From: Streptomyces sp. CB02366
GTDB taxonomy: Bacteria; Actinomycetota; Actinomycetes; Streptomycetales; Streptomycetaceae
Length of the DNA stretch: 64,000 nucleotides
Direction: 5' to 3'
Assembly: GCF_001905905.1 (NCBI RefSeq)
Contig: NZ_LIVT01000012.1
Span: 1 to 64,000 of the forward strand
This document shows positions 1-64,000 of this stretch, piece by piece; position 1 is the first letter of the stretch; each line of letters starts with the position of its first letter. The notes below the pieces were generated by a model. It saw nothing but the letters and a program-made list of their open reading frames with translations, was not told the DNA's origin and did no database searches. A program made the translations under genes and the position numbers.

Positions 1-33
1 CACCGCGCGGCCCGGAGCCGTACCCAGCGGCCA

Positions 34-60
34 TTGACGCCGATCGAGCAGACTTATAAC
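34..60 (+). promoter_or_regulatory. candidate promoter of the aldolase-like gene
   Basis: TTGACG (34-39) and TATAAC (55-60) resemble -35 and -10 hexamers of the principal sigma factor. The 15-bp spacing is short, so this is a candidate only. It would start transcription about 50 bases before the ATG at 122. Confidence 0.35.
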
Positions 61-95
61 TTCACTATACGGATTGTTGATTCCGGGAAGCGGAA
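61..95 (+). promoter_or_regulatory. candidate operator downstream of the promoter
   Basis: TTCACTATACGGA (61-73) resembles the half-operators I associate with IclR-family regulators. It is followed by a small inverted repeat, TTCC...GGAA (81-84/92-95). Its place across the expected transcription start would suit a repressor. The assignment to IclR/AllR is inference from motif resemblance and from the kind of gene behind it. Confidence 0.25.
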
Positions 96-121
96 ACGAC
101 GAGAGCGTGGAGGGTGCGGTC

Positions 122-1420
122 ATGGGTCAGCAGGAGAAGGTGGCGACGAGCCTCGCCGGTGCGGTCAGCGAGGAGATCAGCGCCTCCCTCGCGGCGGTCG
201 ACGCGGAGCTGGCCAGCCGCTACCCGGGCGACCCCGGCACCCGCCAGCCCGTCCACACCGTCTACGTGCCCGGTGACGTCATCGAGCCCGGCACGCTGCG
301 TTCCTGGGGCGACCAGGCGCTCGCGGCCCTCGACGAACACGCCCCCGACGCGGCCTCGTTCGCCGCGGTGCTCGGCATCCCCGAGGAGTTGGCGGGGCCG
401 GTCCACGACCGCGTACGCGCCAAGCTGGAGCGCGAGCCCGTCGAGGACCTGCGCATCGACTTCGAGGACGGCTACGGCCCCCGCCCGGACGCCGAGGAGG
501 ACCGGGCCGCCGCCCGGGCCGCCCGCCTGGTCGCCGAGGCGTACGCGAACGGCACGGCGGCTCCGTACACGGGCATCCGGATGAAGTGCATGGAGGCCGG
601 TGTCCGCGACCGGGGCATCCGCACCACGGACGTCTTCCTCAGCGGGCTCATGGAGGCCGGCGGACTTCCGGACGGGCTCGTGCTGACCCTCCCGAAGGTC
701 ACCTACCCCGAGCAGGTCACCGCCTTCGTCCACCTCCTGGAAGCCTTCGAGAAGGCGCACGGCCTGGACGCCGGGCGTATCGGTTTCGAGATCCAGATCG
801 AGACCAGCCAGTCCATCCTCGCCGCCGACGGCACCGCTGCCGTCGCCCGGATGATCGACGCCGCGCGGGGCCGCGCCACCGGGCTCCACTACGGGACGTT
901 CGACTACAGCGCCTGCGTCGGGGTCAGCGCCGCCTACCAGGCCAGCGACCACCCCGCGGCCGACCACGCCAAGGCCGTCATGCAGGTCGCCGCGGCGGGC
1001 ACCGGCGTGCGGGTCTCCGACGGCTCGACCAACGTCCTGCCCGTAGGCCCGACCGGCCAGGTCCACGAGGCGTGGCGGCTCCACTACGGCCTCACCCGCC
1101 GTGCTCTGGCCCGCGCCTACTACCAGGGCTGGGACATGCACCCCGGCCACCTGCCCACACGCTACGCCGCCGTCTACGCCTTCTACCGCGAGGGCCTGGA
1201 GCCGGCCGCCGCCCGGCTCGCCGCGTACGCGGCCAAGGCCGGCGGCGACGTGATGGACGAGCCGGCCACCGCCAAGGCCCTCAGCGGCTACCTGCTGCGC
1301 GGCATCGACTGCGGGGCGCTGGACACCGAGGAGGTCGCCCGGCTGACCGGGCTGACCCGTGCCGACCTGGACGCCTTCGCCTCCCCGCGCCGGGGCGACC
1401 TGACCGTCACGGCTCCGTAG
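122..1420 (+). CDS. DUF6986 family / HpcH-HpaI-like aldolase-lyase
   Basis: A 432-residue soluble protein with the TIM-barrel signature of the citrate-lyase-beta/HpcH-type aldolase superfamily: a DLRIDFEDGYG acidic motif near residue 113, a GFEIQIET strand, and GLHYGTFDYSACVGV followed by H-rich motifs. It matches what is annotated as DUF6986 in Streptomyces, often close to purine (urate/allantoin) degradation and malate synthase genes, so C-C cleavage or condensation of a small keto acid is likely. The exact substrate is unknown. The start is the ATG at 122 because GGAGG lies 8 bases upstream at 109-113; an in-frame upstream ATG at 74 lacks a ribosome-binding site. It appears monocistronic and ends before a strong terminator. 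Confidence 0.85.
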   Translation: MGQQEKVATSLAGAVSEEISASLAAVDAELASRYPGDPGTRQPVHTVYVPGDVIEPGTLRSWGDQALAALDEHAPDAASFAAVLGIPEELAGPVHDRVRAKLEREPVEDLRIDFEDGYGPRPDAEEDRAAARAARLVAEAYANGTAAPYTGIRMKCMEAGVRDRGIRTTDVFLSGLMEAGGLPDGLVLTLPKVTYPEQVTAFVHLLEAFEKAHGLDAGRIGFEIQIETSQSILAADGTAAVARMIDAARGRATGLHYGTFDYSACVGVSAAYQASDHPAADHAKAVMQVAAAGTGVRVSDGSTNVLPVGPTGQVHEAWRLHYGLTRRALARAYYQGWDMHPGHLPTRYAAVYAFYREGLEPAAARLAAYAAKAGGDVMDEPATAKALSGYLLRGIDCGALDTEEVARLTGLTRADLDAFASPRRGDLTVTAP

Positions 1421-1466
1421 CCGGCTGTCGCCGCCTTCCGTATCCGGCCCGCTCGCGGGCCTCCCG

Positions 1467-1509
1467 AGCGCCCGGTCCGGGCCGGACCCCGCCCCGGACC
1501 GGGCGCTTT
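1467..1509 (+). terminator. intrinsic terminator after the aldolase-like gene
   Basis: A perfect 15-bp inverted repeat (1467-1481 and 1493-1507) with an 11-base loop is followed by TTTC. It lies 46 bases after the stop codon and separates this gene from the convergent LacI gene. Confidence 0.75.
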
Positions 1510-1709
1510 CCCGTACGCCGTCGGCCCGCCGCCCCGGCCAGGGCCTCCGGCCGGCCGAGCGGACCGGGGTGCCCCCCGGCCTCCTGGGCCTCGCGCGCTC
1601 CGAGCCGCACCGGGTGGGCGGAGCGGCCCACGCGGTCTAGCAGGACGCGCCCCGCCCCGGCTGCCCGCCCTGCTCGACCGGGGGTCCGAGGAGTGCGGCC
1701 GACCGGTCC

Positions 1710-2738
1710 TCAGACGGGAGGCAGTTCGCCCGAGCCGCGCGGGATCAGCGTCGTGGGCAGTTCCACCCGGGCCGTGGGGTGGTCCCCCCCGTCGAGGCGG
1801 CGGAACAGGCGCTCGGCGGCGGTCCTGCCGACCGCCGCGGCGTCCTGCGCGATTACGGTGATGCCGAGCAGGTCCGCCAGTTCGATGTCGTCGAACCCCA
1901 CCAGCGCCACCGGGCGCTCCCGCTCCGCGAGCGCCCGCACCACCGTCACCGTCACCCGGTTGTTGCCCGCGAACAGGGCGGTGACCGGCTCGGGACCGCT
2001 CAGCATCTCCTCGACGGCGGCCCGGACCCGCTCCGGCTCGGTGGAGCCGAGGGAGACCCAGCCGTCCTCGACGGCGATGCCCGCGTCCGCCATCGCCGCG
2101 TGGTAGCCGCGCAGGCGCTCGGTGGCCGTATGGATGCGCGGCCGGTCGCCGATGAACCCGATTCTGCGGTGGCCGTGCGCGATGAGGTGCGCCACGCCCT
2201 CCCCGGCCCCGCCGAAGCTGTCGGAGAGCACCATGTCGACGTCCACACGGCCCGCCGGGCGGTCCACGAAGACCGTGGCGATGCCCGCCTTGATCTCCGG
2301 CTCCAGATAGCGGTGGTCGTCGCCGGCCGGGATCACGATCAGACCGTCCACCCGGCGGGCGCACAGCGCCAGCACCAACTCCTGCTCCCGCTCCGGGTCC
2401 TCGGCGCTGGAACCGTTGATCAGCAGCGCTCCGTGCGCACGGGCGACCTCCTCCACCGCGCGGCTCAGCGGGCCGTAGAACGGGTCCGCCAGATCCTCCA
2501 GGACCAGCCCGATGGACGCCGTACGGCCCTTGCGCAGCACGCGGGCGCTGTCGTTGCGGCGGAAGCCGAGCGCGTCGATGGCCTCCTGCACGCGGCGTTC
2601 GGTGTCGGGCGTGACGCCGGGTTCGCTGTTCACCACCCGGGAGACCGTCTTGAGACCCACTCCGGCGCGGGCCGCCACGTCCTTCATCGTCGGCCGGTTG
2701 CCGTAGCGGGTCTCGGAATGACGGGCGGTCCGGTCCAC
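1710..2738 (-). CDS. LacI family transcriptional repressor
   Basis: About 342 residues. The N-terminal helix-turn-helix and hinge are clear (TMKDVAARAGVGLKTVSRVVN), followed by a periplasmic-binding-protein-like sugar sensor domain (SIGLVLEDLADPFYG, GLIVIPAG, HRRIGFIGDRP, VALVGFDDIE). The frame is open up to an ATG at 2846, but that ATG lies inside the probable -10 box of this gene's promoter. I therefore prefer the GTG at 2738, which has AGGA 8 bases upstream. The gene is divergent from a ROK sugar kinase with a palindrome between them, so autoregulation and control of the kinase by a sugar ligand is the natural reading. No sugar transporter is adjacent. Confidence 0.9.
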   Translation of the reverse strand: MDRTARHSETRYGNRPTMKDVAARAGVGLKTVSRVVNSEPGVTPDTERRVQEAIDALGFRRNDSARVLRKGRTASIGLVLEDLADPFYGPLSRAVEEVARAHGALLINGSSAEDPEREQELVLALCARRVDGLIVIPAGDDHRYLEPEIKAGIATVFVDRPAGRVDVDMVLSDSFGGAGEGVAHLIAHGHRRIGFIGDRPRIHTATERLRGYHAAMADAGIAVEDGWVSLGSTEPERVRAAVEEMLSGPEPVTALFAGNNRVTVTVVRALAERERPVALVGFDDIELADLLGITVIAQDAAAVGRTAAERLFRRLDGGDHPTARVELPTTLIPRGSGELPPV

Positions 2739-2841
2739 GTGCGCTGTCCTGTCGTCGGATACGGGTGGTCTGCGGTGCTCCGGGCGGGCGCGGGGCCGGC
2801 CGAGCGGGGCGCCGCGGGGTCGGTCGGCGGCCGTGGCGTCG

Positions 2842-2890
2842 AGCATAGGCCCTGGACAACGTTGTCAACAGCAGGGAGACTGTGCAAACT
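2842..2890. promoter_or_regulatory. shared LacI operator with two divergent promoters
   Basis: GACAACGTTGTC at 2855-2866 is a perfect 12-bp palindrome with the central CG typical of LacI-family operators. Leftward, TTGACA (2868-2863) and TATGCT (2847-2842) form a promoter with a 15-bp spacer. Rightward, TTGTCA (2862-2867) and CAAACT (2885-2890) are 17 bp apart. Both -35 elements overlap the palindrome, so one bound repressor dimer would block both genes. Confidence 0.6.
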
Positions 2891-2943
2891 GAGGTCGGAA
2901 CCCGCAGGTCCCGCCCCTTCGCCGATCCGGAGAGCCCACACCG

Positions 2944-3873
2944 ATGCATACCGACCTCGTCGCCGCGCTCGACATCGGCGGCACCAAGATCGCAGGCGCG
3001 CTGGTGGGCGGCGACGGCTCCCTCCGCGTACGGGCGCAGCGCCCGACGCCCGCCCAGGAGGGCGCCGAGGCGGTCATGGGGGCCGTGGACGAGGTGCTGG
3101 GGGAGCTGATGGCCTCCCCGCTGTGGAGCGGGGCCCGCTCCGTGGGCATCGGCAGCGCCGGTCCGGTGGACGCCGCCGCGGGCACGGTCAGCCCGGTCAA
3201 CGTGCCCGGGTGGCGCGACTTCCCGCTGGTGGAGCGGGTGCACAAGACGGCGGACGGGCGGCCCGTCGCGCTGGTGGGCGACGGGGTCGCGATGACGGCC
3301 GCCGAACACTGGCTGGGGGCCGCCCGGGGCTACGACAACGCGCTGTGCCTCGTCGTGTCGACGGGCGTCGGCGGCGGCCTCGTCCTCGACGGCGCCCCGC
3401 GCCCCGGCCCCTCGGGCAACGCCGGCCATATCGGGCACATCAGCGTCGACCTGGACGGCGACCCGTGCCCCTGCGGTGCGCGCGGCTGCGTCGAAGGCAT
3501 CGCGAGCGGCCCCAACATCGCCCGCCGCGCACGGGAGAACGGCTGGCGGCCCGGCCCGGACGGGGACGCGACGGCCGCCGCGGTGGCCGCCGCCGCCCGC
3601 GCCGGAGACCCGGTCGCCCTCGCCTCCTACGAGCGCGCGGCCCAGGCCCTGGCCGCCGGCATCGCCGCCACGGCCGCTCTGGCGGACCTCGACATCGCGG
3701 TGGTCGGCGGGGGAGTGGCGGGGGCCGGGGAGGTGCTCTTCGCGCCGTTGCGCCGCAGCCTGCGCGACTACGCCACGCTCTCCTACCTCCGCCGGCTCAC
3801 CGTCGCGCCCGCCGTGATGGGCGCCGACGCGGGCCTGGTCGGGGCCGCGGCGGCGGCCATCGCGCTGCGCTGA
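2944..3873 (+). CDS. ROK family sugar kinase (glucokinase-like)
   Basis: A 309-residue ROK kinase. DIGGTK at residues 10-15 is the phosphate-binding motif, D113 in VGDGVAMTAAEHWLG is at the catalytic-base position, and the zinc site CPCGARGCVEG (C175, C177, C182) follows a GHIGH motif. It has no N-terminal DNA-binding domain, so it is an enzyme rather than a ROK repressor. It probably phosphorylates a hexose or aminosugar with ATP in the cytoplasm; the exact sugar cannot be read from the sequence. It is divergent from the LacI repressor and probably controlled by it. Confidence 0.88.
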   Translation: MHTDLVAALDIGGTKIAGALVGGDGSLRVRAQRPTPAQEGAEAVMGAVDEVLGELMASPLWSGARSVGIGSAGPVDAAAGTVSPVNVPGWRDFPLVERVHKTADGRPVALVGDGVAMTAAEHWLGAARGYDNALCLVVSTGVGGGLVLDGAPRPGPSGNAGHIGHISVDLDGDPCPCGARGCVEGIASGPNIARRARENGWRPGPDGDATAAAVAAAARAGDPVALASYERAAQALAAGIAATAALADLDIAVVGGGVAGAGEVLFAPLRRSLRDYATLSYLRRLTVAPAVMGADAGLVGAAAAAIALR

Positions 3874-3975
3874 GAGGGCGGAACGCCCGCATCCGCTCAA
3901 CGCCGTCGCCCTCACGGGGTTTCCGCGGCAGGGTGTTGCGGGCAAGCCACAGAGGGCTACGGAAGAGGGGGAACC

Positions 3976-5013
3976 GTGATCGTCTGGATCAACGGTGCGT
4001 TCAGTGCGGGCAAGACCAGCGCCGCGGGCGAGCTGGTCGACCTGATCCCGAACAGCACGCTGTACGACCCGGAGGTCACCGGTGCGGCGCTGCGAACCCT
4101 GCTGCCGCAGAAGCGGCTCGCCGAGGTCACCGACTTCCAGGACCTGCCGATCTGGCGGCGGCTCGTGGTGGACACGGCGGCGGCGCTGCTCGCCGAGATG
4201 CCGGGGGTCCTGGTGGTGCCGATGACGCTGCTGAGGCAGGAGTACCGCGACGAGATCTTCGGAGGGCTCGCCTCCCGGCGCATTCCCGTCCGCCATGTGG
4301 CGCTCTCACCTGAGGAAACGATCCTGCGTGGCCGGATCGCGGGCCGCGAGGAGTTCCCCGGCGACGCCGAGCAGAGCGAGCGGGTGCGCCGGTGGGCGTA
4401 CGAGCACATCGGCGCCTACCGCGACGCCCTCGGATGGATCGCCCAGGACGCGTACGTGGTGGACAACGGCCCCCTCACCCCCCGGGCGACCGCCGAACGG
4501 ATCGCGGACGCCGTGCGCACCGGGAGCGCCATGCCGTGCCCGATCGTGCAGAGTCCCGAGCCGACCGCCGAGACGGTGGCCGCGGGGGTGCTGCTCTTCG
4601 ACGAGGAGGACCGGGTGCTGCTCGTCGACCCCACGTACAAGCCGGGATGGGAGTTCCCCGGCGGGGTCGTGGAGCCCGGCGAGGCGCCCGCGCAAGCCGG
4701 TGTCCGCGAGGTCGCGGAGGAGATAGGGCTCCGCCTCGACCGGACCCCCGGCCTGCTGCTCGTCGACTGGGAAGCGCCCCGTCCGCCCGGCTTCGGCGGG
4801 CTGCGCTTCCTCTTCGACGGCGGGCTGCTCCGCTCCGAGGACGCCGGGCGGCTGCTGCTGCCCGGCTCCGAACTGCGCGGCTGGCGCTTCGTCACCGAGC
4901 AGGAGGCGGCGGGGATGCTGCCGCCCACCCGGTACGAGCGGCTGCGCTGGGCGTTGCGGGCGCGCGAGCGGTCGACGGTGCTCAACCTGGAGGCGGGGGT
5001 CCCGGTGGGCTGA
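3976..5013 (+). CDS. fusion of a TmrB/zeta-like P-loop kinase and a Nudix hydrolase
   Basis: A 345-residue two-domain protein. Residues 1-175 start with MIVWINGAFSAGKTS, a Walker A motif in the setting seen in TmrB (tunicamycin resistance) and related small-molecule kinases. Residues about 195-330 form a Nudix domain with a complete box, GGVVEPGEAPAQAG followed by REVAEEIGL. Members of the first family bind ATP and may phosphorylate nucleoside-like compounds; Nudix domains cleave nucleoside diphosphate-linked substrates. A kinase and pyrophosphatase on one chain suggests coupled handling of a nucleotide-type metabolite or toxin. The GTG start has GGGGGA 4 bases upstream. The function is inferred. 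Confidence 0.85.
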   Translation: MIVWINGAFSAGKTSAAGELVDLIPNSTLYDPEVTGAALRTLLPQKRLAEVTDFQDLPIWRRLVVDTAAALLAEMPGVLVVPMTLLRQEYRDEIFGGLASRRIPVRHVALSPEETILRGRIAGREEFPGDAEQSERVRRWAYEHIGAYRDALGWIAQDAYVVDNGPLTPRATAERIADAVRTGSAMPCPIVQSPEPTAETVAAGVLLFDEEDRVLLVDPTYKPGWEFPGGVVEPGEAPAQAGVREVAEEIGLRLDRTPGLLLVDWEAPRPPGFGGLRFLFDGGLLRSEDAGRLLLPGSELRGWRFVTEQEAAGMLPPTRYERLRWALRARERSTVLNLEAGVPVG

Positions 5014-5085
5014 GCGGTGTCCGCGGGGGCGGCCGGGCGGGCCGTGGACGCGGGGCCCGGCCGCCGGGGCGCGCCGCCCGGCGCC

Positions 5086-5775
5086 TCACGAGGCGTGCGC
5101 CGCGGCCTCCATCACCCCGGCCGCGTTCTCGGTGAGCGGGTCGCCGTGGCCGAAGCAGACGGTACGGGGAGCGAGGGCGGCCAGCCGCCGGAACGTGGCC
5201 CGTGCCTCGGCGCGGTCCACGTTGAACACGCCGAGCATCACCCGCCCCTCCACGGAGGCCACGCAGTCGCCGGTGAACAGCACCCCGTGGCGCGGGAGAT
5301 GGAGGGCGATGGAGCCCGGCGTGTGGCCCGGGGCGTGCACCACCCGCGCCCCGCCCCCGAACGGCAGCACCTCGCCGCCGCCCACCTCCCGGTCGACCTC
5401 GGTGGGCGGAGCCTCGGGGCACGTCAACCCGTGTGCGTACAACGGGCGTTCCCAGTCCAGCAGGTCCGGCTCCGGCACGGGGCGCTCGCCCCGGATCACC
5501 GGGGCGTCCAGCGCATGGGCCACGATCTCCGCGCCGTGCCGGGCCGCCAGTTCCCCAGCGGCCCCGACGTGGTCGCGGTGGCCGTGGGTGAGGACGATAC
5601 GGCGGATCGCGGCCGGATCGTGGCCGAGCGTCCGGACCGCGTCCTCGATCGCGGCGGCCGACTCGGCGTCGCCCGCGTCGATCAACGTCAGCTCCGTTCC
5701 GTCACGCCAGAGGTACGCCTGGCCGATCCGGAAGCGGAGCAGGTGCAAGGTGGGCAGTACCTCCACGAGATCCAT
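5086..5775 (-). CDS. metallo-beta-lactamase fold hydrolase (glyoxalase II-like)
   Basis: A 229-residue protein with the binuclear zinc motif THGHRDH and later metal ligands (HAPGHTPGS, FTGDC, FGHGDP), as in glyoxalase II-like and other general MBL hydrolases. It is cytoplasmic with no signal peptide, and its substrate is unknown. The start could be this ATG or the in-frame GTG at 5811; neither has a convincing ribosome-binding site. I chose the ATG because MDLVEVLPTLHLLRF matches the usual start of the fold. It is convergent with the upstream kinase/Nudix gene. Confidence 0.85.
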   Translation of the reverse strand: MDLVEVLPTLHLLRFRIGQAYLWRDGTELTLIDAGDAESAAAIEDAVRTLGHDPAAIRRIVLTHGHRDHVGAAGELAARHGAEIVAHALDAPVIRGERPVPEPDLLDWERPLYAHGLTCPEAPPTEVDREVGGGEVLPFGGGARVVHAPGHTPGSIALHLPRHGVLFTGDCVASVEGRVMLGVFNVDRAEARATFRRLAALAPRTVCFGHGDPLTENAAGVMEAAAHAS

Positions 5776-5870
5776 GCGGCGAACGTACGCGGGCGCGGGG
5801 GCGAGCCGCACGGGTCTACGCTCCGGGCGACTTCGCCGAGGGCGTACCCGGGCCTTCCCGGAACCGTCGC

Positions 5871-5898
5871 GGGGCCCGACGGCGCGCCGTCGGGCCCC
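5871..5898. terminator. 28-bp perfect palindrome downstream of the M20 peptidase
   Basis: Positions 5871-5898 are a perfect palindrome (14 bp each arm, centre GCGC), seven bases beyond the stop of the minus-strand peptidase. No T tract follows, which is common for Streptomyces terminators. Confidence 0.6.
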
Positions 5899-5905
5899 GG
5901 CGGGC

Positions 5906-7270
5906 TCAGGGCTTCTTCGACTCCGCGTAGTTGCGCAGGAACAGCGCCTCGGCGACCGACATCCGCTCCAGCTCCTCGGGCGACACGCTCTCGTTCACCG
6001 CGTGGATCTGCGCCTCGGGCTCGCTCAGCCCGATCAGCAGGATCTCCGCCTCCGGGTAGAGGCCCGCCAGCGTGTTGCAGAGCGGGATGGAGCCGCCCAT
6101 GCCGGAGGACTGCATCTCCTGGCCCGGGTAGGCCTCCCGCATCGCCTCCGCCATCGCCGTGTACGCCGGACTGGTCATGTCGGCCCGGAACGGCTGGCCC
6201 TGGCCCACCTGCTCCACCCGTACCCGCGCGCCCCAGGGGGCACGGGACTCCAGGTGGGCGGTGAGCAGCTTCGTCGCCTCGGCGGCGTCGTGGCCCGGCG
6301 GCACCCGCAGGCTGATCTGCGCCCGCGCGCTCGCCTGCACGGACGGGGTCGCGCCGACCACCGGCGGGCAGTCGATGCCGATGACGGTGACGGCGGGGCG
6401 GGCCCAGATCCGGTCCGCGACCGTCCCGGCGCCGATCAGCTCCACCCCGTCCAGCACCTTGGCGTCCTGCCGGAACTCGGCTTCCGGGTACTGGATGCCG
6501 TCCCAGTCGGCGTCGCCGGTCAGACCGTCGACGGTGGTCGTCCCGTCCTCGGCGCGCAGGGAGGCCAGCAGCTGGATCATCGCGGCCAGGGCGTCCGGGG
6601 CCGCGCCGCCGAACTGCCCGGAGTGCAGGTTGCCTTCGAGGGTGTCGAGCTGCACCCGCAGCATCGTCATCCCGCGCAGCGTCGCCGTGACCGTCGGCAG
6701 CCCGACCCGGAAGTTGCCGGTGTCGCCGATGACGACCGTGTCCGCGCGCAGCAGTTCCGGGTGCGCCTCCGCGTACCGCTCGAGACCGCCGGTGCCCTGC
6801 TCCTCGGAGCCCTCGGCGATCACCTTCACCGAGACCGGCACGCCGCCGTCCGCCTTCAGGGCGCGCAGCGCGAGCAGATGCATGATGAACCCGCCCTTGC
6901 AGTCTGCCGCGCCCCGTCCGTACCAGCGGCCGTCGCGTTCGGTCAGCTCGAACGGCGGGGAGATCCAGGCCGACTCGTCCAGCGGCGGCTGCACGTCGTA
7001 GTGCGCGTAGAGCAGCACGGTCGGCGCCCCGGCCGGTCCGGGCAGGTACCCGTAGACGGACTGCGTCCCGTCGGGGGTGTCCAGGAGGGCGACGTCCGTG
7101 AACCCCTCGGCGCGCAGCGCGTCGGCGACCCAGTTCGCCGCGCCCTCGCACTCGCTCCTGGGGAACACCGCCGGGTCCGCCACCGACTGGAACGCCACCA
7201 GCTCGGCCAGCTCCTGCCGGGCGCGGGGCATCAGCGAGGCGACGGTCTGATGAATCGGACGGGCGGTCAT
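5906..7270 (-). CDS. M20 family metallopeptidase (dipeptidase)
   Basis: A 454-residue M20/M25/M40 zinc peptidase. All metal ligands are visible: H in LLYAHYDVQP, bridging D in RGAADCKGG, the EE pair in AEGSEEQGTGG, D in VIGDTGN, and the C-terminal H in QIHAVNES. The insertion between them is the dimerisation domain typical of the family. It probably trims dipeptides in the cytoplasm. The ATG at 7270 is chosen because GGAG sits 8 bases upstream; a GTG at 7276 would be too close to that site. Confidence 0.92.
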   Translation of the reverse strand: MTARPIHQTVASLMPRARQELAELVAFQSVADPAVFPRSECEGAANWVADALRAEGFTDVALLDTPDGTQSVYGYLPGPAGAPTVLLYAHYDVQPPLDESAWISPPFELTERDGRWYGRGAADCKGGFIMHLLALRALKADGGVPVSVKVIAEGSEEQGTGGLERYAEAHPELLRADTVVIGDTGNFRVGLPTVTATLRGMTMLRVQLDTLEGNLHSGQFGGAAPDALAAMIQLLASLRAEDGTTTVDGLTGDADWDGIQYPEAEFRQDAKVLDGVELIGAGTVADRIWARPAVTVIGIDCPPVVGATPSVQASARAQISLRVPPGHDAAEATKLLTAHLESRAPWGARVRVEQVGQGQPFRADMTSPAYTAMAEAMREAYPGQEMQSSGMGGSIPLCNTLAGLYPEAEILLIGLSEPEAQIHAVNESVSPEELERMSVAEALFLRNYAESKKP

Positions 7271-7466
7271 GGGCACGCTCCTCGTGGGTGCGACGTTATG
7301 GGGTGGGGCGCGGTGAGTACGCGACCGTGTGCGGCGCCGTCCGTGCGGCGACGCATGTACGACGAAATCATGGCCGATCCTCCCACAGGAGGGCCGGGCC
7401 GGAACGCGCCGTAGGATGCCGTGAGCAGCTTGGGGCCACTGGTCGGATCAGGAGCAGAAGCACATC

Positions 7467-8681
7467 GTGAGCAGCGAGAACGCAGACGCCGGACGTGAGC
7501 CGGAAGAGTCGACCGTATGGGATGTCGTCGTCGTCGGCGCCGGACCGGCCGGCGCATCGGCGGCGTACGCGGCAGCCGTGGCAGGGCGGAGGGTCCTGCT
7601 GCTGGAGAAGGCGGAACTGCCGCGCTACAAGACCTGCGGCGGAGGGATCATCGGGTTCTCGCGGGACGCCCTGCCGCCGGGGTTCGAACTGCCCCTGAAG
7701 GACCGCATCCACGCGGTCACCTTCTCGCTCAACGGCAAGCTGTCGCGCACCCGCCGGTCCCGTCGCATGCTCTTCGGCCTCATCAACCGGCCGGAGTTCG
7801 ACGCCGGTCTGGTCGAGGAGGCGCAGAAGGCCGGGGCGGAGCTGCGCACCGGGGCGTCGGTGGTGCGGGTCGAGCAGCACGGTCCCGCCGTCCCCGACCG
7901 GCGGACGGTCGCCGTGGTGCTGGCCGGCGGCGAGACCGTGCTCGCGCGGGCGGTCGTCGGCGCGGACGGCAGCGCGGGCCGCATAGGAGCCCACGTCGGG
8001 GTGAAGCTCGACCAGGTCGACCTCGGCCTGGAGGCGGAGATCCCGGTGCCCGCCACCGTGGCGGAGGACTGGGCGGGCCGGGTCCTCATCGACTGGGGCC
8101 CGATGCCGGGGAGTTACGGCTGGGTCTTCCCCAAGGGCGACACCCTCACCGTCGGCGTCATCTCGGCGCGCGGCGACGGCGCGGGCACCAAGCGGTACCT
8201 GGAGGACTTCATCGCCCGCCTCGGCCTCGCCGGGTTCGAGCCCGCCGTCTCCTCGGGCCACCTCACCCGCTGCCGCAGTGACGACTCGCCGCTCTCCCGG
8301 GGCCGGGTCGTGGTCTGCGGGGATGCCGCCGGGCTGCTGGAGCCGTGGACCCGTGAAGGCATCTCCTTCGCGCTGCGCTCCGGCCGGCTCGCGGGGGAGT
8401 GGGCGGTCAGGATCGCGGAGTCGCACGACGCCGTGGACGCCCGCCGCCAGGCCCTCAACTACGCCTTCGCCATCAAGGCCGGTCTCGGCGTGGAGATGGG
8501 GGTCGGCCGCCGCATGCTCAAGCTGTTCGAGCGCCGCCCCGGAGTGCTGCACGCGGTGCTGACCGGTTTCCGCCCGGCCTGGAAGGCGTTCGCCGGGATC
8601 ACGCGGGGTACCACGTCGCTGGCCGAGCTGGTCCGTACGCACCCGCTGGCGCAGCGGGCGCTGCACGCGATGGACCGCTGA
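7467..8681 (+). CDS. geranylgeranyl reductase family flavoprotein
   Basis: A 404-residue FAD-dependent oxidoreductase. The dinucleotide-binding motif VVVVGAGPAGASAAYAAA is at about residues 19-36. RYKTCGGGI, typical of the GGR family, follows, and the second FAD motif GRVVVCGDAAGLLEPWTREGIS is near residue 285. Family members saturate isoprenoid chains (menaquinone tails, lipids, carotenoids). No isoprenoid genes are adjacent, so the substrate is open. The GTG start is preceded by AGGAG at 7449-7453. The gene stands alone. Confidence 0.88.
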   Translation: MSSENADAGREPEESTVWDVVVVGAGPAGASAAYAAAVAGRRVLLLEKAELPRYKTCGGGIIGFSRDALPPGFELPLKDRIHAVTFSLNGKLSRTRRSRRMLFGLINRPEFDAGLVEEAQKAGAELRTGASVVRVEQHGPAVPDRRTVAVVLAGGETVLARAVVGADGSAGRIGAHVGVKLDQVDLGLEAEIPVPATVAEDWAGRVLIDWGPMPGSYGWVFPKGDTLTVGVISARGDGAGTKRYLEDFIARLGLAGFEPAVSSGHLTRCRSDDSPLSRGRVVVCGDAAGLLEPWTREGISFALRSGRLAGEWAVRIAESHDAVDARRQALNYAFAIKAGLGVEMGVGRRMLKLFERRPGVLHAVLTGFRPAWKAFAGITRGTTSLAELVRTHPLAQRALHAMDR

Positions 8682-8727
8682 GGGGCGCCTGACGTCCTGG
8701 CCGCGCTTCCCGGTGGACGGGGTGCGG

Positions 8728-9183
8728 TCAGGGCGCTTCGGTGAGGCGGAACACCGGGTGGTCGGGGCAGGCCGCCAACAGCTCGGCGTCCGTGGACTTC
8801 GCCGTGACCCCCTGGAAGTACTGGTCGACCTCCCAGCCCCACCGCTCCAGATAGGCCCGGACGATCCGGGCCTTCTGCGCGTCGTCGGCGATCTCCACCG
8901 CCGTGAAGCAGGTGACCCTGCGCCCCAGGCGCAGCTCTCCGCCGCCCGCCACGCGCATGTTGCGCACCCATTGCGAGTGGCCCCGGGCCGAGACCAGGTA
9001 CCGCTCGCCCTCGAAGGTGTGGGTGTTGACCGGGATGCGCTGCATCTGCCCGCTCCTGCGTCCCCGCACCGACAGCTCGGCGGACCCCATCAGGCTGAGT
9101 CCGTAGCGGGCCAGCCGTCCGACGACCTTGTTGAGCCGCCGGGCGGAGGAGCCGGCCCGGAGGTAGTAGTCCTGTTGCGCCAT
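8728..9183 (-). CDS. F420(H2)-dependent nitroreductase family protein (Ddn-like)
   Basis: A 151-residue protein of the deazaflavin-dependent nitroreductase/FDOR family, with GRRSGQMQRIPVNTHTFEGERYLVSARG (residues about 52-80) and a W-V-R-N-M-R core. Members use reduced F420 to reduce quinones, nitro compounds or unsaturated substrates. The ATG at 9183 has GGAG 6 bases upstream; the longer open frame has no such signal. It is divergent from a TetR regulator and shares an operator-rich intergenic region with it, so it is probably induced by the TetR ligand. Confidence 0.82.
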   Translation of the reverse strand: MAQQDYYLRAGSSARRLNKVVGRLARYGLSLMGSAELSVRGRRSGQMQRIPVNTHTFEGERYLVSARGHSQWVRNMRVAGGGELRLGRRVTCFTAVEIADDAQKARIVRAYLERWGWEVDQYFQGVTAKSTDAELLAACPDHPVFRLTEAP

Positions 9184-9222
9184 GGTGACTCCCGCGGTGT
9201 GAGCACTGCTGCCGAGCGAAGA

Positions 9223-9296
9223 AAGTGAGAGCGGTGCTCTCACTTGAGATCAGTGTGCACTGCGGAGTGGCGAGAAGCAAGAGCGCTGCTCTCTTT
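9223..9296. promoter_or_regulatory. two TetR operators between the Ddn-like and tetR genes
   Basis: Operator 1 (9223-9245) is a perfect palindrome with 10-bp arms: AAGTGAGAGC, GGT, GCTCTCACTT. Operator 2 (9275-9297) is a degenerate copy, AAGCAAGAGC, GCT, GCTCTCTTTC, sharing 15 of 20 arm bases. Their centres are 52 bp apart, about five helical turns, so two dimers would bind the same DNA face. Confidence 0.7.
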
Positions 9297-9333
9297 CATG
9301 GTCGGTGCTCCGCTCCCGTGGCAGACTGATCGC

Positions 9334-10038
9334 ATGAGCACCATCCGAGGGGCCCGGGAGCGCGCCCGCGTCGAAGTGACCGCCGCCATCAAGGACGAGG
9401 CCAGAAGGCAGCTCGCCGAGGAGGGCGCGGCCAAGCTCTCGCTCCGGGCCGTGGCCCGGGAGCTGGGCATGGTCTCCTCCGCCCTCTACCGCTACTTCCC
9501 CAGCCGCGACGACCTGCTGACCGCCTTGATCGTGGACGCCTTCGACGCCGTCGGGGCGGTCGCGGAGGAGGCGGCGGCCGGGCGGGCGGAGACCGTGCCG
9601 CCCACCGAACGCTGGATCGCCGTCGCCTGCGCCGTACGGGAGTGGGGGCTCGCCCACCCCCATGAGTACGCCCTGATCTTCGGCTCGCCCGTCCCCGGCT
9701 ACACCGCCCCGATGGACACGGTGGGACCCGCTTCCCGGGTGGGCCTGGTCTTCATCGACATCGTCCGCGCCGCGTCCCGGGCCGGCGAACTCGCCGTCCC
9801 CTCCCTCGCGCCGGAGCTGCGTTCCGACGCCGAGCGGATGGCCGCCGCGTTCGCCCCGGATGTGCCGCCGGGCGCCGTCGCGGCTCTGGTGGCCGCCTGG
9901 GCCCAGGTGTTCGGCCTGATCTCCTTCGAGCTGTTCGGCCAGTTCGACCGGGTCGTGGAGGCGCGCGAGCCGCTGTTCCGCCAGGCCGTGGGGGAGCTGG
10001 CCCGCTCGGTCGGGCTGCCCGCCGTCGCGGGGCGCTGA
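9334..10038 (+). CDS. TetR/AcrR family regulator
   Basis: A 234-residue regulator with an N-terminal TetR helix-turn-helix (KLSLRAVARELGMVSSALYRYFPSRDDLLTALI, residues about 34-66) and a C-terminal ligand domain of the WHG type (VAALVAAWAQVFGLISFELFGQF). The ATG at 9334 precedes the conserved fold directly; the frame is open further upstream into the operator region. It very likely represses itself and the divergent F420-type enzyme through the two palindromes. Confidence 0.88.
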   Translation: MSTIRGARERARVEVTAAIKDEARRQLAEEGAAKLSLRAVARELGMVSSALYRYFPSRDDLLTALIVDAFDAVGAVAEEAAAGRAETVPPTERWIAVACAVREWGLAHPHEYALIFGSPVPGYTAPMDTVGPASRVGLVFIDIVRAASRAGELAVPSLAPELRSDAERMAAAFAPDVPPGAVAALVAAWAQVFGLISFELFGQFDRVVEAREPLFRQAVGELARSVGLPAVAGR

Positions 10039-10279
10039 ACGAGGCCCCCGGCGGCGTTGGTCCGGGGGCGTGGCCGAGGAGGGGCGGCCGGACGCCGGAG
10101 GGCGGGGCGCCCCCGGGGCGGCGAAGGCGGGGCCGTGGTGGCGAAGAGGGCGGCCGCGACCGCCGGGCCGAGGCGGATCAGGGCGACGTGGTCGCACAAG
10201 GACGGCCGGACCGCGGTGCCGGGGGGCGGGCGGCCGGACGGGCGCTCCCCGGCGTGCTCCCCGATCGGCCGGGCTTCCG

Positions 10280-10330
10280 GCGTGGGCCCGGGGAGCGGGC
10301 CCACGCCCGGGTGTGGCCGATCGATCGGCC
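10280..10330. terminator. hairpin and palindrome between convergent genes
   Basis: The gap of about 330 bases between the TetR and MFS stops holds no gene. An 11-bp perfect stem (10280-10290/10296-10306, 5-base loop) and a 16-bp perfect palindrome GGCCGATCGATCGGCC (10315-10330) lie at its MFS end. They are best read as a bidirectional terminator. Confidence 0.5.
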
Positions 10331-10365
10331 CGACGTGCGGGCGGTCGGCCCGGTGCGCGGGGTGG

Positions 10366-11592
10366 TCAGGGGTGCGCGTCCGAGGTGGCGTTGCGGGCCC
10401 CGTATCCCAGGGCCGCCGCCGCGGCCGCCAGCAGGGCGACCGTCGTCAGGGCCAGCGGCAGCGAGAACCAGTCCGCGAGGAACCCGATCGCGGGCGGCCC
10501 GAGCAGCATGCCGCCGTAGCCGAGCGTGGAGGCCGCCGCGACGCCGCTCGGGCCCGCCAGCTCGCCCGCCCGGCCCACCGCGACGGGGAAGATGTTGGCG
10601 AGGCCGAGTCCGGTGACCGCGAAGCCGGCCAGCGCCGCCCAGGCGGTCGGCGCCAGCGAGCCGAGCAGCATCCCGGCCGCGGCCGTCGCCCCGCCGAGGA
10701 CGAGGGTGCGGGTCTGCCCGAGCCGTTCCAGGAGCAGGGTGCCGGTCAGCCGGCCCGCCGTCATCGTCAGGGCGAACACCGCGTATCCGGCGGCGGCGAC
10801 CCCGGGATGCGCGCCCAGGTCCTGCTCCAGGTGCAGCGCGCCCCAGTCGGCCAGCGCCCCTTCCCCGTACGCCGTGCAGAGCGCGATCATGCCGAAGAGC
10901 ACGACGATCCGGCGGGCGCGGGGCGACAGGCGCTGCCGCGGGGTTCGCGCGTCGGCGGCGCCGGGGGCGGCGTGGGCCGGGCGGTGGCGCAGCAGCGCGG
11001 GTCCGGCGAAGGCCGTGACGAGCAGGCCGGTCCCCGCCAGGGCGAAGAGGTGGGCGGAGGCGGAGAGGCTGCCCGCGACCAGGCCGCCGAGCCCGGCGCC
11101 GACCATGCCGCCCAGGCTGAACGCCGCGTGGAAGCTCGGCATGACCGGCCGCCGCAGCGCGGCGACCAGATCGACGGCGGCGCTGTTCATCGCCACGTTC
11201 ATCCCGCCGTACGCCGCCCCGAACACCAGCAGGACGAGCCCGAGGGAGAGCGCCGAGTGGGTCTGGGCGGGCAGCGCGATGCTCAGCGGGAGCAGGACGC
11301 CGCAGGCCACGGTGGTGGCATGGCTGCCGAAGCGGCGGCAGAGCCGGCCGGTGAGCATCATGGTGACCACCGCCCCGGCGGAGACGCCGAGCAGCGCGAG
11401 TCCGAGGGTGGTGGCGGAGGCGCCGGTCTGCTGCTTGATGGCCGGGATGCGGACCACCCAGCCGGCGAAGAGGAACCCGTCGAGGGCGAAGAACACGGTC
11501 AGCGCGGTACGGAGGCGGGCCGACGAGGGTGGGGCGGTGTCTCCGCCGAATCCCCCCGGTTGGGCCGTCCGCAGTTTGTTTAGTTGCGGCAC
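10366..11592 (-). CDS. MFS transporter
   Basis: About 408 residues with twelve predicted membrane segments and a central charged loop (ALLRHRPAHAAPG...RQRLSPRARR) between helices 6 and 7. GRLCRRFGSHATT is the loop 2-3 motif. It resembles the sugar/fucose-permease-like and drug MFS groups; the substrate cannot be told. I place the start at the GTG 11592: it coincides with the expected transcription start of a promoter just upstream, so the mRNA may be leaderless. The frame is open to a GTG at 11646 without a ribosome-binding site. It is divergent from a ROK repressor that probably controls it. Confidence 0.85.
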   Translation of the reverse strand: MPQLNKLRTAQPGGFGGDTAPPSSARLRTALTVFFALDGFLFAGWVVRIPAIKQQTGASATTLGLALLGVSAGAVVTMMLTGRLCRRFGSHATTVACGVLLPLSIALPAQTHSALSLGLVLLVFGAAYGGMNVAMNSAAVDLVAALRRPVMPSFHAAFSLGGMVGAGLGGLVAGSLSASAHLFALAGTGLLVTAFAGPALLRHRPAHAAPGAADARTPRQRLSPRARRIVVLFGMIALCTAYGEGALADWGALHLEQDLGAHPGVAAAGYAVFALTMTAGRLTGTLLLERLGQTRTLVLGGATAAAGMLLGSLAPTAWAALAGFAVTGLGLANIFPVAVGRAGELAGPSGVAAASTLGYGGMLLGPPAIGFLADWFSLPLALTTVALLAAAAAALGYGARNATSDAHP

Positions 11593-11628
11593 AAACTCAG
11601 CATAGGGGCCTTCCGAGGACGGACGCAA
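11573..11628 (-). promoter_or_regulatory. MFS promoter with overlapping ROK-type operator
   Basis: Reading leftward, TTGCGT (11628-11623) and TATGCT (11604-11599) are 18 bp apart and would start transcription at about 11592, the GTG itself. AGTTTGT (11573-11579) and ACAAACT (11591-11597) are perfect 7-bp arms around 11 bases and cover that start point, as a repressor site would. Confidence 0.5.
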
Positions 11629-11816
11629 CACACCTGCGCACCGCACGTTTCCAGGCTGCGGACCGCCCGGCGGGCGGCGGACCGAAGCCGGGTCCGAGGC
11701 GGGTCGGCGGACCGCGGCCGGCTCCGGGCCGCAGCCGTGCGGTCGCGGCCGGAAGCGGCTCCCCGCGCCGGGCCGGGGCGTCCTGGGGCCCTTCGGATCA
11801 TGGGAGACTCACCCCC

Positions 11817-13031
11817 ATGAACGGCAAGGCGACGACCACCCGGACGAAGTTGGAGAGGGGCCGCAGTGCGCTCGGGCCCGCACTGGAACTGGTCCACACC
11901 GGCCGCGCTCCCACCCGGGCCGTCCTCACCTCCGAACTCGGCGTCACCCGCGCCACCGCCGGGGCGGTCGCCGCGGAGCTGGAGGCGCTCGGCCTGATCC
12001 GGGTCGACTCCAGCCCCGGTTCGGCGGCCGGCTCCCAGGGCCGCCCCTCGCACCGGCTGTCGGTCCTGGAGGCCGGACCCGTCGTCCTCGCCGCCCAGGT
12101 GCACGCAGACGGTTTCCGGGCCGCGCTCGTCGGGCTCGGTGGCCGGATCGTCGCCACGACGCCGGGCTGCGTCACGGTGATGGCCGACCCCGCCCAGGTA
12201 CTCGGGGAAGTCGTGGGCGCGGGAGCTGCCCTGCTCCGCGAGAGCGGGCTGCGCTGCGTCGGGGCCGGGCTCGCGGTGCCCTCGGCGGTCGCCGAACCGG
12301 AGGGGACGGCCCTCAACCCGCTGCACATCGCCTGGCCCGCCGGCTCCCCGGTCCGGGACATCTTCACCGCCTGCGTGCGCGAAGCGGGCATCACCGGCCC
12401 CGCGTTCACCGGCAACGACGTCAATCTCACCGCGCTGGCCGAGCACCGGCACGGGGCGGGCCGCGGCGCCCGGCACCTCCTGTGCGTGGCCACCGGCCAC
12501 CGGGGGGTCGGCGGGGCGCTCGTGCTCGACGGCCGCCTGCACAGCGGGAGTTCGGGACTCGCCCTGGAGGTGGGCCACCTCGCGGTGAACCCCGAGGGGC
12601 GGCCCTGCCACTGCGGCGGGCGCGGCTGCCTCGACGTGGAGACCGACCCGCTGGCCTTCCTCACCGCCGCCCGCCGCCGGCCGGGCCCCGAGGAGTCCCT
12701 CCTCAAACAGGCCGGCCACCTGCTCCGCACGGAGTACGGCGACCCCGCCGTACGGCACGCCGCCGAAGAGCTGATCGACCGCCTTGGCCTGGGGCTGGCG
12801 GGGCTGGTCAACATCCTCAACCCCGACCGGATCATCCTCGGCGGACTCCACCGCGACCTGCTGGAGGCGGACCCGGAGCGGCTGCGCGCCGTCGTCGCCG
12901 ACCGCAGCCTGTGGGGGCGCAGCGGCAGCGTACCCATCCTGCCGTGCACGCTGGCGCACAACAGCCTGGTGGGCGCGGCCGAGCTGGCCTGGCAGCCGGT
13001 CCTCGACGACCCGCTCGCCGCTCTGGCCTGA
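11817..13031 (+). CDS. ROK family transcriptional repressor
   Basis: A 404-residue protein with an N-terminal winged helix (GRAPTRAVLTSELGVTRATAGAVAAELEALGLI, residues about 28-60) followed by a ROK sugar-binding fold. The zinc motif CHCGGRGCLDVE is near residue 265 and NDVNLTALAEH gives the kinase-like Asp region. XylR/NagC/Rok-type repressors have this layout and respond to sugars. The ATG at 11817 has GGGAG 10 bases upstream. It is divergent from the MFS transporter whose promoter carries a suitable inverted repeat. Confidence 0.88.
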   Translation: MNGKATTTRTKLERGRSALGPALELVHTGRAPTRAVLTSELGVTRATAGAVAAELEALGLIRVDSSPGSAAGSQGRPSHRLSVLEAGPVVLAAQVHADGFRAALVGLGGRIVATTPGCVTVMADPAQVLGEVVGAGAALLRESGLRCVGAGLAVPSAVAEPEGTALNPLHIAWPAGSPVRDIFTACVREAGITGPAFTGNDVNLTALAEHRHGAGRGARHLLCVATGHRGVGGALVLDGRLHSGSSGLALEVGHLAVNPEGRPCHCGGRGCLDVETDPLAFLTAARRRPGPEESLLKQAGHLLRTEYGDPAVRHAAEELIDRLGLGLAGLVNILNPDRIILGGLHRDLLEADPERLRAVVADRSLWGRSGSVPILPCTLAHNSLVGAAELAWQPVLDDPLAALA

Positions 13032-13136
13032 CCGGCCCCGGGGCGCCGGACGCAAGGCGTCGGCCCGTACGGGCCCCGGGCCCCGGGCCGCACCGCCGCC
13101 GGCCCTCGGCCGGGCGTGCCGTCCCCGCGCCCCCGG

Positions 13137-13655
13137 TCAGCCGACGACGGCCGACCGGGCGGGCAGGGACGAGAGGTCGTCGGGGGCGATGGTGACGGAC
13201 CCGAACGGCCCGTCGGTCGTCGACCCGTAGACCGCGAGCGACGGCAGGGTCGAGGCGCCGGTGGTCGTCGGCAGGGTGAACCAGACGGCCTTCCCCGCCG
13301 TGCCGACCGGCCGCACGCCCCAGCTCTCGCTGAAGGCGGCGATCAGCGCCAGCCCCCGGCCCGACGTGGCGAACGAATCCGCCTCGTTCACCGCGGGCAG
13401 GCGGGGATCGTGGTCGTGGACGGAGACCGTCAGCCGGTCGAGCAGCAGCTCGATGTCGACGGTGCATGACTTGTCCGGCTGTGCGTGCCGGTGGACATTG
13501 GTGAGAAGCTCGGTGACGCCCAGGGCCGCCTGGTCGATCAGAGGATCGAGATGCCAGTAGCGCAGTTGCGCCGAGATGATCCTGCGGACTTGACCGATCC
13601 GCGACGGCATGGCCTGGAGCGCCACCGTGCAGTGCCTGCTTGGCTCGCTGATCAC
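13137..13655 (-). CDS. anti-sigma-factor-like ATP-binding protein (RsbW/SpoIIAB type)
   Basis: A 172-residue HATPase_c protein of the RsbW/SpoIIAB kind common in Streptomyces. The N box is LGVTELLTNVHRHA, the G1 region VHDHDPRLP, and the G2 region TSGRGLALIAAFSESWGV. After about residue 120 there is a short variable tail. Such proteins bind ATP and either inhibit sigma factors or phosphorylate anti-anti-sigma partners. The start is the GTG at 13655, with GGGGAG about 9 bases upstream; a much longer open frame upstream is Arg/Gly-rich noise. No sigma factor or STAS antagonist is adjacent. Confidence 0.85.
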   Translation of the reverse strand: MISEPSRHCTVALQAMPSRIGQVRRIISAQLRYWHLDPLIDQAALGVTELLTNVHRHAQPDKSCTVDIELLLDRLTVSVHDHDPRLPAVNEADSFATSGRGLALIAAFSESWGVRPVGTAGKAVWFTLPTTTGASTLPSLAVYGSTTDGPFGSVTIAPDDLSSLPARSAVVG

Positions 13656-13906
13656 GGCTGCGACTCCCCGAAATAGGTCCGGAAGAAGAGAAACGAACGG
13701 AGCCGGCGGACGACTGACCGCCGAATCCGCTCTGCTCTTGTCGTGTCTGCTCGTGTCGCGCGACCCGGTCCGGGGAGCGGATCGCCCTGTCACCGAGAGT
13801 GCACCTTCAGTGACATGGGACCAGCGTGGCCCAGGGGTTGCGGCTCCGCAACTCGCGGCGGAGCCCGGCGGCCCGGTCACCGGCCCGCCGTGTCCGTACC
13901 GACAGG

Positions 13907-14224
13907 TCAGTCCCGGCGCCCCCGCGCGCTGCGCAGCGTCTCCAGGAAGCGCCGTAGCGGAGCCGCTCCGTCGCGTCTGCGGCTGCGCTGCCCCATCGTC
14001 AACCGGTAGCGCACCCCGTTCACCCGGGCGATGACGGAATCCGCCGCGATGAACCACCACTTCCGCGCGCTGACCGTACCCACCGGAGCGCTGGCGATCT
14101 CCCGCCCGTTGCTCGTGAGGAGCGACAGCCTGCCGTCCTTCACCACCACCTGACCAGCCCTTGTCAGCGATCTGGTGAACCGTTCGATCCTGACCCCCGA
14201 CGCACTGAACTCGACGTCCGCCAT
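13907..14224 (-). CDS. small conserved protein of unknown function
   Basis: A 105-residue soluble protein ([20 protein letters not shown]...) rich in beta-strand patterns with a basic C terminus ([15 protein letters not shown]). Residues 10-75 read like a small beta-barrel or PH-like fold ([45 protein letters not shown]). The ATG at 14224 has a G-rich stretch upstream. I do not recognise the family. It lies between the ATPase gene and the divergent PLP-enzyme gene. Confidence 0.65.
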
Positions 14225-14470
14225 CGTGGATTCGCCCCCCTTCGTCACCTCTCCTGCTGTGCAGTGTGCACGGACGCGGACCGGACCGCCAGAGGGCCTG
14301 GCGGCGGGCCGGGAACCCGCCCGCACCGCCTGTCGCAGCAGCATCCGGCGCGGGCCCCAAAGGCAGGGCTATGGACCCTCCAAGTGACCGTTTGCGCAGG
14401 TGGGGGGCCTATCGTGGGAACAGGATCCCGGATCGGGGACCGACGCAGCACGACCGACAGGAGCGGGCCC

Positions 14471-15604
14471 ATGGACACCACCCAGAACGCGGCCGGGCAC
14501 GGGGCCAGGGCGACCGTCGACATCGACCGCAGCGACCCGGAGTACCGGGCCTGGCTGAAGGAGGCCGTCCGCAAGGTCCAGGCCGACGCCAACCGCTCCG
14601 CCGACACCCACCTGCTGCGCTTCCCGCTGCCCGAGCAGTGGGGCATCGACCTCTACCTCAAGGACGAGTCCACACACCCCACCGGGAGCCTGAAGCACCG
14701 CCTCGCCCGCTCGCTGTTCCTCTACGGCCTCTGCAACGGCTGGATCCGGCCGGGCAAGCCGGTCATCGAAGCGTCCAGCGGCTCGACCGCCGTGTCGGAG
14801 GCGTACTTCGCCAAGCTGATCGGCGTGCCGTTCATCGCCGTGATGCCGCGCACCACCAGCCCCGAGAAATGCCGTCTCATCGAATTCCACGGCGGGCGGT
14901 GCCACTTCGTGGACGACTCGCGCACCATGTACGAGCAGGCCGCCGCGCTCGCCGCCGAGACCGGCGGGCACTACATGGACCAGTTCACCTACGCGGAGCG
15001 CGCCACCGACTGGCGCGGCAACAACAACATCGCGGAGTCGATCTACCAGCAACTGCGCCTGGAGCGCTTCCCGGAGCCCGCCTGGATCGTCGCCACCGCC
15101 GGGACCGGCGGCACCTCGGCGACCATCGCCCGCTACGTCCACTACCTCCAGCACGACACCCGCGTCTGCGTGCCCGACCCGGAGAACTCCTGTTTCTTCG
15201 ACGGCTGGACCCACCACGACCCGCTCGCCGCCAGCGACCGGAGCTCGCGCATCGAGGGCATCGGCCGCCCGCGCATGGAGCCCAGCTTCGTACCCGGCGC
15301 CATCGACCGCATGATGAAGGTCCCCGACGCCGCCAGCGTCGCCGCCGTCCGCGCCCTGGAGCGGACCATCGGCCGCAAGGCGGGGGGCTCCACGGGCACC
15401 GGGCTGTGGAGCGCGTTCAAGCTGATCGCGGAGATGGTGGAACAGGGGGAGCGGGGCAGCGTCGTCACCCTGCTGTGCGACCCGGGCGACCGCTACCTGG
15501 ACAAGTACTACTCCGACTCCTGGCTGGAGGAGCAGGGCCTGGACATCGCCCCCTACACCGCCGCCATCGACACGTTCCTCGCCACCGGCGCCTGGCCCTG
15601 CTGA
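14471..15604 (+). CDS. PLP-dependent cysteine synthase-family enzyme (Cds1-like)
   Basis: A 377-residue fold-type II PLP enzyme. [12 protein letters not shown] carries the PLP lysine (K75), [19 protein letters not shown] is the substrate loop, [14 protein letters not shown] is the phosphate-binding loop, and GGSTGTGLW is near the C terminus. It differs from CysK/CysM in having extra N-terminal sequence and a [14 protein letters not shown] terminus, like the mycobacterial Cds1 (Rv3684) group, which acts as an L-cysteine desulfhydrase making H2S, pyruvate and ammonia. AGGAG lies 8 bases before the ATG. The activity is inferred by family. Confidence 0.82.
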
Positions 15605-15612
15605 CCGCAGGC

Positions 15613-15639
15613 CCCGGCCGGCCCCTCGGAGCGGCCGGG
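15613..15639. terminator. short bidirectional terminator hairpin
   Basis: CCCGGCCG (15613-15620) and CGGCCGGG (15632-15639) form an 8-bp stem in the 38-base gap between convergent genes. Confidence 0.5.
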
Positions 15640-15642
15640 CCG

Positions 15643-17244
15643 TCAGCCGTCCTCACCGCTGTCGGACACCGGCCCGCGGCGCCTCTCCTCCTCCACGGCG
15701 GCCTTGGCGATGTTGCGCGCCATCCCGCCGAACACCACCGAGTGGAAGGGCCACACGCTCCACCAGTAGGCGTGGCCGGGCAGCCCGCGCGGGTGGAACA
15801 GGGCACGCTGCCCGTACACCGTCCGGCCCCGGTCGTCACGGCGCACCGACAACTCCAGCCAGGCGAGCCCCGGCACCCGCATCTCGGCCCGCAGCCGCAG
15901 CAGCTCGCCCGGGACGATCTCCTCCACCCGCCAGAAGTCCAGTGAGTCGCCCACGCGCAGCCGCCGGGCGTCCCGCCGCCCGCGCCGCAGCCCCACCCCG
16001 CCGACGAACCGGTCGAGCCAGCCGCGCACCGACCAGGCCAGCGGGAAGGAGTACCAGCCGTTCTCCCCGCCGATGCCCTCGATCACCCGCCACAGCGCCC
16101 GGGGCCCGACCGGCACGGCCAGCTCCCGTTCGTCGCGGTAGAGGCTGCCTCCCGCCCAGTCCGGGTCGGTGGGCAGCGGGTCGCTCGGCGCGCCCGGCAC
16201 CGAGGCGTTGGACCAGCGGGTGTCGACCCGCGCCTCCTGGATCCGCTTCAGGGCCAGGCGCAGCGCCCGGTCGAAGCCGATGGGCCCGTCCGGGGGGTCG
16301 GGGACGTACTCCTCGATGTCGTGCTCCCGGCACACCACCTCGTGGCGCAGCGACTCCGTGAGCGGCCGGGCGATGGAGCCGGGCACCGGGGTCACCAGGC
16401 CGACCCAGCGGCTGGAGAGCGTGGGGGTGAGGACCGGCACCGGCAGGATCAGCCGCCGCCGCAGCCCCGCCACGCGGGCGTAGCGCTGCATCATGTCCCG
16501 GTACGTCATGACGTCCGGCCCGCCGATGTCGAAGGTCCGGTTCACCTCGGCCGGCAGCGCCGCGCATCCCACGAGGCAGCGGATGACGTCCCGGACCGCC
16601 ACCGGCTGGATGCGGGTCCGCACCCAGCTCGGGGTGACCATCAGCGGCAGCCGCTCGGTGAGGTACCGCAGCATCTCGAACGAGGCGGACCCCGAGCCGA
16701 TCACGACCGCCGCGCGCAGCACCGCCGTGGGCACCCTGGAATCCAGCAGGATGCGCCCCACCTCGGTCCGCGAGCGCAGATGCGGGGACAGGTCCTCCTC
16801 CGGCACCCCGGACGGAGTCAGCCCGCCCAGGTACACGATCCGGCGCACTCCGGCCGCCCGCGCCCGCTCGCCGAAGTTCCGGGCGGCCCGGCGGTCGGTC
16901 TCCTCGAAGTCCGAGCCGGAACCGAGCGCGTGCACCAGGTAGTACGCCACGTCGACGTCCCGCATCGCCCCGGTCAGGGAGTCGGCGTCGGTGACATCGC
17001 CGCGCACCACCTCGACCCGGTCGGCCCACGGGTAGTCGCGCAGCTTCTGCGGCGTCCTGGCCAGAGCGCGCACCCGGTACCCGGAGCCGAGCAGGGCGGG
17101 CACCAGCCGGCCGCCGATGTAACCGGTCGCCCCGGTCACCAGGCAGCGGGGGGCCGACCCGTCGGGGCGCTCGGGAGCGTCGGGGCGCCCCGGGGGGCCG
17201 GAGGCGTCGTGGGAGCCGTCGGAACCGTCGTGGTGATCCGTCAT
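15643..17244 (-). CDS. SDR/NAD(P)-binding protein with C-terminal DUF2867 domain
   Basis: A 533-residue cytoplasmic protein. TGATGYIGG (residues 37-45) starts an atypical short-chain dehydrogenase/epimerase fold, with YYLVHALGSG, RIVYLGGLTPSG and PVAVRDVI as further landmarks. From about residue 365 a DUF2867-like SRPBCC-type domain follows (DPDWAGGSLYRDERELAVPVGPRALWRVI..., YWWSVWPFHSVVFGGMARNI). Proteins of this layout are annotated as NAD(P)H-binding or DUF2867 oxidoreductases; the substrate is unknown. The next gene upstream on the same strand also encodes an SRPBCC protein. Confidence 0.85.
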   Translation of the reverse strand: MTDHHDGSDGSHDASGPPGRPDAPERPDGSAPRCLVTGATGYIGGRLVPALLGSGYRVRALARTPQKLRDYPWADRVEVVRGDVTDADSLTGAMRDVDVAYYLVHALGSGSDFEETDRRAARNFGERARAAGVRRIVYLGGLTPSGVPEEDLSPHLRSRTEVGRILLDSRVPTAVLRAAVVIGSGSASFEMLRYLTERLPLMVTPSWVRTRIQPVAVRDVIRCLVGCAALPAEVNRTFDIGGPDVMTYRDMMQRYARVAGLRRRLILPVPVLTPTLSSRWVGLVTPVPGSIARPLTESLRHEVVCREHDIEEYVPDPPDGPIGFDRALRLALKRIQEARVDTRWSNASVPGAPSDPLPTDPDWAGGSLYRDERELAVPVGPRALWRVIEGIGGENGWYSFPLAWSVRGWLDRFVGGVGLRRGRRDARRLRVGDSLDFWRVEEIVPGELLRLRAEMRVPGLAWLELSVRRDDRGRTVYGQRALFHPRGLPGHAYWWSVWPFHSVVFGGMARNIAKAAVEEERRRGPVSDSGEDG

Positions 17245-17400
17245 CTGTCCGAGTCTGGCACCGGCCGGCGCGCACCACCGGTCGGGCACGCCGTACGGCG
17301 GTACCGACGTCCCGGCGTCGTCGTCCGGCGCCGCTCTCCCGAACCGCCCGGCGGGCGGGGGCCGGGCGCGCGGGGCCGGTCTCCCGCCCCCGCGGTCGTG

Positions 17401-17853
17401 TCACCCCTCGGCGCCGCCGGGGGAGGCGAGGAGGGCGTCCAGGACCTTCCCGAACATCCGCCGCCCGGCCGAGGCGAGCAGCGGGTCGCCGAACCGGGGG
17501 ACCAGCCGCACCCGCAACTCCTCCACCCAGACCACATGGGAACCGGAACCCGTGGGCAGGACGTCGATCGAGGCGCGGCCCAGCACCACCGAGCCCCGCT
17601 TCTCCAGGCGGCAGACCCCGGCCCGGCCCCCGGCGGGCGGCGTCCACCGCACCACTTCCATCGGATCGTCGAACGCCAGCGGACCCAGCCCCGTACGGGC
17701 CACGAAGACCGTGCCGAGCCGCGAGGGGAGGCCGGTGGGGACCGAGATCGCGGTCAACGGCACCTGCGCGGCATGCCGTTCCCAGTCGGTCACCCGGCGC
17801 CATGCCTCGGCGGCGGGAAGAGGGGAGAAGCGCTCGATCCGGAAGACGGCCAC
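17401..17853 (-). CDS. SRPBCC family (polyketide cyclase/START-like) protein
   Basis: A 150-residue SRPBCC fold: N-terminal strand MAVFRIERFSPLPAAEAWRRVTDWERHA, helix-grip core with VFVARTGLGPLAFDDPMEVVRW, and the long C-terminal helix GDPLLASAGRRMFGKVLDALLA. The fold binds hydrophobic ligands. It lies 156 bases upstream of, and in line with, the SDR/DUF2867 gene, so a shared role is possible. GTG start; the ribosome-binding site is weak (GGAT). Confidence 0.8.
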   Translation of the reverse strand: MAVFRIERFSPLPAAEAWRRVTDWERHAAQVPLTAISVPTGLPSRLGTVFVARTGLGPLAFDDPMEVVRWTPPAGGRAGVCRLEKRGSVVLGRASIDVLPTGSGSHVVWVEELRVRLVPRFGDPLLASAGRRMFGKVLDALLASPGGAEG

Positions 17854-17992
17854 CCCGTGATCCTAGGGCCTGTGGCCGCCCGGCAGGCGGCAGTGCGACG
17901 ACAGGTCCTGGAGGGCGCCCCGCCGCTCCGCGCGGAACCGCCGGACGTCTCGCAGGGGAGGGCGGGCCCGGCGGAACCCGCCGGGGTCCGCG

Positions 17993-18853
17993 TCAGCGTC
18001 CGGGGACGGGCAGGGCGTCGGCGGGCTCCGCCGGGGGTTCGCCCGCCACCAGCAGGCCCGGCAACTGCTCCCCGATCTCCGCGCGCAGCTCCGGAGCCAG
18101 CCCCGAGTCCGTGACGAACGTGTCGACCTCCTCCAGCGAGGCGAAGGAACTCAGGCCCACCGTGCCCCACTTGGTGTGATCGGCCACGACCACGATCCGG
18201 CGGGCCGCCCGCACCAGACGGCGATTGGTCTCCGCCTCCGCCAGATTCGGGGTGGAGAGCCCGGCCTCGGACGAGATCCCGTGCACGCCGAGGAAGAGCA
18301 CGTCGAAGTGGAGGGAGCCGATGGCCCGGTCCGCGACCGGCCCCACCAGCGAGTCCGAGGGGGTGCGGATCCCGCCCGTCAGCACCACCGTCGCCGCCCC
18401 CGGCCGCGCGCCGCCGCCTCCCGCCGGACGCCGCGCGTCGTGGAACACGTCGGCCACCCGCACCGAGTTGGTCACCACCGTCAGGTCCGGCACGTCCAGC
18501 AGACGGCGGGCCAGCGCGAAGGTCGTCGTGCCGCCCGAGAGCGCGATGGCGCTGCCCGGAGCCGCCAGGGCCGCCGCCGCCCGCGCGATCTCCTCCTTGG
18601 CGCCCGGCTCCAGCGCCGACTTCGCCTCGAAGCCGGGTTCGTGCGTACTCGCCTCGACGACCGGGACCGCCCCGCCGTGGACCTTCTCGATGACGCCCTG
18701 GCGGGCCAGCGCGTCCAGATCCCGGCGGATCGTCATGTCGGAGACGTTCAGTCTGCGGGTCAGCTCGTTGACCCGGACCCCGCCGCGCCTGCGCACCTCG
18801 TCGAGGATCAGCGCACGACGCTGCTCCGCGAGCAGGTTCTGATTCTCGCTCAA
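17993..18853 (-). CDS. DeoR/GlpR family transcriptional regulator
   Basis: A 286-residue DeoR-type repressor. The N-terminal helix-turn-helix reads LLAEQRRALILDEVRRRGGVRV then NELTRRLNVSDMTIRRDLDAL. The C-terminal phosphosugar-binding domain has ALSGGTTTFALARRL, VVTNSVRVADV, GVHGIS and the DHTKWG motif. I place the start at the TTG 18853 because GGAAGGA lies upstream and the conserved fold begins at once. An ATG at 18913 in the same frame would add 20 basic residues. It is divergent from the giant membrane hydrolase, with a gap of 103 bases. Confidence 0.87.
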   Translation of the reverse strand: MSENQNLLAEQRRALILDEVRRRGGVRVNELTRRLNVSDMTIRRDLDALARQGVIEKVHGGAVPVVEASTHEPGFEAKSALEPGAKEEIARAAAALAAPGSAIALSGGTTTFALARRLLDVPDLTVVTNSVRVADVFHDARRPAGGGGARPGAATVVLTGGIRTPSDSLVGPVADRAIGSLHFDVLFLGVHGISSEAGLSTPNLAEAETNRRLVRAARRIVVVADHTKWGTVGLSSFASLEEVDTFVTDSGLAPELRAEIGEQLPGLLVAGEPPAEPADALPVPGR

Positions 18854-18956
18854 CGCCGGGCCCGGTCCTTCCCTCTGCCGTACGGTCCGCAGCGGCCTGC
18901 GCGACACGCTCATCCTGCCACGCACGCATGTCCGACGTCCCACCTGGGGAGATTCC

Positions 18957-21572
18957 GTGAGACCGCTCACGCACCCGCCCCGCGCCCGCAATCCTGGGTC
19001 CGTACCACCGGCGGGCCGCCGGGGCCGGAGCCCTCGGCGTCCCGGCCCGCGCCCACCGCTCCCGCGCACGTCCCCGTCGGCCGCCGAGGCCGCCGCGCCC
19101 GAGAGAGAGCCCCCCTTGGCTTCTGCCGCCCTGCCCCCGCCACCCCCCTCCCCGCACCCCTCTTCGACCCCCACGGCCCCGCGGCACACCGGGACCGCAC
19201 TGGAACTGCTCGTCCACGGCGTCGGCGGCACCACCCCGCAGGAGATGCTGGGCGACCCCCGCACGACCCGGGTCACCGGGGACGAGACCGCCGCCGTGCA
19301 CCGGCGCACCGACGACGTCGACGCGGAGAGGCACCCCGAGCGCTACCGGGACGAGCCCGTGGCCGAGGCGTACTGCTGGTCCGGCCTGACCTCCGGCAAC
19401 GGCTCCCGTGCGCTGTGGCTGCTGCTCCTGCCGTTCATGGTGGTCAACCTCGCCCACTGGATGCGCCCCACCGCGGTCGGCCGTAGCCGGGCGGTCCGCC
19501 TGTACGGCGTCCTGGTGCGGCTTCTGGCGTTGAGCCTCACCGTGCTCCTGACGGCCGCCGCCTGCGAGGTCGCCCTGGACCTGGTGGCCTGGCAGTGCGC
19601 GGGCGCCGACGCCTGCGCCGAACGGCGCGCCTGGCTCGGCTTCCTGTCGGACCGTCAGGGCGGCTGGTGGTCCCAACCGGGCCGCCGCCTCGCCCTGGCG
19701 GCCGTCGCGCCCGCCGCCCTGGTGGGACTGCTGTGGTACCTCTCCAACCGGACCTGGAGCGCGTACGAGTCCCAACGCCCCCTGGACGGAGAGGACTTCG
19801 ACGCCAACGACCCCTTCGGGGTGGAGGAGGCCCACGGCCGCGGCGCGCCCGAGCCGGACGCCGAGGGGTGCCCGCGCCCGACCGTTCCGGTCCGTCCCGC
19901 ACTCGGCAGGCCCGGCTTCTGGTACGGCCGCCGGCTCGTCGCCCGGCTCCGCGCCGCCCACACCGCCGCCGGGTTCCTGACCGTCGCAGCGGCCGTGGTG
20001 GGCGCCGCCGCCCGGCACGACCGGGGCGCCGGCGGCCCGGTGCCGGCGCTCCTGGGCGCGGCCGTCGAGGGCGGCATCGCCGTGTGCGCGCTCGTCACCG
20101 TCGCGGTCGTCTGCCGCCGGGGCCGCAGCGAACGCATCCGTGACGCCCGGCTGGACGCCACCCTGATCACCTGCCTGCCCGGTTCCGCGCTGGTCCTGCT
20201 CGCCCTCGCCGCGGTGCACGCGTCCTGGTCGCGCCCCGACTGGCAGTCCTCGGGCAGCCTGCCCGGCGAAACCACCTTCCGGCTCCTCGCGCTCGGCCAG
20301 GGCGTCCTCGTCGTCGCGCTCGCCGTGGTCGCCCGGATCCTCCACCGGCACACCAGCGACCCCCGGACCGTCCTGCGCGGGCTCGGCGGCCCCGCCGTCG
20401 CCGTGCTCGCCTGCGGTCTCGGCGGCGTGATGACCGGCGGCGTGGCCCAGCGCGTCGCCGACTGGCTCGACGGGCCCGGCACCCCGGGCATGGGCCACGG
20501 CACCGACATCGCCGGCCCGCCGGTCCTGCTCAGCTGGCAGGCGTCCGTCATCCCCGTGCTCCTGCTGCTCCTGCTCGTCCCGGTCGTGCTCCTGACCGTC
20601 CGCACCGCGCGCACCGCCCGCCGCCTCGGCCCGGTCGTCGAGGCGGAGTACGCCCCCGAACAGCCCGACGAGGGACGGACCCGCCGCATCGCCCGGATCC
20701 GCGCGACCGCCGCCCTCACCGACTCCGCGCCCTGGATCGTCGGAGTGGTCTCCGCCGCCACCCTGCTGCTCGGGGTGGGAGCGGTCGCCGGCTCCTGGCG
20801 CAGCGACGAGGTGCCGGGCCGGGCCGCGGACGGGAGCGGGCCGCTCCTGGAGTCGCTGGCCGACGCCGCCCAGGCGACCGGCTCCTGGCTGATCGGCTTC
20901 GGCTTCATACTGTTCGTCGCCGGGGGCCGCCGCGCCTACAAGGACGCCTCGGCCCGCCGCACCATCGGCATCCTCTGGGACGTGGGCACCTTCTGGCCGC
21001 GCGCCGCCCACCCCTTCGCGCCGCCGTGCTACGCGGAGCGCGCCGTCCCCGACCTCGCCTCCCGGATGTCCGCCTGGACGGCGACCACGCCCCGGGGCCG
21101 GCTCGTCATCTCGGGTCACTCGCAGGGCAGCGTCCTCGCCGCGTCCGCCGTCTGGCAGCTGCCCGACGCAACCCGCCACCGGGTCGCGCTGCTCACCTAC
21201 GGCTCGCCTCTGGAACGGCTTTACGGGCGCTGGTTCCCGGCCTACTTCGGGCCCGAACCGCTGCTCGGGCTGCACCGCTCGGTGCACTGCTGGCGCAACC
21301 TGTGGCGGGCGACCGACCCGATCGGCGGTCCCGTCCGCATCTGCGCCGACCCCGACCCGGGCGTCGACCGGGGCCCTCTGAAGGACCCGCAGGCGTACGG
21401 GCGCACCACGAAGCTCCCCCTGCCCGAGCCGATCCTCGGCCACTCCGACTACCGGGCCGACCCCGCCTTCGCCGAGGAGCGGACCGCCCTCCTCGACGAA
21501 CTGGGGCCGCTGGTGCCCCGGCAGGCCGAGGCCGGGCTTCACAAGGACAGTTCGGGGAGGTCCTCGGGGTAG
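18957..21572 (+). CDS. large integral membrane alpha/beta-hydrolase
   Basis: An 871-residue protein. After a Pro/Arg/Ala-rich N terminus (1-78) comes LLVHGVGGTTPQEML (HGVGG at 87-91), which looks like the first strand and oxyanion loop of an alpha/beta-hydrolase. A long section (about 140-640) with roughly nine hydrophobic segments follows. The nucleophile elbow VISGHSQGSVLAAS (GHSQG 720-724, Ser722) and TYGSPLERLYGRWFPAYF come only after it. This resembles a lipase-like catalytic fold interrupted by a membrane domain. The GTG start has GGGGAG 6 bases upstream; a TTG at 19116 is an alternative. Its 3' end overlaps the convergent AAA+ gene by 34 bp. The substrate is unknown. Confidence 0.82.
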   Translation: MRPLTHPPRARNPGSVPPAGRRGRSPRRPGPRPPLPRTSPSAAEAAAPEREPPLASAALPPPPPSPHPSSTPTAPRHTGTALELLVHGVGGTTPQEMLGDPRTTRVTGDETAAVHRRTDDVDAERHPERYRDEPVAEAYCWSGLTSGNGSRALWLLLLPFMVVNLAHWMRPTAVGRSRAVRLYGVLVRLLALSLTVLLTAAACEVALDLVAWQCAGADACAERRAWLGFLSDRQGGWWSQPGRRLALAAVAPAALVGLLWYLSNRTWSAYESQRPLDGEDFDANDPFGVEEAHGRGAPEPDAEGCPRPTVPVRPALGRPGFWYGRRLVARLRAAHTAAGFLTVAAAVVGAAARHDRGAGGPVPALLGAAVEGGIAVCALVTVAVVCRRGRSERIRDARLDATLITCLPGSALVLLALAAVHASWSRPDWQSSGSLPGETTFRLLALGQGVLVVALAVVARILHRHTSDPRTVLRGLGGPAVAVLACGLGGVMTGGVAQRVADWLDGPGTPGMGHGTDIAGPPVLLSWQASVIPVLLLLLLVPVVLLTVRTARTARRLGPVVEAEYAPEQPDEGRTRRIARIRATAALTDSAPWIVGVVSAATLLLGVGAVAGSWRSDEVPGRAADGSGPLLESLADAAQATGSWLIGFGFILFVAGGRRAYKDASARRTIGILWDVGTFWPRAAHPFAPPCYAERAVPDLASRMSAWTATTPRGRLVISGHSQGSVLAASAVWQLPDATRHRVALLTYGSPLERLYGRWFPAYFGPEPLLGLHRSVHCWRNLWRATDPIGGPVRICADPDPGVDRGPLKDPQAYGRTTKLPLPEPILGHSDYRADPAFAEERTALLDELGPLVPRQAEAGLHKDSSGRSSG

Positions 21573-23962
21573 AGCAGGGTCAGGTCGTCCGTGCTCGTCT
21601 CGGCGAGCTGGGCGACCCGGCCCGCGTGCCGCTCCACCATCGACTCGAACGTCTGGCGGGCGGTGCGGCCGTTGCCGAAGGCGGGGCCCTTGGGAAGCTC
21701 GGTGAAGTACTTCAGCAGCGCCTCCCCGGTGCCGTCCGCCAGGCTGTACTCGTGTTCGTCGGCCTGCTGCTCGACGATCCGCAGCAGCTCCTCGGGGAGG
21801 TAGTCGCCGAAGGTGATGGTCCGCGAGAACCGCGAGGCCACCCCGGGGTTGACGGTGAGGAACCGCTCCATCTCCACGGTGTAGCCGGCGACGATCACGA
21901 CCACCGCGTCCCGGTGGTCCTCCATCAGCTTCACCAGCGTGTCGATGGCCTCCCGCCCGAAGTCGCGGCCGGAGTCCTCGGGGGAGAGGGCGTACGCCTC
22001 GTCGACGAACAGCACTCCGCCGCGCGCCCGGTCGAACGCCTCCTGGGTCCGGATCGCCGTGGAGCCGATGTGCTCGCCGACCAGGTCCACCCGGGAGACC
22101 TCGACCAGGTGGCCCCGCTCCAGCACGCCGAGCGAGGCCAGGATCTCCCCGTACAGCCGGGCGACCGTGGTCTTGCCGGTCCCGGGGGAGCCGGTGAAGA
22201 CGAGGTGGCGGCGGGCGGAGGCGGCCTTGAGCCCGGCCTCCCGGCGGCGGCGGCCCACCTCGATCATGTCGGTGAGCGCCCGTACCTCGCGCTTGACGTT
22301 CTCCAGGCCCACGAGCGCGTCCAGTTCACCGAGGACCGCCGAGGAGTCCCGGACCGGCTCCGCCGGGGCGGCCGGTTCCGGGGCGGGCTCGGCCCGGCGC
22401 GGAGCGGGCGGCGAACCCAGCAGGCCGGGCGACGTCCGGGCGGCCGTCAGCACCGCGGGCGCCGGGGCCGTACGCAGCGCGCTCTCGTCGCTCGTGCAGT
22501 CCTCGACCACCGGGCCGGTCCCGGAGCCGCCGTCGCCCTCGGGGAACTCGTACCCGCCCCGTGCGCACCGCTCGGTACGGCAGCGGGTGAGCGTGGTGCG
22601 GCAGCCGTCCATGACGTGGAAGCCGTAGCCCTCGCTGCCCGTCACCCGGCAGCCGTCGAAGGTGCCCCGGCCCTCGGCGGAGACGTAGAAACCCGCCTCC
22701 GCGGGAGAGGTCACCGTGCAGCGCTCGATGGTGGGGTCCGCGCCCTTGGTGACGATGATCCCGGTCTGCGCCGCGTCGATCGTGCAGTTGCCGAGCGTGC
22801 CGCTGCTGCCGTGGTCGCGGAACCAGGCGCCCGTGGACGCCTCCCTGATCCGGCAGTCGTCGAGCTGGGCGGTCGCTCCGTCGCTCACGGACACGGCGGT
22901 GTTGCGGATCTGGGAGAGGTCGCTGTCCACGACGTCGACGCGCGAGCCCCGGTCGAGGACGAAGATCGCGTCGGGCACGTCGTGCACCCGGCAGGCGTCC
23001 AGTATCACCGTCGCGCCGTCGCTGACCCAGACGGCCGGGTAGTCGCCCGTGCTGTCGTGGATCTCGCACTGGTTGGCGTCCACCCGGGTTCCCGGATCCC
23101 AGACGGAGAGTCCGTTGCGGCCGAAGCGGCGGACCGTGGAGCGGGTCAGCGTGAGCACCGAACGGGACCGCAGATCGACGGCGTTCTCCGGGATGTCGTG
23201 GATGTCGCAGTCGGCGAGCGTCAGCACGGCGTCGGTGTCCAGCGTGACGCCGTCCGCCGACGTGCGGTGCACCGTGCAGTCGGTCAGGTGCGCCGAGGCG
23301 CGGGCGGTGACCTGGATGCCGCTGCCCTTGATCTCGTACACCTCGCAGCCGAACGCCTCCAGGCCGCTGCCCTCGCCGGTGACGCCGATGCCCGCGCCGG
23401 AGGCGTGGTGCACCCGGCAGCGGTCCAGACGGGGGTGCCCCCCGTCGCGGACCGAGACGCCCGCCTGGCCGGCCGAGACGATCTCGCACTCCTCGAACAC
23501 GCCGCCCGCGCCGTCCAGTACGGCGATGCCGACCCCGGCCGGGTTGTCGACCGTGCAGCGCCGCACGGTGGGCCGGGCCGCGCCGCGCACCTCGATGCCC
23601 GCGGCGGAACGCGTCACGATCCGCAGGTCCCGCAGCTCCGCCGTGCCGTCCTCGATCAGCAGCGCCGGGGCCGCCGCGTCCTGGCCCTCGACGTGGAGGT
23701 CCTGGACGACCGCGGAGGCGCGCACGGTCAGCGGTACGCCGTCGGCCGGCGCGATCCGCACGGAGCCGACCGATCCCTCGGGGCCGCGCAGCGTCACCGC
23801 GCGGTGGAGGACGAGGTTCTCCCGGTACGTTCCGGGCGCGACGGTGAGGACGTCGCCGTCTGCCGCCGCCTCCAGGGCCGCGGAGAGGGAGGCGTACTCG
23901 CCCGTGCGGCGGCGCCATCGCGATGTGCCGGTGTGCGTCACCTGGACCGTGCCCTGTGCCAT
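21539..23962 (-). CDS. right-handed beta-helix / CbbX-SpoVK-type AAA+ ATPase fusion
   Basis: An 807-residue protein. Residues about 20-500 are a parallel beta-helix made of repeated 22-24-residue coils (GIEVRGAARPTVRRCTVDNPAG, GVSVRDGGHPRLDRCRVHHAS and many like them). A Pro/Ala/Glu linker follows, then a CbbX/SpoVK-type AAA+ domain from about 550: Walker A GSPGTGKTT (K597), Walker B VLFVDEAYA (D654-E655), sensor region VVVIVAGY and arginine-finger area NPGVASRFSRTI. The helix domain probably recognises a protein or polysaccharide partner that the ATPase remodels. ATG at 23962, no strong ribosome-binding site. The pairing resembles EccA/CbbX-like ATPases, but no ESX genes are present. Confidence 0.87.
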   Translation of the reverse strand: MAQGTVQVTHTGTSRWRRRTGEYASLSAALEAAADGDVLTVAPGTYRENLVLHRAVTLRGPEGSVGSVRIAPADGVPLTVRASAVVQDLHVEGQDAAAPALLIEDGTAELRDLRIVTRSAAGIEVRGAARPTVRRCTVDNPAGVGIAVLDGAGGVFEECEIVSAGQAGVSVRDGGHPRLDRCRVHHASGAGIGVTGEGSGLEAFGCEVYEIKGSGIQVTARASAHLTDCTVHRTSADGVTLDTDAVLTLADCDIHDIPENAVDLRSRSVLTLTRSTVRRFGRNGLSVWDPGTRVDANQCEIHDSTGDYPAVWVSDGATVILDACRVHDVPDAIFVLDRGSRVDVVDSDLSQIRNTAVSVSDGATAQLDDCRIREASTGAWFRDHGSSGTLGNCTIDAAQTGIIVTKGADPTIERCTVTSPAEAGFYVSAEGRGTFDGCRVTGSEGYGFHVMDGCRTTLTRCRTERCARGGYEFPEGDGGSGTGPVVEDCTSDESALRTAPAPAVLTAARTSPGLLGSPPAPRRAEPAPEPAAPAEPVRDSSAVLGELDALVGLENVKREVRALTDMIEVGRRRREAGLKAASARRHLVFTGSPGTGKTTVARLYGEILASLGVLERGHLVEVSRVDLVGEHIGSTAIRTQEAFDRARGGVLFVDEAYALSPEDSGRDFGREAIDTLVKLMEDHRDAVVVIVAGYTVEMERFLTVNPGVASRFSRTITFGDYLPEELLRIVEQQADEHEYSLADGTGEALLKYFTELPKGPAFGNGRTARQTFESMVERHAGRVAQLAETSTDDLTLLYPEDLPELSL

Positions 23963-24117
23963 GGCGTTGCTGTGCCCCCACCTCGTGCTGTGCGATGCCT
24001 CGGGCCCGTCCGTCGCCGGGGAGGCGGACGGGGTCGGACCACCGTAGCGCGCGTGAGGGGAGGGAGTTGACGAGTCGGCCCCGTCGGCGCCGCGGCCTTC
24101 GGCCGGGGCGGCCGTGG

Positions 24118-24726
24118 TCAGCCGCCCGTTCCGGCCCTGCTCCAGAGTGGCGCCGTCGCCGCCCACTCCCGGTCGAGCCGTTCGTGGCGCCGCCGCACGA
24201 GGTGCCGCACGATCAGCCGCCGCCCCGCCTCGACGCACCCGGCGGCGAGCAGGAAGGCGCCGACGCCGCCCAGCACCGCGTGGGTCCGGGCGGTGCGGCC
24301 GTCCATCGGCGGCGGCACCGGCAGGCCCGCCGCGTCCGTCCAGATGCGCAGCGCGGACCCCGCGGGGCCGGGCGGGGACGCGGTGGCCACCTCGCCGGTG
24401 CGCGGACTGCCGTCCGGGGCCCGCCAGGACGCCATCACCCGGGCGCGCGCAGCGTGTTCGGCCCCCGCCTCGGGATCGCCCGCGAACCGTTCCGGTCCGG
24501 CCGCCGGGCCCGTCACGACCGCCTGGACCGCGTGGCGCTCAGCGTGCTGGGAGCGTACCGACCGCTGGAGCGAGGCGTCGGCGAGCGCGCCGCCCGCCCA
24601 CCCCGCGGCCGGGGCGCCGAGCAGGAGGAGCAGCAGCGCCCCGAGCGCCACCCACGCCTCGTGCCGGCCGGTGGCACGGCCCAGCGGACCGCGCCGCCCG
24701 CGCGGCATCCCCCACGGCACCCGCAC
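24118..24726 (-). CDS. Rv1733c-like two-helix membrane protein
   Basis: About 202 residues with one hydrophobic segment near the N terminus (WVALGALLLLLLGAPAAGWAGG) and a second near the C terminus (HAVLGGVGAFLLAAGCVEAGRRLIVRHLVRRRHERLDREW), enclosing an extracytoplasmic domain with SPRTGEVATA and RIWTDAAG motifs. This is the layout of the mycobacterial Rv1733c family. The frame is open to a GTG at 24846; I chose the GTG at 24726, preceded by a G-rich ribosome-binding site. The function is unknown. Confidence 0.75.
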   Translation of the reverse strand: MRVPWGMPRGRRGPLGRATGRHEAWVALGALLLLLLGAPAAGWAGGALADASLQRSVRSQHAERHAVQAVVTGPAAGPERFAGDPEAGAEHAARARVMASWRAPDGSPRTGEVATASPPGPAGSALRIWTDAAGLPVPPPMDGRTARTHAVLGGVGAFLLAAGCVEAGRRLIVRHLVRRRHERLDREWAATAPLWSRAGTGG

Positions 24727-24870
24727 CGCCGAACCCCCGTCCCCCTCGATCGACTTCCCGCCGGGCGGGGGCCGGTGTGCGGCCGAGGGCCGGCGGCGTG
24801 CCCGTGCCCTGGGCGCGCCCGACGCCCGGTGCGTCCCCCGGCGCACCGTGCCGCACGACGGAAGCGAGGT

Positions 24871-25356
24871 TCAGTATCCCCGGCTCTGGTACGGCCGGTT
24901 GTACGGGTCCTCGTAGGGCGACTGCGCCGGTACGGGCCGCGGCGAGGCCGGACGCATCGCCTCGTACCCGGTGGCGGGCGCGGGCCGCTGCGGCTGGGGC
25001 TGCTGCGGGTAGCCGCGGGCCGCCGAGGGCTGCTGCGGAATGTAGGGCGCGGGCGCGTGCTGCAGCTGGGCGGGCTGCATCGGCGTGTGCTGCGCCGGAG
25101 CCTGCTGGTACTGCGGCATCGGCTGCTGCTGCGGGTAGCCGTAGGAGCCGGTCTGCTGCGACGGCGCGGCGGGCAGGGCGGGCAGCGCCGACGGCACGGC
25201 CGGCAGGTAGCTGCTGCCCGTGTCGTAGGCGGCCGGGACGCGGATGGGGGCGATCTGAGGGGTTCCCCGCTCCGCGACCAAGGAGTCGTAGATCGGAGTG
25301 TCGGGGAACGACGCGGCGTAGTAGCCGCCGCCGAAGGTGGAGCGGGGGGACGTCAT
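24871..25356 (-). CDS. Pro/Gln/Tyr-rich conserved Streptomyces protein (probably DUF6643)
   Basis: A 161-residue protein. The first 45 residues are ordered and conserved-looking (MTSPRSTFGGGYYAASFPDT, YDSLVAERGTPQIAPIRVP). The rest is low complexity with repeated YPQQQP/QYQQAPAQ-type segments and ends in PYNRPYQSRGY. It recalls a family annotated as DUF6643 in streptomycetes; I give that name from memory and with modest certainty. There is no signal peptide or membrane segment. AGGTGG lies next to the ATG. The low-complexity tail suggests a scaffold or condensate-type protein, which is speculation. Confidence 0.75.
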   Translation of the reverse strand: MTSPRSTFGGGYYAASFPDTPIYDSLVAERGTPQIAPIRVPAAYDTGSSYLPAVPSALPALPAAPSQQTGSYGYPQQQPMPQYQQAPAQHTPMQPAQLQHAPAPYIPQQPSAARGYPQQPQPQRPAPATGYEAMRPASPRPVPAQSPYEDPYNRPYQSRGY

Positions 25357-25929
25357 GCCACCTAAGTTAAGCCCACGATGTGCTGAATGGGGAGCCCCAA
25401 TCGTCGGGTTATCCGATTTGCGCTGGTTCTCTGCCGCCGGTCTGCGGAAACGTGGTGAGGGCTTCCTTGACAGCAGGCGTCTTTCCGTCGACGGGCGATG
25501 GCATCGGAGCCGTTCCCGGCAGTGATCGGGAACGGCCCGGACGCGCACGGACGGGGAGCGAATGGCGTTTGGCCGTAAGTGCGGCGCGAAGATCCCGGTG
25601 GCGCGGCCGCCGCCCCACGGACTCCGGCCGGGCCTTTGACCGCGCCCTCCCGCTGCCGGCCCGCGGCGGCGGCAGCGGAGCCGTCCCGGGCCGAATGCGC
25701 CCGGAGGCCGGGAGCGCACTCGCCACGCGGCCCGACCAGGGCGTCTCCCGGAGGGGGCTCCGAAGGCGGTCCCGGAAGGAGACGGCTCCCGCCCCTGGTC
25801 GGGGCCGGTTCCGGCGCGACCGCGACACGTGCCCGGTCCGGCGTCCCGCCCGTGACCCGGACGGTCCGCCGTACTCGGACGCGTCGTGCTTCCGGTCGCC
25901 ACGTGCCGCACGGGCGAAAGGAATGCGGT
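25357..25929. other. gene-free region with hairpins
   Basis: No frame here has coding character. A perfect 10-bp stem lies at 25509-25518/25527-25536 (GCCGTTCCCG...CGGGAACGGC). A longer, nearly perfect inverted repeat has arms GGCCCGACCAGGG (25730-25742) and CCCTGGTCGGGGCC around 25794-25807. The second arm lies between the end of the peptide cassette (25930) and the first hairpin, so either could end cassette transcription. Confidence 0.4.
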
Positions 25930-26445
25930 TCAGGCCGCCGGCACGGGTTTGAGTGCCGCTATGTCCGCGAGGGGGAGGAGCATCCGCTCGTGGAGGAACC
26001 TCACCATGGTCCAGTGCGGCAGAGCGTCCGCGTCGAACGGTCCGAATTCCCGGCAGCACAGGGGAATCCAGCGCAATGCCTCTTCCAGCGCCTGTTCCCG
26101 CCCCGGACCGTCCTGGTAGTCCTCGTAGGCGATGCTGCGATGGTTGATGAAGAACCGGCCGGGAAGCCGTTCTTCGCAGAGCGAGCGGTATTCCCGGGTC
26201 TGCAGGATGAGGTAGTGCCAGATCTCGTCGATATCCTGTTCGACCGGGAGGAAAAGTCCGCCGAGGCGATCCGGGTGCAGGGAGACGAGATAGAGGTACC
26301 GAAGGCATTCTGTGACCTGTCGTTCCACGAAACCGGGGGGTGCGTCCGGCGCCTTGTCCCGGAAATGCCTCACCACTTCGGCATGAAGGTCCTCTCCCAG
26401 CAGCAGTTCGAGGTCGTCGGCGGTGAGTTTCCGTCCGCTGGTCAT
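25930..26445 (-). CDS. DUF1399/GRDP-like protein, third gene of the peptide cassette
   Basis: A 171-residue soluble protein. LFLPVEQDIDEIWHYLILQT (residues 65-83), YRSLCEERLPGRFFINHRS (86-104) and a C-terminal W-I-P-L-C-C segment recall the DUF1399/glycine-rich-domain (GRDP) family, where D-x2-W-H, a Cys and an H-x-P/S motif are conserved. Here D73, W76, H77, C90 and H102 are present, while the second His of the usual WHxH is not. It could be metal-binding. GAGGAG lies 6 bases before the ATG. It follows the PaaK-like gene by 35 bases on the same strand, so it is almost certainly cotranscribed. G+C is visibly lower than in its neighbours. The function is unknown. Confidence 0.7.
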   Translation of the reverse strand: MTSGRKLTADDLELLLGEDLHAEVVRHFRDKAPDAPPGFVERQVTECLRYLYLVSLHPDRLGGLFLPVEQDIDEIWHYLILQTREYRSLCEERLPGRFFINHRSIAYEDYQDGPGREQALEEALRWIPLCCREFGPFDADALPHWTMVRFLHERMLLPLADIAALKPVPAA

Positions 26446-26480
26446 GGCACTCCTCTTCCTGGGGCGGGGACGGCGGGCTG

Positions 26481-27722
26481 TCAGGTGCGGTGGGCGGTGA
26501 GCCAGGCGTACTTGCCGGAGGGCCCGATCGGAATACGGGTGCGGTGCTCGATCTCGCAGGCCCGGCCGATCAGTTCGCCGGTGCTCCGCCGCAGCGATTC
26601 CGCCTCCGCGTCCCCGAGGGGTTCTCCGGTGAACGTCGTGTACAGCAGAGCGGCCTTCGCGTCGTCGCGGAGGCGGAGTTGGTGCAGAAAGATCCGCGGG
26701 GAGGCGGCCGCGATATGCCGGTCGAGGTCCCCCTGGGCGACGGGGCCGCTCGGTGTGGTGAGCAATTCCTTGAGACGACCGCAGAATTGGACGATCTTCG
26801 AAGGGTCCGGCGTGCCGTCCAGGGTGCGCACGCAGTCGCCGGACCGGTAGCGGACGAGCGGCATGTGGGGATTGCGCACACTGGTGACGATGAGCTGGTG
26901 GATCGTGCTTCCTGCGGCCACCGGCAGGAGTTCGACGCTCATCCCGTCGAGGTGCGGCCAGTACCTCCCCTCCTGGTCGCTGTAGTAGAGGTAGCCCAAC
27001 TCCGTACTGCCGAACAGGTCGACGACCGGGCAGGCGAACCGCCGGTGCAGGAACCGCCGTACGTTCACCGGGGTGTACTCGTAGGCGTGGATGATGCTGG
27101 CGGGCTCCGGGAACGCGTCCGCCAGGCCCCAGGCGTCGACCTTCCGTACCAGATGCGCCAAGTGGGAGCCGGAGCAGTCGAGGTGGTAGTCGCCCCGGGG
27201 ATGCGCGGAGCGGGCCCGGTCGATCTCCCCGAGCATCCGCAGCACGTCCTCGCGGGTCCAGCGCGCGGGGTCCAGAAGGAGGTTGAGGTAGCGGGTCCGC
27301 TCGTCCAGCCGGCGGTCGGCCGGAGAGGGGGGCCGGCCGGGTTCCACGCCGCGCCGGGCGGCGTTGACCCGCGCCACGTGCTCCGTGGCGAGGACCGTGG
27401 TCAGGGAGACGCGGGGGCACCCCGCCTCCCAGGTCCCGCCGATGTCGGGATGGTCGCGCCACAGCTCGTAGTACGAGCGGAGCAGGAAGTACGGCGGCCG
27501 GATGATCTGCATCCGGGCGTGGTTGGTGCCGGTGGACAGGACGAACTCGGCCTCGCCGTTCTCGAGCGCCGCGGCCAGTCGGGGCGTCATCCAGTTGCCG
27601 GGGAACCCGCGGGCGATCTCCGGCTTGTCCAGCACGGGGAAGTACCCCTTCGCCAGGGATTCCTGATAGATCGGAATGTCCCGTATGTGTTCGATGACCT
27701 CGTCGGTCGGCTGGCCTTTCAT
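26481..27722 (-). CDS. PaaK-like adenylate-forming enzyme of the peptide cassette
   Basis: A 413-residue enzyme of the phenylacetate-CoA ligase/F390 synthetase/LuxE group of acyl-adenylating enzymes. Visible motifs are FVLSTGTNHARMQI (60-73, phosphate loop), VVDLFGSTELGYLYYS (233-248, the adenine-binding A5-type motif), LVRYRSGDCV (289-298, the ribose-binding Asp), and CGRLKELLTTPSGPV (315-329, hinge). The C-terminal subdomain is short. Family members activate a carboxylate as an acyl-AMP and pass it to a thiol, amine or protein. The ATG has GAGGG 6 bases upstream. The gene lies 130 bases after the repeat peptide. I infer that it modifies that peptide or attaches an acyl group to it. Confidence 0.8.
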   Translation of the reverse strand: MKGQPTDEVIEHIRDIPIYQESLAKGYFPVLDKPEIARGFPGNWMTPRLAAALENGEAEFVLSTGTNHARMQIIRPPYFLLRSYYELWRDHPDIGGTWEAGCPRVSLTTVLATEHVARVNAARRGVEPGRPPSPADRRLDERTRYLNLLLDPARWTREDVLRMLGEIDRARSAHPRGDYHLDCSGSHLAHLVRKVDAWGLADAFPEPASIIHAYEYTPVNVRRFLHRRFACPVVDLFGSTELGYLYYSDQEGRYWPHLDGMSVELLPVAAGSTIHQLIVTSVRNPHMPLVRYRSGDCVRTLDGTPDPSKIVQFCGRLKELLTTPSGPVAQGDLDRHIAAASPRIFLHQLRLRDDAKAALLYTTFTGEPLGDAEAESLRRSTGELIGRACEIEHRTRIPIGPSGKYAWLTAHRT

Positions 27723-27742
27723 GAATTCCCTCTCATGTTTCG

Positions 27743-27846
27743 CACAGCTGGGGGGCGGGAGCTGTGAGAGAGCCGGAGCGGGGCGCCGGGAAGTGCGCTG
27801 AGGTGGGGGGGAGCCATCTCCGGCGAGCCGCTCCCCGGCGCCCCGC
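27743..27846 (-). terminator. attenuator-like hairpins between precursor and PaaK-like gene
   Basis: Seven bases after the precursor stop (reading leftward), 27846-27834 pairs perfectly with 27790-27778 (13 bp, GC-only, 43-base loop). A second 7-bp stem (27743-27749/27760-27766) lies just before the ribosome-binding site of the ligase gene. A partial terminator here would give more peptide than enzyme, as in many peptide gene clusters. Confidence 0.55.
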
Positions 27847-27852
27847 GGCCGA

Positions 27853-28008
27853 TCAGGAAATACAGCCGCTCTTCGGTGTCGCGCTGATGCATCCACTCTT
27901 GGGAGCGGCGCTGATGCAGCCGTTCTTCACGGCCTGCTGAACCGAGTTGGCGGCCAGCCAATACTGCCAGACGCGGTCCTCGGACATCTTCTGGATGAGC
28001 TGTTCCAT
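27853..28008 (-). CDS. putative RiPP precursor peptide with three GCIS repeats
   Basis: A 51-residue peptide. Residues 1-28 (MEQLIQKMSEDRVWQYWLAA, then NSVQQAVK) look like an amphipathic leader helix. Residues 29-51 are a core of two full repeats, NGCISAAPK and SGCISATPK, and a final SGCIS. All three Cys (31, 40, 49) sit in identical GCIS contexts, and the peptide ends on the last Ser. GGAGG lies 5 bases before the ATG at 28008, and a near-consensus promoter lies upstream. No lanthionine, radical-SAM, YcaO or ATP-grasp enzyme is adjacent; the only partners are the PaaK-like and DUF1399-like genes. Codons such as ATT, TGT, AGT, GGA and ACA are unusual for the genome. Product class unassigned. 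Confidence 0.72.
   Translation of the reverse strand: MEQLIQKMSEDRVWQYWLAANSVQQAVKNGCISAAPKSGCISATPKSGCIS
27856..27924 (-). repeat. 27-nt tandem repeat encoding the peptide core
   Basis: Two 27-base units (27924-27898 and 27897-27871) and a 15-base partial unit (27870-27856) encode [N/S]GCISA[A/T]PK. Synonymous positions differ between units (AAC/AGT/AGC, TGC/TGT, ATC/ATT), so selection appears to hold the amino acids rather than the DNA. Confidence 0.85.
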
Positions 28009-28088
28009 GGGGTCCTCCGATGACAGTGCGGAAGGTACTCCGGACGACGGGGCGAGGGTGAAGGAATCACCTGCCGACCCGCTCGCCG

Positions 28089-28118
28089 AATGTAAAAGCG
28101 CGATTGATGGAGTGTCAA
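28089..28118 (-). promoter_or_regulatory. strong promoter of the peptide cassette
   Basis: Reading leftward, a consensus TTGACA (28118-28113) and TACATT (28094-28089) are separated by 18 bp. Transcription would begin near 28082 and give a leader of about 75 bases before the precursor ATG. It is one of the best matches to a principal-sigma promoter in the window, and suits a highly expressed peptide. Confidence 0.65.
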
Positions 28119-28400
28119 TGAACGGCAATGTCGGAACAGGTGGGAGAAGCCCCCGGACGGAGGGGGGGGTGCGATGCCGCCCACGGTTCTCGCGCCGTTC
28201 CGGCCGCCCGGCGCGGCTCGTCCATCCTGCCGTGTCGTCCACGAAGTCCCTGATGGGCGCGGGTGGGCCGGGGCGAGCGGGCGCTCGCAGGCCACCGCCC
28301 GGCAGTGCCGTCGTGAGGGGCGGGACACGGCCGCGGACCCGAAGATGAGAATGCTCTCCTCAACTCCGTTTCCCCCTCCCCGCGAGGGCAGAATGGCCCG
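28119..28400. other. intergenic region between the cassette and the two-component locus
   Basis: Apart from the cassette promoter at its left edge I see no gene here. The sequence is mixed in composition, with a G-rich run near 28160 and an A/T-richer stretch around 28340-28370 that may hold a rightward promoter. Confidence 0.4.
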
Positions 28401-28870
28401 ATGTGGTGGCGAGGTGCGGGGTCGGTATTGACGGGATGCGGCGTGGGGGCCTTGGTGTTACTGGCCCTCTGGTTATGGCCGGGGCAGAGCGTGCCGCCTT
28501 CCATGGGCCCGGCGGTGGTGGTGCCCGTTCCCTCCGGGCCTGCGCCTTCGGCCGCCTCTTCACCCGGCCGCCCCGCCGCCCCGCCCTCCGCCGGGCCCGG
28601 TCCTTCCCGCACCTGCTCGGGCGGCCGGCCCGTGCTCCCTCCGCCCCGCCCGCCGCCGACGACGGGCAGAGCGACTCCCGTAACGGTCCGGACGGCGAAA
28701 GGGAGGAGCGGGCGTCACGCGTCGTCGGGGACGAGGAGAAGTCCTCGCGGGCCCCCCGGGGCGCGACGGGCGACGACCGGAGCGCCGAGGACGGCGCCGA
28801 GGGCGACGACGGCGACGAGGACGCGTCACGCGGCCCTCGGGGAGACACGGACGACGAGTGGGACGAGTGA
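28401..28870 (+). CDS. putative membrane-anchored acidic protein, apparent frameshift
   Basis: The frame from the ATG at 28401 begins with a good membrane anchor (MWWRGAGSVLTGCGVGALVL, LALWLWPGQSV) and a Pro/Ala/Ser-rich linker. Its third-position G+C then decays, and it runs on past the next gene start. From about 28640 a different frame (-1 relative) has perfect codon bias and encodes an acidic tail ending in GDTDDEWDE, whose TGA overlaps the ATG of the sensor kinase (ATGA). Joined, these would make one membrane-anchored acidic protein translationally coupled to the kinase. Either a sequencing or real frameshift lies in the C-rich section, or the two frames are used differently. The first frame contains two TTA codons, so bldA dependence is possible. 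Confidence 0.4.
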
Positions 28871-30369
28871 TGATCGGGCGCACCGCCAGCGCACGCTCCC
28901 GGATCGTCGGCTGGATGCTCCTGCTGCTCGGCGCGGCCCTGGCCGTGCCCACCTTCGGCATCACGATCATCTGGCAGGCGGAGTTGGACCGGCAGGTGGA
29001 CGCCCAGCTCCTGTCCGAGGCCGACAAGCTGCGCGCGTTCGCCCTCACCTCCCGCGACCCGTACACCGGTGAGCGCTTCACCACCGGCGCCGCGCTGCTG
29101 ACCGCGTTCATGGCGATCCACCGCCCCGAGCACAACGCGGCCTTCTTCAGCGTCGTCGACGGGCGGGCGGACCGGCGCAGCCCCGGACCCGTCCCGGTCC
29201 GGCTGGACCGGGACCGGGAGGTCGTGGCCCTGATGGCGGGCACGGCCGACACCCGCGTCCGATGGCTCGACTCCCCGGCCGGCCGGGTCCGTTACGGCGT
29301 GGTCCCGGTGCAGCTGGCCGGTGACCACACCGACACCCGGCTCGTCCTGCTGTCCTTCCGGGACCGGGAGCTGCGGCAGGAACGCCACATGGCGCGACTG
29401 CTGCTGGCCTCCGGGTGCTTCGCCCTGGTGGTCGCGGGGCTGGCGAGCTGGCTGGTCGCGGGACGGGTCCTGGCCCCGATCCGGCTGGTCCGGCAGACGG
29501 CCGAGCGGATCAGCGAGACGGACCTCAACCAGCGGCTGCCGGTCCGGGGGAGCGACGACGTGGCGGCCTTGGCCGAGACGTTCAACCACATGCTCGACCG
29601 CCTCTCGGGCGCCTTCACCGCGCAACGCCGCTTCCTGGACGAGGTGGCGCACGAATTGCGGACCCCCATCACGGTCCTGCGCGGCCACCTGGAACTGATG
29701 GACGAGGACCCGGGCGACAGGCACCGCCAGACGCGTGCCCTGCTCTTCGACGAACTGGACCGGATGCGGCGGATCGTGGACGACCTGCTGCTCCTGGCCC
29801 GCGCGGAACGCCCCGACTTCCTGACCGTCGGCCCGGCCCCCCTGACCGATCTGGTGGTCGACGTGGCCGCCAAGGCGCAGGCGCTCGGGCGCAGGCGCTG
29901 GGCCGTGGCCGAGGTCGCCGACGTCAGCGTGCACCTGGACGGGCAACGGGTCACCCAGGCCCTGATGCAGCTCGCCGCCAACGCGGTCAGCCACACCGGG
30001 GAAGGGGACCGGATCGAGATCGGCTCCCGCCTGTGGCACGGACGGGTGCTGCTCTGGGTGGCGGACAGCGGGCCCGGCGTGGCCCCGGAAGACCGCGAAC
30101 GGATCTTCCAGTGCTTCTACCAGGCGGGTACGGCGGTCCCCGGCCGGGCCGCCACCGGCATCGGCCTCGGGCTGGCCCTGGTCCGCGAGATCGCCCAGGC
30201 GCACGACGGCGCCGCGCGCGTCGAGGAGGCCCCCGAAGGCGGCGCGAGATTCGTCATCGACCTCCCCGCACTGCACCCCACGACCGAAGGAACCTTCTGT
30301 GAGCAGGATCCTGATAGCCGAGGACGAGGCAAGAATCGCTGCCTTCGTCGAAAGAGGCCTGCGCCATAG
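28870..30369 (+). CDS. sensor histidine kinase (HAMP type)
   Basis: A 499-residue membrane kinase. TM1 is at about 11-33, followed by an extracytoplasmic sensor of about 130 residues, then TM2 near 178-200 and a HAMP linker. The H box is FLDEVAHELRTPITVL (His261), followed by an N box (QLAANAVSHT), G1 (VADSGPGVAPEDRERIF) and G2 (GIGLGLALVREI). It autophosphorylates His261 and passes the phosphate to the regulator encoded next. The ATG overlaps the stop of the preceding ORF. Its own 3' end extends 71 bp into the response regulator gene; the last 24 residues are basic and probably dispensable. Confidence 0.9.
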   Translation: MIGRTASARSRIVGWMLLLLGAALAVPTFGITIIWQAELDRQVDAQLLSEADKLRAFALTSRDPYTGERFTTGAALLTAFMAIHRPEHNAAFFSVVDGRADRRSPGPVPVRLDRDREVVALMAGTADTRVRWLDSPAGRVRYGVVPVQLAGDHTDTRLVLLSFRDRELRQERHMARLLLASGCFALVVAGLASWLVAGRVLAPIRLVRQTAERISETDLNQRLPVRGSDDVAALAETFNHMLDRLSGAFTAQRRFLDEVAHELRTPITVLRGHLELMDEDPGDRHRQTRALLFDELDRMRRIVDDLLLLARAERPDFLTVGPAPLTDLVVDVAAKAQALGRRRWAVAEVADVSVHLDGQRVTQALMQLAANAVSHTGEGDRIEIGSRLWHGRVLLWVADSGPGVAPEDRERIFQCFYQAGTAVPGRAATGIGLGLALVREIAQAHDGAARVEEAPEGGARFVIDLPALHPTTEGTFCEQDPDSRGRGKNRCLRRKRPAP

Positions 30370-30958
30370 CGGATACGTCACGCGGGTCGTCTCCGACGGC
30401 GCCGCCGCCTACGAGCACGCCCGGGGCCGGGACTTCGACCTCCTCCTCCTCGACCTCGGCCTGCCCGGCTACGACGGACTGACCGTGCTGCGCAGGCTGC
30501 GGGAGGCGCGCATCACCCTGCCCGTCGTCATCCTCACCGCGCGCGACAGCGTGAGCGACATCGTGGCGGGCCTGGAGAGCGGCGCCGACGACTACATGGT
30601 CAAACCGTTCGCCTTCGACGAGCTGCTGGCCCGCGTACGGCTGCGCCTGCGCCGTGAGGAACCGCCGGAGAACTTCCTGCTGCGGGTGGGCGATCTGATC
30701 CTGGACCTCCGGACTCGCCGGGCCCGGGCGGGCGAACGCGTCACCGACCTCTCCGCCCGCGAGTTCGCGCTCGCCGAGATCCTCATGCGCAACCCCGACC
30801 GTGTCCTGTCCCGCGAACAACTTCTCAGCCAGGTATGGGGATTCGACTACGACCCCGGCTCCAACATCGTCGACGTCTACATCCGCTACCTGCGGCGCAA
30901 GATCGGCGCCGAACGGGTCCAGACCGTGCGGGGCGTCGGCTACCGGCTGCGGGTCTGA
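30299..30958 (+). CDS. OmpR/PhoB family response regulator
   Basis: A 219-residue regulator. Receiver domain with acidic pocket E8-D9, phosphoacceptor D52 (LLLDLGLPGYDG), T80 and K102, followed by a winged helix with DLSAREFALAEILMRNPDRVLSREQLLSQVWG and a C-terminal VRGVGYRLRV. The GTG start lies inside the kinase gene. Such regulators bind direct repeats spaced 11 bp; a set of these lies 70 bases after this gene and upstream of the carbonic anhydrase, so that pair is its likely target. Confidence 0.93.
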   Translation: MSRILIAEDEARIAAFVERGLRHSGYVTRVVSDGAAAYEHARGRDFDLLLLDLGLPGYDGLTVLRRLREARITLPVVILTARDSVSDIVAGLESGADDYMVKPFAFDELLARVRLRLRREEPPENFLLRVGDLILDLRTRRARAGERVTDLSAREFALAEILMRNPDRVLSREQLLSQVWGFDYDPGSNIVDVYIRYLRRKIGAERVQTVRGVGYRLRV

Positions 30959-31027
30959 CCTTCGCGGTACCCGTACGGCGCACTCACCGGGTGCGGCGGC
31001 CGCACACCGTCGCACCCGATGAGAACA

Positions 31028-31059
31028 GTCTCACCGCTGTCTCACCGCCACCTCATGGC
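31028..31059 (+). promoter_or_regulatory. 11-bp-spaced direct repeats, likely response regulator site
   Basis: GTCTCACCGC occurs at 31028-31037 and again at 31039-31048, exactly one 11-bp period apart. A weaker third unit, ACCTCATGGC (6 of 10 matches), is at 31050-31059. OmpR/PhoB-type regulators bind such head-to-tail repeats. The remaining 260 bases up to the carbonic anhydrase gene contain nothing else I can support. Confidence 0.5.
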
Positions 31060-31321
31060 CCGCCCCGAGAATCCTCCTTACGGGCCGCCGGCGATGCGGG
31101 ACCCGTGAGCGGCGCGGACGACCTCCGAGGCCCCGCCCGCGACGGAGGCGCCGCCGCGCCCGGCAGCAGACACGGAGGCGAACCCCCCGGCTGCCCCGCG
31201 TGGAGCCGCCCCGCACCGCATCCTCGCGGCGTCCGGCCGCCCCCACACCACGAAGGCCCGGTCGGCGCCGGGGAAGTGCCCCCGCGCGACGAGCCACGCC
31301 ACTTCCGTACGGAGGACCCCT

Positions 31322-31921
31322 GTGCGACGACTCATCGACCACGCCCGCGCCTTTCCCGCCCGCTGGGGCGGATCGGGCCGGGACCTCAAGGAGTTCGAGG
31401 CCGGCCAGCGGCCGTCCACGATGTTCATCACCTGCTCCGACTCCAGGGTGGTGTCCACCCTGCTGACCGGCTCGGGGCCCGGCGAACTGTTCGAGATGCG
31501 CACGGCCGGGAACATCGTCCCGCCCTACGACCCGGACGCGCCCACCAGTGAGATGGCGACCGTCGAGTACGCGGTCTGCGTACTGGAGGTGTCCGACATC
31601 GTCCTCTGCGGCCACTCCCACTGCGGTGCGGTCGGGGCCCTGGCCCGCGGCGAGGACCTGCGGTCCCTGCCCGCGGTACGCGGCTGGCTCGGCCGGTGCG
31701 CCCCCGCGGGCGGCTTCCAGGACCCTGAGGGGTTCGGCCCCGACTGCGAACAGCCCGTACAGCGCCACGCGCTGGCGCAACTGGACGTCCTGCGCGCCTA
31801 CCCGTGCGTGGACCGGGCCGTGAGCGAGGGCCGGCTGGGACTGCACGCCTGGTACTACGAGGTCCACACCGGCGCCGTGCGAACCCATCGGACCTCCACC
31901 GGAACCTTCTCCTCCCTGTGA
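31322..31921 (+). CDS. beta-carbonic anhydrase (copy 1)
   Basis: A 199-residue beta-class carbonic anhydrase, interconverting CO2 and bicarbonate in the cytoplasm. Zinc ligands are C38 (MFITCSDSR), H98 and C101 (LCGHSHCGAVGAL), with the catalytic dyad D40-R42. The C-terminal YYEVHTGAVRTH segment matches the family. The GTG start has GGAGG upstream. The SulP transporter follows 82 bases downstream in the same direction. Together they would import bicarbonate and equilibrate it with CO2. A second such pair exists at 49963-52113. Confidence 0.93.
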   Translation: MRRLIDHARAFPARWGGSGRDLKEFEAGQRPSTMFITCSDSRVVSTLLTGSGPGELFEMRTAGNIVPPYDPDAPTSEMATVEYAVCVLEVSDIVLCGHSHCGAVGALARGEDLRSLPAVRGWLGRCAPAGGFQDPEGFGPDCEQPVQRHALAQLDVLRAYPCVDRAVSEGRLGLHAWYYEVHTGAVRTHRTSTGTFSSL

Positions 31922-32003
31922 CAGCGACCCGAGGGTGAGCACCGCGGGCCGCCCCCGCCGCCACCCCCTGTCTCCCCCCACTCCTCAAGGAGCTGAAGCT
32001 CTC

Positions 32004-33533
32004 ATGTCCTCCATCCGCCTCCGGTTAAGCCCGGACGTCGTGTCCCGCGACGTCCTCGCCTCGATCGTGGTGTTCCTGGTCGCCGTCCCCCTCTGCGTCG
32101 GGATCGCGGTCGCCTCCGGTGTCCCCGCCGAACTGGGCCTGGTCACGGGCATCGTCGGCGGCCTGGTCGCCGGTGCGATGCCCGGCAGTTCCCTCCAGGT
32201 CAGCGGCCCGGCCGCCGGGCTCACCGTCCTCGTGTACGAGGCCGTCACCACCCACGGAGTCGCCGCGCTCGGCATCCTCGTCCTGGCCACGGGACTCCTC
32301 CAGGTCGGCCTCGGCCTCGTCGGCTTCGGCCGGTGGTTCCGCGCCATCTCGACCGCGGTCGTCCACGGCATGCTCGCCGGGATCGGGCTGGTCCTGATCA
32401 GCAGCCAGCTCTACGCCGTCGCCGGGGCGAGCGCCCCCGGCAGCGGGCTCGACAACCTCGCCGGGCTGCCGGGCCTGTTCACGCGGATCACCGGGGCGGC
32501 GGCGGTCTCCTCCACCGCCGTCGGCGTCGGCGCCATCGCCGTGCTGATCCTGTGGAAACGGCTCCCCGGCCGCCTGCCCGGGATTCTCCCCGGGCCTCTG
32601 GTGGCCGTGGGGATCGCCATCGCGGCGGTGGCGCTGTTCGACCTGCCCGTCGCCACCATCGAGGTCCGGGGCCTGGTCGACTCGCTGCGGCTGACGGGCC
32701 TGGACGACTTCGGTCTCCTGGCGGACCTCGGACTTCTGGGCGCCGTCCTCGCCTTCACGCTCATCGCCTCGGCCGAATCCCTCTTCAGCGCCGCCGCCGT
32801 GGACCGGATGCACGACGGACCGCGCACCCGCTACAACAAGGAACTCATCGCCCAGGGCACGGGCAACACCCTCTGCGGCCTCGTCGGCGCGCTGCCCATG
32901 ACCGCCGTCATCGTGCGCAGCGCGGCCAACGTCCAGGCCGGCGCCCGAACCAAGGCGTCCCGCATCCTGCACGGGGTGTGGCTGCTGCTGTTCGCGGCCC
33001 TGTTCCCCGCCGTGCTCGGCCTGATCCCCGTGGCCGCCCTCGCGGGGATCCTCGTCCACGCCGGTGCGAAGCTCATTCCCGTCACGACCATCCGGCCGCT
33101 CTGGCGCGAACACCGGGGCGAGGCCGTCGTCCTGATCGTGACCGCGCTGGCGATCATCCTCACGGACATGTTCATGGGCGTCCTGCTCGGCATCGGACTG
33201 GCCGTGGTCAAGACGGCGTGGGAGACCTCCGCCGTCCGGCTCGACGTCGACGAGCGGGAGGACCGCACCACGGTCGTCCTCAGCGGCAGTGCCACGTTCC
33301 TGCGCCTGCCGTTGATCCTGGACACCCTGGAGGCCCTCCCGAAGGACCGGCCCGTGGAGCTCAACCTCTCGCGGCTGCGTCATCTGGACCACGCCTGCCG
33401 CACCGCGCTGGAGGCGTGGTCCACGCACACCGGCGCCGCCGGGGCCACCGGGCCCGCGGCGGACGGCGCACAGCGCGAGGCCGCCCTCGCGGCCGCCGCT
33501 CCGGACAGCCGCCGCCCCGCCCCCGGACGGTAG
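32004..33533 (+). CDS. SulP family anion (bicarbonate/sulfate) transporter, copy 1
   Basis: A 509-residue SulP/SLC26-type permease with 12-14 membrane segments. VASGVPAELGLVTGIVGG near the N terminus and SAAAVDRMHDGPRT and ALPMTAVIVRSAANVQAG in the middle are typical of the bicarbonate-associated subgroup. A shortened STAS domain is at the C terminus (TVVLSGSATFLRLPLIL, NLSRLRHLDHACRTALEAW), followed by an Ala/Pro-rich tail. Pairing with a carbonic anhydrase points to bicarbonate rather than sulfate. AGGAG lies about 11 bases before the ATG. Confidence 0.9.
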   Translation: MSSIRLRLSPDVVSRDVLASIVVFLVAVPLCVGIAVASGVPAELGLVTGIVGGLVAGAMPGSSLQVSGPAAGLTVLVYEAVTTHGVAALGILVLATGLLQVGLGLVGFGRWFRAISTAVVHGMLAGIGLVLISSQLYAVAGASAPGSGLDNLAGLPGLFTRITGAAAVSSTAVGVGAIAVLILWKRLPGRLPGILPGPLVAVGIAIAAVALFDLPVATIEVRGLVDSLRLTGLDDFGLLADLGLLGAVLAFTLIASAESLFSAAAVDRMHDGPRTRYNKELIAQGTGNTLCGLVGALPMTAVIVRSAANVQAGARTKASRILHGVWLLLFAALFPAVLGLIPVAALAGILVHAGAKLIPVTTIRPLWREHRGEAVVLIVTALAIILTDMFMGVLLGIGLAVVKTAWETSAVRLDVDEREDRTTVVLSGSATFLRLPLILDTLEALPKDRPVELNLSRLRHLDHACRTALEAWSTHTGAAGATGPAADGAQREAALAAAAPDSRRPAPGR

Positions 33534-33568
33534 TCCGGCGCCCCGGCCCCGGCCGAACGCAGGCTCAC

Positions 33569-33610
33569 GACGGCCCGGGCGCCGCCGCCGAAGGCGGCGC
33601 CCGGGCCGTC
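33569..33610 (+). terminator. strong terminator after the SulP gene
   Basis: A perfect 18-bp stem (33569-33586/33593-33610) with a 6-base loop, 35 bases after the stop codon. Confidence 0.75.
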
Positions 33611-33712
33611 CGCCGCCCGGCCCGCCGGGCGTGGGCGGTACGCCGCCGACGGGCAGGGGATTAGGTTGTGGGCACATGCCTGCGGGCAGCCGGATTCGCG
33701 ATGGGGGCGACC

Positions 33713-34972
33713 ATGACCATGCACAAGGGAAGCAACGTTCCGCTGCCGGCCGGCACCGTACGCGTCGAGGTGGGCCGACAGGCCGCACCGGGCGCCCCGG
33801 ACGTCGACGCCTCCGCCCTCCTGCTGGCGGCGGACAGGGTGCGCGACGACGCGGACTTCGTCTTCTACAACCAGCCCTCGCATGCCTCCGGCGCGGTCCG
33901 GCACGAGGGCAAGCGGACCGCCGGCGACCGCGTCACCGACACCCTCGTCGTCGATTTCGGGAGAATCGAGCCCGCCATCGAGCGCGTCGTCATCGCGGCG
34001 TCGGCGGACGGCGGCGCCTTCGGCCGGGTGGCCGGACTCCACGTGCGGGTCACCGACGCGGCGAGCGGCGCGGAGCTGGCCCGCTTCGACAGCACGGACG
34101 CCACGGTCGAGACCGCCTTCATCCTCGGCGAGCTGTATCTGCGCCAGGGCGCCTGGAAGTTCCGGGCGGTCGGGCAGGGGTACAGCAGCGGCCTCGAAGG
34201 ACTGGCGACCGACTTCGGCATCTCCGTGGACGAACCGCGGCACGCACCGCCCGCCCCGCAGGCCCCCGCCGCCCCGTCGCGGCCCCGGCCCGCCCCGCCG
34301 GCTCCGCCCGAGGCCCCGTCCGCCCCCGCGCCCGTACGGCTGACCAAGGTCACGCTGACCAAGAGCGCCCCGTCCGTCTCGCTCACCAAGCAGGGCGGCA
34401 CCTCCGGCGCCCTGCGCGTCAACCTCAACTGGGAGGTGCGCAAACAGTTCAAGGGGTGGGGAGCGAAGCTCGGACGGGCCGTCGCCGTGCACGGCGACCT
34501 CGACCTCGACCTCTGCGCCCTGTACGAACTCGCCGACGGACGCAAGGGAGTGGTCCAGGCGCTCGGCAACGCGTTCGGCGCCCTGGACCGGCCGCCCTTC
34601 GTCCACCTCGACGGCGACGACCGCACCGGCGCGGTCTCCAGCGGCGAGAACATGACCATCAACCTCGACCACAAGCACCTGCTGCGGCGCGTCCTGATCT
34701 TCGTCACCATCTACGAGGGCGCGCGGAGCTTCGCCGACCTGCACGCCACGGTCACCCTCCAGCCGCAGCACGGCGCGCCCATCGACTTCTCGCTCGACGA
34801 ATGCACCGTGCCCTCCACCGTCTGCGCCCTCGCCCTCCTCACCCACGAGGGCGGCGACCTCACCGTGCGGCGCGAGGCCCGCTACCTCGTACCGGACCGG
34901 GGCGTCAGCCCGCAGCGCACCATCGACGCCGCCTACGGCTGGGGCATGAACTGGACGCCCGGCCGCAAGTGA
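33713..34972 (+). CDS. two-domain TerD family protein
   Basis: A 419-residue protein. Residues 1-180 form a TerD fold ([19 protein letters not shown]..., [59 protein letters not shown]). A Pro/Ala linker (about 190-225) leads into a second domain with [41 protein letters not shown] and [13 protein letters not shown], as in TerA/TerF. The Asp-rich loops bind Ca2+ in characterised TerD proteins. The family is linked to tellurite and stress responses and to membrane-associated complexes. ATG at 33713 with GGGGG 5-6 bases upstream. It stands alone, without the rest of a ter operon. Confidence 0.87.
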
Positions 34973-35019
34973 CCCGCCCGCGGCGCCCGCCCGGACCGGC
35001 CGCCCCCCCCGGGGGGGCG

Positions 35020-36198
35020 TCACCGGTCGGGCGCGGCCTCGGGGCGCGCGTAGGTACGGCCCTTCCAGGCGGCCCCCCGCCCCCGGTAGTGCTGCACCGC
35101 CGAGTCCACCGTCATCAGCAGGTACAGCACCGCCGTCACCGGCAGCAGCGGACCCAGCCACAGGGACTGGCGGTAGTACGCCAGCATCGGCAGGTACGTC
35201 GCCGTCATCACCGCCCACGCCGCGCCGCCCGCCCACGCCGCCGCCCCGTCGCCCCTCAGCACCCCCGCCACCAGCGTCGCGGGCGGGGCCGCGTAGACGA
35301 GCAGCAGCCCCGGAACCGTCCCCGCCAGCAGCAGCGGGTTGTGCCGCAACTGCGCGTACGCACTGCGCGCGACCATCCGCCACAGATCCGCCAGCCGGGG
35401 GTAGGGCCGCACGCTGTCCACCCGCTCCGCGAGCCCCAGCCAGATCCGGCCGCCGGCCCGCCGCACCTCCCGGGCCAGCGACACGTCGTCGATGACCGCC
35501 TGCCGGATCGAGTCCGGAATCCGCGCCCGCTCGGCGGCCTCGGTCCGCAGCAGGACGCAGCCCCCCGCCGCCGCCGAGGTCCGCGACCGGGCCCGGTTCA
35601 CCCGCCGGAACGGATAGAGCTGCCCGAAGAAATAGACGAACGCGGGCACCACCAGCCGCTCCCAGAAACTCTCCACCCGCAGCCGCGCCATCTGCGACAC
35701 CAGGTCGAACCCCTCGCCGCCGGAGCCGGCGGCGGCCACCAGGTCGCGCAGGCTGTCCGGCTCATGGGCGATGTCCGCGTCGGTCAGCAACAGGAAGTCC
35801 GGCTTGTCCCGCCGGGCCACCGCGATCCCGTGCCGCAGCGCCCAGAGCTTGCCCGTCCAGCCCCGCTCCGGCTCCCCGGGCGTCACCACGGTCAGCGGCA
35901 GACCGCCGTACCGGGAGGCCAGGTCCCGGGCCAGCCCCCCGGTGCCGTCGCTGCTGCAGTCGTCGACGAGGATGACCCGGGCGTCCCCCGGATAGTCCTG
36001 GACCAGCAGCGACGGCAGGCTCACCGGCAGCATCCCCGCCTCGTCGCGGGCCGGCACCACCACCGCCACCGACGGCCAGCGCACCGGGTCGCCGCGCCGG
36101 GGGAGCCGCTGGTCCGTCCGCCAGTAGAAGCCCTGCCCCAGCAGCAGCCACACCCACGCGATCAGCGAACCCACGGCGATCCAGGCAACGGCGCTCAT
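35020..36198 (-). CDS. membrane glycosyltransferase family 2, HpnB-like
   Basis: A 392-residue protein with an N-terminal anchor (WIAVGSLIAWVWLLLGQGFYW), a GT-A domain (VAVVVPARDEAGMLPVSLPSLL, VILVDDCSSDGTGGLA, LLTDADIAHEPD, VIDDVSLAREVRRAGG) and three or four C-terminal membrane helices. The layout and the GEPERGWTGKLWALRHG stretch match the hopanoid-associated HpnB group. No hopanoid genes are adjacent, so the acceptor is uncertain. It is convergent with the TerD gene across a short C/G palindrome near 35000-35019. Confidence 0.85.
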   Translation of the reverse strand: MSAVAWIAVGSLIAWVWLLLGQGFYWRTDQRLPRRGDPVRWPSVAVVVPARDEAGMLPVSLPSLLVQDYPGDARVILVDDCSSDGTGGLARDLASRYGGLPLTVVTPGEPERGWTGKLWALRHGIAVARRDKPDFLLLTDADIAHEPDSLRDLVAAAGSGGEGFDLVSQMARLRVESFWERLVVPAFVYFFGQLYPFRRVNRARSRTSAAAGGCVLLRTEAAERARIPDSIRQAVIDDVSLAREVRRAGGRIWLGLAERVDSVRPYPRLADLWRMVARSAYAQLRHNPLLLAGTVPGLLLVYAAPPATLVAGVLRGDGAAAWAGGAAWAVMTATYLPMLAYYRQSLWLGPLLPVTAVLYLLMTVDSAVQHYRGRGAAWKGRTYARPEAAPDR

Positions 36199-36256
36199 CC
36201 GCCGAAGTCTGCCCCACCGAGCAGGGTCCGCAAGGGCTGTCGGCTAGGGTGACCGG

Positions 36257-37042
36257 GTGAAGATCGCGCTCATGGACTCCGGAATCGGCCTGCTGGCGGC
36301 AGCGGCCGCCGTGCGCCGCCTGCGGCCCGACGCCGAACTGGTGCTCTCCTCGGACCCCGGCTCGATGCCCTGGGGGCCGCGCACCCCCGAGGACCTGACC
36401 GCCCGCGCCCTGGACGTCGCCCGTGCCGCCGCCGCCCACCGCCCCGACGCGCTGATCATCGCCTGCAACACCGCCTCGGTCCACGCCCTGCCGACGATCC
36501 GCGCCGAGCTGGAGCCCGCGCTGCCGGTCATCGGCACCGTCCCCGCGATCAAGCCCGCGGCGGCGGGCGGCGGCTCCGTCGCCATCTGGGCCACCCCGGC
36601 CACCACCGGCAGCCCCTACCAGCGCGGACTGATCGCGGAGTTCGGCGGCTTCGCCGAGGTCACCGAGGTCCCCTGCCCCGGCCTCGCCGACGCCGTCGAG
36701 CACGGCGACGAGGGGGGGATCGACCGGGCCGTCGCCGCGGCGGCCGCCCTCACCCCGCCCGACGTCCGGGCCGTCGTCCTCGGCTGCACCCACTACGAGC
36801 TGGTCGCGGGCCGCATCCGCGACGCCGTGCAGCGCCCCGGCCGCCCTCCGCTCGCCCTGCACGGCTCCGCCGGAGCGGTCGCCGCCCAGGCGCTGCGCCG
36901 GATCGGGGCGGACCCCGCCCCGACGGCCGAACCCTCCGGCGTGCTCACCGTGCTCCAGGGCGGCCGGGTCGCCGCCCTCCCCGATGCCGCCCTGACGTAC
37001 GCCGAAGGCCGCGTCCTGGCCGCCGGAGCACCCGTCCGCTGA
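36257..37042 (+). CDS. aspartate/glutamate racemase family protein
   Basis: A 261-residue protein related to MurI. MDSGIGLLAAAAAVRRL replaces the usual DSGxGG motif. The two catalytic cysteines are in IIACNTASVHALP (about C74) and VLGCTHYELVA (about C177). Both acid/base residues needed for cofactor-independent racemisation are thus present, but the N terminus diverges from MurI, so it may racemise another amino acid. GTG start, 58 bases from the divergent glycosyltransferase. Confidence 0.83.
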   Translation: MKIALMDSGIGLLAAAAAVRRLRPDAELVLSSDPGSMPWGPRTPEDLTARALDVARAAAAHRPDALIIACNTASVHALPTIRAELEPALPVIGTVPAIKPAAAGGGSVAIWATPATTGSPYQRGLIAEFGGFAEVTEVPCPGLADAVEHGDEGGIDRAVAAAAALTPPDVRAVVLGCTHYELVAGRIRDAVQRPGRPPLALHGSAGAVAAQALRRIGADPAPTAEPSGVLTVLQGGRVAALPDAALTYAEGRVLAAGAPVR

Positions 37043-37124
37043 CCGGCCCCCTCAGCGGCCCAGGTAGCCCGATCGGCCCCCGCCGCCCCGGCCGGGCGGG
37101 TCGAACGCGGCTACGCTGCTGGAT

Positions 37125-37688
37125 ATGACGGACCACCCCGAGCAGGCCGCCCACGGGTCGAGCCAGGCGTCGCCCGCCGAGTGGAACGGCCGCGCCACCA
37201 ACCGGCTCCAGTGGCTGCCGGCCCTGGCGGGCGCGGGCTGCGTGGCGCTCGGCATCGAGCTGGCCGTGGACGGCGCCTGGACCTCCGGCATCGCCCCGCT
37301 GCTGATGTCGGTGATCGGCTGCCTCGCCGCCGGACTGCTGATCCTCTTCGGCACCCTCGCCTTCGTCCATGTGGCGGTCAGGGTGGACGGGGACAGCCTG
37401 GAGGTGCGCTGCGGCCACGCCGGTCTGCCGCGCCGCCGGATCCTGCTCAGCCATGTGACCGGCGCGGAGTTCGTCCCCCGGATCACTCCGCGCCAGTGGG
37501 GCGGCTGGGGCTACCGCTGGCGGCCCGAACAGGGCACCGCCGTCGTGGTCCGCAAGGGCGAGGGCATGGCCCTGCGGCTCGGCGACGGCCACGTCTTCAC
37601 CGTCACGGTCGACGAGGCGGAGTCCGCCGTACGGTTCATCCGCCAACGCCTGCACCTGCCGGCCGCGGGCCGCCGGCCCCGCGACTGA
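37125..37688 (+). CDS. membrane protein with PH-like domain, unknown function
   Basis: A 187-residue protein. Two hydrophobic segments (WLPALAGAGCVALGIELAVDG and IAPLLMSVIGCLAAGLLILFGTLAF) are followed by a beta-rich domain (VHVAVRVDGDSLEVRCG, RRRILLSHVTGAEFVPRI, GTAVVVRKGEGMALRLGDGHVFTVTVDEAESAVRFI) like bacterial PH/DUF3093-type folds. The gene sits between the racemase and lnt on the same strand. No function can be assigned. Confidence 0.78.
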   Translation: MTDHPEQAAHGSSQASPAEWNGRATNRLQWLPALAGAGCVALGIELAVDGAWTSGIAPLLMSVIGCLAAGLLILFGTLAFVHVAVRVDGDSLEVRCGHAGLPRRRILLSHVTGAEFVPRITPRQWGGWGYRWRPEQGTAVVVRKGEGMALRLGDGHVFTVTVDEAESAVRFIRQRLHLPAAGRRPRD

Positions 37689-37800
37689 CCCCGCCGCCGA
37701 GGAAGCCGCCCCGCCCCCGGCGGCCCGCCCCGCCGTCCGCGTCCCGGCCCCGGGCAGGTCGACACCGGTGCTCACAGCCGTCCACCGTAGACTCCGGCGG

Positions 37801-39423
37801 GTGAGCGCCACCATGACTCCCGTAGACGATTCGCCGCCCCCGCCGGCGCCCCGGACCACCGGCCTGCCGCGCCGGCTCCTGCGCCCCGCCGCCGCCGTCC
37901 TGTCCGGGCTCCTGCTCTACGCGAGCTTCCCGCCCCGGACCGTGTGGTGGCTCGTGCTGCCCGGCTTCGCGCTGCTGGGCTGGGTGCTGCACGGGCGCCG
38001 GCTGCGGGCCGCCTTCGGCCTCGGCCTCCTGGCCGGACTCGGTTTCATGCTGCCGCTGCTGCACTGGACCGGAGAGGACGTCGGTCCGGTGCCGTGGCTG
38101 GCCCTGGCTGTCGCGGAGGCCCTCTTCGTCGCCGTGGGGTGCCTGGGCATCGCCGCCGTCACCCGTCTCGCGTACTGGCCCTTCTGGGCGGCCGCGGTCT
38201 GGACGCTGGACGAAGCGGTCCGCGCCCGGATCCCCTTCGGCGGCTTCCCCTGGGGCAAGATCGCCTTCGGCCAGTCCGAGAGCGTCTTCCTGCCGCTCGC
38301 CGCGTTCGGCGGCACCCCCCTGCTCTCCTTCGCCGTCGTCCTCTGCGGCTTCGGCCTCTACGAGGCGGTACGCCGGGCCACGGCGTACCGGAGCACCGGG
38401 AAGATCTCCCGCGCGGCCGTCGCCGGGGCCGCCGCGAGCGTCCTCGTACCGGTCGCCGGGGCCCTCGCCGCACTGCCGCTGGTCGACGACTCGGCGGAGA
38501 ACGGCACCGCCACCGTCGCCGCGATCCAGGGCAACGTGCCGCGCCTGGGACTCGACTTCAACGCCCAGCGCCGAGCCGTCCTCGACAACCACGCGCGGCG
38601 CACCACCCAGCTGGCCGAAGAGGTGAAGGCGGGCAAGGCCGAGCAGCCCGACTTCGTCCTGTGGCCGGAGAACTCCTCCGACCTCGACCCCTACCTCAAC
38701 GCGGACGCCCGCGAGGTCATCGACGACGCCGTCAAGGCGATCGGCGTCCCCACGGTGGTCGGCTCGGTCGTCGAGAAGGGCCCCGACAGCCTCCGCAACA
38801 CGCTCATCGAGTGGGATCCGGACAAGGGCCCGTCCGCCACCTACGACAAGCGCCACATCCAGCCGTTCGGCGAGTACATGCCGATGCGCACGGTCGCCCG
38901 GTTCTTCAGCGAGGACGTCGACCGGGTGCAGCGCGAGTTCGTCCCCGGAACCGAGGTCGGCGTGTTCGACCTGGCGGGGACGGAGGTGGGGCTCGTGACC
39001 TGCTACGAGGCCGCCTTCGACGACGCCGTGCGCGACACCGTCACCCACGGCGGACAGATGATCGCCGTGCCGAGCAACAACGCCACGTTCGGCCGCAGTG
39101 AGATGACCTACCAGCAGCTCGCCATGAGCCGGGTGCGGGCCGTCGAGCACGGTCGGGCCGTCGTCGTGCCCGTCACCAGCGGCGTCAGCGCGGTGATCCG
39201 GCCCGACGGCACGATCGTGGAGAAGAGCGGGATGTTCACCCCCGACGCCCTCGTCGAGGAGGTCCCGCTGCGCTCCTCGCTCACTCCGGCCACCCGCATG
39301 GGCCCCCTGCCCGAGGGCGTCATCGCGCTGCTGGCCCTGGCGGCCGTGGGCTGGGCGGGCGCTTCGGCCCTCCGGTCACGCCGGGCCGGGGGACCGCGCG
39401 GTAGCGGCCGAGCGGCCGCGTAG
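37801..39423 (+). CDS. lnt: apolipoprotein N-acyltransferase
   Basis: About 540 residues. An N-terminal block of membrane helices (about 30-225) is followed by a nitrilase-fold catalytic domain and a last membrane helix. The nitrilase triad is visible: E290 (LWPENSSD), K350 (YDKRHIQPFGEYMP) and C401 (LVTCYEAAFDD). The enzyme adds the third acyl chain to lipoproteins at the outer face of the membrane. The start may be the GTG at 37801 or the ATG at 37813; the frame is open to 37768. A Nudix gene starts 10 bases after its stop, so the two are probably cotranscribed. Confidence 0.9.
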   Translation: MSATMTPVDDSPPPPAPRTTGLPRRLLRPAAAVLSGLLLYASFPPRTVWWLVLPGFALLGWVLHGRRLRAAFGLGLLAGLGFMLPLLHWTGEDVGPVPWLALAVAEALFVAVGCLGIAAVTRLAYWPFWAAAVWTLDEAVRARIPFGGFPWGKIAFGQSESVFLPLAAFGGTPLLSFAVVLCGFGLYEAVRRATAYRSTGKISRAAVAGAAASVLVPVAGALAALPLVDDSAENGTATVAAIQGNVPRLGLDFNAQRRAVLDNHARRTTQLAEEVKAGKAEQPDFVLWPENSSDLDPYLNADAREVIDDAVKAIGVPTVVGSVVEKGPDSLRNTLIEWDPDKGPSATYDKRHIQPFGEYMPMRTVARFFSEDVDRVQREFVPGTEVGVFDLAGTEVGLVTCYEAAFDDAVRDTVTHGGQMIAVPSNNATFGRSEMTYQQLAMSRVRAVEHGRAVVVPVTSGVSAVIRPDGTIVEKSGMFTPDALVEEVPLRSSLTPATRMGPLPEGVIALLALAAVGWAGASALRSRRAGGPRGSGRAAA

Positions 39424-39433
39424 GCTCGGCCCC

Positions 39434-39916
39434 ATGGCCACCCCAGACTTCATCCGCGAGATCCGCGCCACCGCCGGGCACCAGTTGCTCCTGCTGCCCG
39501 GCGTGACGGCCGTCGTCCTCGACGACGAGGGGCGGGTGCTGCTCGGGCGCCGCGCGGACACCGGCAAGTGGTCGGTCGTCGGCGGGATCTCCGAGCCGGG
39601 GGAGGAGCCGGCGGCGACGGCGGAGCGCGAGGTGCTGGAGGAGACCGGCGTCCACTGCGTGGCCGAGCGGGTGGTGCTCACCCAGGCGCTGGCGCCCGTG
39701 CAGTACGCCAACGGCGACCGCTGCCAGTACCTGGACATCACCTTCCGCTGCCGGGCCACCGGCGGCGAGGCGCGGGTCAACGACGACGAGTCGCTGGAGG
39801 TGGGCTGGTTCCCGCTGGACGGGCTCCCGCCACTCGGTGAGTTCGCCCTCTTCCGGATCAAGCAGGCGCTCACCGAGGGCCCCGCCTGGTTCCAGCCCAC
39901 CCCGCGCGCGACCTGA
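39434..39916 (+). CDS. Nudix hydrolase
   Basis: A 160-residue Nudix protein with a full box, GGISEPGEEPAATAE then REVLEETGV (residues about 55-78), and a short N-terminal helix. The YLDITFRCRATGGEARVNDDESLEVGWFPLDGLP segment recalls ADP-ribose or dNTP pyrophosphatases. The gene follows lnt by 10 bases. The substrate is not predictable. Confidence 0.9.
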   Translation: MATPDFIREIRATAGHQLLLLPGVTAVVLDDEGRVLLGRRADTGKWSVVGGISEPGEEPAATAEREVLEETGVHCVAERVVLTQALAPVQYANGDRCQYLDITFRCRATGGEARVNDDESLEVGWFPLDGLPPLGEFALFRIKQALTEGPAWFQPTPRAT

Positions 39917-39920
39917 ACCT

Positions 39921-41981
39921 CTACCCCACGGTGAACGCCCCCGTCGCCCCCGTGAACGGCGTGACCCTTCCGAGCAGGCTCTTCGCGTCGCCGTGGTGCA
40001 CGATCCGGTAGGTACCGGGCGCGGTGTCCGGGGCGATCTTCCAGGTGATCGTGGCCTTGGAGGTGCCGGTGAGGCCGTTGAGCCGGGTCCAGCGGTAGGT
40101 GGTCTCCCAGTCGCCGTCGTCCAGCACCCGCTTCCACGTGCCGTTCTCCAGCCGCTGGACCTCCAGGAAGGTGGAGCCCCGCCGGACGTTGTTCTTCGGG
40201 TGGCCGGTGGCGAACTCGGCGGTCGCGGTGGAGCCGCGCGCGTACGAACCCTCCGGGGCCTTGAGGACCGCGCCGAACGTCCTGCCCGAGGGCGGGTTGT
40301 CGTACACGACCCCGGTCTGGAAGGTGAACTGCCGTGCCGACTCGTCCGGCGGCGCCGTGCCCCGCTCCAGCGCGGTGCCCGCGCGCAGGGAGTCCGCGAT
40401 CCGGGCGTACTCCTGCTGGTAGGCGGGGAGCGTGTAGCGGCCGTACAGCGTGGAGCCGCCCTCGTAGTTCTGGGCGTCGTACTCCTCCGGCGTCGTGACG
40501 TACTGGCTGTAGGCGTTGGCGTACCCCTGGAGCAGGACGCGGTCCAGGGGTACGCCGAGGCGCTCGGCCACCGTGCGGCGTACGCGGAGTCCGGAGGCGA
40601 TCGTGAACTCGCCCGGCGCGGCCACCAGGTGCAGCTCGCCGATCTTCATGATCTGCAGGGGGAGCCGCTTCGGGGTGACCGGGTGGACCTCGCTCAGCAG
40701 GCCGGTGGGGATCAGGCTCGCCTTCGGGTACTGGCAGGTGGCGAGCCAGGACGGGGTGTCGACGCGCAGCGCTTCGAGGATGGGGGCGACGGGGGTGCGC
40801 ATGCCCTCCTCGAAGAGGGGGATCGCCGGGCCGTCCTCGACGCTGCCCGCGAGGGTGGACGCGCCCACGACGGCGGGACAGGTGCGGTGCTCCTCGCCGT
40901 CGGGGGTGTACGCGCCGTCCACGGTCACGTTCTCCATGTCGACGTAGGCGAGCCGGGAGTCGACCCCTCCGGCGACGGGCCGCGCGTCCCGGTAGATCGC
41001 GCGGGCCTTGTCGAGCTGGCGCTCGCCGATGACGCGGGCGTTCTCGAACTCGTCCTCGGTGGGCCCGGACCCGGGCCTGAGGTTGAGGTTGGGGGACATG
41101 TCGCCGGCGTTGGTGTTCGGGAAGGCGGCGACGAATCCGGGGGCGTCGTCCAGGTAGCGCACGTCCTCGTGGCCGTGCTCCCAGGCGTAGGAGGCGTAGC
41201 CCTTGTTGTCCGGGCTGATCAGCGTGTTCTTGTTGGTGATCGAGGTGTTGTGGGTGGCGAACCAGCTGATCGCGCCCGCCTCCTCGCCGCCCTGCTCGAA
41301 GCGCAGCACGGTCATCGCCGGGTCGATCGCGTCGGGGAAGGCGGCTCGGTCGGCGGCCGGGTTGCGGTCGAAGGCCTCGCGGGAGCGGTTGACGCTGGCG
41401 TTGGTGAGCGTGCCGGCGCCCAGGCTCATGGTGCCGGGCTTGAGGTCCTGGTGCGCCCGGGCGACGGAGTCGGTGATGCCGTCGACGATCGCCCGGTACG
41501 TCTCCTTCTGGAAGCCGAGGACGGAGAGGTTGTAGGCGACGTCGTGGGAGTACCCGCCGGGCCCCGAGTGGGTGTGGGTGGCCGACAGCAGGACGTTCGC
41601 CTCGTCGTACAGGCTGCCGTAACGCTCCTTCAGCCGGGCGAGGACGCCCTGGCGGACGGACTGGAAGATCATCGCCAGGTCGGCGTTGACGTACACCACG
41701 CGCTTGCCGCTCGCCCGGTCGACGACGACGAAGGCGCGCGACCGCTGGCGCTGGTGGATGCCCGAGGTCTTCTGGTCGAAGCTGGAGTAGCCCATCATCC
41801 CGGTCTCGGCGGCCTCGCCGGTGACGTCGGCGATGCCGCGCCCGACGAGGTAGCCCGCCTCGGCGGCGGTCTCCGACGCCGAGGCGGGAGAGGGGCCGGC
41901 GAGGGTGACCGCCGTGAGGGCGGCGGCGAGCACCGCGACGGGGAGCCTGAGCCGGGAGCGGCGGACGGCGGGGGGCGGCAT
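39921..41981 (-). CDS. secreted neutral/alkaline ceramidase
   Basis: A 686-residue exported enzyme. The signal peptide (RRSRLRLPVAVLAAALTAVTLAGPSPASA) ends near residue 34. The mature N terminus YLVGRGIADVTGEAAETGMMGY, the zinc motif LLSATHTHSGPGGYS, FPNTNAGDMSPNL and a C-terminal immunoglobulin-like domain (KATITWKIAPDTAPGTYRIVHHG) are those of neutral ceramidases, which hydrolyse ceramide to sphingosine and fatty acid. AGGAGG lies 4 bases before the ATG at 41981. Streptomyces does not make typical sphingolipids, so the enzyme probably acts on host, fungal or environmental lipids. Convergent with the Nudix gene. Confidence 0.9.
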   Translation of the reverse strand: MPPPAVRRSRLRLPVAVLAAALTAVTLAGPSPASASETAAEAGYLVGRGIADVTGEAAETGMMGYSSFDQKTSGIHQRQRSRAFVVVDRASGKRVVYVNADLAMIFQSVRQGVLARLKERYGSLYDEANVLLSATHTHSGPGGYSHDVAYNLSVLGFQKETYRAIVDGITDSVARAHQDLKPGTMSLGAGTLTNASVNRSREAFDRNPAADRAAFPDAIDPAMTVLRFEQGGEEAGAISWFATHNTSITNKNTLISPDNKGYASYAWEHGHEDVRYLDDAPGFVAAFPNTNAGDMSPNLNLRPGSGPTEDEFENARVIGERQLDKARAIYRDARPVAGGVDSRLAYVDMENVTVDGAYTPDGEEHRTCPAVVGASTLAGSVEDGPAIPLFEEGMRTPVAPILEALRVDTPSWLATCQYPKASLIPTGLLSEVHPVTPKRLPLQIMKIGELHLVAAPGEFTIASGLRVRRTVAERLGVPLDRVLLQGYANAYSQYVTTPEEYDAQNYEGGSTLYGRYTLPAYQQEYARIADSLRAGTALERGTAPPDESARQFTFQTGVVYDNPPSGRTFGAVLKAPEGSYARGSTATAEFATGHPKNNVRRGSTFLEVQRLENGTWKRVLDDGDWETTYRWTRLNGLTGTSKATITWKIAPDTAPGTYRIVHHGDAKSLLGRVTPFTGATGAFTVG

Positions 41982-42098
41982 GGGGCCTCCTGGGGCGGGA
42001 GTCGGGACGCCCCGGGCCCGGACCGGCGGCACACCGGCCGGGAGGGGCGGGGCGGTGCCCCGACCGTAGGGCAGTGCGACCCGCGCCGCATAGATGTC

Positions 42099-42110
42099 TA
42101 CCGGCCGGTA
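42099..42110. promoter_or_regulatory. palindrome in the ceramidase promoter region
   Basis: TACCGGCCGGTA is a perfect 12-bp palindrome about 118 bases upstream of the ceramidase start. It resembles operators of TetR-type lipid regulators. The surrounding 433-base gap otherwise contains only a doubtful small ORF. Confidence 0.35.
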
Positions 42111-42147
42111 AATCGCTCGGGCCGCCGGAAGGCGGCCGGGACTCCTG

Positions 42148-42333
42148 GTGCTACGGCGGGGCCTGGAGGCCCCCTTCGGCTTCCGCTCCGCCCACGCACT
42201 GCCGGAACGCCCCCTCGACCGGTCCGGCTTCCCGGAGGGCGCAGCGGGCATCGCCCTTGCCATCGCCCTGTACGCGTACGCCATCGGGAAGCCGTCGGCC
42301 ACCTCCGGGGACGGCGCCCTGCCGCCGACCTGA
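42148..42333 (+). CDS. doubtful small ORF upstream of the 5'-nucleotidase gene
   Basis: A 61-residue frame with high third-position G+C and a hydrophobic stretch (GAAGIALAIALYAYAIGK). It starts at a GTG with only a weak G-rich sequence upstream and ends 81 bases before the 5'-nucleotidase. It could be a small membrane protein, a gene remnant or chance. I recognise no family. Confidence 0.25.
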   Translation: MLRRGLEAPFGFRSAHALPERPLDRSGFPEGAAGIALAIALYAYAIGKPSATSGDGALPPT

Positions 42334-42414
42334 ACACCCGGCCCGGGCGGGAACGGTCGTACGGCGGTGCGATAGTGGGGGCGGGTCGGCAAGGGGCCGA
42401 CCGGAGGGGACGCC

Positions 42415-43374
42415 GTGACCTACGAACTCGCCGACCGGCTGGTGATCGGAATCGCGTCCAGCGCGCTCTTCGACCTGACCGAATCGGACGCCGTCTTCCG
42501 GGAGCAGGGCGAGGAGAGCTACCGCGCCCACCAGGAGCGGCACATCGGCGACCCGCTCCGCCCGGGGACCGCGTTCCCCTTCATCCGGCGGCTGCTGTCG
42601 CTGAACGACCTGGCCGAGGTGGACGACCCCCTGGTCGAGGTCATCGTCCTGTCCCGCAACGACCCCGACACCGGGCTGCGGGTCATGCGCTCCATAGAGA
42701 GCCACGGACTGCCCATCACCCGCGCTGTCTTCATGCAGGGCCGCTCGCCCCACCGCTTCATGCCCGCCCTCAACATGTCCCTCTTCCTCTCGGCGCACGA
42801 GAAGGACGTCCGGGAGGCGGTCGCGGCCGGACTGCCGGCCGGGCACGTGCTGGGCGCTCCCTACGAGGACGACGCGGACGACCACGACCTGCGGATCTCC
42901 TTCGACTTCGACGGGGTGCTGGCCACGGACGCGTCGGAGCAGGTGTTCCAGGAGGGCGGGATCGAGAAGTTCCGCGCCCACGAGATCGCCAACGCCGCCG
43001 TCCCGCACGACGCCGGGCCGCTGCGGGACTTCCTGGCGAACGTGAACCGCATCCAGCAGCGGGAGGAGCAGGAGCGCCGGAAGAATCCCGACTACCGCAT
43101 CCGCCTGCACGTCTCCCTCGTCACGGCGCGCAACGCGCCCGCGCACGACCGGGCGGTGCAGAGCCTCAAGGGGTGGGGGGTGACCGTCAACGACGCGTTC
43201 TTCCTCGGCGGCATCGACAAGGGCCGGATCATGGGCATCCTGAAGCCGCACATCTTCTTCGACGATCAGCAGGGCCACCTGGAGAGCACCTCGCGGACCA
43301 CCCCGAGCGTGCACGTCCCCTTCGGCAGGCTCAACGAGCCGGCCGCGCCCCTCCCCGCGGCCCCGGGCGCCTGA
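42415..43374 (+). CDS. 5'-nucleotidase (cytosolic NT5C1-like family)
   Basis: A 319-residue protein of the cytosolic 5'-nucleotidase family (PF06189 type). ALFDLTESDAVFREQG lies near the N terminus, VIVLSRNDPDTGLRVMRSIESHGLPITRAVFMQGRSP in the middle, and ISFDFDGVLATDASEQVFQEGG carries HAD-like aspartates. Near the C terminus are GWGVTVNDAFFLGGIDKGRI and HIFFDDQQGH. It would dephosphorylate nucleoside monophosphates in the cytoplasm. GTG start with GGAGGGGA 6-13 bases upstream. Confidence 0.87.
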   Translation: MTYELADRLVIGIASSALFDLTESDAVFREQGEESYRAHQERHIGDPLRPGTAFPFIRRLLSLNDLAEVDDPLVEVIVLSRNDPDTGLRVMRSIESHGLPITRAVFMQGRSPHRFMPALNMSLFLSAHEKDVREAVAAGLPAGHVLGAPYEDDADDHDLRISFDFDGVLATDASEQVFQEGGIEKFRAHEIANAAVPHDAGPLRDFLANVNRIQQREEQERRKNPDYRIRLHVSLVTARNAPAHDRAVQSLKGWGVTVNDAFFLGGIDKGRIMGILKPHIFFDDQQGHLESTSRTTPSVHVPFGRLNEPAAPLPAAPGA

Positions 43375-43473
43375 CCCCGTACGGAGCCGGAGCCCGCGGG
43401 CGTACGGAACCGCGGGCGGGAGCACCCGTGCGGGCCTCGGGCCCGTGATCGCGAACGGGGGTTCCGCACGCCC

Positions 43474-44985
43474 TCAGTGCCGCGACGGCCCCCGCCACAG
43501 GTTCCGCACCCGCAGCCACACGTCGCGCGCCTGGCGGCCCGCCGCGGTCCGGCTCCTCGCCACCAGCTCCCGGGCCTGCTCGGGCGTCTCCACCATCGGA
43601 CCCGAACCGCGCAGCGGCCGTCCCGCCGTCTCGTGCAGGAAGAAAGTGGCCACCAGCCCGATCATCCCGGCCGCCATCAGGTAGTACGCGGGCACCATCT
43701 CGTTGCCCGTGGCCTCCACCAGGCCCGAGACGAACAGCGGGGTGGTACCGCCGAAGAGCGACACCGAGATGTTGAAGGCGATCGACAGCGCGCCGTAGCG
43801 CAGCCGGGTCGGGAACAGCGCGGGCAGGGTCGAGGCCGCCGTCCCCGCGAAGCAGACCAGCAGCAGCCCGAGCACCCCGCATCCCAGCGCCGGCAGCAGG
43901 ATGCCGCCCTGCCGGATCAGCAGGAAGGCGGGCACGGACAGCGCGATCAGAGCCAGGCTGCCCGCCATGAACACCGGTCTGCGGCCCCACCGGTCGGAGG
44001 TCCGGCCCACGGTGGTGATGAGCAGCACCACCAGCAGCATCGTGCCGAGGACCAGCAACTGGGAGGTGGTCTCCGGCTCGCCCAGCGTGGAGGACATGTA
44101 CGTGGGCAGATAGGAGGTCACCATGTAGTTGGTGACGTTGTACAGCAGCACCAGGCCCATGCAGATGAGCACGGCCTCCCAGTGCCGGGTGAAGATCTCC
44201 TTGAGCCGCCCCTTGCCCGACTGCCGCGCCTCCTCGGCCGGATCGTCCCCGGAGCCGGCCCGGTACGCCTCCTCCTGCTGGAAGGCGGGCGTCTCCTCCA
44301 GCTTGAGCCGCATGTACAGCCCGATGACGCCCATCGGGCCCGCGACGAAGAACGGGATGCGCCAGCCCCAGTCCGTCATCCCGTCCGCGCCGAGGACCGC
44401 GGTGAGCACGGTGACCAGCCCGGAGCCCAGCGAATAGCCCACGAACGTGCCGAAGTCGAGCCAGCTGCCGAGGAAGCCGCGCCGCTTGTCGGGGGCGTAC
44501 TCCGCGATGTACGTGGTGGCGCCCGCGTACTCCCCGCCGGTGGAGAAGCCCTGCACCAGCCGGCAGACCAGGAGCAGCAGCGGAGCGGCGAAGCCGACTG
44601 CCGCGTACGTGGGCAGGAAGCCGACGGCGAAGGTGCTCACCGCCATCATGATCATCGTGAGCGCCAGGACCTTCTGCCGCCCCACCCGGTCGCCCAGCGG
44701 CCCGAAGACCAGCCCGCCCAGCGGACGCACCAGGAAGGCCGCCGCGAAGGTCGCGAACGTCGACACCACCTGCGCGCCCGGCGAACTGGAGGGGAAGAAG
44801 ACCTTGCCGAGCGTGCCGGCCAGATAGGCGTAGACCCCGAAGTCGAACCATTCCATGGTGTTGCCCAGGGCCGCCGCCGTCACCGCGCGCCGGACCTTCG
44901 GCGGATCGGTGACGGTGACGTCCCCCTCGCGGAACGACTTCTTGCGCCGGCGGATGAGGGTGCGGACCATGCGTTCCACGGCCAC
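43474..44985 (-). CDS. MHS-family MFS transporter (ProP-like)
   Basis: About 503 residues with twelve membrane helices. AALGNTMEWFDFGVYAYLAG at the start, GPLGDRVGRQKVL (loop 2-3 motif) and RLVQGFSTGGEYAGATTYIAEYAP are diagnostic of metabolite:H+ symporters such as ProP, which import proline, betaine or dicarboxylates. The start is uncertain: GTG 44985 (GGGA upstream) or ATG 44970. No regulator is adjacent. Confidence 0.88.
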   Translation of the reverse strand: MAVERMVRTLIRRRKKSFREGDVTVTDPPKVRRAVTAAALGNTMEWFDFGVYAYLAGTLGKVFFPSSSPGAQVVSTFATFAAAFLVRPLGGLVFGPLGDRVGRQKVLALTMIMMAVSTFAVGFLPTYAAVGFAAPLLLLVCRLVQGFSTGGEYAGATTYIAEYAPDKRRGFLGSWLDFGTFVGYSLGSGLVTVLTAVLGADGMTDWGWRIPFFVAGPMGVIGLYMRLKLEETPAFQQEEAYRAGSGDDPAEEARQSGKGRLKEIFTRHWEAVLICMGLVLLYNVTNYMVTSYLPTYMSSTLGEPETTSQLLVLGTMLLVVLLITTVGRTSDRWGRRPVFMAGSLALIALSVPAFLLIRQGGILLPALGCGVLGLLLVCFAGTAASTLPALFPTRLRYGALSIAFNISVSLFGGTTPLFVSGLVEATGNEMVPAYYLMAAGMIGLVATFFLHETAGRPLRGSGPMVETPEQARELVARSRTAAGRQARDVWLRVRNLWRGPSRH

Positions 44986-45169
44986 GCTGTCATTCCCGCG
45001 CCGGGGGGTACGTCCCCGCCGTGCCGGTCCGGCCATCGGTCCGCCCTCTCCGCCCGGGAGGGCGACCGCCGTGGTGGGGCACGGGGCGTCCCGGGGCTCA
45101 GCGCCTCCGATTCTGGCCCTGCCCTCCGGCCCCGGCCTCCCGGGCGGCGCGCACGGGTGAGGGAGAGGC

Positions 45170-46675
45170 TCAGCGGACGGCCCGGGGCCGGTGGACCGCC
45201 ACCTCCCCGTGGGCCGAGAGCGCGGCGGGCAGGTCGACGGGGGCCCCGCGCAAGGTGGCGTCCAGGAAGGACAGGGTCGCCCCGGAGGTGATCCGCGTGC
45301 TCTCCGCACGCCCCCGGGAACCGACCACGCCGGGGACCGGCGGCAGGTAGAGCGGGGCGTCGGTGAAGGTGAGGTGCGCGGCCCCGGGAACGGTCAGCCG
45401 GTAGTTCGTCGCCCCGCCGCGCTCCAGCAGCCGGGTGAGCCGGGGGAGGTAGTCCGGGTCGGTGTCCGGGCCGATCTCCTGGGTCAGCGCCAGCACCGGC
45501 TGCGCGAAGCGTCCGCCGACGGGCCCGCGCGGGTAGCCGTCCAGGTCGACGACCGCGTCGAACCGGGCATCCTCGCGGGCCGCCAGGAGCGCTGCCGCAC
45601 CCCCGATCGAGTGCCCGGTCGCCGCGACTCTGCCGGTGTCGAGCCGCCCGCTCAACGGCCCCGCGACCGCACCGCTCTGCACGCGCTCCAGGCGGGTGAG
45701 CACCGCCCGCAGATCCGCCGCCCGCGCCCGGGTCCACCCCTCCGCCAACGCCTCGTCCTTCGCCGGGTCGCCGGTGGCGGTGACCCGGGTCCGGAGAGTC
45801 CGGCCGTCCGACAGGACCACGGCCGCGGAGTCGTACGGGTGGTCTACAGCGGCCACCACGTAGCCGTGGGAGGCGAGTTCCTCGGCCCAGGCGGTGTTCT
45901 GCCCCCGCACACCGCCGAGCCCGGGGGAGAACAGCACCACGGGGAAGCGGCCCCCGCCGTCCGCGACGGGGGCGCCGGGCACCGCGTGGCTCCGGGCGCG
46001 CGGCAGCCCGTCGAGCAGGAAGCCGGGGACGCCCGAGTAGTCGGCCAGCGCCGCCGAGACCGTACGCGCCTCCGCTTCGGTCCGTCCGAGGTACGGTGCG
46101 CGCCGGGCGTCCCGCGCGGTCCGCCCCGCCGGGTACCAGAGCTGCACCACGAGCGGGCGGGACTCCGCGCCCCGCCCCGCCCCGGCGGGTTGCCGCCCCC
46201 TCCGGTCCGCCCCGGCCGGACGCGGTCCTTCCCCCCGTCCCGCTCCGGTCGCGGACTCGGCCCATTCCAGCGTCCGCGTGCCCACCGGGAAGCGCCCCGA
46301 CGGCTCGGGGAAGTCCGGCACCGGAAACGCCCACGCGGCCACCGGCCCCGCGGCCACGAGCACTGTGCACACCACCGTCCCCGGCAGGGCCGCCCACCAC
46401 CGGGCCCGTCGCGGCGTCCGGCCGGAGCGCCGCGACAGCCACGGGGCGAGGGCGAACGCCGCCGCTACGGCGGCCGCCCCCACCACCGGCGCCAGCTGCC
46501 AGCGCGGTCCCGCCGTGATGAGGACGGCCACCGACCCCACGAGCAGCGCCCCCGACGCGAGCGCGGCCGGGCCGCGCCACCGCTCGGGAAGCCAGCGGGC
46601 GACGACGAGGACGAAGGCGCCGAGCACCGTCAGGGCTTCGGCCGCGGACAGGGGCAGCCCGGTCGATTCGGTCAT
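45170..46675 (-). CDS. alpha/beta-hydrolase with N-terminal membrane domain
   Basis: A 501-residue protein. Residues 1-130 hold three or four membrane helices, followed by an alpha/beta-hydrolase domain like platelet-activating-factor acetylhydrolase or dienelactone hydrolase. It shows VVLFSPGLGGVRGQN (oxyanion region), ELASHGYVVAAVDHP, the nucleophile GHSIGGAAALLAAR, DLDGYPRGPV (Asp) and AAHLTFTDAPLY (His). The catalytic domain probably faces outward. Its last 80 residues match the fold C terminus. The substrate is probably an ester or phospholipid fragment. Confidence 0.83.
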   Translation of the reverse strand: MTESTGLPLSAAEALTVLGAFVLVVARWLPERWRGPAALASGALLVGSVAVLITAGPRWQLAPVVGAAAVAAAFALAPWLSRRSGRTPRRARWWAALPGTVVCTVLVAAGPVAAWAFPVPDFPEPSGRFPVGTRTLEWAESATGAGRGEGPRPAGADRRGRQPAGAGRGAESRPLVVQLWYPAGRTARDARRAPYLGRTEAEARTVSAALADYSGVPGFLLDGLPRARSHAVPGAPVADGGGRFPVVLFSPGLGGVRGQNTAWAEELASHGYVVAAVDHPYDSAAVVLSDGRTLRTRVTATGDPAKDEALAEGWTRARAADLRAVLTRLERVQSGAVAGPLSGRLDTGRVAATGHSIGGAAALLAAREDARFDAVVDLDGYPRGPVGGRFAQPVLALTQEIGPDTDPDYLPRLTRLLERGGATNYRLTVPGAAHLTFTDAPLYLPPVPGVVGSRGRAESTRITSGATLSFLDATLRGAPVDLPAALSAHGEVAVHRPRAVR

Positions 46676-46974
46676 GCCGTCATCGTCGGATCCGGCGAGG
46701 TCTCCGCACATCGCGCTGACGTCGCGACCGTGTGCGACCTGAGGCGCATACGGAGGGGCCGCCCGTCATCCCGTACGGGTACTCCGGGCCGGCCGGGCGG
46801 CGGCGGACGGGGAGTCGCGCGTACAGGGGGGCGTGGGCCGGATCGTCCGAGGGCACGAATCCTCGGCCCGGCCCCGCTGCGTGCCGCCGGGCGGCACGGT
46901 ACGGTCGCCGACAGGGCCCGGCGGCCGGCGCCCCCGGTCGACCGCCGTGTACGGACAGCCGGCAGAGGAGAGCC

Positions 46975-47763
46975 ATGAGCGTCGACGACGACGACGAATT
47001 CCGCCGCAGGATCAGGTCCGACGTCCCCCACTCGGCGCGCGTCTGGAACGCCTGGCTGGGCGGCAAGGACCACTACCCGGTGGACCGGCGCCTGGCCGAA
47101 GCGGTGAGCGCGGCCTACCCGCAGATGGCGGACATCGCCCGTGCCTCACGCGCCTTCCAGATCCGGGCGATCCACTACCTCGTCTCGACGGGGGTGCGCC
47201 AGTTCCTCGACGTCGGCACCGGGCTCCCGGTGGCGAACAGCACGCACGAGGTGGCACAGAGCGTCGCCCCGGAGTCGCGGATCGTCTACGTCGACGACGA
47301 CCCGATCGTCCTCACCCACGCGGAAGCGTTGCTGACCAGCGCGGTCGAGGGGCGCACGGCCTACGTGGAGGCCGATCTCTCCGAGGTGGACGCCGTGGTG
47401 GCCGAGGCGGCGAAGACCCTCGACCTGTCCGAACCCGTCGCCGTGCTGCTCCTCTCGACCCTGGGGCACCTCGACCCGGCCGACGGCATCGACGTCGTAC
47501 GGCGCTACCTGGCCCGGATGCCCTCGGGCAGCTTCCTGGTGCTCTGCGACACGGTGAAGACCCCGCAGACGCTGGCGGCGCAGGAGGCGTACGCGTCGGG
47601 GGACAACCCGCCCTACCTCGTCCGGGAACCGGAGGAGATCACCGCCTGCGCCGAGGGGCTGGAGCCGGTCGAACCCGGCTTCGTCCCGATCGACCGCTGG
47701 CGGCCCGAGGAGGACGACGCGGTACCGGTCGACCAATGGGGCCTCGTCGCCCGCAAACCGTAG
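46975..47763 (+). CDS. SAM-dependent methyltransferase, DUF574 family
   Basis: A 262-residue protein of the DUF574 (PF04672) group, abundant in Streptomyces. [21 protein letters not shown] at the N terminus is the family signature. [20 protein letters not shown] is the SAM motif and [17 protein letters not shown] carries the ribose-binding acidic residue. The substrate is unknown in the family. GAGGAG lies 4 bases before the ATG. The 299-base gap to the divergent hydrolase shows nothing else clear. Confidence 0.9.
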
Positions 47764-47842
47764 CCGTACGGCGGGCGGGGCGCGAGGGGCACGGAGGACG
47801 GGCAGACCTCTCGCGTGCGCCCCGCGCCCCCGCCCCGGGCGG

Positions 47843-48559
47843 TCAGTCGCCCCGCCGCCGGGCGGAGGTGTCTTCGCGGAGCCGGCCGGCATGGTGGGTG
47901 AGGGAGTCCACCTGATCCGCCAACTCCCCGTGCTCCGGAGCGAGATGAGGGTGGATCGCGGTGAGCGGGGTGACCAGGGCCGCGGCGTCGTCGGTGCCGA
48001 GCGCCTGGCGGAGCCGCTCCAGCGAGGGGTCCGCCGCGGTGGGCAGATCGGCCAGCGCCGTGATCCGGCCCGCCAGCGACCGCAGGTCCGCCGCGTTCTG
48101 CCGGGCCCACGTGGTGACCGACCGGTCGCCCGCCCGGCGGTCCCGGGTCGCGCGCACCCGCTGCTCCCCGGTGCTGCCCTCGGGGCCGGGGCGGAGCCGC
48201 AGATAGCGCCGTTCGGCAGCCTGGCGGCTGGCGACGCCCAGCGGGTCGGCGAGGTCGGCCCAGCTCGCCCCCGCCGCACGGGCCGTCTCGATCAGCCCGG
48301 TCTCCCAGCCCGCGAGCTGCTCCCGCACTTCGCGCAGGAGCTGGAGGGAGGCCAGGGCCTGGGCGCGCTCCGCGGCCGGGGGCGGGCCGGAAGCCGCTTC
48401 CCCGGTGTCGAGGTGCGCCTCGCGGACCGCCTCGCCGATGGTCTGGAGCGCCGCCCACGCGGCGAGGAAGGAGACGGCGTCCGGGGCGGGGCCTCCGGGC
48501 GGCTCGTGCGGGGCCGGTGCGGGCATGAGGGTCTCCTCGGGGTGCTCGACCTTCGTCAT
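47843..48559 (-). CDS. rheA: RheA-type thermosensor repressor of hsp18
   Basis: A 238-residue protein, close in length to S. albus RheA, with a helix-turn-helix-like segment [28 protein letters not shown] (about 100-128). It is otherwise helical and charged. RheA represses hsp18 and itself at low temperature and is inactivated directly by heat. The identification rests on the divergent hsp18 neighbour and the exact RheA operator between them. I use the ATG at 48559 because the ATG at 48586 would lie inside the operator and upstream of the expected transcription start. Confidence 0.75.
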
Positions 48560-48578
48560 CCTTGGGGTGACACGGCCA

Positions 48579-48608
48579 GTTGTCATCGGATGGATGACAT
48601 GCTACAAC
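48579..48608. promoter_or_regulatory. RheA operator with overlapping face-to-face promoters
   Basis: TGTCATC (48581-48587), five bases, then GATGACA (48593-48599): the exact TGTCATC-N5-GATGACA operator I recall for RheA. Rightward, TTGTCA (48580-48585) and TACAAC (48603-48608) are 17 bp apart (hsp18). Leftward, TTGTAG (48607-48602) and GACAAC (48584-48579) are also 17 bp apart (rheA). The operator fills the spacer of both. Confidence 0.8.
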
Positions 48609-48664
48609 AGGGGCAGGTGAAAAGCGCGGGCTGTCCGCCCGAACGACCGGAGGTGTTTCCCGTC

Positions 48665-49096
48665 ATGCTGATGCGTACCGACCCCTTCCGTGAACTCGAC
48701 CGGATCACCGAGCAACTCCTGCGCCCCGGCACCTGGTCGCGCCCTTCGGCGATGCCGATGGACGCGTACCGGGAGGGCGACGAGTACGTGGTGGCCTTCG
48801 ATCTCCCCGGTGTGTCGCCGGAGGCGATCGACATCGATGTCGAGCGGAACATGCTGACCGTCAAGGCCGAGCGCAGGCCCGCGGTCAACGCCGACAACGT
48901 GCAGATGGAGCTGTCCGAGCGGCCCCTGGGGGCCTTTTCCCGCCAGATCGTCCTCGCGGACACCCTCGACACCGAGCGGATCGACGCCGACTACGACGCG
49001 GGTGTGCTGACCCTGCGTATCCCGATCGCGGAGCGCGCCAAGCCCCGCAAGATCGCCATCGGCGGGGAGTCCCGGCGCAAGGAACTCAAGGGCTGA
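48665..49096 (+). CDS. hsp18: small heat-shock protein Hsp18 (Hsp20/alpha-crystallin)
   Basis: A 143-residue Hsp20 chaperone, the length of Hsp18. The alpha-crystallin domain spans about 35-130 ([68 protein letters not shown]), followed by the C-terminal RKIAIGG extension used for oligomer assembly. It holds unfolded proteins without ATP. ATG at 48665 with GGAGG about 10 bases upstream. Heat induction through RheA is expected from the operator upstream. Confidence 0.93.
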
Positions 49097-49275
49097 TCCA
49101 GGTCATCCTGATTCTTCCCCCGCTGTCCAGGTGTGACCCGCGCCCCGGCGGGCATGCGGTGAGCATCTGACTTTGCTTCACCTCGCTGCCCGCCCCCGCG
49201 CCGACTCGACGACGAGCCGCGGGGGTGGGCGGCGCATCGACACGAGCAGTACGGACGAGAAGGGCTGCCGCCACG

Positions 49276-49713
49276 ATGATCCACGAGTCCCGGCCCACCG
49301 GCGCACCGATGGACACGACCTTTGGCCTGCTGTTGGAGAAGATCCGGTACGAGGGCGCCTACCCCACGCGCGAACGTGCCGAGGAGAGCCTGCGCGCCGT
49401 GCTGGGCGCGCTCGGCCGGCAGGTCACCGGTGACGAGCGGGTCGCGCTCGCCGCGGCCCTGCCCGAGGAGGCCGCCCGCGTGTTCACCGCGGAGGTCCCT
49501 GCCGTGAAACAGCTTCCCGGGGCCGCCTTCGTCCGTGAACTGGCCGAGCTGACCGGCGGCACCCCGGCGACCGCCCGGTGGGACGCCGGCGTGGTCCTCA
49601 GCCAGATCGCCGCGCTGGTGGGTGACGACCTCGTCGCCGACGTCGTCAGCTGCCTCCCGCCCGGGTACGCGCTCCTCTTCGGCCGCGCGGAACTCCTCGC
49701 CCAGGCGGCCTGA
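49276..49713 (+). CDS. DUF2267 family protein
   Basis: A 145-residue helical protein matching DUF2267 (MDTTFGLLLEKIRYEGAYPTRERAEESLRAVLGALGRQV, ALPEEAARVFTAEVP). These small proteins occur widely in actinomycetes, often near stress genes; the function is unknown. The start may be the ATG at 49276 or the one at 49309, where the conserved domain begins. It is downstream of hsp18 with a gap of 179 bases, so it probably has its own promoter. Confidence 0.82.
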   Translation: MIHESRPTGAPMDTTFGLLLEKIRYEGAYPTRERAEESLRAVLGALGRQVTGDERVALAAALPEEAARVFTAEVPAVKQLPGAAFVRELAELTGGTPATARWDAGVVLSQIAALVGDDLVADVVSCLPPGYALLFGRAELLAQAA

Positions 49714-49721
49714 TCCGAAGA

Positions 49722-49756
49722 CTTCGCGGCGGTCCGGTCACCGGGCCGCCGCGAAG
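49722..49756 (+). terminator. terminator after the DUF2267 gene
   Basis: A perfect 11-bp stem, CTTCGCGGCGG (49722-49732) with CCGCCGCGAAG (49746-49756), with further pairing inside the loop, 9 bases after the stop codon. Confidence 0.7.
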
Positions 49757-49855
49757 CCGTGAGGTCGGGGCGGGCCCGCACCGTCGTCGTACGGGACGTC
49801 TTCGGCGCGGGCCCAGGCCCGGCGCCCAAGGCCCCTGCCCGCGGCCTGGAACGGA

Positions 49856-49880
49856 GCCGCACCCGCCCTTCGGGTGCGGC
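49856..49880 (-). terminator. terminator of the second SulP gene
   Basis: GCCGCACCCG (49856-49865) and CGGGTGCGGC (49871-49880) form a perfect 10-bp stem with a 5-base loop, downstream of the minus-strand SulP stop. Confidence 0.65.
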
Positions 49881-49962
49881 CCGCTCTTCGCCCGGCAGGG
49901 TCACTCCGGCCTTCGGCCGCCCCGTACATGCCCCGGGCCGATCCTGGGCATCGGAACGGCCC

Positions 49963-51444
49963 TCAGGGAGAGGGCTGCCGGCGGATCGTCACCGGTTCGG
50001 TCTCCGCGTGGTTGTGCCGCCGTGCCCAGTTCTCCAGGGCGATCCGGCAGGCGTGGTCGAGGTGGCGCACCCCGGTCAGGTCCAGCTCGATGGGCTGGTC
50101 CTGCGGGAGCTTCTCCACCTGCTCCAGAATGCGGGGCAGCCGCAGGAAGGTGGCGTTCCCGGTGAGGGTCACCACGACCCGGCCGCCGGTCAGCTCATGG
50201 GTGGTGAGCTGGACGTGCGAGGTCTCCCAGGCCGACTTGACCACCGCGAGCAGCAGGCCGAGCACCACCCCTTCGAAGAGGTTGGTCACCACGATGGCGA
50301 TCGCGGTGACCGCCAACAGCACGGCCTCCCCGCGGTGTTCGCGCCACAGCGGCCCGAACTCCTTGGCGGGCACCAGTTTGCACCCGGCGTGCACGAGGAT
50401 TCCGGCGAGCGAGGCCAGCGGGATGATCCCGACGGCGGCGGGCAGCAGGGCGGCGAACAGCAGCAGCCACAGACCGTGGGCGACACGTGAGAGAGCGGTG
50501 GTCGCCCCGGCCTGGACGTTGGCGGCGCTGCGCACGATGACCGCGGTCATCGGCAGTGCCCCGAGCGCCCCGCAGAGGGTGTTGCCGACGCCCTGGGCCA
50601 CCAGCTCCTTGTCGTAGTCGGTGCGGGGACCGTCGTGCATCCGGTCGACGGCCGCCGCGCTGAACAGGCTCTCCGCCGAGGCGATGAGGGCGAAGGCCAG
50701 CACGGTGCCGATGACCGCCACGTCGGCGAGCCGGGCGAACTCCGCCCCGCCGGGGAGGTCGATGGCGTGCAGCAGCCCGTTCACATCGGCCACCGCTGGC
50801 CGCAGCCCGGCCAGGAAGGCGACCGCGGTGGCCAGGGCGACCGCTGCGAGGGGAGCGGGGACGGTACGGACGGTGGCGGGGAGCTTCGGCCACACCAGCA
50901 GCACGGCGATCGTGCCGGCGCCCAGGCCGAAGGCGGTCAGGGCTTCCTGGTCCGTGACGATGTCGACGGCGAGGCCGGGGAGCCCGGCCAGCTTGGAGAG
51001 GCCGCTGCCCGGCTGCTCGATGTCGGCCATGGCGTACACCTGGCCGAGCACGATGATCAGGCCGATGCCGGCGAGCATGCCCTGCACCACGGAGACGGAG
51101 ATGGCGCGGAACCAGCGGCCGAAGCGTGCCAGGCCGAGCACTGTCTGGAGGAGTCCGGCGGCGAGCACGATCGGGCCGAGCGTGCTGAGGCCGAACTCCT
51201 GGACCGCTTCGAAGACGAGGACGGTGAGTCCGGCGGCGGGGCCGCTGACCTGGAGTCTGCTGCCCGGCAGCAGGCCGACGACGAGTCCGCCGACGATGCC
51301 GGTGACCAGGCCCAGTTCGGCCGGGACGCCGGAGGCGACGGCGATGCCGACGCACAGCGGCAGGGCGACGAGGAAGACGACGAGGGACGCCAGCAGGTCC
51401 CGTCGTACGACGTGGGGGTTCTTGAGTTCCTTCGCGGAGATCAC
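49963..51444 (-). CDS. SulP family anion (bicarbonate/sulfate) transporter, copy 2
   Basis: A 493-residue SulP permease, clearly paralogous to the gene at 32004-33533: the blocks VASGVPAELGLVTGIVGG, SAAAVDRMHDGPRT, ALPMTAVIVRSAANVQAG and PLWREHRGEAV are shared. The C terminus holds a short STAS-like domain (VVVTLTGNATFLRLPRIL, LDLTGVRHLDHACRIALENW). GTG start with AGGGA 8 bases upstream. It follows its own carbonic anhydrase by 72 bases. Bicarbonate uptake is the likely role. Confidence 0.9.
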   Translation of the reverse strand: MISAKELKNPHVVRRDLLASLVVFLVALPLCVGIAVASGVPAELGLVTGIVGGLVVGLLPGSRLQVSGPAAGLTVLVFEAVQEFGLSTLGPIVLAAGLLQTVLGLARFGRWFRAISVSVVQGMLAGIGLIIVLGQVYAMADIEQPGSGLSKLAGLPGLAVDIVTDQEALTAFGLGAGTIAVLLVWPKLPATVRTVPAPLAAVALATAVAFLAGLRPAVADVNGLLHAIDLPGGAEFARLADVAVIGTVLAFALIASAESLFSAAAVDRMHDGPRTDYDKELVAQGVGNTLCGALGALPMTAVIVRSAANVQAGATTALSRVAHGLWLLLFAALLPAAVGIIPLASLAGILVHAGCKLVPAKEFGPLWREHRGEAVLLAVTAIAIVVTNLFEGVVLGLLLAVVKSAWETSHVQLTTHELTGGRVVVTLTGNATFLRLPRILEQVEKLPQDQPIELDLTGVRHLDHACRIALENWARRHNHAETEPVTIRRQPSP

Positions 51445-51516
51445 GGTGGTTTCCCTTGCGGTTACGGTCGTGTCCGGCCTGGGCCGGACCTGCGAGCGTG
51501 GGGGGGAGGGAAACCG

Positions 51517-52113
51517 TCAAAGGCGGGCGAACTCGGTCCCGCGCTCCGGTCGGTGGACGCTGACGGAACCGGTGTGCACTTCGTAGTACCAGGCGTGCAG
51601 ACCGAGGGAGCCGTCCGCGATCCGCTCGCGCACCGCGGGGTAGCCGCGCAGGGTGTCGAGCTGGGCGAGGGCGTGGGCCTGGACCGCGCCGGGCAGGTCG
51701 CCCGCGCCGGCGGGGGGTGTACGGCCGTCCGTGGAGTGCGCCAGCCAGTGGCGGACGGCGGGCATGGCGGAGAGGTCGTCACCGCGGAGGATCGCGCCCA
51801 CCGCGCCGCAGTGGGAGTGCCCGCAGACGATGATGTCGCGCACCTGGAGCATGCGCAGCGCGTACTCGATGGTGGCGGCTTCGCCGGTGGGCCGGTCCTC
51901 CGCCGGATAGGGCGGGACGATGTTCCCCGCGGTGCGGAGTTCGAAGAGCTGGCCCGGGCGGGCGCCGGTGATGAGAGAGGGGACGACCCGTGCGTCCGAG
52001 CACGTGACGAAGAGTGCTTCGGGGGTCTGGCCGTCCGCGAGACGTGCGAAGTCCTTTGCGTTCGCGGCGACGTGCTCGGTGAATGAGCGGGCGTGTTCTA
52101 CGAGGGACTGCAT
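51517..52113 (-). CDS. beta-carbonic anhydrase (copy 2)
   Basis: A 198-residue beta-carbonic anhydrase paralogous to the one at 31322. Zinc ligands are C38 (LFVTCSDARVV), H99 and C102 (IVCGHSHCGAVGA), with dyad D40-R42. The ATG at 52113 has AGGAGG upstream; the open frame continues to 52224 without a start signal. First gene of a carbonic anhydrase-SulP operon. Its upstream region differs from that of copy 1 (no 11-bp repeats seen), so the two are probably regulated differently. Confidence 0.93.
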   Translation of the reverse strand: MQSLVEHARSFTEHVAANAKDFARLADGQTPEALFVTCSDARVVPSLITGARPGQLFELRTAGNIVPPYPAEDRPTGEAATIEYALRMLQVRDIIVCGHSHCGAVGAILRGDDLSAMPAVRHWLAHSTDGRTPPAGAGDLPGAVQAHALAQLDTLRGYPAVRERIADGSLGLHAWYYEVHTGSVSVHRPERGTEFARL

Positions 52114-52350
52114 GGTGGCCTGCCTCCTGCATCCGGTGGTACCGGGGAGCGGTGTGGTCGGGTCATATCGGTGAATGAGCTGTTCGTATCCGCATGAACG
52201 TTCGGAAGGGGAACCGTGTTTCACCTGTGGTTTGCCGCAGGGCAGCCGTCAGGGAAAACGCTCCGGCCCCTTCCTCGCGGATACGGCTACAGCTGAGCAT
52301 ATAGACCAGGACTTTGCTATCGCATTACCTTCTGGAGAATGACAGCGAAT

Positions 52351-52405
52351 GCGCCACCCATGTCATTCATTCGGCTTGATCTTTGTGATAGCCAATGGGT
52401 GGCGC
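52351..52405. ncRNA. candidate structured RNA or regulatory stem-loop in an A/T-richer island
   Basis: GCGCCACCCAT (52351-52361) and ATGGGTGGCGC (52395-52405) are perfect 11-bp arms around a 33-base loop that is clearly A/T-richer than the genome. The 454-base gap between the carbonic anhydrase and methyltransferase genes, 52114-52567, holds no convincing ORF. The hairpin could be a small RNA, an untranslated-region structure or a repeat end. Confidence 0.3.
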
Positions 52406-52567
52406 GTGCCGAAAGTGAAGACTGCGACGGCAGGTACGAGGACCGTGTGAAGCACGGGCGCGGCGACCGTGCGGAGAGGGGCGCGGCGCGACCGTACGGC
52501 CCCGGCCGCGGAGGTCGCTCCGAGGCCGGACGCGACGCCGGCGGGAACCAAGGGGACCGCGGGGGCT

Positions 52568-53257
52568 TCAGGCGCGACGGCCGTGCAGGAAGAGGTGCGG
52601 CTCGGGCGCGCCCGCCGGATGGTCCGGGGTGAACAGGGCGCTGTGCTCCCACTCCACGGCGATCCCCGCCCGCGCGACGAGGGCGGAGAACTCCTCCGCC
52701 CCGAAGCTGGAGACCCGGACCGGCTGCCCCATGAACACCGCGTCGACGCCCTCGACGTCCACCGGCACCGTCGCGACGACGAACAGACCGCCGGGCCGCA
52801 GCGACCGGACGAGCCGTTCCACCGACTCCCGCTGCTCGTGGCGCTCCATCTGGAGCAGCGAGAAGTACACGCAGACCGCGTCGAACTCACCCTCGGACAG
52901 GGAAAGATCGCGCATGTCCGCACACCGGAACTCGGCCTGCGGCACCTGCCGGGCCGCCAGCGCGGTCATCACCGGGGAGACGTCGACGCCCAGCACCCGG
53001 TGCCCCGCCTCCGCCAGGGTGTACGCCGTGGGCCGCCCCGTCCCGCTGCCCACGTCCAGCACCCGGCTCGCCGGGGCGAGATCCGCCAGCAGCCGCTCCA
53101 GCGATGCGCGGTGGGCGGCCGAACCGGCGAAAGCCCGCTCGTACTCCGCGCCCAGCGCGTCGAACACCGCCGCGGCCGCCGGGACGCGCCCCTCACCCGA
53201 AGTCCCCTGCCCCTCCCAGGACTTCCCGCTGCCACCGCTTACCTGGCTGTCACCCAT
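52568..53257 (-). CDS. class I SAM-dependent methyltransferase
   Basis: A 229-residue methyltransferase: VFDALGAEYERAFAG at the start, motif I RVLDVGSGTGRPTAYTLAEAG, acidic VLGVDVSPVM, then RCADMRDLSL, VCVYFSLLQM and LRPGGLFVVATVPVD. The substrate is unknown. The ATG at 53257 has GGAGGG about 9 bases upstream; the frame stays open to 53425. It is divergent from a small membrane protein gene. Confidence 0.85.
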   Translation of the reverse strand: MGDSQVSGGSGKSWEGQGTSGEGRVPAAAAVFDALGAEYERAFAGSAAHRASLERLLADLAPASRVLDVGSGTGRPTAYTLAEAGHRVLGVDVSPVMTALAARQVPQAEFRCADMRDLSLSEGEFDAVCVYFSLLQMERHEQRESVERLVRSLRPGGLFVVATVPVDVEGVDAVFMGQPVRVSSFGAEEFSALVARAGIAVEWEHSALFTPDHPAGAPEPHLFLHGRRA

Positions 53258-53409
53258 CGAGGCGATCCCTCCGTGCTCCGGCGACCCGGTCGGCGTCCGC
53301 GCGCCCGGCCGCTGTGAGCGTCCCCGTGCGCCCGCCTGAGTATGCCCCTCCCGGGCCCCTGAGTACGTTCCCCCATGCTCCGGCGCCCGGGGCGCGGTTC
53401 GATGCCCGT

Positions 53410-53679
53410 ATGACCTCCGAAGCACCGCGCCGCCCCACCGTCCAGCACGTCGCCACCGCCGGTTCCGTCCTGGCCGTCACGCTGCTCCCGCTCGTGGTCG
53501 GCGTCCTGCTGGCCAAGACCATGGCGGCGGACCCGATGACCTCGGTGAACGCGCTCCTCACCAACGGCGGCCACCGGCCCCGGGTGTCTCCGAAGGAGTG
53601 GCGCAGGTGCGGCGGTCACGCACTGCGGCGGCTGCGCGCCGCCGAACGGAGGCCCCTCCTCCGCACCGCCGGGCGCTGA
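53410..53679 (+). CDS. small single-pass membrane protein
   Basis: An 89-residue protein with one hydrophobic helix (VATAGSVLAVTLLPLVVGVLLAKTM, about 14-38) and a basic C-terminal tail rich in Arg (RRCGGHALRRLRAAERRPLLR). No family is recognised and the ribosome-binding site is weak. Codon bias supports translation. Confidence 0.5.
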   Translation: MTSEAPRRPTVQHVATAGSVLAVTLLPLVVGVLLAKTMAADPMTSVNALLTNGGHRPRVSPKEWRRCGGHALRRLRAAERRPLLRTAGR

Positions 53680-53736
53680 GCCGGCGCCGCGCCGCCGGAA
53701 GCCCGGCCGCACGGCGCCGGCTCGTGGACGCGCCGG

Positions 53737-55635
53737 TCAGGAGACCGGTTGGGCCGGCCGGTCGCCGTCCGGCGAAGGCCGCTCGAACTGGGTGCGGTAC
53801 AGCTCCGCGTACCTCCCGCCGGCCGCCAGCAGCTCGGTGTGGGCGCCGTCCTCGACGATCCGGCCCGCCTCCACGACCAGGATCCGGTCGGCCGCCCGGA
53901 CGGTCGAGAGCCGGTGGGCGATCACCAGTGCGGTCCGGCCCGCCAGCGCCTCGGCCAGCGCCTCCTGCACGGCCGCCTCCGAGGTGTTGTCCAGGTGCGC
54001 CGTCGCCTCGTCCAGGATCACGACCCGCTGCCGGGCCAGCAGCAGCCGCGCGATGGTGAGCCGCTGGCGCTCCCCGCCGGAGAGCCGGTAACCGCGCTCG
54101 CCGACCACCGTGTCGAGCCCGTCGGGCAGGGAGGCGATCAGGCCGTCGAGCCGGGAGCGGCGCAGCGCGTCCCAGACGTCGTCCTCGGAGGCGTCGGGCC
54201 GGGCGATCAGCAGGTTGGCGCGTACCGATTCATGGAAGAGGTGCCCGTCCTGGGTGACCATGCCGAGCGTGTCCCGGATCGATTCGGCGCTCAGGTCGCG
54301 CACGTCGACCCCGTTCAGCCGTACCGCTCCCGCGTCCGCGTCGTACAGCCGGGGCAGCAACTGCGCGATCGTCGATTTGCCCGCGCCGGACGATCCGACC
54401 AGCGCGACCGTCTGGCCGGGTTCGGCGCGGAAGGAGACCCGGTGCAGCACCTGCGTGCCGCCCCGGTCGTCGAGCGTGGCGACCTCCTCCAGCGAGGCGA
54501 GGGAGACCTTGTCGGCGGAGGGGTAGCCGAAGGACACCTCGTCGAACTCCACGGAGACCGGGCCGTCGGGCACCGGGCGGGCATCCGGCTTCTGCTCGAT
54601 CAGCGGCTTCAGGTCCAGGATCTCGAACACCCGCTCGAAGCTGACGAGCGCGCTCATCACCTCGACCCGCGCCCCGGCGAGGGCGGTGAGCGGGGCGTAC
54701 AGCCGGGTCAGCAGCAGCGCCAGCGCGACCACGGCCCCCGGCTCCAGGCTGCCGCGCAGGGCGTAGAAGCCGCCGAGCCCGTAGACCAGGGCCAGCGCCA
54801 GGGCGGAGACCAGGGTGAGGGCGGTGATGAACGCCGACTGGGCCATGGCCGTACGGACGCCGATGTCGCGCACCCGGCCGGCGCGGGCGGCGAACTCGGC
54901 CGACTCGTCGGCCGGGCGCCCGAACAGCTTGACGAGCGTCGCGCCGGGCGCGGAGAACCGCTCGGTCATCTGGGTGCCCATCGCCGCGTTGTGGTCGGCC
55001 GCCTCCCGCTGGAGCCCCGCCATCCGGGCTCCCATACGGCGGGCCGGCACGACGAACACCGGGAGCAGCACCAGGGCGAGCAGGGTGATCTGCCAGGAGA
55101 TCGTGATCATCACCGCGAGGGTCAGCAGCAGCGTGACGAGGTTGGAGACGACGCCGGAGAGCGTGTTGCTGAAGGCCCGCTGCGCGCCGATCACGTCGTT
55201 GTTGAGCCGGCTCACCAGGGCGCCCGTCCGGGTCCGGGTGAAGAAGGCGACCGGCATCTTCTGCACATGGTCGAAGACGGCGGTGCGCAGGTCCAGGATC
55301 AGCCCCTCGCCCAGCGTCGCCGACAGCCAGCGCACGAGCAGGCCGAGCCCGGCCTCCACGACGGCGATGAGCGCGATGAGGAGGGCGAGCCGGGTGACCG
55401 TGCCGGTGGCCTCGCCCTTCACGATCGCGTCGACGACCTTCCCGGCCAGCACCGGGGTGGCCACCGCGAGGAGCGCGGTCGCCACGCTCAGCAGGAGGAA
55501 GCGGTAGATCCGTCGCCGGTGCGGCCGGGCGAAGCGCAGGATGCGCCGCAACGCCTCCCGCGAGAACGGCCGACGGTCCTGCTGGGCGTTCATCGCGCTG
55601 TGCAGCGAATGCCACGCCGTGACTTCCATGTCCAT
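53737..55635 (-). CDS. ABC exporter half-transporter (MsbA/LmrA type)
   Basis: A 632-residue fusion of a six-helix membrane domain (about 40-340) and an ATPase domain: Walker A VGSSGAGKST, Q loop MVTQDGHLF, signature YRLSGGERQRLT, Walker B RVVILDEATAHLD and H loop VIAHRLSTV. An atypical linker insertion (SLASLEEVATLDDRGGT) precedes the ATPase domain. It would homodimerise and export lipids or drugs. ATG at 55635 with GGAG 6 bases upstream. It is controlled by a promoter with a built-in palindrome. Confidence 0.92.
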   Translation of the reverse strand: MDMEVTAWHSLHSAMNAQQDRRPFSREALRRILRFARPHRRRIYRFLLLSVATALLAVATPVLAGKVVDAIVKGEATGTVTRLALLIALIAVVEAGLGLLVRWLSATLGEGLILDLRTAVFDHVQKMPVAFFTRTRTGALVSRLNNDVIGAQRAFSNTLSGVVSNLVTLLLTLAVMITISWQITLLALVLLPVFVVPARRMGARMAGLQREAADHNAAMGTQMTERFSAPGATLVKLFGRPADESAEFAARAGRVRDIGVRTAMAQSAFITALTLVSALALALVYGLGGFYALRGSLEPGAVVALALLLTRLYAPLTALAGARVEVMSALVSFERVFEILDLKPLIEQKPDARPVPDGPVSVEFDEVSFGYPSADKVSLASLEEVATLDDRGGTQVLHRVSFRAEPGQTVALVGSSGAGKSTIAQLLPRLYDADAGAVRLNGVDVRDLSAESIRDTLGMVTQDGHLFHESVRANLLIARPDASEDDVWDALRRSRLDGLIASLPDGLDTVVGERGYRLSGGERQRLTIARLLLARQRVVILDEATAHLDNTSEAAVQEALAEALAGRTALVIAHRLSTVRAADRILVVEAGRIVEDGAHTELLAAGGRYAELYRTQFERPSPDGDRPAQPVS

Positions 55636-55720
55636 GGGACGCTCCGAATGGTGGCGGCCCCCGGTTCCCCCGACGGCCTGCGGACCCCGCGGGCCGTCGG
55701 GCCCCGGGTTCACCCGGAAC

Positions 55721-55749
55721 GTTAGAACCAAAAGTTTGGTTGAGGTCAA
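55721..55749 (-). promoter_or_regulatory. ABC exporter promoter with operator in its spacer
   Basis: Reading leftward, TTGACC (55749-55744) and TCTAAC (55726-55721) are 17 bp apart. AACCAAAAGTTTGGTT (55726-55741) is a perfect palindrome (7-bp arms, AG centre) that fills the spacer. A dimeric repressor bound here would block RNA polymerase directly. No regulator gene adjoins, so it must act in trans. Confidence 0.65.
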
Positions 55750-55822
55750 GACCGCCCCGGTCGGGTCGGCGGGCGCTTCCCGGCCGGTCGGAGCGGTGGC
55801 ACGGGGCTGGCATGATCGGGGG

Positions 55823-56539
55823 ATGAACGAGAGCATCATCGCCGCGTGCGACGGGGCGTCGAAGGGGAACCCGGGTCCGGCCGCCTGGGCGTGGGTCGTG
55901 GCGGACGCGCAGGGGAGCCCGGTGCGCTGGGAGGCGGGTCCGCTCGGCGTCGCGACGAACAACGTCGCCGAACTCACCGCTCTGGCCGAGCTGCTGGAGT
56001 CCGTCGAACCGGCGGTGCGCGTCGAGGTGCGGATGGACTCGCAGTACGCCATGAACGCGGTGACCAAGTGGCTGCCGGGCTGGAAGCGCAACGGGTGGAA
56101 GACCTCCGGCGGCAAGCCCGTCGCCAACCGCGAGCTGGTCACCCGCATCGACGCCCTGCTCGTCGACCGCTCGGTGACGTTCCGCTACGTGCCCGCCCAC
56201 CAGGTGGACGGCGATCCGCTCAACGCGATCGCGGACCAGGCGGCCGGCGAGGCGGCGATCGCCCAGCTTCCGGCCGGTACGGCGCACGGCGCGACGGTCC
56301 CGCCGGTGCCCGCGCCGGTACGGTCCGCCAAGGGGCGCGCGGCAGGCCCCGGGGGGTCGGGCGACAGCGCGAAGGGGAGGAGCGCCGGGGGCGCGTCCCG
56401 GGGCGGGCGGTCCACCGGCACGATCAAGGCCCGCTTCGCCGGGCGCTGCCACTGCGGTCGGCCGTACGCGGCCAAGGAGCCGATCGCGAAGAATCCGAAC
56501 GGCTGGGGCCACCCGGAGTGCCGTACCGCCTCCGCCTGA
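55823..56539 (+). CDS. RNase HI-type protein with zinc-ribbon-like tail
   Basis: A 238-residue protein. The RNase H domain (1-148) has all catalytic residues: D10 (CDGASKGNPG), E50 (NNVAELTAL), D72 (RMDSQYAM), H126 and D138 (PAHQVDGDPLNAIAD). A Gly/Ser/Ala/Lys-rich linker (about 150-200) leads to C209-H-C211 and H230-x2-C233, a possible zinc site. It should cut the RNA strand of RNA-DNA hybrids; the tail may bind nucleic acid. GGGGG lies just before the ATG. Confidence 0.87.
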   Translation: MNESIIAACDGASKGNPGPAAWAWVVADAQGSPVRWEAGPLGVATNNVAELTALAELLESVEPAVRVEVRMDSQYAMNAVTKWLPGWKRNGWKTSGGKPVANRELVTRIDALLVDRSVTFRYVPAHQVDGDPLNAIADQAAGEAAIAQLPAGTAHGATVPPVPAPVRSAKGRAAGPGGSGDSAKGRSAGGASRGGRSTGTIKARFAGRCHCGRPYAAKEPIAKNPNGWGHPECRTASA

Positions 56540-56683
56540 TCACGCGACCGCCGGGGGCGGACCGCGGCTGCGCCCGGGGGAGGCCGGGGCCGCTCGGAAA
56601 GCGGCGGGGCAGGGAAGGTCCGGGCGCCCCGGGAGGTCCGCAGGGGCCGGAGAGCCCCGGGCGCGGCGAAGACCCCGAAGACC

Positions 56684-57184
56684 TCAGAGATCGGCCCAGA
56701 CGAGCCGGCCCGTCAGCGCGGCCCGTGTGCCCCAGCGGGCCGCCAGCGCGTCGACGAGCAGGAGCCCCCGGCCGTCCTCGGTGAGGCGGTCGAGCGCGTC
56801 GTCGGCTTCGAGGTCGGCCGCCGCCGGGGCCTTCCCGACCGGCAGGCCGGCGGAGTCGGCCGGGGACGCCGGGGCCGGAATCCGGGCCCGGCCGCGGTTC
56901 CACACGCAGATGCGCACCCCCTCGGCGGAGCGCAGGAGGCGGCAGCGGATGCGCCGGGTGCTGGTGTGCCGCACGGCGTTGGCGACCAGTTCGGTCACTA
57001 TCAGAGCCGCCGCATCGACCCGGTCGGCTGGTTCCCCCCAGTCCCGCATGGCTTCCTGAACCCGGTGCCGGGCCTCGGGGACGCCCCCGGGAAGACGGGG
57101 AACCCACCAGCTGTGCGCCCCCGGGGCGTCTTGGGCGCTTCCGTCATCGGGAGCGCGTTCCGCGCAACTGCCTATTTCCGACAT
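56684..57184 (-). CDS. anti-sigma-like ATP-binding protein paired with an Scr1-type regulator
   Basis: A 166-residue HATPase_c protein: N box IVTELVANAVRHTST, G1 VWNRGRARIPAP, G2 TEDGRGLLLVDALAARWG, with an insertion of about 30 residues between them. In Streptomyces such proteins commonly stand divergent from HTH/DUF5753 regulators, as here. They may act as anti-sigma factors or kinases of STAS proteins. The ATG at 57184 follows a GAGAG sequence at 7 bases. Confidence 0.83.
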   Translation of the reverse strand: MSEIGSCAERAPDDGSAQDAPGAHSWWVPRLPGGVPEARHRVQEAMRDWGEPADRVDAAALIVTELVANAVRHTSTRRIRCRLLRSAEGVRICVWNRGRARIPAPASPADSAGLPVGKAPAAADLEADDALDRLTEDGRGLLLVDALAARWGTRAALTGRLVWADL

Positions 57185-57212
57185 GTATGCACTCTCGACG
57201 CAAAACGCATAC
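57185..57212. promoter_or_regulatory. inverted repeat in the divergent promoter region
   Basis: GTATGC (57185-57190) and GCATAC (57207-57212) are arms around 16 bases in the 87-base gap between the ATPase and HTH genes. The stretch is A/T-richer than its surroundings. Autoregulation by the HTH protein is possible but unproven. Confidence 0.35.
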
Positions 57213-57271
57213 TTTGCAAGCGACAGAGTGTGCAGTGCCCCGTCCCGGGGCCCGACGAAGAAGGTTTCCGC

Positions 57272-58105
57272 ATGCGAGCCCGGTCCGGCCCCACCGTGGA
57301 ACACCGCGTCCTCGCGGTCCGCCTCCGCCGGCTGCGCGAGCGCGCCGGGGTCAGCCTGCGCGCCGCCGCCGAGGCGCTGGACGCCCACCCCGCCACCGTC
57401 CGGCGCATCGAACGCGCCGAGACCGGACTCGACGCCCGGCAGGTCCGCGAACTGCTGCGCTGCTACGGCGTACCGCCCGCCGTGGCCGAGCCCATCATGA
57501 CCGGCCTCACCGCCGCGAACCTCCCCGGCTGGTGGCACCGGTGGCGGGACGAGATGGAGGGCTGGCAGCAGGAGACCATCGGCATGGAGTCCTCGGCCGG
57601 CCTCGTGCGCACCTGGCACCCGGCCCTGGTCCCCGAACTGCTGCGCACCCCCGCCTACGCTGCCGCCCTCTACCGCACCCAGTACCCGGACGACGGTCCC
57701 GCCCGCCGGGAGCGCCGCGTGGAACTGCTGGAGGAGCGCCGACGCCGCCTGGACGAGCGGGGGGCCGCCCTGTGGGCCCTGTTCCCCGCGGCGGCCCTCC
57801 ACACCCGGGTGGGCGACCGGGGGACCATGGACGGACAGCGGGCCGCCCTGGCCGAAGCGATGGAGGAACGGCACATCACCGTCCAGGTGGTACCGCTGGA
57901 TCATCCGCCGCACCCCCTGACCGGGGTGCCGCCCCTGCACATCCTGCGGGTGCCCGTGCCCGAGATCGGCGACCTGGCGGTGCTGGAGACGCCGGGCGTG
58001 CGGGTCGACCTCGTCGACGACCCCGACGCCGTCACGGCCCACCGCATCCGGCTGGACGCCGCCTGCGCCGCCGCCCCCGGCCCCGGAACCCCGCTGCCGC
58101 CATGA
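57272..58105 (+). CDS. Scr1-type HTH regulator with DUF5753 domain
   Basis: A 277-residue protein. N-terminal Xre-type helix-turn-helix (LAVRLRRLRERAGVSLRAAAEALDAHPATVRRIERAE, about 12-48), then a DUF5753 ligand-type domain (IGMESSAGLVRTWHPALVPELLRTPAYAAAL, MEERHITVQVVPLDHPPHPLTGVPPLHIL). This is the large Streptomyces family of BldB/WhiJ-type developmental regulators, usually paired with small effectors or HATPases. AAGG lies 8 bases before the ATG. Confidence 0.88.
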   Translation: MRARSGPTVEHRVLAVRLRRLRERAGVSLRAAAEALDAHPATVRRIERAETGLDARQVRELLRCYGVPPAVAEPIMTGLTAANLPGWWHRWRDEMEGWQQETIGMESSAGLVRTWHPALVPELLRTPAYAAALYRTQYPDDGPARRERRVELLEERRRRLDERGAALWALFPAAALHTRVGDRGTMDGQRAALAEAMEERHITVQVVPLDHPPHPLTGVPPLHILRVPVPEIGDLAVLETPGVRVDLVDDPDAVTAHRIRLDAACAAAPGPGTPLPP

Positions 58106-58193
58106 GCCGGGACGGAGCCCGCCCGCCCCGCCGCACGCGGTCCGTCCCGGCCGTCGGGATGCGGACCCTCCCGGTTCCGTCCAGCGTGGGGGA

Positions 58194-59306
58194 GTGGTGC
58201 AGCCGAGCAGAGCCAAGTGGATCCCGTCGGGGATCATCGTGCTGGGCGTCGTCCTGGACCTGGTGACACCGGAAGGGGTCACCTCCGCCCCCCTCCTGGT
58301 GGCCGCCCCCGTCGCCGCCGCGCCCCTGCTCGCTCCGCGCGGCATCATCGCGATCGGCGCGCTCGCCATGGCCGCCCACGCGTTCCTCGCCTGGTTCGAC
58401 GGCGCCTTCGGCTGGCAACGCGATGTCGTCGACCAGCTCACCCTTCTGGCCGTAACGGTGCTGGCCGTCCTGATCAACCGCGCCCTGGAAGGGCGGGACG
58501 CCCGGACCCGGCGGGCCCGGCAGATCGCCGCCGTGGCCCAGAGCGCGGTCCTGCCCCGGCCCCCCTCGCGCATCGGTGAACTGCGGATCGCCGCCCGGTA
58601 CGTGCCCGCCGAGGACGAGGCCGTGATCGGCGGCGACCTCTACGTCGTCCAGGACACTCCGCACGGGGTCCGCGTGATGGTCGGGGACGTACGCGGCAAG
58701 GGCCTGGGCGCGGTGAGCGCGGTCTGCGCGGACCTGGGGGCGTTCCGGTACGCGGCGGACGAGGCGGAGGACCTGCCCGCACTGGTGGCCGCACTGGAGC
58801 GGGCGCTGCTGCGCGAGGGAGCCCGGCGCGGCGGCCAGGAGCAGGAGGAGGGGTTCACCACCGCGCTGATCGCCGAGTTCGCCGACGGCCTGGACACCGT
58901 TCGGGTGGTCAACCGGGGGCACCCGCCCCCGGTGCTGCTGGACGCCGAGGGGCGGGCGACCCCCCTCGGCCCCTCCGAGGAGTCGCCCCCGCTCGGCATG
59001 GGCGCTCTCGGGGCCTGGTCGTCGCCGGTGGACACGTTCCCCTTCCCGCCCGGGGCCACCCTCGTCTGCTACACGGACGGGGTCACCGAGGCCCGCGACG
59101 AGTCCGGGGTCTTCTACGACGCGGTCGTCCGGCTGCCGTTGCTCGTCCGGCACCGTGCCCCGGCCACCCCGGCGCGGATCCTCCACCTGCTGATCGAGGA
59201 CGTCGGACGCCACACCGGCGGCCGGGTCCAGGACGACCAGGCGCTCCTCGCCCTGCACCGCCCGGCACGGAGCGACCGGCCCTCCGGGTCGACGGCGTAC
59301 GGATGA
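58194..59306 (+). CDS. membrane PP2C/SpoIIE-type phosphatase
   Basis: A 370-residue protein. Three or four membrane helices (about 9-90) are followed by a PPM/SpoIIE phosphatase domain: ARQIAAVAQSAVLPRPPSRIGELRIAARYVPA, the metal motif VIGGDLYVV, VMVGDVRGKGLGA, VNRGHPPPVLLD and VCYTDGVTEARD. It dephosphorylates phosphoserine in STAS anti-anti-sigma proteins, the counterpart of RsbW-like kinases such as the nearby ATPases. GTG start in a G-rich context (58194 or 58197). Confidence 0.87.
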   Translation: MVQPSRAKWIPSGIIVLGVVLDLVTPEGVTSAPLLVAAPVAAAPLLAPRGIIAIGALAMAAHAFLAWFDGAFGWQRDVVDQLTLLAVTVLAVLINRALEGRDARTRRARQIAAVAQSAVLPRPPSRIGELRIAARYVPAEDEAVIGGDLYVVQDTPHGVRVMVGDVRGKGLGAVSAVCADLGAFRYAADEAEDLPALVAALERALLREGARRGGQEQEEGFTTALIAEFADGLDTVRVVNRGHPPPVLLDAEGRATPLGPSEESPPLGMGALGAWSSPVDTFPFPPGATLVCYTDGVTEARDESGVFYDAVVRLPLLVRHRAPATPARILHLLIEDVGRHTGGRVQDDQALLALHRPARSDRPSGSTAYG

Positions 59307-59541
59307 CGGAGGGCCCGGCCTTTCGCACCGGGGCCCCGCCCGGGGCCGGGCGGTGCGGCACAGGGCACGGCCGACCGGAGCATCCCCGGCCGCCCGGCCG
59401 GGGTCATGGAGGCGCAAAGAATCTCCGCCGTCCTACGACCCGTACGCCGCTTCGTGTTTGAGGGGCCGCTCGTCGGTCACCCGCACGGAAGACGCATACG
59501 GCGACTGACTTACCACATATCGACATCGGGAGTGAGCGGAG

Positions 59542-59817
59542 ATGAGCAGCATGGAGAACTGGCGCATGCACGCCGCCTGCCGCGAGGAGGACCCGGACCT
59601 GTTCTTCCCCATCGGGAGCACGGGCCCGGCCCTCGTCCAGACCGAGGAGGCCAAGGCCGTCTGCCGGACCTGCCCCGTCCAGGCCGCCTGCCTGGAATGG
59701 GCCCTGGAGAACGGACAGGACTCCGGCGTCTGGGGCGGTCTGTCCGAGAACGAACGGCGCGCCCTGAAGCGCCGCAACCGCCGCCGGGCGGAGGCCCGGG
59801 GAGGCGGCGCGGCCTGA
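59542..59817 (+). CDS. WhiB family iron-sulfur regulator (WhiB1/WblE-like)
   Basis: A 91-residue WhiB protein. C13, C41, C44 and C50 bind a [4Fe-4S] cluster (HAACREEDPDLFFP, CRTCPVQAAC). QDSGVWGGLSENERRALKRR holds the turn and basic tail. The order of motifs is closest to WhiB1/WblE, which binds the principal sigma factor and responds to nitric oxide. GGGAG lies about 9 bases before the ATG. It stands alone between the phosphatase and a DUF1232 gene. Confidence 0.92.
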   Translation: MSSMENWRMHAACREEDPDLFFPIGSTGPALVQTEEAKAVCRTCPVQAACLEWALENGQDSGVWGGLSENERRALKRRNRRRAEARGGGAA

Positions 59818-59934
59818 TCCCCCTCCGCAGGGCATCCCCCCGCGGGGCGGGCGGGGCGCCCGGCTCGGAGCCCGGAGCGGGGACATCACCGCCACGGGTT
59901 CTTCATCCGGGAACCAGTGGGTAGACGATGAGCC

Positions 59935-60267
59935 ATGGACTCCACCGTTTGGCTCGGTCTCGCCGCCGTGGCCGCGCTGCTCATGCTGGCCGTGGCCGTC
60001 GTCCTCCTCGTGCGGGTCTTCAGAGCCCGGAAGCTGCTGGTCGAGGCCGGAATCCCGCTGCGCAGCAAGGCCCTGGTCTGGGCGGCCGTTCTTTACACCG
60101 TGTCGCCGATCGACCTCCTGCCCGATCCGGTCTACCTCGACGACATCGGCTTTCTGCTCGTCGCCCTGCGCTCGCTGCACGCGGCCGCCTCGGCTGCGGG
60201 ACTGCGTCAAGGCGCGGGCGACCGGGCGAAGACGTCGGCGGAAAGCCGCCCGGACGCGGTGTTCTAA
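59935..60267 (+). CDS. DUF1232 (YkvA-like) membrane protein
   Basis: A 110-residue protein with an N-terminal membrane helix (WLGLAAVAALLMLAVAVVLLVRVF) and a DUF1232 core (KALVWAAVLYTVSPIDLLPDPVYLDDIGFLLVALRSLH), where SPIDLLPD is the family hallmark. The function is unknown. Confidence 0.88.
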   Translation: MDSTVWLGLAAVAALLMLAVAVVLLVRVFRARKLLVEAGIPLRSKALVWAAVLYTVSPIDLLPDPVYLDDIGFLLVALRSLHAAASAAGLRQGAGDRAKTSAESRPDAVF

Positions 60268-60497
60268 AGCGCTCGTACCACCGCGGCAGCGCTCGTACCG
60301 GCTTCCGGCCCGACCGGTCCCACCGGTCCGTCCTCCGGCCTCCGAGGCCGGGTCGTTCTCCGGCAGCGGGAACGGGGTTTCGTCCCCAGCCCCGTGGCCG
60401 GATGCCGCCCTCCGGCCGCGGGGACCGCTCCGTTCCGCCGGGGAGGCCGTCGCCGACTTCCCCGGCGCCCCCGACGGACGACACCGGGCGAGTACCC

Positions 60498-60546
60498 GCG
60501 CGGGAAGGCCCCCGGCAGCCGCCGTGCTCCGGGGGCCTTCCCGCGC
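60498..60546. terminator. 18-bp perfect hairpin
   Basis: 60498-60515 pairs perfectly with 60529-60546 (loop 13 bases). It is symmetrical enough to stop transcription from both sides of this convergent gap. Confidence 0.65.
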
Positions 60547-60639
60547 GCCCGGCCGCATCCGCCCGGCCCTCCTCCTCCCCGCGTCCTCCGGTTCCCGCGT
60601 CCTCCGGCGGGGCGGCGTCCGCCGGCCGCCGCGACGGAA

Positions 60640-60703
60640 GCGCCCCCGGACCTCCGTACCCGGCCCCCGGGGCGGCGGGGGCAGGGCGGAGGTCCGGGGG
60701 CGC
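60640..60703 (-). terminator. 17-bp perfect hairpin after the minus-strand ATPase gene
   Basis: 60640-60656 pairs perfectly with 60687-60703 around a 30-base G/C-rich loop, 22 bases beyond the ATPase stop at 60726. Confidence 0.65.
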
Positions 60704-60725
60704 GGGGTCCCTGGGCGGCGCGGCC

Positions 60726-61142
60726 TCAGCGGGCCACGGTCGCCAGGATGACCTTCCCCCCGCCGACCGTTTCGCGGATCCGCACCTCCTGCGCCAGCCG
60801 CTGGACCATCGGCCAGCCGAACCCACCGGTGCGCCCGGTCAGGTCGGGCGTGCGGTTCCGGGGGCGCGCCGGGCTCGGGTCGGTGACCCGGACATGGACA
60901 CCCCTGCGGTCGGCGGTCAGCCACAGGGCGGTGACGGCGCCCGCGTGCCGGACGGCGTTGGTGACCAGCTCCGAGACGAGGAGCAGGAGGTTCTGCACCA
61001 TGTGGGTGGTCGGCGCCGGATGCAGGCGGGCGACGAACGCGCTGACCGCGTCCCGTGCGTCGGCGGCCATCTCCGGGCGGCAGACGAAATCGGTACGGGT
61101 CTCACCGTCCGGTGACATGGTCATGAGCATGCGGTCGTTCAT
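60726..61142 (-). CDS. anti-sigma-like ATP-binding protein (RsbW type)
   Basis: A 138-residue HATPase_c protein: N box LLVSELVTNAVRHAG, G1 VRVTDPSPARPRN, G2 RTGGFGWPMVQRLAQE. It is a compact, single-domain member, the third such protein in the window. The ATG at 61142 follows GGGG by 8 bases; a GTG at 61151 is possible. It is divergent from the AraC-type gene. Confidence 0.85.
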   Translation of the reverse strand: MNDRMLMTMSPDGETRTDFVCRPEMAADARDAVSAFVARLHPAPTTHMVQNLLLLVSELVTNAVRHAGAVTALWLTADRRGVHVRVTDPSPARPRNRTPDLTGRTGGFGWPMVQRLAQEVRIRETVGGGKVILATVAR

Positions 61143-61468
61143 AGCGTTCACCCCGTCGCGTGAGCTTTCTGGCTGACGTTCGGGTACCCCGGAACCCGCC
61201 GTTCATGGAAGGGGCCCGCGGGGAGCACGTACGTTCCCTCGAACGGCTCAGCCCCCCCGCCGAGCCGGTCGCGCAGGACCCGCCGGGCCGGAACGGTCGG
61301 CCCCGCGCTCCTTTCGCCGGCCCGGGGCGGCGGGGGGCGGGGGTCGTCCGCAGCGCGCGCCCCCGGCCTCCGGGGCCCGTCGTCGAACTGCCCTGCCGGG
61401 CGACGGCGGCTCGATGGCAGGCCCTGAGGAGACAGCCCTTAGGCTGGACCGATGCGCTCCCCGTCCGC

Positions 61469-61526
61469 CCCGAGCGGCCCCCGTACGCACGTGAGCGGAC
61501 CCGCCTCGCGCCCGAGCGGCCCCCGT
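61469..61526. repeat. 16-bp direct repeat upstream of the AraC-type gene
   Basis: CCCGAGCGGCCCCCGT occurs at 61469-61484 and 61511-61526, 42 bp apart (about four helical turns), just before the AraC-type start at 61547. AraC-type proteins bind direct repeats, so these may be its sites. The rest of the 404-base divergent gap shows only G/C-rich sequence, with a G-run cluster near 61324-61343. Confidence 0.4.
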
Positions 61527-61546
61527 GCGAACCGGCTCCGCCTGCC

Positions 61547-62320
61547 GTGACCAGCGAGACCCGGACGCTTCCCGCGCTCGCACCCGGTTCGGTGGAGACC
61601 CCGTTCGTCATCCAGGACTACGGCGAGGTCGTCTCCCACGACACGCGGTGGGACGCGCACTCCCACCCCTTCCACGAACTCCTCTGGAACGAGCGCGGCG
61701 CCTCCACCGCGGTGGTGGGCGAACGCGTCTGGATGATCACCCCCGCCCTCGGCCTCTGGATGCCCGCCGGCACGCTGCACACCGGCTCGGCGAGCGCCGG
61801 CACCCGGCTGCGGGCCAGCTTCTTCGGCTTCCGCACCACCGCGTCGATCTCCGACACCCCGGTCGCCGTCGAGATCACCCCGCTGCTGCGTCTGCTGCTG
61901 GAGAGGCTCGGGGAGCCCGCTCTCGCCGCCGCCTCGCGGGCCGCGACCGAGGCGCTGGTGCTCGATGTGCTCATCCCCTCGCCCCGCGAACTCCTCGTGC
62001 GCGTCCCCTCCTCGGCCCTGCTCCGTCCGATCGCCGACGCGGTGCGCGAGGACCCGGCCGACCAGCGGACGCTCACGGAGTGGGCCGCGGCGCTCGGCGT
62101 CAGCGCCCGTACCGTCACCCGTGCGTTCACCGCCGAGACGGGCGCCGGCTTCGCGCGGTGGGTGGCGGCGGTCCGCGCCCAGCACGCGATCGGCCTGCTG
62201 GCCGCCGGATGGGACGTGGAGAGCGTGGCCGAACAGGTCGGCTACCGCTCGGCCAGTGCGTTCGGCGCGGCCTTCCGGCGTACGACGGGACTCACCCCGG
62301 GGAGCTTCTGCCCGGAGTGA
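61547..62320 (+). CDS. AraC family transcriptional regulator
   Basis: A 257-residue regulator. N-terminal cupin domain (WDAHSHPFHELLWNERGASTAVVGERVWMITPALGLWMPAGTLH), C-terminal double helix-turn-helix (TLTEWAAALGVSARTVTRAFTAETGAGFARWVAAVRAQHAIGLLAAGWDVESVAEQVGYRSASAFGAAFRRTTGLTPG). The GTG at 61547 is followed directly by the fold, but has no clear ribosome-binding site, and the frame is open to 61160. Its place beside the siderophore-uptake operon suggests, without proof, a link to iron acquisition. Confidence 0.83.
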   Translation: MTSETRTLPALAPGSVETPFVIQDYGEVVSHDTRWDAHSHPFHELLWNERGASTAVVGERVWMITPALGLWMPAGTLHTGSASAGTRLRASFFGFRTTASISDTPVAVEITPLLRLLLERLGEPALAAASRAATEALVLDVLIPSPRELLVRVPSSALLRPIADAVREDPADQRTLTEWAAALGVSARTVTRAFTAETGAGFARWVAAVRAQHAIGLLAAGWDVESVAEQVGYRSASAFGAAFRRTTGLTPGSFCPE

Positions 62321-62459
62321 GCCGGGCGGCGGGTCCGGATCGGGACGCGGTCACCGGGGGGCGCCGCACCGGAGCGACGCCGCCCAGGGGGCGGTGGGGC
62401 GGCGCCCGCATGGGCGCACCCGTGGATGTCCGTTCCGCTACACGGGGTGTCCGTAACGC

Positions 62460-62513
62460 TTGATTGCGACAAGCGTGCCCCTCTCATAAAGTTCCAAGGC
62501 AAGCCTTACCTAA
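62460..62513 (+). promoter_or_regulatory. iron-regulated promoter with DmdR/IdeR box
   Basis: CAAGGCAAGCCTTACCTAA (62495-62513) read on the other strand is TTAGGTAAGGCTTGCCTTG, matching most of the DmdR1/IdeR consensus TTAGGTTAGGCTCACCTAA. TTGATT (62460-62465) and an A/T-rich -10 region near 62484-62490 precede it, so iron-loaded DmdR would sit over the transcription start of the uptake operon. Confidence 0.7.
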
Positions 62514-62615
62514 GTCGTTCATGCAGTCGTCGTCCAGTGCGTCACGCCGGGTACTCCCCGCCCCCGACGTGCGGGCCGTGGCGCCCCCGACATCCGGAAA
62601 GCCGGGTACACACCC

Positions 62616-63650
62616 ATGTCTTCACACCGCCTCCCCCTGCTCATCGTGGCGGCCGCCCTCGTCGGCGTCTCCGCCTGCGGCGGCACCTCCGACGCCGGGA
62701 CCAAGGGCGAGAGCCGCTCCGACGGCGCCTTCCCCCTGACCGTCGAGCACGCCCTGGGCACGACCACCATCCCGGCCAAGCCGAAGCGCGTTGCGACCGT
62801 CAACTGGGCCAACCACGAAGTGCCGCTCGCGCTCGGCGTCGTACCCGTGGGCATGGCGGCGGCCGACTTCGGCGACGACAACGACGACGGCGTGCTGCCC
62901 TGGGTCGAGAAGAGGCTCGACGAGCTGAAGGCCAAGACGCCGGTGCTCTTCGACGAGACGGACGGCATCGACTTCGAGGCCGTCGCCGACACGAAGCCGG
63001 ACGTCATCCTGGCCGCGTACTCGGGTCTGACCAAGAAGGACTACGAGACCCTCAGCGAGATCGCCCCCGTGGTCGCCTACCCGGACGCCGCCTGGGCGAC
63101 GCCGTGGCGCGAGATCGTCCGGACGAACAGCAAGGCGATCGGGCTGGCCGACGAGGGCGAGAAGCTGATCAAGAAGCTCGACGGGGACATAGCCGAGACC
63201 GCCGCCAAGTACCCGCAGCTCAAGGGCAAGTCGGCGATGTTCATGACGCACGTGGACCCGAACGACGTCAGCCAGGTCGGTTTCTACACCGCCCACGACA
63301 CCCGTACGCAGTTCTTCCAGGACCTCGGCATGAAGATCCCCGGCTCCGTGGCGAAGGCGTCCGAAGGCACCGACAAGTTCGCCCTCACCAAGAGCGCCGA
63401 GCAGATCGACGCGTTCGACGACGTCGACATCATCACCGGGTACGGGGACGAGACCGGTGAACTGCTGAAGACGATCACCGAGGACCCGCTGCTCTCGAAG
63501 ATCCCCGCCGTCGAGCGCGGCTCCACCTACTTCCTGCCCGGCAGCAGCAGCCCGCTGGCCACCGCCGCCAACCCGACGCCGCTGTCCATCGGTTACGTGC
63601 TGGACGACTACGCCGCCGCCCTCGCCGAGGCCGCGGACAAGGTCAAGTGA
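62616..63650 (+). CDS. iron-siderophore ABC transporter substrate-binding lipoprotein
   Basis: A 344-residue FecB/FhuD-type binding protein. The lipoprotein signal ([16 protein letters not shown]) places the acylated Cys at residue 21. The mature protein has the family's [22 protein letters not shown] start and [21 protein letters not shown] and [22 protein letters not shown] in the linker region. It delivers ferric siderophore to the permease encoded next. Iron repression is expected from the box upstream. Confidence 0.92.
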
Positions 63651-64000
63651 CCACGCCCGACACCCGTACCCCGCCGGACGCCGTGACCAGGCGTCCGGCG
63701 GGCGTGCGCCTGCTCTGGGTCCTGCTCTCCGTGCTCGCCCTGGCCGCCGTCATGGTGGCCTCCGTCGCCCTCGGCTCCCGCGACGTACCGTGGTCCGACG
63801 TCGTCGCGGCCTTCGGCGGAGCCGACGACACCCTGGGCCGGGCGGCGGCGACCAAGCGCATCCCCCGTACGGTCCTCGCCGTCGTCCTCGGAGCGGCGCT
63901 CGGCCTCGCCGGCGGGGTGATGCAGGGCGTCACCCGCAACCCGCTGGCCGACCCGGGCATCCTCGGCGTCAACATGGGGGCCTCCCTCGCCGTCGTCACG
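63647..64000 (+). CDS. FecCD-type siderophore permease (partial, runs off the window)
   Basis: The GTG at 63647 overlaps the TGA of the binding-protein gene (GTGA), showing translational coupling. At least 118 residues are visible: a charged N terminus, a membrane helix ([21 protein letters not shown]), [42 protein letters not shown], which is the FecCD signature. The 3' end is beyond the window; a second permease and an ATPase gene may follow. Confidence 0.9.

Follow-up and report, generated by a model that had tools for sequence, protein, structure and literature searches.

What do three adjacent genes on the minus strand of Streptomyces sp. CB02366 make, when the first encodes a 51-residue peptide with a repeated Cys-bearing C terminus and the other two a putative adenylate-forming enzyme and a small helical protein? 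The locus lies in the window analysed here, a stretch of 64,000 nucleotides, and an initial annotation had described it as a peptide cassette; the peptide, enzyme and DUF1399-like genes are all present on that strand where it had put them (Table 1). It had also pointed to the lower G+C content of the cassette, which we likewise see in its two kilobases (65.8% and 69.4%, against 73.2% and 72.7% in the flanks), although this dip alone carries little weight, as there are others in the window (67.7% at 52001-53000). The answer that we prefer, and that we regard as about an even call, is a RiPP-like cassette whose enzyme would form an acyl-AMP and transfer the acyl group to the repeats, with Cys as the most likely site; the class has no description in the literature searched.

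Table 1. Features of the cassette and its surroundings in the window
Feature	Position	Strand	Basis
Promoter: -35 TTGACA (28118-28113), 18-base spacer, -10 TACATT (28094-28089)	28089..28118	-	Scores in relatives; pattern search of own genome
Precursor-like peptide, 51 residues: leader, then three K-x-G-C-I-S units	27853..28008	-	Homologues
Possible attenuator: GC-rich hairpin in the peptide-enzyme gap	27774..27851	-	Shuffle z scores
PaaK-fold adenylate-forming (ANL) enzyme (predicted), 413 aa	26481..27722	-	Predicted fold and motifs
DUF1399-like helical protein, 171 aa	25930..26445	-	Conserved residues; presence in loci
Position of fourth gene (MFS transporter) in relatives	25366..25929		Neighbourhood comparison
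Beta-carbonic anhydrase, associated neighbour, 3.3 kb from peptide	31322..31921	+	Pfam Pro_CA, E 4.5e-38
SulP-family anion transporter, carbonic anhydrase partner	32004..33533	+	Pfam Sulfate_transp, E 1.7e-57

Distribution and expression signals of the cassette

Our comparison of loci covers the best 80 of 107 enzyme relatives in named genomes. The peptide lies upstream of the enzyme in all 80, and an ORF with at least two GC[IV]S motifs is found in 80/80 upstream windows and in none of 1428 control windows (80/80 and 23/1428 with a looser ORF filter); that the peptide is a chance ORF is ruled out by its homologues in relatives. The third gene, DUF1399-like, is present in 79 of the 80 loci, and the exception stops at its contig edge. 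Among 392 congeneric genomes, a strong match to the peptide profile occurs in 49, about one in eight, of which 48 have the enzyme; conversely, all 48 enzyme-positive genomes carry the peptide, and in the sole genome with the peptide and no enzyme the contig ends 27 bases past the peptide stop. The initial annotation had proposed that its reading should fall if the peptide did not co-occur with the two other genes in related genomes. The three are found together almost without exception, and in two phyla, Actinomycetota and Pseudomonadota. That the peptide, the PaaK-fold enzyme and the DUF1399-like protein form a strict, dedicated cassette, compact at three to four genes, is thus well supported.

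The cassette occurs in many soil bacteria, with hosts in Streptomyces, Kitasatospora, Kutzneria and Paraburkholderia and in one genome from a different family within the same class; it is rare beyond Streptomyces (7/394 genomes of the class, 2/137 genera). Clustering of the neighbours of the five most distant named loci left the enzyme as the only family common to all five, with rough gene calls that picked up the third gene in just 38 loci. A plasmid-borne origin was considered and rejected, the single enzyme match among 72,556 plasmid records showing 23.6% identity and lying in a record of 11.9 Mb. Some copies look irregular: one peptide match in the congeneric search (G181) spans a TGA, and intergenic distances suggest an early stop in the enzyme frame of locus L043 and a run-on frame in L105.

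The promoter proposed earlier recurs in relatives, where 63 of 80 loci have, upstream of the peptide, a pair of hexamers scoring at least 9/12, compared with 4.2 expected from mononucleotide shuffles. Within its own genome, the pattern in the form seen in the window has one exact match, which is this one, and one other with two mismatches. Between the peptide and enzyme genes, the fold of 27723-27852 gives a z score of -2.69 against 200 dinucleotide shuffles, and the corresponding gap folds at z < -2 in 48 of the 77 loci where it measures 50-260 bases (mononucleotide shuffles). The hairpin behind the peptide gene is a possible attenuator.

The peptide and its two protein partners

The peptide, MEQLIQKMSEDRVWQYWLAANSVQQAVKNGCISAAPKSGCISATPKSGCIS, starts at an ATG preceded by GGAGG. 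Judged by sequence, it has the leader and core parts of a precursor, and the locus and control counts place it beside a dedicated, putatively modifying enzyme. The leader is conserved to about residue 23, with W14, W17, N21 and S22 constant in 77 tabulated sequences, and is followed by two, three or four copies of K-x-G-C-I-S (in 5, 69 and 6 of the 80 peptides, respectively). A search with the pattern GC[IV][SC] gives 241 units. Of these, 238 retain the Lys and 240 the Ser, position x being unconstrained, and both AGY and TCN codons are used for the serines; taken together, these features point to selection at the protein level. The pN/pS ratio is 0.41 (73 of 80 peptides; codons 2-23 and the last four). 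The C terminus coincides exactly with the end of a unit in 76 of 80 peptides, three end in GCISR, and the peptide from the other family of the class ends in GCISKG; automatic choice of starts made some peptides shorter or longer (L049, L061, L116).

An invariant core is unusual among RiPPs, and the near-invariance seen here was overlooked in the initial annotation. It argues for one common product, shared among hosts and with a common role, rather than a diversifying antibiotic, and such constancy would suit a signal, cofactor or metal ligand better than an antibiotic. We also followed up, and rejected, a Pfam hit of the leader to linalool dehydratase/isomerase (PF18566): 18 of 34 members reach E <=0.1, with 5.1e-4 as the lowest value, and the peptide of the window scores 20 bits against a cut-off of 26.1. 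We take the match as a W-x-x-W-x-x-x-N resemblance and not as homology; the open-licence literature yielded no paper linking the two.

The view of the enzyme as PaaK-type agrees with its predicted fold and with invariant active-site motifs. The AlphaFold2 model (pLDDT 87, below 50 in the P-loop region, 62-78) appears to adopt a PaaK-type fold, its top Foldseek match in the PDB being PaaK1 (2y27, E 4.9e-16, TM 0.64). The motifs STGT, GSTE, YRxGD, GR and a C-terminal GxSGK, which we take to have their usual roles in adenylation, are present, with S63-T66, G238-E241, Y292-R293, G295-D296, G315-R316, G400 and S402-K404 invariant in 27 aligned members. The window's enzyme matched no Pfam family; the ligases ClxA, AjiA1 and NatL2 are among the sequences of solved structure nearest to it. 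The enzyme probably activates an acid.

The weakest part of the earlier description is the label "DUF1399-like". The pattern D-x-x-W-H, with a later Cys and His, is common to remote homologues, and D-x-x-W-H is the pattern of the GRDP-like/DUF1399 family; however, PF07173 itself matched only one of 29 members, at E 0.21. Residues D73, W76, H77, T83, Y86, C90 and H102 are invariant, and the conserved D/H/C/H set could hold a metal. A structure search gave no PDB match at E < 0.001, and re-examination of Foldseek's own list gave only Z scores of 4.1 and 2.3. Three PHROGs families each matched one of the 29 members (best E 0.029). In 246 genomes of the phylum, the protein was found only in its own genome and as one remote match (E 6.5e-5). 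Two phages also encode remote homologues, which carry the annotation hypothetical.

Possible products and competing explanations

In the RiPP-like reading, the leader would dock on the enzyme pair, and the enzyme would turn a common small carboxylic acid into an acyl-AMP, from which the acyl group would pass to a nucleophile that each unit has, with the Cys thiol as the likeliest candidate, followed by the Lys amine or the hydroxyl of Ser. The second step, or delivery of the peptide, might fall to the DUF protein, host proteases might cleave at or near Lys or after Ser, and an MFS protein, as the putative exporter, would carry out a small product that would be nearly identical across hosts. 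An MFS transporter is the fourth cassette gene in 58 of 77 loci and is missing from 19, with a different MFS type in Paraburkholderia; loci L123, L124 and L035 probably lie outside the database survey, and we claim nothing for these. The window itself has no MFS match, and in relatives with the MFS gene the distance to the downstream DUF6643 gene is greater by about 1.2 kb.

The suggestion that the cassette falls outside the established RiPP classes is borne out to the extent that Pfam models of known RiPP enzymes match neither of the two conserved proteins: at E <=1, no LanB/LanM, YcaO, radical SAM, ATP-grasp, MNIO or PqqD-type family was found in 20 members of the enzyme or 29 of the DUF protein. 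We know of no peptide-modification pathway that matches the cassette, which may therefore make a so far undescribed small molecule. A paper describing it was not found in the open-licence literature, and terms on adenylating enzymes were not found in the decRiPPter paper (PMC7794033).

The constancy of the core counts against the RiPP-like reading in one respect, as it would suit equally well a peptide that serves as a reusable thiol carrier. Here, a small acid would be attached by the enzyme in thioester linkage to the Cys of a unit and altered there by the DUF protein, and a peptide-free small molecule would be released and exported. We consider this the foremost alternative, with perhaps something over a fifth of the total weight. 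The core is repeated like several identical arms, and the fourth gene is a transporter of a type that would suit small molecules; there are also precedents, for small products built on a carrier peptide in the pearlins (PMC9303977) and for an adenylating enzyme that feeds an acid to a carrier protein in nosiheptide biosynthesis (PMC5585349). However, a releasing enzyme is not recognised among the conserved genes, and the kept Lys and Ser would require another role.

That the peptide is a small unmodified protein, such as a metal or redox peptide or a regulator, beside an enzyme that is an ordinary CoA ligase, is unlikely. The Cys-bearing repeats could bind metal, but it would be hard to explain in this way why a C-terminal unit varies in copy number and is inherited along with the enzyme and, in most cases, a transporter gene.

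Slightly less probable still is activation of the peptide's own carboxylate, for example at a Ser bared by cleavage, with attack by Cys giving a small thiolactone. Since 76 of 80 peptides end exactly at a unit, cleavage after each Ser would yield like ends, and both Cys and Ser are retained in nearly all units. Yet this requires prior cleavage, for which no enzyme is recognised in the cassette, internal units would be unreactive until then, and the GCISR and GCISKG ends do not fit. The initial annotation had offered the C-terminal Ser carboxylate as one option, which we count against, as all units are conserved and not the last alone.

A further hint at the chemistry, and an unexpected one, comes from the carbonic anhydrase and SulP genes, whose link to the cassette, like the MFS gene, had been overlooked. 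Of 49 cassette genomes, 35 have a carbonic anhydrase gene no more than 5 kb from the cassette; a SulP gene is found in 46 of 80 loci, and the pair takes five arrangements around the cassette. Carbonic anhydrase at E 1e-45 or better occurs in 49/49 cassette genomes and in 15/30 genomes without the cassette, the latter being unmatched for phylogeny. In the carbonic anhydrase tree, several of whose supports are low, copies near the cassette are spread over several clades, interspersed with distant copies (row L165, marked NON, is actually a cassette neighbour), and parsimony on the enzyme tree gives 16 changes of arrangement, including to and from "none", some of which stem from short contigs. 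The mixing and the shifts in arrangement disfavour a single ancestral block as the source of this neighbourhood. Much of the raw count is still accounted for by common descent, as most downstream copies form one clade and far-upstream ones another.

These observations could be read as metabolic, with bicarbonate as the substrate and, for example, a Lys carbamate converted to carbamoyl-AMP and caught by Cys or Ser. We find this improbable: 29 of 80 loci, some cut by contig ends, show neither gene in the sequence covered, including the two from Paraburkholderia and those from Kutzneria and Kitasatospora, and we know of no PaaK-type enzyme that uses bicarbonate. Least probable, by a little, is its extension to one-carbon fixation on the peptide, in which SulP and carbonic anhydrase would supply bicarbonate, the Lys of every K-x-G-C-I-S unit would hold it as carbamate, the PaaK-fold enzyme would convert this to carbamoyl-AMP, Cys or Ser would close a cyclic (thio)carbamate with help from a possible metal-binding partner, and the MFS protein would export it.

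Relation to known systems

The pearlins, such as 3-thiaglutamate and 3-thiahomoleucine, use a short peptide as the scaffold of a small product (PMC9303977). The pearlin amino acid is added at the C terminus, whereas the constant part of our cassette is a repeated internal Cys unit, and neither the enzyme nor the DUF protein has a Pfam lantibiotic dehydratase match as expected of a LanB-like PEARL enzyme. In nosiheptide, the acid is attached to a Cys thiol of the peptide. The NosI/NosJ/NosK system has an adenylating enzyme that provides an acid for a RiPP (PMC5585349). It differs in relying on a phosphopantetheine carrier protein and on the framework of a thiopeptide, neither of which is seen at the cassette. 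With GRDP-like/DUF1399 proteins (PF07173), the DUF protein has in common D-x-x-W-H and the later Cys and His.

Among known systems, the enzyme is closest to the PaaK-type ligases NatL2 (6siw, 6tm4), AjiA1 (6wuq), ClxA (9s45) and BagE/FevW, which have in common with it the fold, as predicted, and the adenylation motifs, and are among its best sequence and structure matches. Identity to the NatL2, AjiA1 and ClxA structures is 13-19% in the Foldseek rows, and the enzyme falls far under the NCBIfam cut-off for BagE/FevW. To our knowledge, the characterized ligases of this type in secondary metabolism take free aromatic acids as substrates, and none is encoded beside a precursor peptide. If the peptide is modified, the cassette would represent a RiPP or carrier-peptide class founded on an adenylate-forming enzyme.

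Conservation of the peptide, enzyme and third gene

The initial annotation proposed that a short peptide, a PaaK-like adenylating enzyme and a DUF1399-like third protein form a minimal cassette, and the neighborhoods of relatives bear out the association of the three genes. Searching genome contigs with the enzyme alignment yielded 107 confirmed relatives; in the best 80 of these 107, which were retained, the peptide lies 60–350 bases ahead of the enzyme gene in every locus (80/80) and the third gene follows in 79/80, the remaining locus stopping at the enzyme. Among 1428 other windows taken from these loci as controls, 23 gave loose matches but none contained an ORF with two GC[IV]S motifs (0/1428). 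The third gene is also present in 33/33 additional loci examined (L003–L034 and L164). Hosts outside Streptomyces among the 80 loci are Kitasatospora purpeofusca, Kutzneria viridogrisea, Paraburkholderia domus and P. polaris, and G620, a genome from another family of the class, carries all three cassette genes.

Among 392 genomes of the genus, enzyme homologues of 66–100% identity occur in 48 and are followed by a gap, below which lie one 99-residue remnant at 57% (genome G303) and, for the others among the matches listed, partial matches at 26–39%. The peptide profile finds 49/392 genomes at E 4.2e-20 or better (the match in one, G181, spans a TGA), and all 48 enzyme genomes fall within these 49; in the extra genome, G081, the contig stops 27 bases past the peptide stop. 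Two more peptide rows (E 6.5e-4 and 8.5e-4) were dismissed as noise, no similar peptide being called in either region. G303 holds only fragments of the enzyme and third gene and lacks the peptide; this copy is a decayed cassette. In a class-wide sample, the enzyme was found in 7/394 genomes and 2/137 genera.

Coordinates of the cassette, its window neighbors and related loci elsewhere
Feature	Locus	Positions	Strand	Remarks
Peptide gene	window	27853-28008	-	51 residues, first in transcription order
Enzyme gene	window	26481-27722	-	413 residues, second in transcription order
Third gene (DUF1399-like)	window	25930-26445	-	171 residues, third in transcription order
Beta-carbonic anhydrase	window	31322-31921	+	after histidine kinase and response-regulator-like gene
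SulP transporter	window	32004-33533	+	other strand from cassette
Second carbonic anhydrase, paired with a SulP gene	window	51535-52113	-	~24 kb from cassette
35-residue peptide and adjoining remote enzyme relative	L126	8177-8284 and 6764-8110
35-residue peptide and adjoining remote enzyme relative	L129	8157-8264 and 6734-8086
Phage homologue of third protein	L133	3917-4435		annotated hypothetical
Phage homologue of third protein	L134	2935-3795		annotated hypothetical
Decayed cassette of G303	L124	about 7419-9186		enzyme remnant, shortened DUF gene, MFS-like gene (by eye), no peptide

The window peptide, MEQLIQKMSEDRVWQYWLAANSVQQAVKNGCISAAPKSGCISATPKSGCIS, consists of a leader followed by six-residue K-x-G-C-I-S units. 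In the leader, W14, W17, N21 and S22 are invariant in 77/80 sequences, these being the peptides that pass a start filter which itself fixes M1 and L4. There are three units in 69 of the 80 loci, four in 6 and two in 5, and the peptide terminates exactly at a unit in 76/80. We gathered 241 units through the motif GC[IV][SC], which predetermines G and C; Lys is present in 238, Ser in 240 and Ile in 229 (otherwise Val), while the position between K and G varies (S, D, A, T, N, E and others). Single degenerate units read GYIS (L079) and GRAS (L068). The unit Ser is encoded by both AGY and TCN codons, which argues that it is the protein sequence that is conserved. For 73 peptides, pN/pS calculated from codons 2–23 plus the final four codons is 0.41, which is moderate, not extreme. 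Most antibiotic RiPPs have a less constant core than this one, whose constancy over two phyla points to a single product common to the hosts or to a carrier that is used repeatedly. The leader in 18/34 members resembles the N-terminal part of the Pfam linalool dehydratase/isomerase (E up to 0.1), the window copy falling below the cut-off.

Upstream of the peptide gene is a promoter block (TTGACA, 18 bases, TACATT), and the peptide–enzyme gap contains a hairpin with a 16-pair stem (gap fold z −2.69 versus dinucleotide shuffles). The block resembles 11-base direct repeats (TTGAC n6 TTGAC n6 TTTA) upstream in five other loci (L083, L084, L087, L106 and L108), and this direct-repeat appearance makes the promoter a possible binding site for a response regulator.

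The enzyme and the third protein

Sequence profiles match the enzyme only faintly. Its assignment to the PaaK-like adenylate-forming type is upheld by the fold of an AlphaFold2 model built from 27 sequences (pLDDT 87), which matches Burkholderia PaaK1 (2y27; E 4.9e-16, TM 0.64) as well as AjiA1, NatL2 and ClxA, with McbA lower, and by adenylation motifs invariant in 27 members (S63-T64-G65-T66, G238-S239-T240-E241, Y292-R293-x-G295-D296, G315-R316 and G400-x-S402-G403-K404). A profile search of PDB sequences ranks ClxA, AjiA1 and NatL2 first. The enzyme should be active and form an acyl-AMP. For some of its closest solved relatives, the acyl-AMP acceptors in natural-product biosynthesis are amines or hydroxyls, and we therefore favor acyl transfer to the peptide over transfer to CoA. 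Remote relatives (27–28% identity) adjoin 35-residue peptides at L126 and L129, which end in EDLEAVSGGLERI or EDLEAISGGLERI and have a double-glycine-like leader; L126 additionally encodes another PaaK-like ligase together with a heptose enzyme of the GmhA/HldE type. These loci are possibly another undescribed peptide and PaaK-like system.

The third protein is predicted to be all-helical (pLDDT 86), its model having no significant match among PDB structures. The DUF1399-like name is a lead only, since the Pfam DUF1399/GRDP-like model matches 1/29 members, at E 0.21. Remote homologues occur in one Klebsiella phage and one Streptomyces phage, with a D-W-H-T-Y-C-H set in common. When the two phage proteins are compared with one remote Streptomyces match and three cassette members, the invariant residues are D73, W76, H77, I80, L81, T83, Y86, C90 and H102, of which D, H, C and H could together hold a metal.

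Transporter and carbonic anhydrase neighbors

Of the 77 loci with more than 3 kb of downstream DNA, 58 encode an MFS transporter immediately behind the third gene and in the same orientation; 56 of these genes are near full length and two partial (L044 and L090). The Streptomyces type matches Pfam MFS_1, and NCBIfam models only below cut-off; the Paraburkholderia type is different, nearest to DHA2 drug-efflux models, also below cut-offs. No MFS gene follows the third gene in the window or in its near relatives L039 (with short downstream DNA), L040, L041 and L043. Since L042 and L045–L048 retain it ahead of the DUF6643 gene that also stands downstream in the window, which in them is ~1.2 kb further off, the window appears to have a four-gene operon reduced to three genes, whose product may exit by a different path. 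L049, L050 and L066 also have none after the third gene; a relative of the MFS gene is instead encoded on the opposite strand ~6 kb upstream of the enzyme, which gives the impression of a relocated gene.

A carbonic anhydrase and/or SulP gene is found in 51/80 loci, with none in the Kutzneria, Paraburkholderia and Kitasatospora loci. Its placement takes five forms: 28 loci have it downstream on the same strand and one downstream on the opposite strand, 12 have it far upstream and divergent, 8 upstream on the same strand, and 2 upstream and divergent. In tables read by eye, a carbonic anhydrase lies ≤5 kb from the cassette in 35/49 genomes. These 49 hold 140 matches at E 1e-20, about three per genome, and by our own arithmetic random placement near the cassette would occur in well under 1% of cases. 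The neighboring copies belong to more than one clade of the tree. At E 1e-45, carbonic anhydrase is present in 49/49 cassette genomes versus 15/30 without the cassette (Fisher p 2.9e-8), and in 14/14 cassette genomes that lack a neighboring copy (p 0.0013), both p-values being too small because the 30 controls were taken by low handle number and are not phylogeny-matched. The link is suggestive of a part for bicarbonate or of a shared condition, without being proof. A second copy like the one at 51535–52113 of the window lies ~22–30 kb from the cassette in G347, G115, G066 and G127.

A possible pathway and the nearest known systems

What the loci have in common is an unchanging architecture, intact enzyme motifs and a constant repeated unit; most also carry a transporter gene. 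In the route we propose, the leader would dock, acyl-AMP would form, and every unit would be acylated, with Cys as first choice, then Lys or Ser; the third protein, as a putative metal protein, might carry out a second step, and trimming by host proteases and then export would follow. The precursor logic, that of a RiPP or carrier-peptide cassette, is known and the enzyme set is not; full-text searches of open-licence papers listed no description of the cassette, and it may be described elsewhere. The nearest working parallels are nosiheptide, for which an adenylating enzyme supplies an acid to a RiPP (PMC5585349), and the pearlins, where a carrier peptide is the scaffold on which small products form (PMC9303977). 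The cassette belongs to neither type, because its conserved proteins include neither the carrier protein of the former nor the PEARL enzyme of the latter.
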